Below, one piece after another: positions 1 through 19,122 of a stretch of 19,122 nt of DNA. Source of the DNA: Asticcacaulis sp. Lineage in GTDB: Bacteria; Pseudomonadota; Alphaproteobacteria; Caulobacterales; Caulobacteraceae. The stretch lies in assembly GCF_020217185.1 (NCBI RefSeq), contig NZ_JAIWNX010000267.1, positions 1-19,122 on the forward strand, read 5' to 3'. The number at the start of each line of letters is the position of its first letter. The first letter of the stretch is position 1. The notes below the pieces were generated by a model. That model worked only from the letters and a program-made list of their open reading frames with translations. It did no database searches and was not told the origin of the DNA. The position numbers were made by a program, and so were the translations under genes.

Positions 1-564
1 GAACTCGACGCGCAGAGTCTGTTCGATCTTGTCGAGGATTTCGCGCTGCACCGGCTCCATGCGCAGCATCCGCTGCACGCATTCCAGCGCAAAGTCTTCG
101 GGCAGGGCCGACAGGACGCGCGCCGCGTGGTCGGACTTGATCTTCGACAGCACGACGGCGACCGTCTGCGGGTATTCGTTCTTCAGATAGTTGGCCAGCA
201 CCGCTTCGTTGACGTTGCCCAGCTTGTCCCACATGGTGCGACCGGCCGGACCGCGGATTTCCTCCATCAGGGCATCGACCTTGTCCGACGGCAGGAAGGA
301 TTGCAGCAGGCGCTGGGTCTGTTCGTAAGACCCCATGATGGTGCCGGAATTGGACAGACCCGAGACGAATTCGACCAGCAGTTCTTCGACCACGTTCGAG
401 GACACGGTGCCGAGCGACGACATGGCCTGAGAGATTTCCTTGATCTCTTCCTCGTCGAGCTGACGCCACAGCTCGGTATGCTCTTCGCCGAGCGCCAGCA
501 TGACCACGGCGGCTTTTTCCACGCCGTTCAGTCGTTTGGGGTCGTCTATGATGTTCTTCGCCAT
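1..564 (-). CDS. fliG: Flagellar motor switch protein FliG, C-terminus cut off by window edge
   Basis: FliG is a rotor/switch (C-ring) protein that binds the MS-ring protein FliF with its N-terminal domain and contacts the stator with its C-terminal domain. Only the first 188 residues are present, beginning [20 protein letters not shown]. They include family segments such as [15 protein letters not shown] (about 46-60), [15 protein letters not shown] (about 79-93) and [19 protein letters not shown] (about 128-146), which are the N-terminal and start of the middle domain. The torque-generating C-terminal domain would lie left of base 1. The ATG at 564 follows an AAGG ribosome site and lies 10 bases after the fliF stop, so the two genes are almost certainly co-transcribed and probably translationally linked. 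Family identity is clear; no defects are visible in the part that is present. Confidence 0.96.
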
Positions 565-574
565 AGGTTACGCC

Positions 575-2260
575 TTAACTGTCGTGCAGCCACGACCGCA
601 GAATCGAGATCGATTCTTCCGGGTGGCGTTCCACGAATTCCGATACGCGCTTGACCGATGAGGCCTTCACCTGACCTTCGATCTTGGCAATATCTATGCG
701 GCTATCGACCGGCGAAAGCGCCAGTCCGGTGCCCGGCGCGCCCTGATAGTCCAGCGCCCCGGCGGGCACGGCGACCGGCACCCCATCGGCCCCCATCACC
801 ATCTGAACCGGGCCACCTGCACCGGCCAGAGCCGGCACACCGCCCGGCCCTGCCACCGCGCCGTTATTGACGAATTTCAGCAGCGGACGGGCGACGAAGA
901 ACAGCACCAGCAGCGCCACCACCAGCAGGATCAGCCACTGAATGGCCGTCACGATGTCGTCCTTGGTGAAATCAAACATGCCCGCCGAAGCCGCCGTGCC
1001 GCCCAGACCCGCCGCATCACGCGCAAAGCGGATATTGGTGACCTTAAGCTCATCCTTGCGGCCATTGGGGTTGGTCGCCGTCTGATCCGTATAGCCGATG
1101 GCGGCACGGACCAGCTCCTCGATCTGCTGCATGTCCTGCGCCGAGCGCGGAGCATAGGTCGGGGGCGACTTGCCATCGGCGGCCGGTGTCCAGGTGCCAT
1201 CGACCACCACCGCCACGGCCAGCTTCTTTATGGCGCCCGGCGCGATGACTTCGGTCGTTTTGGTGTTGGAGATTTCGTAGTTGGTCAGTTCGCCGGTCGT
1301 CTCACTCTGATTACCCGTCGCGCCTTGTCCGGGGGCCGCCGCGCCGCCGGGGATATTGGCCTGCGCCGTCACCGTGCCGTTATTGGCGTTGTCGGTAGAC
1401 GAATCGGTCGAAGTGTCCGTGCGGGTTGAGCGCACCACCTGACCGTCAGGGTCATACTGCGTTTGTTCGCGCGTCAGCGAGTTGAGGTCGAGGTCGGCCG
1501 TCACCGTCACGCGCGCCGCGCCGGGGCCGACCACGCCTTCGACAATATCCTTCACCCGCTTGCGCAGGGTTTCCTCGATCTCGGTCTTGCGCTCGGCCCC
1601 TCCGGCCCCCAGCAGGTTGTCATCTTCGCCACCGGCCGCCAGCAGACGGTTCTTGTCATCGACCAGCGTCACCGCATTGGCCTTGAGGTTCGGCACCGCA
1701 CCCGCGACCAGATTGCGGATGGCGCGTACCTGTTCGCCGCTCAGTTCCGTATTGCTCAGCCCCACCACGACCGAAGCCGTGGGGGCTGCCGCCTCTTCCT
1801 GAAACAGTTCACGCTTGGGCATGACGAGGTGCACGCGCGCCGAATTGATGCCTTTCAACGAGGCGATGGTGCGCGCCAGTTCGCCTTCGAGGGCGCGCTG
1901 GTTGTTGAGGTTCTGCACAAATTCGGTCTGGCCCAGCGCCGGGGCCTTGTCGAACAGCTCATATCCCACGGAACCGGCTGTCGGCAGCCCCTTGGAGGCC
2001 AACATCAGGCGGGTTTCCCCCACCGTGTCGCGGTCCACCATCAGGGTCGAACCGTCGCCCTTGGCCTGATACTTGATCCCCGCCTGATCGAGCGCGGCGG
2101 TGATTTCAGAGGCTTCTTTCAGATCCAGATTGGAATAGAGCAGCGCCTGCGGCTTGCCCGTCATGTTCAGCGCAATCGCCGCCAGCACGGCAGCCACACC
2201 GATAGACACGCCGATAATGACGGCCAGACGGCTAAGCCCAAACTGTTTGAGGAAATCCAC
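575..2260 (-). CDS. fliF: Flagellar MS-ring protein FliF
   Basis: FliF forms the inner-membrane MS ring on which the flagellar export gate, rod and switch are built. The 561-residue product has a first membrane segment at about 12-32 (LAVIIGVSIGVAAVLAAIAL), a periplasmic ring-building region with the family stretch ARVHLVMPKRELFQEE (about 141-156), a low-complexity Thr/Ser/Asn linker at about 280-320, and a second membrane segment at about 437-460. The cytoplasmic tail (about 531-561, ending RSWLHDS) is the usual FliG-binding region. The start is GTG: no in-frame ATG gives the conserved LKQFG beginning, and the only nearby upstream ATG is out of frame. It heads the fliF-fliG operon on the minus strand, with a CtrA-like box about 75-90 bases upstream, matching early (class II) flagellar genes of Caulobacter. 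Confidence 0.96.
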   Translation of the reverse strand: MDFLKQFGLSRLAVIIGVSIGVAAVLAAIALNMTGKPQALLYSNLDLKEASEITAALDQAGIKYQAKGDGSTLMVDRDTVGETRLMLASKGLPTAGSVGYELFDKAPALGQTEFVQNLNNQRALEGELARTIASLKGINSARVHLVMPKRELFQEEAAAPTASVVVGLSNTELSGEQVRAIRNLVAGAVPNLKANAVTLVDDKNRLLAAGGEDDNLLGAGGAERKTEIEETLRKRVKDIVEGVVGPGAARVTVTADLDLNSLTREQTQYDPDGQVVRSTRTDTSTDSSTDNANNGTVTAQANIPGGAAAPGQGATGNQSETTGELTNYEISNTKTTEVIAPGAIKKLAVAVVVDGTWTPAADGKSPPTYAPRSAQDMQQIEELVRAAIGYTDQTATNPNGRKDELKVTNIRFARDAAGLGGTAASAGMFDFTKDDIVTAIQWLILLVVALLVLFFVARPLLKFVNNGAVAGPGGVPALAGAGGPVQMVMGADGVPVAVPAGALDYQGAPGTGLALSPVDSRIDIAKIEGQVKASSVKRVSEFVERHPEESISILRSWLHDS

Positions 2261-2335
2261 GACCCCGATACCCTGCCATCAGACACAACTACGGACCCGT
2301 TTGCGGGTCACTAGGCAGTAATTTCCCAGTGAAGC

Positions 2336-2351
2336 GTAAACGAGCCGTTAA
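2336..2351 (-). promoter_or_regulatory. CtrA-type binding box upstream of fliF
   Basis: Read on the minus strand this is TTAACGGCTCGTTTAC, which fits TTAA-N7-TTAAC with one mismatch in the second half-site. It lies 76-91 bases before the fliF GTG, a sensible position for a class II flagellar promoter activated by the cell-cycle regulator CtrA. The known CtrA consensus and the identity of fliF support the call; actual binding is inferred. No confident -10 element was assigned. Confidence 0.55.
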
Positions 2352-2384
2352 GGGATCGGGTAAACGGGTAAATTCTTAATTTGC

Positions 2385-2403
2385 GCTTCGCCACAGGCGA
2401 AGC
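2385..2403. repeat. Small inverted repeat, 8-bp arms
   Basis: GCTTCGCC and GGCGAAGC form a perfect stem around a three-base ACA loop, in the fliF-sciP gap. It is not followed by a clear T-run on either strand. It may be part of the group of palindromes between sciP and the fliF promoter. Function is unknown. Confidence 0.5.
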
Positions 2404-2419
2404 TCTTAGCCAAGATGCC

Positions 2420-2495
2420 AAATCCAGGCGAAGGGCCGCATTAAAAAGACTCAGAGCGTTTTCCGTATATCGGAAAACGCTCAGGGCCTGGATTT
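2420..2495. repeat. Nested palindromic element downstream of sciP
   Basis: Outer arms AAATCCAGGC (2420-2429) and GCCTGGATTT (2486-2495) are exact reverse complements. They enclose a perfect 12-bp hairpin, GAGCGTTTTCCG / CGGAAAACGCTC with a TATAT loop (2454-2482). Two concentric exact palindromes in 76 bases look like a dispersed palindromic repeat rather than chance. The GAGCG...CGCTC ends recur in the palindrome at 10209-10245. Confidence 0.65.
2443..2482 (-). terminator. Possible intrinsic terminator after sciP
   Basis: On the minus strand a perfect 12-bp stem with a five-base loop (2482 down to 2454) is followed after six bases by five T residues (2447-2443). It lies 57 bases past the sciP stop and before the fliF promoter region, so it could separate the two transcripts. 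The stem is not GC-rich and the T-run is offset, so efficiency is uncertain. It may primarily be a repeat element that also terminates. Confidence 0.45.
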
Positions 2496-2507
2496 GACGA
2501 TTCCATA

Positions 2508-2535
2508 CATTGCGTTTCGGTTACGAAACGCAATG
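2508..2535. repeat. Perfect 12-bp palindrome just after the sciP stop
   Basis: CATTGCGTTTCG and CGAAACGCAATG flank a GTTA loop. The right arm ends three bases before the sciP stop codon. There is no T-run after it on the minus strand, so it is more likely an mRNA 3'-end stabiliser or dispersed palindrome than a stand-alone terminator. It shares the GCGTTT core with the hairpin at 2454-2482. Confidence 0.65.
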
Positions 2536-2538
2536 AGG

Positions 2539-2820
2539 TTAACGGTACTGCTGGATGCGCGTGGTGCGCAAACCCGCCATACCGTGGCTGTCGATCGCCT
2601 TCTGCCAGCCGAGGAATTCCTCGGAGGTAATGCCATAGCGTTCGCAGGCCTCTTCGAAGGTCAGCAAGCCCCCGCGCACAGCGGCCACGACTTCGGCCTT
2701 GCGCCGAATGACCCAACGCTCCGTTCCCGGCGGCGGCAGGTCGTTCAGGGTTAATTTGGCACCGGTTGGTCCAATCACGTATTTTTCGCCTTTGCTATCG
2801 CGGCGTTGTTCTTGCAGCAT
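2539..2820 (-). CDS. sciP: Cell-cycle regulator SciP (CtrA inhibitor, DUF1153)
   Basis: SciP is a small helix-turn-helix protein that in Caulobacter accumulates in swarmer (G1) cells and prevents CtrA from activating transcription, including of flagellar genes. The 93-residue product shows the DUF1153 core: VIGPTGAKLTLNDLPPPGTE (about 15-34), then RWVIRRKAEVVAAVRGGLLT (35-54) and EEACERYGITSEEFLGWQ (about 56-73), the last two forming the helix-turn-helix, ending TTRIQQYR. Length and motif order fit the family. The ATG at 2820 is preceded by a weak GAAG/AAAGG signal, and an upstream ATG reading in the same direction stops after a few codons. It lies alone between flgE and fliF on the same strand, with 170 bases of AT-rich control DNA upstream and palindromes downstream. 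The placement beside hook and MS-ring genes matches what I recall for Caulobacter crescentus. Confidence 0.93.
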   Translation of the reverse strand: MLQEQRRDSKGEKYVIGPTGAKLTLNDLPPPGTERWVIRRKAEVVAAVRGGLLTFEEACERYGITSEEFLGWQKAIDSHGMAGLRTTRIQQYR

Positions 2821-2990
2821 GATTCTTCACGCCTTTCTTACCATCACCATGGATGGCAAGATAACGCATGGAATCTAATATCCGCTTAATTGCCTTAGTA
2901 AATATATTACTAATAACGGCAGATCAGGATATTAACACTCCATTCACCATGCTTTACCGCTCGTTATTACAAGTTAATCAAACTCAATAC
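2821..2990 (-). promoter_or_regulatory. AT-rich sciP control region with two GANTC sites
   Basis: This 170-base gap between flgE and sciP is much richer in A and T than its surroundings. It contains two GANTC words, the CcrM methylation target: GATTC at 2821-2825, directly abutting the sciP start codon, and GAATC at 2871-2875. A perfect 7-bp inverted repeat TTAGTAA-ATATA-TTACTAA lies at 2895-2913. A weak CtrA-like TTAA-N7-TTCAC lies at 2932-2947 in the opposite orientation. Many TA steps would suit a MucR/Ros-type regulator. No intrinsic terminator for flgE was seen here. The sites are seen; their use is inferred. Confidence 0.45.
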
Positions 2991-4409
2991 TTAGCGCTTG
3001 ATGTTTAGCAACTCTTGCATCATCTCATCGGCCGTGGTGATCGTTCTGGAATTTGCCGAATAAGCGCGTTGCGTGACGATCAGGTTGGTAAATTCTTCGG
3101 ACAGATCGACGTCTGAGGCCTCAAGCGTCCCCACCCCCAGCAGACCCGCCCCGGAAACGCCCGGCACCTTCAGCGTCAGGGGACCGGAGTCATTGGAGAC
3201 GGTGTAGGCATTACCCGACACCGGCGTCAGGCCGTCGGCATTGACGAAGGTCGCCAGAGCCAGTTGCGCGATGTCGCGCGTCGATCCGTTCTTGAAGATC
3301 GCCGTGACCAGCCCCTCTTTCGAGATCTGCACCTTGTCGAGACCAGAAAACGGCGTGCCATTGGCATCAACGCGATTGGTGCTGGCGGAGTTGAGCTGCG
3401 TCAGCCCGCCTTGCTCGCCATTGAATTCGACCTTCACCGTCTGAGCGGCGACGCCGATGGCGCTGTTCCAGTTGAAGCTGAGGTTCAGCGCGGTGGAACC
3501 CGTGGAGGCACCCGTCGAGTCCTGAATATCGCTCAGCTTGCCCGACGAATTATAGACCAGACGCCCGCGTGAGACGATCCCGTTGGTGGAGGCGGGGGTC
3601 GCCGGTGTCACGGTCGAGTCCTTCACATCCGGCGACCAGACTTCATAGGCCCAGGTATTGGCGGCGATGGGCGGCGTCGCGTCCGGGTTCGCAGCCAGCT
3701 TGATCATCGAAACGGTCAGCTTGCGCTCGCCGCCCTGACTGTCCGAGACCGGAATGGTGATTTCATAGTCCGGGCGCGTGGAGGTGGTCGTATCCGGGGC
3801 AGAGGCGTCGTAGGCCGCCATCGGCAGGGTGGTCGGGCTGGCCGCGTATTCATCGGCACGATCCGAAACCGCCTGATTGGCGTTCAGATTGCCGACAATT
3901 TCCGCAAACGTGGTCGGTTCGATCTGCGCCGCGATGTTTTCGACATTGATGGTGCGCAACTGGCTGAGGTCCGCCGCCGACAGGGTGGGGCTGCCGCCCG
4001 CCGCGATGGGCCATCCCTGAAGATAGAGGTTCGAGGCGTTGCGCAGATAGCCGTCTTCATCGGCAAAGAAGGAGCCGTCGCGGGTAAAGACGCGGGCGTC
4101 TTCGGCGCTCGGAACGGACGACTGTGTGGTGATGAAGAAGCCCTGACCGTCGATCCCGAGATCGAGCTGGCTCGACGCCTTTTGCAGGGTGCCGAGCGTC
4201 GAGATCATGTGACGGGTCGTTGAGGACACCCCGCCGGCATTATAGCCCGTGGGCGTGGAGGACGCCGTGACGATCGACTGAAAATCCGTGCGCACGCGCT
4301 TATAGGCGGTGGTGTTGGAGTTGGCGATATTGTTGGAAATCGCCGACAGGGCATTGGAATTGGAGGCCAGACCGGCAACGCCGGCCTGCATGGAGGCGCT
4401 CAGGCTCAT
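2991..4409 (-). CDS. flgE: Flagellar hook protein FlgE
   Basis: FlgE polymerises outside the cell into the curved hook, the universal joint between rod and filament. The 472-residue product starts with the axial-protein signature MSLSASMQAGVAGLASNSNA followed by AISNNIANSNTTAYKR. It ends with the matching coiled-coil terminus (LIVTQRAYSANSRTITTADE, then MMQELLNIKR). Between them are the FlgE-type segment RVFTRDGSFFADEDGYL (about 108-124) and variable hook-surface domains. There is no cleavable signal peptide, as expected for export by the flagellar type III apparatus. It is shorter than the roughly 590-residue Caulobacter crescentus hook protein I remember, so a surface domain may be smaller. 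It is the last gene of fliK-flgD-flgE, 45 bases after flgD. Confidence 0.95.
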   Translation of the reverse strand: MSLSASMQAGVAGLASNSNALSAISNNIANSNTTAYKRVRTDFQSIVTASSTPTGYNAGGVSSTTRHMISTLGTLQKASSQLDLGIDGQGFFITTQSSVPSAEDARVFTRDGSFFADEDGYLRNASNLYLQGWPIAAGGSPTLSAADLSQLRTINVENIAAQIEPTTFAEIVGNLNANQAVSDRADEYAASPTTLPMAAYDASAPDTTTSTRPDYEITIPVSDSQGGERKLTVSMIKLAANPDATPPIAANTWAYEVWSPDVKDSTVTPATPASTNGIVSRGRLVYNSSGKLSDIQDSTGASTGSTALNLSFNWNSAIGVAAQTVKVEFNGEQGGLTQLNSASTNRVDANGTPFSGLDKVQISKEGLVTAIFKNGSTRDIAQLALATFVNADGLTPVSGNAYTVSNDSGPLTLKVPGVSGAGLLGVGTLEASDVDLSEEFTNLIVTQRAYSANSRTITTADEMMQELLNIKR

Positions 4410-4454
4410 AGTTCAGTCTCCAGACAAAAACGCAGGGAAAGGGAGAGGACGGGA

Positions 4455-5132
4455 TCAGGCATCGGCGGTTTCACGCACGCCGGTGACGTAAGACATGGGG
4501 ATCAGCGAGTAGCCCATACGCAGGACGATCTCGCCATTGATCAGTTCGGTGGCATCGACACGCTGCTGAACGGAAACGGCATTGGAAATGGTCGTGCCAT
4601 TGGCCCCGGTGGCGGTGACCTTGAGCGTGTAATTGCCCTCCTTCACCGTGGCGCCGGTCGAATCCTTGCCGTCCCAGGTGAAGCTGTTGTCACCCTTGTT
4701 CAGCTGGTCAGAGGTGCCTTTCCAGACGGTCTTGCCGTCGGCATCGAGCACCTCGACATCCACCTGTGACGCCGAGTTGGCCAGTTCGTAATGCCAGGTG
4801 AGCGGCTTGTCCTTGAAGGTCTGGGTGTCGATATCGGCCACGGCGGTCTTGCCGATCATATTGACCGAATTGGCCACATTGCCCGCCCCGAGGCCCACCA
4901 GCGACTTCAGATACTCGTTGGCTTTCAGTTGCTGTTCGACGCTGGTGTACTGGACAAGCTGGTTCGTCCATTGTGTGGAATCCATCGGCGACAGCGGGTC
5001 CTGATTCTTTATCTGCGCCGTCAGCAGACCCAGAAAGGTCTCATAGGTGGTGGCCAGCCCACCGGTCGTTGAGGCGGTGGAGGATGTCCCGCTGGTATTC
5101 GTGCCGGACGTATTGGATACAGACGTGACCAT
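4455..5132 (-). CDS. flgD: Hook-capping (hook assembly scaffold) protein FlgD
   Basis: FlgD caps the growing hook and is needed for FlgE subunits to assemble. The 225-residue protein has a Ser/Thr-rich N-terminal tail (about 1-25) followed by the family signature FLGLLTAQIKNQDPLSPMDS (about 33-52) and TQWTNQLVQYTSVEQQL. The later region (about 105-180) contains VEVLDADGKTVWKG and FTWDGKDSTGATVKEGNYTL, the immunoglobulin-like domain typical of FlgD. Its ATG is preceded by AAGGAA that overlaps the fliK stop, only 9 bases away, and flgE follows after 45 bases, so it sits in the middle of a hook operon. Length and domain order are normal for the family. Confidence 0.95.
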   Translation of the reverse strand: MVTSVSNTSGTNTSGTSSTASTTGGLATTYETFLGLLTAQIKNQDPLSPMDSTQWTNQLVQYTSVEQQLKANEYLKSLVGLGAGNVANSVNMIGKTAVADIDTQTFKDKPLTWHYELANSASQVDVEVLDADGKTVWKGTSDQLNKGDNSFTWDGKDSTGATVKEGNYTLKVTATGANGTTISNAVSVQQRVDATELINGEIVLRMGYSLIPMSYVTGVRETADA

Positions 5133-5141
5133 GACAGTTCC

Positions 5142-6452
5142 TTACACGAGCAAACTGAGCGAAAGGGTACGCGCCGGGCCGTAACCATCGGCAGACAGGC
5201 GGGCATAAAAGGCGGGATCGGCAGACGCGGCCATAAGCTGCGCGTCGATGAGGGTATGGGCATCGGCGACCGTGGTATCGGCCTCCGGCACCGTTAATTC
5301 GTAGTCGGACGATTGCGAGGCCGTGTACTGACGACCGCGCCCCTGATCGCCGGAGGTAAAGCTCAGCGAGGCGTCATCCATCTGAAAGCCCGCCTGCTCC
5401 AGTTGGCGACGCAGATCGTCCTGACGGCCCTTGAACTCGCTCTCGGCCACCGGGCTGTCGAAACGCAGATGCGCCGTCAGCTTGCCGTCGTGGGCGATTT
5501 CCAGCTTCACCTCGACCTTACCCATGTCGGTGGGGCGCAGTTCCATATCGAAGCTGGTCGATTTGCTGCCCAGTCGCCGCGTGATCTGGGCGCTGAGGGC
5601 GGCGATGTTTTCGGCGGCGTGTGCCGACTGGCTATAGGTGCGGACGGTGTCCTGCGGCGTCGGCGCGGGCGGCGTGAAACGCACCCCACTGTCATTTTGC
5701 GGCAGGGTCTGGGCCTGAATTTGCGTGAGCGCCGGATTGGCGGCCTGTGAGGGCGGCTGGGCCTGTGCCGTCGTCGTCGGTGAGGCGCTGGTCTCTGAGG
5801 CGCCCTTCAGCGCACCGGACAGGGTTTGCAAAGTGTCGGACAAAGACCGGGCCTCGGCCTTCGTCGCCGACGTCACCGAGGTTTCAGCGGTTGTGTCCTT
5901 ATCGGACGTCGGCTTCAGCTCATCGGACGCTGTGTCTTCGGTCCCCTCATCCGTTGTCTGAGGTGTGGCCTCTCCGGTCAGGGTCGGCAGGGGCAGCGCC
6001 ACCGCGCCCTTGACGAGGGGGGAGGCTGACGCCGAGGCCGCAGCGGCGGGCGTTGGCGCGGCCTGAAGCGCTGGCGCGGCCTGCGTCCCTTCGCCCAATA
6101 CCTGAGGCACGGTGGTCGCAGCCAGCGCCTCGGCGACTACGGTTTGCGCAGAGGCGGGCTGGGCGGCCGTGACCACGGGCTGAGGCGCTTGCTGCCCCAG
6201 CAGCGCGGCCAGCAGGTCGGGGCTCAGCTCCCCCGTCCCTTTTGCCGGCTCCGGCGTATCGTCAGCGGTTTCCGAAGACACGGTTTGCGGCAGCGGCCCG
6301 GCTTCGTCGGGTTGCACCGCCGCCAAAGCCTGCGTGAACAGAGTCGCGAGCGTCGCCTCCGCCTCGGCAGAGGCCGCAGCCGTGCCACCCGTCGCCACCA
6401 TGGGGGCGCTCGGCAGAGGGGTCGCATTCGAAGGCAGCAGGTCTGCGGACAA
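5142..6452 (-). CDS. fliK: Flagellar hook-length control protein FliK
   Basis: FliK measures hook length and switches the export apparatus from hook to filament substrates. The first 290 or so residues are low-complexity (Ala/Pro/Thr/Gln/Ser-rich), as is usual for the ruler part. The conserved C-terminal domain (about 295-370) contains MELRPTDMGKVEVKLEIAHD, LTAHLRFDSPVAESEF and LRRQLEQAGFQMDDASLSF, which identify the family. A further 60 residues follow. The TTG start at 6452 gives a poor ribosome site; an internal ATG at residue 18 (6401) is an alternative, and the frame is open upstream to about 6537 without an ATG. It is the first gene of fliK-flgD-flgE behind a sigma-54 promoter. Confidence 0.9.
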   Translation of the reverse strand: MSADLLPSNATPLPSAPMVATGGTAAASAEAEATLATLFTQALAAVQPDEAGPLPQTVSSETADDTPEPAKGTGELSPDLLAALLGQQAPQPVVTAAQPASAQTVVAEALAATTVPQVLGEGTQAAPALQAAPTPAAAASASASPLVKGAVALPLPTLTGEATPQTTDEGTEDTASDELKPTSDKDTTAETSVTSATKAEARSLSDTLQTLSGALKGASETSASPTTTAQAQPPSQAANPALTQIQAQTLPQNDSGVRFTPPAPTPQDTVRTYSQSAHAAENIAALSAQITRRLGSKSTSFDMELRPTDMGKVEVKLEIAHDGKLTAHLRFDSPVAESEFKGRQDDLRRQLEQAGFQMDDASLSFTSGDQGRGRQYTASQSSDYELTVPEADTTVADAHTLIDAQLMAASADPAFYARLSADGYGPARTLSLSLLV

Positions 6453-6547
6453 AAGGAAAATCTTCGCTGAGGGCCGTCGCCTCCGTTCAGGGGCTGCGGC
6501 TGAGATCAGGCGAACGCCTTTTGCGTCCGGACATCGTCATCCGTTGA

Positions 6548-6565
6548 TCGCAAAGGTCATGCCAA
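6548..6565 (-). promoter_or_regulatory. Sigma-54 (-24/-12) promoter of fliK-flgD-flgE
   Basis: The minus strand reads TTGGCATGACCTTTGCGA, matching TGGCAC-N5-TTGCW with exactly ten bases between the invariant GG (-24) and GC (-12). The predicted start is near 6538, giving an untranslated leader of about 85 bases before the fliK TTG. Sigma-54 control of hook genes is established in Caulobacter, so both sequence and context support it. An AT-rich segment and two ftr-like palindromes lie just upstream. Confidence 0.85.
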
Positions 6566-6600
6566 ATTATAAATAATTGTTTTTATTGATTTTAATAAAT
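6566..6600 (-). promoter_or_regulatory. AT-rich, IHF-like bending segment
   Basis: These 35 bases are almost purely A/T between the sigma-54 promoter and the ftr-like palindromes. The minus strand carries AATCAA (6591-6586), the conserved half of an IHF site, next to an A-tract. The TTR half of the IHF consensus is not well matched. Its position between enhancer and promoter is where IHF bends DNA in sigma-54 systems, so a role in looping is plausible but inferred. Confidence 0.4.
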
Positions 6601-6604
6601 AGCG

Positions 6605-6623
6605 CCCGGCGTATTTTGCCGGG
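6605..6623. promoter_or_regulatory. ftr-like palindrome 1, candidate FlbD enhancer site
   Basis: CCCGGCGTATTTTGCCGGG has perfect 6-bp arms around seven bases. Its centre lies about 76 bases upstream of the predicted sigma-54 start. In Caulobacter the response regulator FlbD activates sigma-54 hook promoters from GC-rich palindromic ftr elements at about this distance. The match to ftr is by general form and position; I am not quoting the exact consensus. Confidence 0.55.
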
Positions 6624-6638
6624 ACGATGCCCCCGCAG

Positions 6639-6657
6639 CCGGAACAAACTTGCCGGG
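6639..6657. promoter_or_regulatory. ftr-like element 2, candidate FlbD enhancer site
   Basis: CCGGAACAAACTTGCCGGG shares the TTGCCGGG half with the palindrome at 6605-6623, 34 bases away (about three helical turns). The left arm is shorter (CCGG). Its centre is about 110 bases upstream of the predicted fliK start. Paired sites on one face of the helix suit cooperative binding of an enhancer protein such as FlbD. Binding is inferred. Confidence 0.45.
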
Positions 6658-6808
6658 GGACGCGCACTCTCTGCCGCCTGCCAGAACCGCCAGATCAGAG
6701 TGGCATCCTATTTGAAACCTTACTTTTAGTTTACGCATTGCGCCGCGCGCGGAAAAAAGCAAGTCAATGAAAAGTATGAATAAATTTTTCACCCTGGTCC
6801 GAAAAGGA

Positions 6809-6823
6809 CGGCAAATTCTGCCG
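6809..6823. promoter_or_regulatory. ftr-like palindrome 3, near flgK
   Basis: CGGCA-AATTC-TGCCG is a perfect 5-bp palindrome resembling the core of the two ftr-like sites on the fliK side, centred 55 bases before the flgK ATG. A second palindrome, GGCAAG-G-CTTGCC, lies at 6831-6843. I could not find a sigma-54 promoter with correct spacing for flgK, so how this gene is started is open. Confidence 0.35.
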
Positions 6824-6870
6824 CTCGTCGGGCAAGGCTTGCCTAAACCGCCTCAGCGGGAGGCCTGATC

Positions 6871-9027
6871 ATGTCGCTCAACTCGATCCTCAATATCGGT
6901 GCCTCCGGCCTGATGACGGCGCAAAGCCAGTTGCGCGTCGTTTCGGACAATATCTCGAACGTCAATACACCGGGCTATATCCGCAAGGTGGGCACCCAGC
7001 AGGCCAGCGTCATCGGCTCTCAGGGAGCGGGTGTGATGGCCGGTCAGGTCATGCTGGCCGCCGACAAATATCTGCAACAGGCGGCCGTGCGGGCCAATTC
7101 TTCCGCTTCGCAGGCCGAGGTTTTCCACGATCTGTTCGACCAGATTCAGTCGCAGTTTGGCGACCTGACCGACAAGAATGGCCTGTTCAATCTGGGCGAC
7201 AAGGCCCTGTCGGCCGCCGGCACCGCGGCGGAAACCCCGGCGTCCAGCGCGGCGCGTCAGGAAGTGCTGTCGGCGCTTGAAAGCTTTTTCGACGAGAGCC
7301 AGCGCATTTCCGGAGAAATCCAGAACGCCCGCGCCAATGCCGACAGCCGCGTCGCCACGACGATCAAGGCAATCAATGACCTGATCAAAAACATTTCAGA
7401 CCTCAATCCGACCATTTCGCAGGCCAATGTCAACGGCAGCGACGCGTCGGGGGCGCAGACCAAACAGACGGGCTATATCGACGAACTGTCAAAGCTGATC
7501 GACGTCGAGGTCAGCACCAACAGCAATGGCGGCGTGACGGTCCGCACCACCTCAGGCATGGTGCTGGCAGGCGATCAGCGGGCGGCCCTGTCCTATCAAC
7601 CGACCAACCCCGTCACCGCCGCGACGAACTTCAACCCGATCATCGTCACCGGTCCGAACGGCGAAAAGCGTGATTTCTCCGAGCATATCAAGTCCGGTGA
7701 ACTGCGCGGGCTTCTGGACGTGCGCGATAAAGAGTCCAGCGCCGTCAGCGCGCAACTGTCAGAATATATGTCGGTCTATGCCGATCAGCTCAATGCCGCG
7801 CACAACGCCGCCTCCGCCGTGCCTGCCCCGAACTCGCTGACGGGCAAGGCGATGAACCAGACCCTGGCCGAGGCCCTCAACGGCTTTGCCAATGCCGCCG
7901 GTACAGGCAGCGGCACGACCAGTCTGACCGTGCTCGACAACACCAACAAAATTGCCAGCCAGGTCGCCCTGACCTTCAGCCGCGACGCCTCCGGCAACAG
8001 CCAGGTGTCGATCAATGGCGGGACGGCGGTCCTGACCTCCGACTCGACCCTGCTGTCGCAGATCAATACGGCCCTGAATGGCACCGCAGCCCTCAGCTTC
8101 GCCGACGGCAAGCTGAGCTTCGCCGCCACCAACAGCACCTATGGCGTGGCCATCGGCGACGACCCGACCAGCCCGGCCCTGAAAAACGGCAAGGGCTTCT
8201 CGCACTTTTTCGGCCTGAACGATCTGGTGCGCAGCGACGTGCCCTTCGACTACGCCACCGGCCTGACGGCCAGCTCTGCCCACGGCTTCGACAGCGGCAG
8301 CGTGACGTTCAACGTGATGAACAGCTCTGGGTCGCGCGTGCAAACCGTGGACATCGCCTTCCCGGCGGGCGGTACTATGACGGATCTCGTCAATACGCTG
8401 AACGACACCTCCAGCGGGCTGGGCCGTTATGGCACCTTCTCGCTCAGCACCTCGGGCGAACTGACCTTCCGCGGCTTTGGCAATCCGGCCAACAGCCTGG
8501 GTATAGCCGAAGACTCCACCACGCGCCTTGGCACCGGCGCCTCGTTCAGCCAGATGTTCGGGCTGGGCGGGCTGGCGGCCGAACGCACGGATAGCCTGGC
8601 GCTCGACCCGACCATCGCCAACAATCTCGATCGTCTGTCGATGGCGACGCTGAACCTTTCGGCGGCTTCGGGAACACCGGCGCTGGTGGCCGGGGACGGC
8701 AGCGGGGCTCAGCGTCTGGCGGCCATCGCCACCAAAAGCGTCACCTTCAAGGCCGCCGGGACCAATGCGGGCGGTAGCTCGACCCTCACCCGCTATGCCG
8801 CCGACCTCGCCGGACAGGTGGGGGCCACCGCCGCGACGGCCAAGTCGCGCATGGACGGGGCCAACGCCCTCGCCGCCGAAGCCACCTCACGTCGCAGCGC
8901 CGCCGAAGGCGTCAACCTCGATGAGGAACTGATCAACCTGACCACCTATCAGCAGGCCTATTCGGCCTCCTCGCGCCTCATTCAGGCGGCGAAGGAGATG
9001 TACGATGTCCTGTTCAGAATGTTCTGA
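6871..9027 (+). CDS. flgK: Flagellar hook-associated protein FlgK (HAP1)
   Basis: FlgK forms the first junction layer between hook and filament. The 718-residue product begins MSLNSILNIGASGLMTAQSQ and LRVVSDNISNVNTPGYIRKV and ends VNLDEELINLTTYQQAYSAS with LIQAAKEMYDVLFRMF, the paired terminal helices of axial proteins. It is longer than the enterobacterial protein (about 550). The extra length is explained by two related segments at about 350-453 and 477-570, each ending in an FGL motif (FSHFFGLNDL and FSQMFGLGGL), suggesting a tandem duplication of a flagellin-IN-like surface domain. A good GGGAGG ribosome site precedes the ATG. flgL follows after 11 bases, so the two form an operon diverging from fliK. 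Confidence 0.95.
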   Translation: MSLNSILNIGASGLMTAQSQLRVVSDNISNVNTPGYIRKVGTQQASVIGSQGAGVMAGQVMLAADKYLQQAAVRANSSASQAEVFHDLFDQIQSQFGDLTDKNGLFNLGDKALSAAGTAAETPASSAARQEVLSALESFFDESQRISGEIQNARANADSRVATTIKAINDLIKNISDLNPTISQANVNGSDASGAQTKQTGYIDELSKLIDVEVSTNSNGGVTVRTTSGMVLAGDQRAALSYQPTNPVTAATNFNPIIVTGPNGEKRDFSEHIKSGELRGLLDVRDKESSAVSAQLSEYMSVYADQLNAAHNAASAVPAPNSLTGKAMNQTLAEALNGFANAAGTGSGTTSLTVLDNTNKIASQVALTFSRDASGNSQVSINGGTAVLTSDSTLLSQINTALNGTAALSFADGKLSFAATNSTYGVAIGDDPTSPALKNGKGFSHFFGLNDLVRSDVPFDYATGLTASSAHGFDSGSVTFNVMNSSGSRVQTVDIAFPAGGTMTDLVNTLNDTSSGLGRYGTFSLSTSGELTFRGFGNPANSLGIAEDSTTRLGTGASFSQMFGLGGLAAERTDSLALDPTIANNLDRLSMATLNLSAASGTPALVAGDGSGAQRLAAIATKSVTFKAAGTNAGGSSTLTRYAADLAGQVGATAATAKSRMDGANALAAEATSRRSAAEGVNLDEELINLTTYQQAYSASSRLIQAAKEMYDVLFRMF

Positions 9028-9038
9028 GGTAAATAAAC

Positions 9039-9956
9039 ATGCGTATCTCTACCGGTCAGATGTGGGGCAATGCCCTGTCGAACCTCATGCAGGCGCAAAT
9101 CCGCAAGGACGAGGCCAATAATCAGCTATCGACGCAAAAGGTGGCGACCGACTACGCCGGCTATGGCCGCGGGGCGGAAATCATCGCCGCCTATCAGTCA
9201 TCGCTGGAACGCATCACCGGTTACAGCCAGGTGGCGCAAAGCGTGTCTGACCGCCTCGACAGCCAGAATATCGCGCTGGAACGCGCCAGCGACGGCATTG
9301 CTACCGGCAAGGACGGGATTATGGACGCCATCGCCAGCAAGTCGCTGGATGGGCTGACCACCGTGCTGCAATCGAGCTATATGGCCTTTGCCGACGGCCT
9401 GAACTACAAACATCAGGGGACCTACCTGTTCGGCGGCGGCAATGAGGGCGAAGCCCCGCTGGCGGCCACTTCGCTGAATGATCTGGCCGCGACGGCTGTG
9501 GCCGATACCTTCAAGAATGGCAGCGTGAAAAAAGCCTCAAAGATCGACGCCACCACCACCCTGCAAACCGGTATGCTGGCCAGCGAAATTGGCGACGAAG
9601 GCGTCACCCTCTTTCGCGAAATGAAGGCCTTTATCGATGCCAATGCCCCCATGCAGGGCACCATGACCGATGCGCAGCAGGCCACGCTTCAGGGCTTCGC
9701 GACACGCATGAATGCCGCCTATACCAAGATGGTGGACCATACGGCGCTCAACGGTACGTTCCAGAATCGCGTCGAAAACACCCTGAAATCGCTGGAAGGT
9801 CAGGAAAGCAGCCTGAGCAATCTCATCTCGAACAAGACCGATATCAACATGGCCGACGCCTATACCAAGCTGGAACAGGCGGACCTGACGGTGCAGGCGG
9901 CGTCGCAGGTGGTGGCCAATCTCAAGTCGGTGTCCCTGCTCGACCTGCTGAGATAG
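9039..9956 (+). CDS. flgL: Flagellar hook-associated protein FlgL (HAP3)
   Basis: FlgL is the second junction protein, joining FlgK to flagellin. The 305-residue product opens with MRISTGQMWGNALSNLMQAQ and has flagellin-like N-terminal helices. The family segment HQGTYLFGGGNEGEAPL (about 127-143) is followed by a compact variable domain and a C-terminal helix (LEQADLTVQAASQVVANLKS, then VSLLDLL). It is similar to flagellin in its ends, but the FGG segment and the position after flgK identify FlgL. GAGGT overlapping the flgK stop is the ribosome site, so translation is probably coupled. No promoter was seen between flgK and flgL. Confidence 0.94.
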   Translation: MRISTGQMWGNALSNLMQAQIRKDEANNQLSTQKVATDYAGYGRGAEIIAAYQSSLERITGYSQVAQSVSDRLDSQNIALERASDGIATGKDGIMDAIASKSLDGLTTVLQSSYMAFADGLNYKHQGTYLFGGGNEGEAPLAATSLNDLAATAVADTFKNGSVKKASKIDATTTLQTGMLASEIGDEGVTLFREMKAFIDANAPMQGTMTDAQQATLQGFATRMNAAYTKMVDHTALNGTFQNRVENTLKSLEGQESSLSNLISNKTDINMADAYTKLEQADLTVQAASQVVANLKSVSLLDLLR

Positions 9957-9978
9957 GCGCGCTCACCGCTTTGTGAAT

Positions 9979-9987
9979 TTATCCACA
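9979..9987 (+). promoter_or_regulatory. Perfect isolated DnaA box
   Basis: TTATCCACA is an exact match to the classical DnaA box, 22 bases after the flgL stop. It overlaps a hairpin with TTGTG/CACAA arms (9972-9989). No second exact box and no AT-rich unwinding region were seen beside it, so this is not an origin. It may be a DnaA-controlled promoter or titration site, or chance. Confidence 0.45.
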
Positions 9988-9991
9988 AGGC

Positions 9992-10040
9992 CGCAGGGTC
10001 TATTATAAGGACGTGGTCAGCCACATCCAAAGACCCCGCG
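9992..10040. other. Imperfect stem-loop in the flgL-mnmA gap
   Basis: Outer arms CGC-A-GGGTCT (9992-10001) and AGACCC-C-GCG (10031-10040) pair with one mismatch, and an inner hairpin GTGG-TCAG-CCAC lies at 10013-10024. The right side runs into the exact palindrome CCCCGCGCGGGG (10034-10045). This could be the 3' end structure of the flgKL message or a small structured RNA. There is no T-run. The rest of the gap to 10178 shows nothing coding. Confidence 0.4.
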
Positions 10041-10178
10041 CGGGGCCATCTGAATGTTGCGCCGTTCACGCCTGGGTCTGAAGGCCTTGAGATGAAAACC
10101 CGGGACGCCCTCCCGCCGGATCGTCGCCCCAAAGCCTTCGCATCCGCGCCTGAGCCGCCCATTCGGGATGAAAGCAAA

Positions 10179-10204
10179 AAGGCCCCGTCTTCCGGCGGGG
10201 CCTT
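10179..10204. terminator. Bidirectional intrinsic terminator between flgL and mnmA
   Basis: AAGGCCCCG and CGGGGCCTT form a 9-bp stem around an eight-base loop. On the plus strand CTGTTTTG follows; on the minus strand TTTTTGCTTT follows, so the stem could stop transcription both ways, better on the minus strand. It most likely ends the flgK-flgL transcript. No minus-strand gene is present to its right until the hxlR-type gene, so its stronger minus-strand form is unexplained. Confidence 0.75.
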
Positions 10205-10208
10205 CTGT

Positions 10209-10245
10209 TTTGAGCGGAATGATTTCTATAATCATTCCGCTCAAA
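10209..10245. repeat. Perfect 15-bp palindrome
   Basis: TTTGAGCGGAATGAT and ATCATTCCGCTCAAA flank a seven-base TTCTATA loop, immediately after the terminator. Both this palindrome and the one at 2454-2482 have GAGCG at the outer end of the left arm and CGCTC at the end of the right. I suspect a family of dispersed palindromes of alphaproteobacterial genomes. It has no T-run and is 52 bases upstream of mnmA. Confidence 0.65.
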
Positions 10246-10297
10246 TAGTTGCACCGCCCCCTACTCTTTTGGTGGCAAAAGCCTTATTTAGCGAGCC

Positions 10298-11506
10298 ATG
10301 ACCGCGTCTGTACCTGCCTGCCCTGTGCCTGTTTTTGATACCGCCGATCTGGGCGAAGCGATTGCGCGCGTGCGCCACAGCGTCGGCCTGCCGCAAGGCG
10401 CGCGCGTCGTCGCGGCCATGTCAGGCGGGGTGGATTCGTCGGTCGCCGCCGCCCTTTTGCACGCCGCTGGCTATGAGGTGATTGGCGTCACGCTTCAGCT
10501 TTACGACCACGGACAGGCGCTGAAAAAGACCGGCGCCTGCTGTGCCGGGCAGGACATCCACGACGCCCGCATCGCCGCCGAAAAGATCGGTATTGCCCAC
10601 TACGTGCTGGACTATGAGAGCCGCTTCAAGGACTCAGTGATCGAGGAGTTTGCCGACTCCTATCTGCGCGGCGAAACCCCGGTGCCGTGCATCCGCTGCA
10701 ACCAGACGGTCAAGTTCCGCGACCTGCTGGACGTCGCCCGCGATCTGGGGGCTGAGGCCATGGCCACCGGCCACTATGTCGAACGCCGCGATACAGGCAA
10801 CCGCGCCGAACTGCGCCGCGCCGTCGATCGCAACCGCGACCAGTCCTATTTCCTGTTCGCTACCACGCGCGAACAGCTCGATTTCCTGCGCTTTCCGCTG
10901 GCCGATATCCCCAAGCCGCAGGTGCGCGACATTGCCCGTCAGATGGGGCTCAACGTCGCCGCCAAGCCGGATTCGCAGGACATCTGCTTCGTGCCCGAAG
11001 GCAAGTACACCACCCTGATCGACCGGCTGCGTCCGCAGGGCCGCGAAGCGGGCGACATCGTGCACCTCGACGGGCGCGTTCTGGGGCGGCATCAGGGCAT
11101 TACCGGCTATACGATTGGCCAGCGGCGCGGGCTCAATATCGCCGTGGGCGAGCCCTTGTTTGTCATCAAGCTCGATGCCGAGACGCGCCGGGTTATCGTC
11201 GGCCCGCGTGAAGCCCTGAACACGGCTGCCCTCGTCATGAAGGAAACCAACTGGCTGGGCGATCACGAGACGCTGGAAACCGCCGCCGCCGCCCAACTGC
11301 CGGTGCTGGCGCGCGTGCGTTCGACCCGCCCGCCGGTCCCGGCGCGGCTTAACCTGCATGAGGGTCAGGTCGAGGTGGTATTTGACGCTTCGGAAGAAGG
11401 CGTCGCCCCCGGTCAGGCCTGCGTCCTCTATGATCCGGCGGACGAGGACCGCGTGCTGGGCGGCGGCTTTATTGAACGCACCCGCGCCATAGAGTTTGCG
11501 GTTTAA
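10298..11506 (+). CDS. mnmA: tRNA-specific 2-thiouridylase MnmA
   Basis: MnmA adds sulfur to the wobble uridine (s2U34) of tRNA-Glu, -Gln and -Lys using ATP and a persulfide from a relay. The 402-residue protein shows the ATP-pyrophosphatase P-loop SGGVDSS (42-48), [16 protein letters not shown] (79-94), the catalytic cysteine in [15 protein letters not shown] (Cys134), ATGHYVER (156-163) and the second active cysteine in [15 protein letters not shown] (Cys230), followed by the C-terminal barrel. All key residues are present. A roughly 30-residue N-terminal extension precedes the usual start, as in related alphaproteobacteria, and the ribosome site at the chosen ATG is weak. Its stop codon overlaps the stop of the convergent HxlR gene by four bases (TTAA read on both strands). 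Confidence 0.95.
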
Positions 11507-12006
11507 TCCACAGCGATACCTTTGCGGGCATAGAGTTCCGACAGGGTCATACCCCGGCCGTCTTCGCGCGCCTTCAGCACACTGTGTTCGCCGATCATCT
11601 CACCGCAGGCCTCGCATTGGGGCTGGGTGATAAAGAGGCCCTTGCAGTCGTCGTGAACCAGCTCAAAGAAGGGGCCATCGTCGTCATCATAGACGTGCTG
11701 ACGCCCCCATCCGTAGAGCGCGACCAGCACGCCCTTGAGGCTGCGCCCCTTTTCGGTCAGCACATATTCGTGGCGCAGCGGGCGTTCGGAATACACCACG
11801 GCCTGCATCAGGCCCAGCGCCACCAGACGCTTTAACCGCGCCGCCAGCACATTGCGCGCCACGCCCAGGCTCTTTTGCCATTGCTCAAAGCGGCTATGCC
11901 CCAGAAAGGCATTGCGCACGATGAGCAGGGTCCACGGTTCTCCGACGATGTCTATGGCCGCCGCAATGGCGCACCTTTCGCCGGAATAGTCAGCCGATCG
12001 TCCCAT
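11503..12006 (-). CDS. HxlR-family winged-helix transcriptional regulator
   Basis: This 167-residue protein fits the HxlR (DUF24) family: [20 protein letters not shown] (about 12-31), [20 protein letters not shown] (about 38-57), [10 protein letters not shown] and a wing reading [13 protein letters not shown]. Such proteins bind promoter DNA as dimers and often respond to redox or reactive electrophiles. The C-terminal extension after about residue 120 holds a CEAC pair ([13 protein letters not shown]), perhaps half of a metal-binding ribbon or a redox switch; this is inference. Start ATG at 12006 is supported by the conserved N-terminus. It is convergent with mnmA and shares a TTAA stop overlap with it. 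Its target is unknown; no obvious adjacent enzyme is divergently placed. Confidence 0.88.
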
Positions 12007-12194
12007 AATATGTGTCTTTTCTTCTGTGCGACATCAGCCATGACGTCGCCACACCCCATGTCCAAGGCTTACGGACAGTGGGTTGATGAAAACCTAAAAT
12101 TCAGGGCTAACGGAGGCCTGAGAATGCGATTAAATCTAAAAAACGGGACTATTTCAGACGCGCCGGTATTTAGGCACCAGAGCATTGTTTTTGC

Positions 12195-12677
12195 TTACGG
12201 ATTAAAGGCAAACAGGGTCGCCACGGCGCGGCTTAAACGCACCTCATCACTGTGGACAAAGTCCTGATCGAAGGCTTGCCCGTTCCAGTGCACCAGTACC
12301 GTTACGCCGTCATCCAGAGACAGGATCAGACCGTCGGTATGCGTTTCGATATCGCCATTGCAGTGGTCGGCAAAGCTGCCGCAATCGACGGCATAGGTCG
12401 CCGCCGGGGCACGCTGCACCTGAGCCGCCAGACGCGCATCCAGGCTGATGATCTTGACCTCTTCGCCACGACCGAGGCGCATATAGACGGCCTGACGGTC
12501 GCCCTCTTCGGCGCTGAACACCACGTCGTCGATACGGCCATCGCCGTCAAAGTCGCCCTTGAGCGAGGTGGACAGACCGTTAAAGGGGGCCCTGGACACA
12601 TCGGTGCGCAGATCGGCGGCACCGGCGGTGCCCGCTAACATCATACCCACCATCGCGATTGCCAGTGCCCGCATCAT
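12195..12677 (-). CDS. Secreted protein of unknown function with a DxDxDG motif
   Basis: I do not recognise the family. The 160-residue product has a clear signal peptide (RALAIAMVGMMLAGTAGA, about 3-20, likely cleavage before ADLRTD). It is followed by GDFDGDGRIDDVVF (about 41-54), a calcium-binding-type DxDxDGxxDD loop as in FG-GAP/VCBS or EF-hand-like repeats. Two cysteines in VDCGSFADHCNGD could form a disulfide in the periplasm. The rest looks like beta-strands (TDGLILSLDDGVTVLVHWNG). AGGCGGAG precedes tandem ATG codons, so the start is at 12677 or 12674. It stands alone, 188 bases from hxlR and 229 bases from the next minus-strand gene. Confidence 0.75.
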   Translation of the reverse strand: MMRALAIAMVGMMLAGTAGAADLRTDVSRAPFNGLSTSLKGDFDGDGRIDDVVFSAEEGDRQAVYMRLGRGEEVKIISLDARLAAQVQRAPAATYAVDCGSFADHCNGDIETHTDGLILSLDDGVTVLVHWNGQAFDQDFVHSDEVRLSRAVATLFAFNP

Positions 12678-12878
12678 CGTCTCCGCCTGTGTGCAGCGTT
12701 GTTATCCCGTATGGGTACAGGATGTGGCTGCCTGTCCTGTTCTAAGCAGGAACGGTGCCAACCACTGCCACAAAGGTTAACGGCGGTAAAGACCTTTCGT
12801 TAACCAAACACGGGATTGAGACGATTAGGTTTTTCGTGCGTCCGGCGTAACGCGGTTAACGCTGTGTGTGCCGTACAG

Positions 12879-12895
12879 GGACGTGTTGCACGTCC
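12879..12895. repeat. Small hairpin downstream of the beta-propeller gene
   Basis: GGACGTG and CACGTCC form a 7-bp perfect stem with a TTG loop, 12 bases past the stop of the upstream minus-strand gene. No T-run follows on the minus strand, so termination is doubtful. The rest of the gap (12678-12878) contains three GTTAAC words but no pair fitting the full CtrA spacing. Confidence 0.4.
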
Positions 12896-12906
12896 TTTGT
12901 CCGGAT

Positions 12907-14169
12907 TTACGGCTTGAGCGGGATTTCGCCGATGACCACCGGAGCCGGGGTATCGCGGCGGATATTGCCCTTATCGTCAAACTCCGACCACTGACTGCGC
13001 GCCACAAAGACGAAGCGGTCACCGATCACCTGACCGCCGCTCGGTTCCTCAAGGTCGGGGTGCCCGCGCAGCAGGACCTCGGCCTTTTCCACCGCGCTCC
13101 AGTCGGCACTCATCCGCAGGCGCAGGATACGGTTGGGTTTAAAGCCGTTTTGTACGGCAATCAGGTCGTTGCCGTAGCGATATAGTCCGTCAATCCCCAG
13201 CAGTGCCGCCCCCGCAGGCGCAACCAGCCGCGTCAGGGTCCCCTTGCCCAGATCGACGCGGTAAAGCCCCGACGCATAGTCGGCGACGATCAGCGCGCTG
13301 GCGTCAGCATTCTCCACAAGCCCCTGCGGTGAGCCGAGATAGCCTTCGGGGATCAGCACCTGTAGCTTGCCCTGATAGCCGGTCAGGCGCAGCACCTCGC
13401 CCGTATTGCCATCCGACACATAGAGGTCTTCCTTACCCGCATGCAGGTCGGCCAGCCGACGGTCCGGCCGCTTGTCTTCGAACTGCGCCAGTATCTTGCC
13501 CGTGGCCAGATCGACCTTGATCAGCTTGGAGACAATTTTGGCATCGGGCGCATAGCCCACGGTCTGACGCGACGCCGAGGTCGAGGCCCACAGAACGCCG
13601 TCCCTGACCGCGATGGCATTGGCGGCCACACCGGCCCGCAACGACAGGCGCTTGTCTATGCCCGCGTCGGTGAGCGGCCCGACGACGCCGTTGCGCAGGC
13701 TGGTGGCCAGAAGCGTCCCGTCGTCAAGCACCGCCACCCCTTCGACCAGAGTGAGGCCGGTCAGGCGATTGAGCGTCTTCAGGCTGCCGATGCGCGCCGT
13801 ATTGGCCGCCTGAAGCGATTCCAGATCGGCGTCCCAGATCGCGTTGAGTTCCGGATAACGCCCCAGATCGAGCACCAGACCCCGCTTCAGATAGTCGATC
13901 AGCGCCGCCCGCGCCGCCGGTTTGCGCTTCAGCTCCAGCGCCGCCTGCGCCTTCAGCAGCAGGACCGACGGCGAATCCGGCAAAATCTCCCCCGCCTGCG
14001 TCAGGCGGTCGAGCGCGGTCTGACGATCATCCTTCTGCAGGGCGGCCATGCCTTCGGCGCGCAGGGCATGAAAGCGGCCAAGGTCAGAGGCCGGGTCAAT
14101 CTTTTGCGCGGCGGCGGGGCCCGCCATTACCGCGGCCAATACCGCCAACGCGATCAGGGACGTCTTCAT
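12907..14169 (-). CDS. Secreted TPR-like / NHL beta-propeller protein of unknown function
   Basis: The product (420 residues from the ATG at 14169) has a signal peptide KTSLIALAVLAAVMAGPAAA and so is exported. Residues of roughly 25-110 form TPR-like helical repeats (RFHALRAEGMAALQKDDRQT, then LLLKAQAALELKRKPAARAA). The remainder looks like a six-bladed NHL/SMP-30 propeller, with blade phrases such as EGVAVLDDGTLLATSL, LYVSDGNTGEVLRLTG and LIVADYASGLYRVDLG. Proteins of this kind are often lactonase-like or sensor-like, but I see no proof of catalysis. An upstream ATG at 14184 adds five residues; 14169 is preferred because GAGAGGA lies at the right distance. The lrp-type gene ends 35 bases upstream, so co-transcription is likely. 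Confidence 0.8.
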   Translation of the reverse strand: MKTSLIALAVLAAVMAGPAAAQKIDPASDLGRFHALRAEGMAALQKDDRQTALDRLTQAGEILPDSPSVLLLKAQAALELKRKPAARAALIDYLKRGLVLDLGRYPELNAIWDADLESLQAANTARIGSLKTLNRLTGLTLVEGVAVLDDGTLLATSLRNGVVGPLTDAGIDKRLSLRAGVAANAIAVRDGVLWASTSASRQTVGYAPDAKIVSKLIKVDLATGKILAQFEDKRPDRRLADLHAGKEDLYVSDGNTGEVLRLTGYQGKLQVLIPEGYLGSPQGLVENADASALIVADYASGLYRVDLGKGTLTRLVAPAGAALLGIDGLYRYGNDLIAVQNGFKPNRILRLRMSADWSAVEKAEVLLRGHPDLEEPSGGQVIGDRFVFVARSQWSEFDDKGNIRRDTPAPVVIGEIPLKP

Positions 14170-14204
14170 CCGGTCCTCTCTCATCCATTCAACCCGACGA
14201 AAAC

Positions 14205-14696
14205 CTAACCGTCTGCTCCGGGGACGACAAGTTTCAACGGCAAGGCGGTCGTGGTTTTCACCGAGCGGATGACGATACGACTTTCTATGGCGGAAACGAG
14301 GTCGGAGGCCAATAATTTGTCGCGCATGAAGTCGTCATAGGCGTGCATGTCGCGCGTCACGATACGCAGCATATAGTCTTCACGCCCGGTCACCGTGGCG
14401 CAGGAGACGATTTCCGGCCATTCGGCCAGCCGCGCCTCAAAGGCTTCGAGGTTTTCGCGCGACGGCAAAGACAGCTTGACCGCCGCATAGACCTCAAAAC
14501 CCAGCCCCAGTTGGTCGGGCTCCAGCAACGTCACGCGCTTGCGGATGACGCCTATGTCTTCCAGCCGTTTCAGACGCCGCCAGCAAGGTGAGGGCGACAG
14601 ATTGACCTTCTCGGCAATCTCCGCCACCGACAGGTTGGCATCTTCCTGCACCAGGGTCAGTATCCGCGCATCCAGTTCGTCGATATCAGCGGACAC
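14205..14696 (-). CDS. Lrp/AsnC-family transcriptional regulator
   Basis: Lrp/AsnC regulators are small DNA-binding proteins that respond to amino acids and often control their own gene. From the GTG at 14696 the product has 163 residues. The N-terminal helix-turn-helix spans about 4-55 (DELDARILTLVQEDANLSVA, EIAEKVNLSPSPCWRRLKRL, EDIGVIRKRV) and the RAM ligand/oligomer domain follows (LGFEVYAAVKLSL, then SCATVTGREDYMLRIVTRDM and IRSVKTTTALP). The GTG start is chosen because GAGGGGG lies six bases upstream; an in-frame ATG 18 codons earlier (MRFYGNDF) has no ribosome site. The same frame stays open far upstream, but that part is antisense to the glycosyltransferase gene. It is divergent from the glycosyltransferase and precedes the propeller gene. 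Confidence 0.9.
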   Translation of the reverse strand: MSADIDELDARILTLVQEDANLSVAEIAEKVNLSPSPCWRRLKRLEDIGVIRKRVTLLEPDQLGLGFEVYAAVKLSLPSRENLEAFEARLAEWPEIVSCATVTGREDYMLRIVTRDMHAYDDFMRDKLLASDLVSAIESRIVIRSVKTTTALPLKLVVPGADG

Positions 14697-14712
14697 CTTT
14701 GCCCCCTCGTCT

Positions 14713-14759
14713 GCATTTTGTGAAAAGTCATTTCCATAAAAGCGCATTGTGCAAAAAAA
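14713..14759 (-). promoter_or_regulatory. Possible Lrp-type operator: repeated GCATT-GTG-AAAA words
   Basis: GCATTTTGTGAAAA (14713-14726) and GCATTGTGCAAAAA (starting 14744) are similar direct repeats 31 bases apart, about three helical turns, in the AT-rich part of the lrp/glycosyltransferase gap. Lrp-type regulators often bind phased sites in their own promoters. The repeats are seen; their role is inferred. Confidence 0.3.
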
Positions 14760-14873
14760 TCCACCCTTATTCCGCTGACTGACCGTCTGCGCGACGAGAA
14801 AACCGTCCCTTTCGGGCGCGAGGCCTTTTCGTGGCACACACACCGGAGTACACCGGGGCAAAGGGAGCCGCTC

Positions 14874-15902
14874 ATGCGTATTATCAATCTGATGCTGGCC
14901 AAGGGACGCGGCGGGCTGGAAAGCATGGCCGTGCGCTATCACGAGGCTCTGGTGGCCGAAGGCTTTGAGGTGCTGAGCATCGGTCACGCCAAAGGCGTGC
15001 TGGCCGAAAAGCTCAAACCCGCACAGTTCGCCCGCCTCAACAGCGGCTTTACCGGTGACCCGCTGGCGGCCTTGCGCCTGAAAGCGCTGGCCAAACGCTT
15101 TCAGGCCGATCTGATCATCGCCCACGGCAACCGCGCCATCGCTCTGGCCGGGCACCCGCTGGCGGGGCTGGGGCGTCAGACTCTGGGGGTGGTGCACAAT
15201 TTCCGCTTCAAGCCGGGCCTGACCAAACTGCGCGCCGCCATCGCCGTGTCGCCCGCCGTTCAGGCCGCCATTACCGCCCGTTATCCGCGACTGGACACGC
15301 ACCTGCTGGAAAACTTCACGCCGCTGGTCATGCACCCGGTCAAGACCTTTCCCCTCGATGCGCCGCGTGTCGGCTCGCTGGGGCGGCTGCATGTCAACAA
15401 AGGCTTTGACGTGCTGATCCGCGCCGCAGGTCTTCTGCGCGACCGCGGCGCCGAGGTATCGCTGCTCATTGCCGGAGACGGCCCGGAAAAGGCGGCGCTG
15501 GAGGCGCTGATCGCCGAACTGAAGCTGGAAGACCGCGTCACCCTTCCGGGCTGGATCGAACCGGCAGGCGACTTTGTGGCGTCGCTCGACCTGTTCGTCC
15601 TGTCGTCGCGCGTTGAGCCCTTCGGACTGGTGGTGGCCGAAGCCATGGCCGCTGGCGTCCCCATCGTCTCCACCCGCATCGACGGGCCGCGCCATATCCT
15701 TCAGGACGGCGAACTGGCCACCCTGATCCCGCCCGAAGACCCGCAGGCTCTGGCCGAGGCCATTGAGGCCATCCTGCAGGACTGGCTGCCCATACTCGAC
15801 CGCGCCTGCCACGCGCAGGCCCATGCGCTGGAAACCTACGGCCTGATCGCCGGTCATGCGCGCCTCAAGAGCCTTATCAACTCATTTCACCCGGAAAACT
15901 GA
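14874..15902 (+). CDS. Glycosyltransferase, GT4-type (GT-B fold)
   Basis: The 342-residue product has the two-domain plan of GT4 retaining glycosyltransferases: an N-terminal acceptor half beginning MRIINLMLAKGRGGLESMAV with a glycine-rich loop, and a C-terminal nucleotide-sugar half. The latter contains VGSLGRLHVNKGFDVLIRAA (about 166-185), LLIAGDGPEKAALEALI (about 197-213) and the EX7E motif EPFGLVVAE (Glu248 and Glu256) before AMAAGVPIVST. No membrane segment or signal peptide is evident, so it likely acts at the cytoplasmic face of the membrane on a lipid-linked or lipopolysaccharide acceptor. The sugar cannot be predicted. A GGGAG ribosome site precedes the ATG. The gene is alone, divergent from lrp and followed by the tRNA. 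Confidence 0.88.
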   Translation: MRIINLMLAKGRGGLESMAVRYHEALVAEGFEVLSIGHAKGVLAEKLKPAQFARLNSGFTGDPLAALRLKALAKRFQADLIIAHGNRAIALAGHPLAGLGRQTLGVVHNFRFKPGLTKLRAAIAVSPAVQAAITARYPRLDTHLLENFTPLVMHPVKTFPLDAPRVGSLGRLHVNKGFDVLIRAAGLLRDRGAEVSLLIAGDGPEKAALEALIAELKLEDRVTLPGWIEPAGDFVASLDLFVLSSRVEPFGLVVAEAMAAGVPIVSTRIDGPRHILQDGELATLIPPEDPQALAEAIEAILQDWLPILDRACHAQAHALETYGLIAGHARLKSLINSFHPEN

Positions 15903-15912
15903 AAAAGCGCAC

Positions 15913-15941
15913 TTGAACCCCCGGCTCAATTTGGATATAGC
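15913..15941 (+). promoter_or_regulatory. Housekeeping-type promoter for the tRNA gene
   Basis: TTGAAC (15913-15918) and TATAGC (15936-15941) are separated by exactly 17 bases, close to the RpoD consensus, with a predicted start near 15948 and a leader of about 43 bases before the tRNA. It begins just after the glycosyltransferase stop, so the tRNA is separately transcribed. Confidence 0.6.
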
Positions 15942-15990
15942 GGGCGCCTTCCCAAGGCGTGGACCTTTGTCCGCCTGCGGAAACCCGGCT

Positions 15991-16067
15991 GGTTGGGTAG
16001 CTCAGATGGTTAGAGCGGCGGATTCATAACCCGCAGGTCGGCGGTTCGATCCCGCCTCCAACCACCA
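15991..16067 (+). tRNA. tRNA with CAU anticodon (elongator Met, or Ile2)
   Basis: The 77 bases fold as a normal cloverleaf with an encoded CCA end: acceptor GGTTGGG / TCCAACC, D arm GCTC...GAGC, anticodon arm GCGGA-TTCATAA-CCCGC, variable loop AGGTC, T arm GGCGG-TTCGATC-CCGCC, discriminator A. The anticodon is CAU. It is not the initiator type: the 1-72 pair is G-C and the anticodon stem lacks the three G-C pairs. Elongator Met and lysidine-modified Ile2 share this anticodon, and I cannot separate them by eye. The pair closing the anticodon loop (31-39) is A-C, an odd mismatch. Confidence 0.95.
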
Positions 16068-16116
16068 CCTTCTCCTTCAAAAATCTCTGCATGGCTGTCG
16101 CTCGCATCCCTGCCAC

Positions 16117-16163
16117 GGGTAGCCATCCTGTCGAATGTGATGTAACTACCCCAACTCTTTTTT
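16117..16163 (+). terminator. Possible terminator after the tRNA
   Basis: GGGTAG (16117-16122) pairs with CTACCC (16146-16151) and CATC (16124-16127) with GATG (16139-16142), giving an interrupted stem followed after six bases by six T residues (16158-16163). It lies 50 bases past the tRNA and just before gltX. The internal loop weakens it, so read-through into gltX remains possible. Confidence 0.4.
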
Positions 16164-16186
16164 GCGCCTCTTGATTTTAGAAACCC

Positions 16187-17860
16187 ATGACCCCTGCACC
16201 CCATGCCGAGCTATTGTCCGAAGTGATCGACCTGATCTTCCCGGACGCCCTGCCGACCCCGGCCGAGCTGGAAGCCCGTTACCCCCCGCGCGACCTGCCG
16301 CAAGGGGCCATGGTCACCCGCGCCGGCCCCAGCCCGACGGGCATGATGCACATTGGCACCCTCTATGTCGGCCTGCTGTCCGAACGTTTCGCGCAGCAAA
16401 GCGGCGGCGTCTTCTTCCTGCGCATCGAAGACACCGACAAGAAGCGTGAGGTCGAAGGCGCCACGGACTTTATCTCCAGCGCCTTTGAGCACTTCGGCGT
16501 CGTCGTAAACGAAGGCCGCGACGTTCAGGGCGTCGAGCACGGTGCCTATGGCCCCTATACCCAAAGCGCCCGCATGAGCCTCTATCAGGCCTATGTCCGC
16601 CACCTGATGCAGGAGGGCAAGGCCTATCCCTGCTTCTGCTCGCCCGAAGAACTGGACGAACTGCGCACGCGCCAGCAACTGCGCAGCGTCGCCCCCGGCT
16701 ATTACGGCGACTGGGCCATCTGGCGTCACAAGCCGCTGGAAGAGGCGCTTGAGGCCCTCAAGGCTGGCAAGCCCTATGTGATCCGCTTCCGCTCGCCCGG
16801 CAATCCGGCCGAAAAGGTCGCCGTCACCGATCTGATCTTCGGTGAGCGCACCTTCCCGGAAAGCGATCAGGACATCGTCATCATGAAGTCCGACCGCCTG
16901 CCGACCTATCACCTCGCCCACGCCGTCGATGACCACCTGATGCGCACCACCCACGTCATCCGCGGCGATGAGTGGCTGGCCTCGCTGCCGACGCACCTGC
17001 AACTGTTCCAGTCGCTGGGCTGGACGCCGCCGACCTATGCGCATATCGCGCCGATCAACAAGCTGGACGGGTCGTCCAAGCGCAAGCTGAGCAAGCGCAA
17101 GGACCCGGAAGCCAGCGTCATCTACTTCATGGATCACGGCTATCCGCCCGCCGCCCTGATCGAATACCTGCTCAACCTGGCCAACTCCAATTTCGAAGAC
17201 TGGCGCAAGGAAAACCCCACCGCCGATTACCGCAGCTTCCCGCTGTCGTTCGAGCGTCTGGCCAAGAGCAACGGACCGCTGTTCGACTTCACCAAGCTCG
17301 ATAACATCAGCCGCGACATCGTGGCCCGCCTGAGCGCCGAAGAAGTCTATGCGCAGATCGTCGAATGGGCCAAACAGCATGACGCCCCCTTTGCGGCGGT
17401 GCTGGAGGCCGAAAAGGCCTACGCCACCGCCATCCTGTCGATCGAGCGCGGCGGCCCGAACGCGCGCAAGGACATCGCCAAATGGCAGGACGCCAGGGCC
17501 CTGATGGCGCCCTTCTTCGACTCCGAATTTACCTCCACGGCCGAAGACGCGCTGAGCGTTCTGGGCAATCGCACGGCCGAAGAGGTGCGTGAGATCGTGA
17601 GCGACTTCATGGGCGTCTATGATGAGGCCGACAGCAAGGAAGCGTGGTTCGATAAGGTCAAGACCATTGCCCGCGAGCGCGGCTTTGCCGAAAAGGCCGG
17701 CGATTACAAGCGCAACCCCGAACTCTACAAAGGCACGGTCGCCGACGTGGCCAAGATCTTCCGCGTCCTGCTTCTGGGCCAGCCGCAAACGCCCGACCTG
17801 CATGAGGTCATGGCCGCGATGGGACGCGACCGCGTGATCAAACGCCTGACGCGCGTGTAG
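16187..17860 (+). CDS. gltX: Glutamate--tRNA ligase (long, clostridial-like class)
   Basis: GluRS attaches glutamate to tRNA-Glu (and in many alphaproteobacteria to tRNA-Gln) in the cytoplasm. The 557-residue class I synthetase has the HIGH region RAGPSPTGMMHIGT (45-58), LRIEDTDKKREVEG (78-91), a CFCSPEELDEL segment (149-159), HLAHAVDDHLMRTTHVIRGD (242-261) and the KMSKS motif as KLSKR in SKRKLSKRKDPEAS (297-310). A C-terminal anticodon-binding part of about 230 residues ends MAAMGRDRVIKRL. Ordinary alphaproteobacterial GluRS is about 470 residues and lacks the N-terminal 40 residues; this form resembles the long class I know from Clostridia. An in-frame TAG six bases upstream fixes the ATG, though the ribosome site is weak. 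A strong terminator follows. Confidence 0.92.
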   Translation: MTPAPHAELLSEVIDLIFPDALPTPAELEARYPPRDLPQGAMVTRAGPSPTGMMHIGTLYVGLLSERFAQQSGGVFFLRIEDTDKKREVEGATDFISSAFEHFGVVVNEGRDVQGVEHGAYGPYTQSARMSLYQAYVRHLMQEGKAYPCFCSPEELDELRTRQQLRSVAPGYYGDWAIWRHKPLEEALEALKAGKPYVIRFRSPGNPAEKVAVTDLIFGERTFPESDQDIVIMKSDRLPTYHLAHAVDDHLMRTTHVIRGDEWLASLPTHLQLFQSLGWTPPTYAHIAPINKLDGSSKRKLSKRKDPEASVIYFMDHGYPPAALIEYLLNLANSNFEDWRKENPTADYRSFPLSFERLAKSNGPLFDFTKLDNISRDIVARLSAEEVYAQIVEWAKQHDAPFAAVLEAEKAYATAILSIERGGPNARKDIAKWQDARALMAPFFDSEFTSTAEDALSVLGNRTAEEVREIVSDFMGVYDEADSKEAWFDKVKTIARERGFAEKAGDYKRNPELYKGTVADVAKIFRVLLLGQPQTPDLHEVMAAMGRDRVIKRLTRV

Positions 17861-17886
17861 TCGTCTGACACACATTGCCACCCCGG

Positions 17887-17915
17887 AAGGCCCACCCGCG
17901 AAGGTGGGCCTTTTT
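17887..17915 (+). terminator. Strong intrinsic terminator of gltX
   Basis: AAGGCCCACC and GGTGGGCCTT form a perfect 10-bp GC-rich stem around a CGCGAA loop, with a T-run of five immediately after the stem core. It starts 27 bases past the gltX stop. It is the clearest intrinsic terminator in the window. Confidence 0.92.
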
Positions 17916-17956
17916 GGTGAGTCCCCCTGTTTGGAGCGATGTACGGAACCACCCTG

Positions 17957-17980
17957 CCTTATACCTCCCGGCTTGTTGGG
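17957..17980 (+). repeat. Truncated head of the 100-base repeat
   Basis: CCTTATACCTCCCGGCTTGT followed by TGGG resembles the first stem-loop of the repeat at 18328-18428 (CTTATACCTCCCCAACTTGT), then stops. It appears to be a broken or partial copy just before copy A. The 24 bases between it and copy A show nothing recognisable. Confidence 0.5.
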
Positions 17981-18003
17981 TTATAGCGCCCGCGGTCAGA
18001 TCT

Positions 18004-18103
18004 CCCTCCCTTACACCTCCCTGCACTTCAGTGCGGGGAGCCGGGCGGCCGGTGCCGGGGACCGCACAACTGAGCGCAGCGAAGGCGATGCGGGGGTGGG
18101 GTG
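18004..18103 (+). repeat. Diverged copy A of the structured 100-base repeat
   Basis: It follows the same order as copies B and C: CTTACACCTCCC, a hairpin (CTCCCTGCAC / GTGCGGGGAG, loop TTCA, 18017-18040), GGGGACCGCAC, a spacer GAGCGCAGCGAAGG, then GATGCGGGGGTGGGG. The first stem is conserved in form though its sequence differs; the second inner stem seen in B and C is lost. The outer CCGCA/TGCGG pairing remains. Confidence 0.6.
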
Positions 18104-18139
18104 ATGCGAACCCGCCGCCCACGCCGGTGTTGAAACTCA

Positions 18140-18236
18140 GAAAGCCCCCACCACCACATCTCACCTGTCTTCGCTTAGGCTCAGACAGGCTCGTGCGGTC
18201 CCCCTCCCCAGTAACCTGGGGAGGTATAAGGAAGGG
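18140..18236 (-). repeat. Copy B of the structured 100-base repeat (inverted)
   Basis: Read on the minus strand it runs TTATACCTCCCC...GGGGAGGGGGACCGCACGAG...GGTGAGATG-GGTGGTGGGGG-CTTTCT, nearly the same as copy C. Its hairpins are CCTCCCCAG / CTGGGGAGG (18203-18224) and CCTGTCT / AGACAGG (18164-18189), with an outer ACCGCA/TGTGGT pairing. The variable stem bases differ from copy C but still pair. It lies in opposite orientation to copies A and C. Confidence 0.85.
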
Positions 18237-18327
18237 CGATCCCCCAAGGTTGGCAGGCGGGTGTCCGGGTGGCGCGGGACGGTGGCTTTTCTTGCCCTCG
18301 GTCCCTGCGTTGCGGGGAAGGTTCACA

Positions 18328-18428
18328 CCTCCCTTATACCTCCCCAACTTGTTGGGGAGGGGGACCGCACGAGCCTGATGCGCGTAGCGACATCAGGTGA
18401 GATGCGGTGGTGGGGGGTCTTTCTTTCC
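18328..18428 (+). repeat. Copy C of the structured 100-base repeat
   Basis: The first stem-loop is CCTCCCCAA / TTGGGGAGG with a CTTG loop (18339-18360). The second is CCTGATG / CATCAGG with a ten-base loop (18374-18397), enclosed by an outer ACCGCA / TGCGGT stem. Copies B and C share long identical stretches outside the variable stem positions. The 91 bases between copies B and C look unique, with no recognisable gene. I recall similar CCTCCCC...GGGGAGG palindromes scattered in Caulobacterales genomes, but no mobile-element gene is present here. Confidence 0.85.
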
Positions 18429-18474
18429 CAAAACCCACCCGCTGACATTTGCAAAACCCCGCGTCAGGCCCCAC

Positions 18475-19110
18475 TCACGGTGGGGCGGTTGGGGGCTGTG
18501 TCTGCGTCCCTTGCCGACGCAATTGCGACACCAGTTGCGCCGCTTTCGACGGCTGCGGCGTCAGACCGGGCAGGGCCGCCGGAGCGAGGGGCGCTTTCGG
18601 ACGAAACCCAGCCCCCGCAGCCCTCACCGGCGCCTGAGCCCCCGCCATCGGCGTCACCCCCGGCACAGGCAGGGGACGATCAACCACCTTGGCCGCCTCA
18701 GGCTTAACCCCTTTTGGCGCAGGCGCTGGCACTGCGTCGGCTTGAGGGCGGGGCGAGGTGGCTTCGCGTTTCGCCGCCTCCCACCACGGCCCCAGCTCGG
18801 TGCGCCGCGCCTGCGCCCACTTCAGCGTTCCGGCCAATGAGACGCGCGCCTTGAGCGCTTCGTTGTAGTGCTGCGCCCGCTCGGCCTCCAGCTTGCGCGG
18901 ATCAGGGGCCTGGGTTTCGGCGCGGTCGCAGCGGCTATAGATGCGCTCAATGACCGCCGCCACGCGCACCGCGCGCTCAACGCCTTGCATGTCTTCGGGA
19001 TCGTCCAGAGCCTCAGCGCGCAGCAGCATCCGGTCGGCAAAGGCGCGCAAACGGCGGCGCCGAACCTCCGGGCTTAGTCTCTCCTCTGTGCTGTGCGTGT
19101 CCAAAGCCAT
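18475..19110 (-). CDS. Ala/Pro-rich protein of unknown function
   Basis: I do not recognise this family. The product (about 211 residues from the ATG at 19110) has an N-terminal helical, charged half: EERLSPEVRRRRLRAFADRM, then LDDPEDMQGVERAVRVAAVI and ERIYSRCDRAETQ. A region of arginines, lysines and tryptophans follows (LKWAQARRTELGPWWEAAKR), and the last 80 residues are a low-complexity Ala/Pro tail. There is no signal peptide or membrane segment. The frame remains open to the right edge with a GTG at 19116, and no ribosome site is visible at 19110, so the true start may lie outside the window. A 7-bp hairpin (18468-18486) overlaps the stop. The coding frame has GC-rich third positions like its neighbours, supporting a real gene. 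Confidence 0.65.
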   Translation of the reverse strand: MALDTHSTEERLSPEVRRRRLRAFADRMLLRAEALDDPEDMQGVERAVRVAAVIERIYSRCDRAETQAPDPRKLEAERAQHYNEALKARVSLAGTLKWAQARRTELGPWWEAAKREATSPRPQADAVPAPAPKGVKPEAAKVVDRPLPVPGVTPMAGAQAPVRAAGAGFRPKAPLAPAALPGLTPQPSKAAQLVSQLRRQGTQTQPPTAPP

Positions 19111-19122
19111 GCCCACAGGATG

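Follow-up and report, generated by a model that had tools for sequence, protein, structure and literature searches.

A probable REP/BIME-like family of two-hairpin intergenic repeats at gene 3′ ends in Asticcacaulis

Repeat copies in a convergent intergenic region

The window, that is, the whole 19,122-nucleotide stretch of Asticcacaulis sp. DNA analyzed here, includes a gene of the glutamyl-tRNA synthetase type on the forward strand and an open frame on the reverse strand (18475-19116), and the repeats thus sit in a convergent intergenic region (Table 1). There are two full copies in opposite orientation (B and C), a degenerate copy (A), and a head fragment. The stem strings that the original prediction had given for B and C, as well as an outer ACCGCA stem paired with TGTGGT in B and with TGCGGT in C, are all present in the window sequence where they had been placed.

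As RNA, copy C is predicted to fold at −52.1 kcal/mol and copy B at −50.6 kcal/mol, and in each case 0 of 200 shuffles did as well. For copy A the z-score is −0.14 and 84 of 200 shuffles did equally well; A therefore does not count as well folded. It had been described as keeping stem 1 and losing stem 2. Stem 1 is indeed kept, but the loss is not a simple one: a 16-nt insert lies between the stems (18041-18056), and most of the outer stem is retained. The insert, which reads CCGGGCGGCCGGTGCC or close to it, is shared with L025 and, in nearly the same form, with L212; it is possibly a third module. The head fragment is present as predicted, but as a weak match.

Between the upstream gene and the repeats there is a terminator-like hairpin, which should be taken as a lead only, given that one was found against a mean of 1.1 in shuffles. 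An Rfam scan of the window at the gathering score returned tRNA only, with nothing over the repeats.

Table 1. Features of the repeat-bearing region, in window coordinates
Feature	Position	Strand	Basis or remark
Upstream gene, glutamyl-tRNA synthetase type	16187..17860	+	tRNA-synt_1c and Anticodon_2 domains
Terminator-like hairpin, T-rich tail after, between upstream gene and repeats	17895..17908	+	Terminator scan
Head fragment TTATACCTCCC..., without second hairpin	17953..17980	+	BLAST E 0.097
Copy A, degenerate	18012..18108	+	Covariance model 27.6 bits, E 0.0045; fold z −0.14
Copy A: stem 1 (long apex, TGCACTTCAGTGC); outer stem almost intact; inner hairpin poorly formed	18012..18108	+	
Copy B, full type 1 element	18139..18228	-	Covariance model 85.3 bits, E 5.8e-17; fold z −5.05
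Copy B outer stem, ACCGCA / TGTGGT, one G-U	18153..18199	-	Sequence and fold
Copy B inner hairpin, CCTGTCT / AGACAGG	18164-18189	-	Within outer stem; sequence and fold
Copy B stem-loop 1, CCTCCCCAG / CTGGGGAGG	18203..18224	-	Sequence and fold
Copy C, full type 1 element	18335..18422	+	Covariance model 90.4 bits, E 3.4e-18; fold z −4.92
Copy C stem-loop 1, CCTCCCCAA / TTGGGGAGG	18339..18360	+	Sequence and fold
Copy C outer stem, ACCGCA / TGCGGT, and internal loop, CGA / GAGA	18364..18408	+	Fold
Copy C inner hairpin, CCTGATG / CATCAGG	18374-18397	+	Module differing in the near relative G042
Downstream open frame, convergent; 3′ end faces copy C	18475..19116	-	No Pfam match

Two side observations concern the same region in the near relative G042. 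The repeat cluster and at least part of the downstream frame (window 18000-19116) have a paralogous copy in G042 (C1, near 1.320 Mb), and in the window's genome L009 seems to be a portion of that same paralogue. In addition, the G042 orthologue of copy B (L185) contains an unrelated insert of ~126 nt, with its target at about window position 18160-18163. Its ends (ATACCAA / TTGGTAT) and internal hairpins are like those of a small MITE.

A two-hairpin unit and its range

The window's genome is represented by 3.44 Mb in 320 contigs and is 95.8% complete. BLAST of copy C against it gave 56 pieces at E ≤ 10, 25 of them with E below 1e-7. The covariance-model search that had been suggested as a check on genome-wide copy number also found many copies, with 61 matches at E ≤ 0.01 when 150 of 1513 first-look candidates were scored (the 22 own copies from which the model was built match by construction). 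Aligned, these 22 copies show two hairpins carried by one scaffold; units of the family measure some 65-90 nt. In type 1 units, the scaffold reads CCTCCCC, apex 1, GGGGAGGGGGACCGCACGA, apex 2, and AGATGYGGTGGTGGGG, the apices being two variable hairpin modules.

The prediction of a dispersed, structured repeat is borne out by paired cells in excess of shuffles, both on an alignment that was not fitted to any model and on one that was. In the unfitted alignment of the 22 own copies (A1), 92.1% of the cells of the named structure are paired, compared with 85.5% after shuffling, and there is more covariation (0.200 vs. 0.114) and a larger number of double-change cells (36 vs. 15.8). Among 149 distinct rows fitted to the model, paired cells reach 96.7%, compared with 83.3% when shuffled. 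Run de novo on A1, RNAalifold recovered stem 1 and chose another register for the rest, so the named second stem is unsupported by that tool. Letter-shuffling of the second apex weakened the fold in 114 of 116 distinct modules. The internal loop of type 1 units is conserved, with CGA opposite GAGA, and the base after CACGA is coupled to the base before AGATG (G-G 83, A-G 40, C-T 24, and others 8, in 155 units picked with fixed CACGA and AGATG).

G-U pairs outnumber A-C oppositions by 198 to 6 and 43 to 6 in model-fitted alignments but by only 21 to 9 in the unfitted A1. By position, the counts are 93 to 0 at the outer pair (157 units), 17 to 1 in apex 1 (modules from a first, uncorrected parse), and, in apex 2, 42 to 8 with the closing pair and 2 to 4 without it. 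The interior pairs of apex 2 comprise 276 Watson-Crick, 2 G-U, and 4 A-C in the 116 distinct modules, closing pair excluded. At some pairs the excess weakly hints that the strand on which CCTCCCC comes first is under selection. Strand asymmetry was rejected as proof of RNA, being weak on the unfitted alignment and absent deep in apex 2.

Model matches at E ≤ 0.001 occur in 117 of 149 Caulobacteraceae genomes, including 23 of 23 from Asticcacaulis. The exact type 1 core, by comparison, is present in all 23 Asticcacaulis genomes and in 0 of the 126 others of the family. Across named genomes the exact type 1 pattern was found in at least 116 stretches, and the matches listed are all from Asticcacaulis (80 of 80). 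One of the other 36 loci (L121) has this pattern on a contig labeled as a Bradyrhizobium MAG, which could be a case of misbinning. In the five genomes outside the genus that we looked at, the matches are of reduced length and have one hairpin that immediately follows GGACC. Within the class, a pattern accepting both unit types matched 6 of 289 genomes, three of these from other families, and the short type 2 form ranges wider than type 1. A genome of the same class and another family (G162) carries 48 exact matches to GGGGAGGGGGACC-hairpin-GGTGGNGGGG (23 forward and 25 reverse); the short form is thus not limited to Caulobacteraceae. In the open-licence literature that we searched, we found no paper on Asticcacaulis that deals with REP or intergenic palindromic repeats.

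Inverted pairs and placement at gene ends

The association of units with one another was surveyed for 197 model hits, of which 150 (of 166) came from 80 named loci and 47 from 0.8 Mb of G042. They form 135 clusters: 60 double, one triple, and 74 single, the last being an upper bound because the model favors type 1. All 60 two-member clusters are inverted. Tail-to-tail doubles number 36, with gaps of 30-35 nt in 25 of them, and head-to-head doubles 24, with gaps of 6-24 nt in 19. Tail-to-tail spacers often share TCTT(G/A)CTT at one end, and at several A. aquaticus and YBE204 loci they share a longer stretch. Fully typed doubles consist of a type 1 and a type 2 unit in 42 of 52 cases by a first typing rule, which misread at least two units (L110:3886 and L071:4158), and in 41 of 51 by a second rule, which left 20 of the 197 hits untyped; the ten remaining doubles are then 1-1. 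Selection of the named loci by the type 1 pattern favors one type 1 member. The G042 stretch was not so selected, and there all eight typed doubles are mixed (8/8; in total 10 doubles, 24 singles, and the triple). L203 and L212 have inverted pairs of yet another, third type that looks related (GGGGAGGTGG-hairpin-GACGG(T/A)GGGG).

Placement was judged against genes called by a codon-usage gene caller trained on G042. The units are almost never intragenic (1 of 129 in the named loci and 0 of 43 in G042, with 21 and 4 edge cases, respectively, excluded), and they avoid divergent regions, where 3 of 128 and 4 of 43 units lie, compared with a divergent share of 101 of 439 among G042 intergenic regions of at least 60 nt. 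In tandem regions their orientation is nearly even (44 sense to 35 antisense units for the named loci and 12 to 11 for G042). Location relative to gene 3′ ends had been singled out for checking in the original prediction, and there is an excess just after stop codons when clusters are sense-first: 24 of 44 start within 10 nt of the stop codon where 10.6 are expected, compared with 9 of 27 antisense-first clusters where 6.1 are expected (P 0.07). The expectation is random placement in the same gap, conditional on the gap left by the cluster, and the sample is 116 of the 135 clusters, 19 having been left out for want of a flanking gene or because such a gene extended past the end of the locus. 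Among convergent clusters, for which there is no null, 28 of 40 come to within 10 nt of a gene end at one edge.

We think it likely that the window copies belong to a genus-wide, REP/BIME-like family that is intergenic at gene 3′ ends, is built of modular hairpins, and would have a folded role at those ends. REP/BIMEs of Escherichia coli and other gammaproteobacteria are likewise high-copy extragenic palindromes in inverted units, with unit types reported to be combined in alternating orientation (PMC2817692). The REP palindrome, as described in PMC3733652, is 20-40 bp, unlike the longer, two-hairpin unit of Asticcacaulis. We file the repeat as a variant of the REP/BIME kind, and not as a REPIN, a tagged REP, or a CIR. 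It may once have been mobile, or may still be, and it would act, if at all, as a folded 3′-end structure. New copies would arrive by insertion, through a mobilizing activity encoded elsewhere that is, as far as found, not a Y1/RAYT gene of the window's genome. Modules would then spread between copies by recombination or template switching via the invariant scaffold, and selection would retain units at gene ends and remove others. A transcribed unit would fold as a 3′-end structure, which could act as a brake on 3′ exonucleases or have an effect on termination or on the release of ribosomes. Position and predicted fold suggest such an RNA-level function. A role of this sort would be analogous to what PMC12306157 reports for E. 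coli, where some REPs lie close behind stop codons and those within 15 nt lower translation. Counted against this reading are the nearly even orientation of units in tandem regions and the position of the window repeats beyond the terminator-like hairpin of the upstream gene.

The same placement would be expected if the units were bidirectional terminators or mRNA 3′-end stabilizers fixed by selection, with mobility only as history. The excess after stop codons when the head faces the gene, the convergent clusters at gene ends (no null), and a T-rich stretch after GGTGGTGGGG in many units all suit such a role. However, no canonical terminator was detected at the copies by the scan, and 8 of the 21 units that could be placed in G042 lack a full counterpart there, so few units can be essential. 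We therefore regard fixed terminators or stabilizers as possible but doubtful.

Module replacement, mobility, and relation to known repeats

Pattern searching of the window's genome gave 34 distinct units, and the 21 placed in the 1.6 Mb of G042 fetched have flanks of 88-99% identity, mostly 94-98%. In ten of them the modules are conserved, with changes at no more than a few bases (L005, L012, two in L015, two in L022, L030, two in L172, and window B, interrupted by its insert). In three (window C, L026, and L169), a module has been replaced in place. The eight without a full counterpart are two in L007 (at that place G042 carries a short type-2-like unit) and L008, L023, L014, L018, L027, and L167. 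Window C has the same stem 1 in G042 and a different but equally paired stem 2. At L018 and L172, compared with another relative (a MAG), the second hairpins differ at the same site and are still paired. The stem 2 that G042 has at window C recurs identically elsewhere in G042, including at the paralogous locus. The G042 paralogue carries the same C modules and the window genome's paralogue, L009, carries others, which fits conversion between paralogues.

Compensatory change between B and C had been taken to argue that structure is selected. The stems are paired, as claimed, but the argument is weakened. The B/C difference would more simply be that of two different modules on one scaffold. It fits whole-module replacement better than stepwise compensation, and covariation among repeat copies is thus, by itself, no proof of selection or of a selected RNA. 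In all, the 155 units represent 149 combinations drawn from 78 first and 116 second modules. Within species, 24 pairs share an apex 2 of at least 10 nt and three of these also share apex 1, compared with a permutation mean of 1.17 pairs sharing both (P 0.108). In AC460, three copies whose first apices all differ have one and the same 28-nt module. A shared apex 2 that is simple could reflect convergence rather than exchange.

One tentative reading of this pattern is that the scaffold is the recognized part, whether as RNA or as single-stranded DNA, and that the pairing apices are shuffled until their combinations are almost random, something other than a RAYT driving the spread. If true, this would be a repeat family with its own mobilizing and homogenizing machinery, and its covariation would be a record of recombination rather than of stepwise compensation. 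Both questions, that of REP-like spread without a RAYT and that of selection vs. recombination behind palindrome covariation, are directly testable here because close relatives show filled, empty, and module-swapped versions of one site.

Mutation alone might also produce paired modules, in that template switching at quasi-palindromes can match both arms in one event, without selection for structure. The almost perfect pairing of apex 2, with its few intermediates, and the difference of whole hairpins at once at orthologous sites are as this process would leave them. We consider this reading unlikely: the modules identical to the G042 stem 2 of window C fit a copy from another unit, and the G-U excess at the outer pair and in apex 1 counts against it because symmetric mutation predicts no such excess.

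Returning to the REP/BIME-like reading, its insertion step finds a possible example at L014. The unit there fills a site between two convergent genes, and the orthologous site in G042 is empty, with the stop codons nearly touching. The flank matched 25 genomes, and of the 24 loci kept and read, only that of the window's genome has the type 1 unit, which is in none of the other 23. Several of these are empty, some have a different neighbor gene, and others (in G099, G104, G068, G060, and G075) have other, related-looking repeats. TTA flanks the insert on both sides and, in this one case, is possibly a target duplication. L014 is the only clean filled/empty site, L008 and L023 not being clean. 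It is filled by a single unit, although the 60 inverted doublets have preferred spacing and partly shared spacers. At L167, a relative seems to retain a remnant, that is, to show loss. As a side observation, the third type mentioned above is also found at the L014 site (L301, L303, L314, L315, and L322), and one and the same gene junction holds different repeats in different species.

The mover suggested by the original prediction, a RAYT (Y1) transposase, could not be linked to the repeat. The Y1 domain (PF01797) is absent from the window's genome by a search that was positive in 5 of 14 control genomes. It is present in three and absent from 20 of the 23 Asticcacaulis genomes, all of which carry the repeats, and no mobilizing enzyme was found. 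This separates most of the hosts from those of REPs, which usually come with a Y1 gene. Nor was there a model match (E ≤ 1) within 1.5 kb, or to the contig end, at the 10 of the family's 43 Y1 places that were checked; one of these is in Asticcacaulis, and beside the nine others the type 1 model could miss short relatives. The GTAG or CGTC tag found at the foot of REP stems was seen in a single one of 155 type 1 units (within 8 nt on the 5′ side of stem 1), and its complement in five (on the 3′ side of the tail).

These results make it quite improbable that the elements are classical REPINs, i.e., REP doublets in inverted orientation that a RAYT (a Y1, HUH enzyme) of the same genome mobilizes as single-stranded DNA. 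There are likenesses: PMC3116915 describes the REPINs of Bertels and Rainey as extragenic, high-copy inverted doublets that favor certain spacings and can fold into a single hairpin, and strand-biased G-U pairs would also suit single-stranded DNA. Apart from the missing Y1 gene and tag, and the partial test near Y1 places, the Asticcacaulis repeat differs from REPINs in that singles are common (74 of 135 clusters, an upper bound) and in that its hairpin modules differ as wholes. CGTC-tagged palindromes, which PMC3733652 describes as mostly alphaproteobacterial, with 8-9 bp stems, a CGTC tag, and a CCA tail, form both head-to-head and tail-to-tail dimers, mainly head-to-head, whereas the Asticcacaulis pairs are mostly tail-to-tail (36 to 24) and the tag was not found.

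The CIR repeats of Chen and Shapiro (CcrM-associated intergenic repeats of Caulobacter) are similar in order of size, also have two arms and a linker, and are intergenic in alphaproteobacteria, but PMC2229807 describes them as having GANTC at the terminal loop, which is not conserved here (it occurs in 3 of 155 type 1 units, in 1 of 155 within an apex module, and in 9 of 197 model hits), so that we rejected this identity as very improbable.

A second dispersed repeat, about 90-146 nt long (TTTTGTTTTGTCGCGATGTTTTT...CACTTTTCCGCACATCGCT), lies near elements in L003, L007, L008, L022, and L023, and it is also present at several places in G042.
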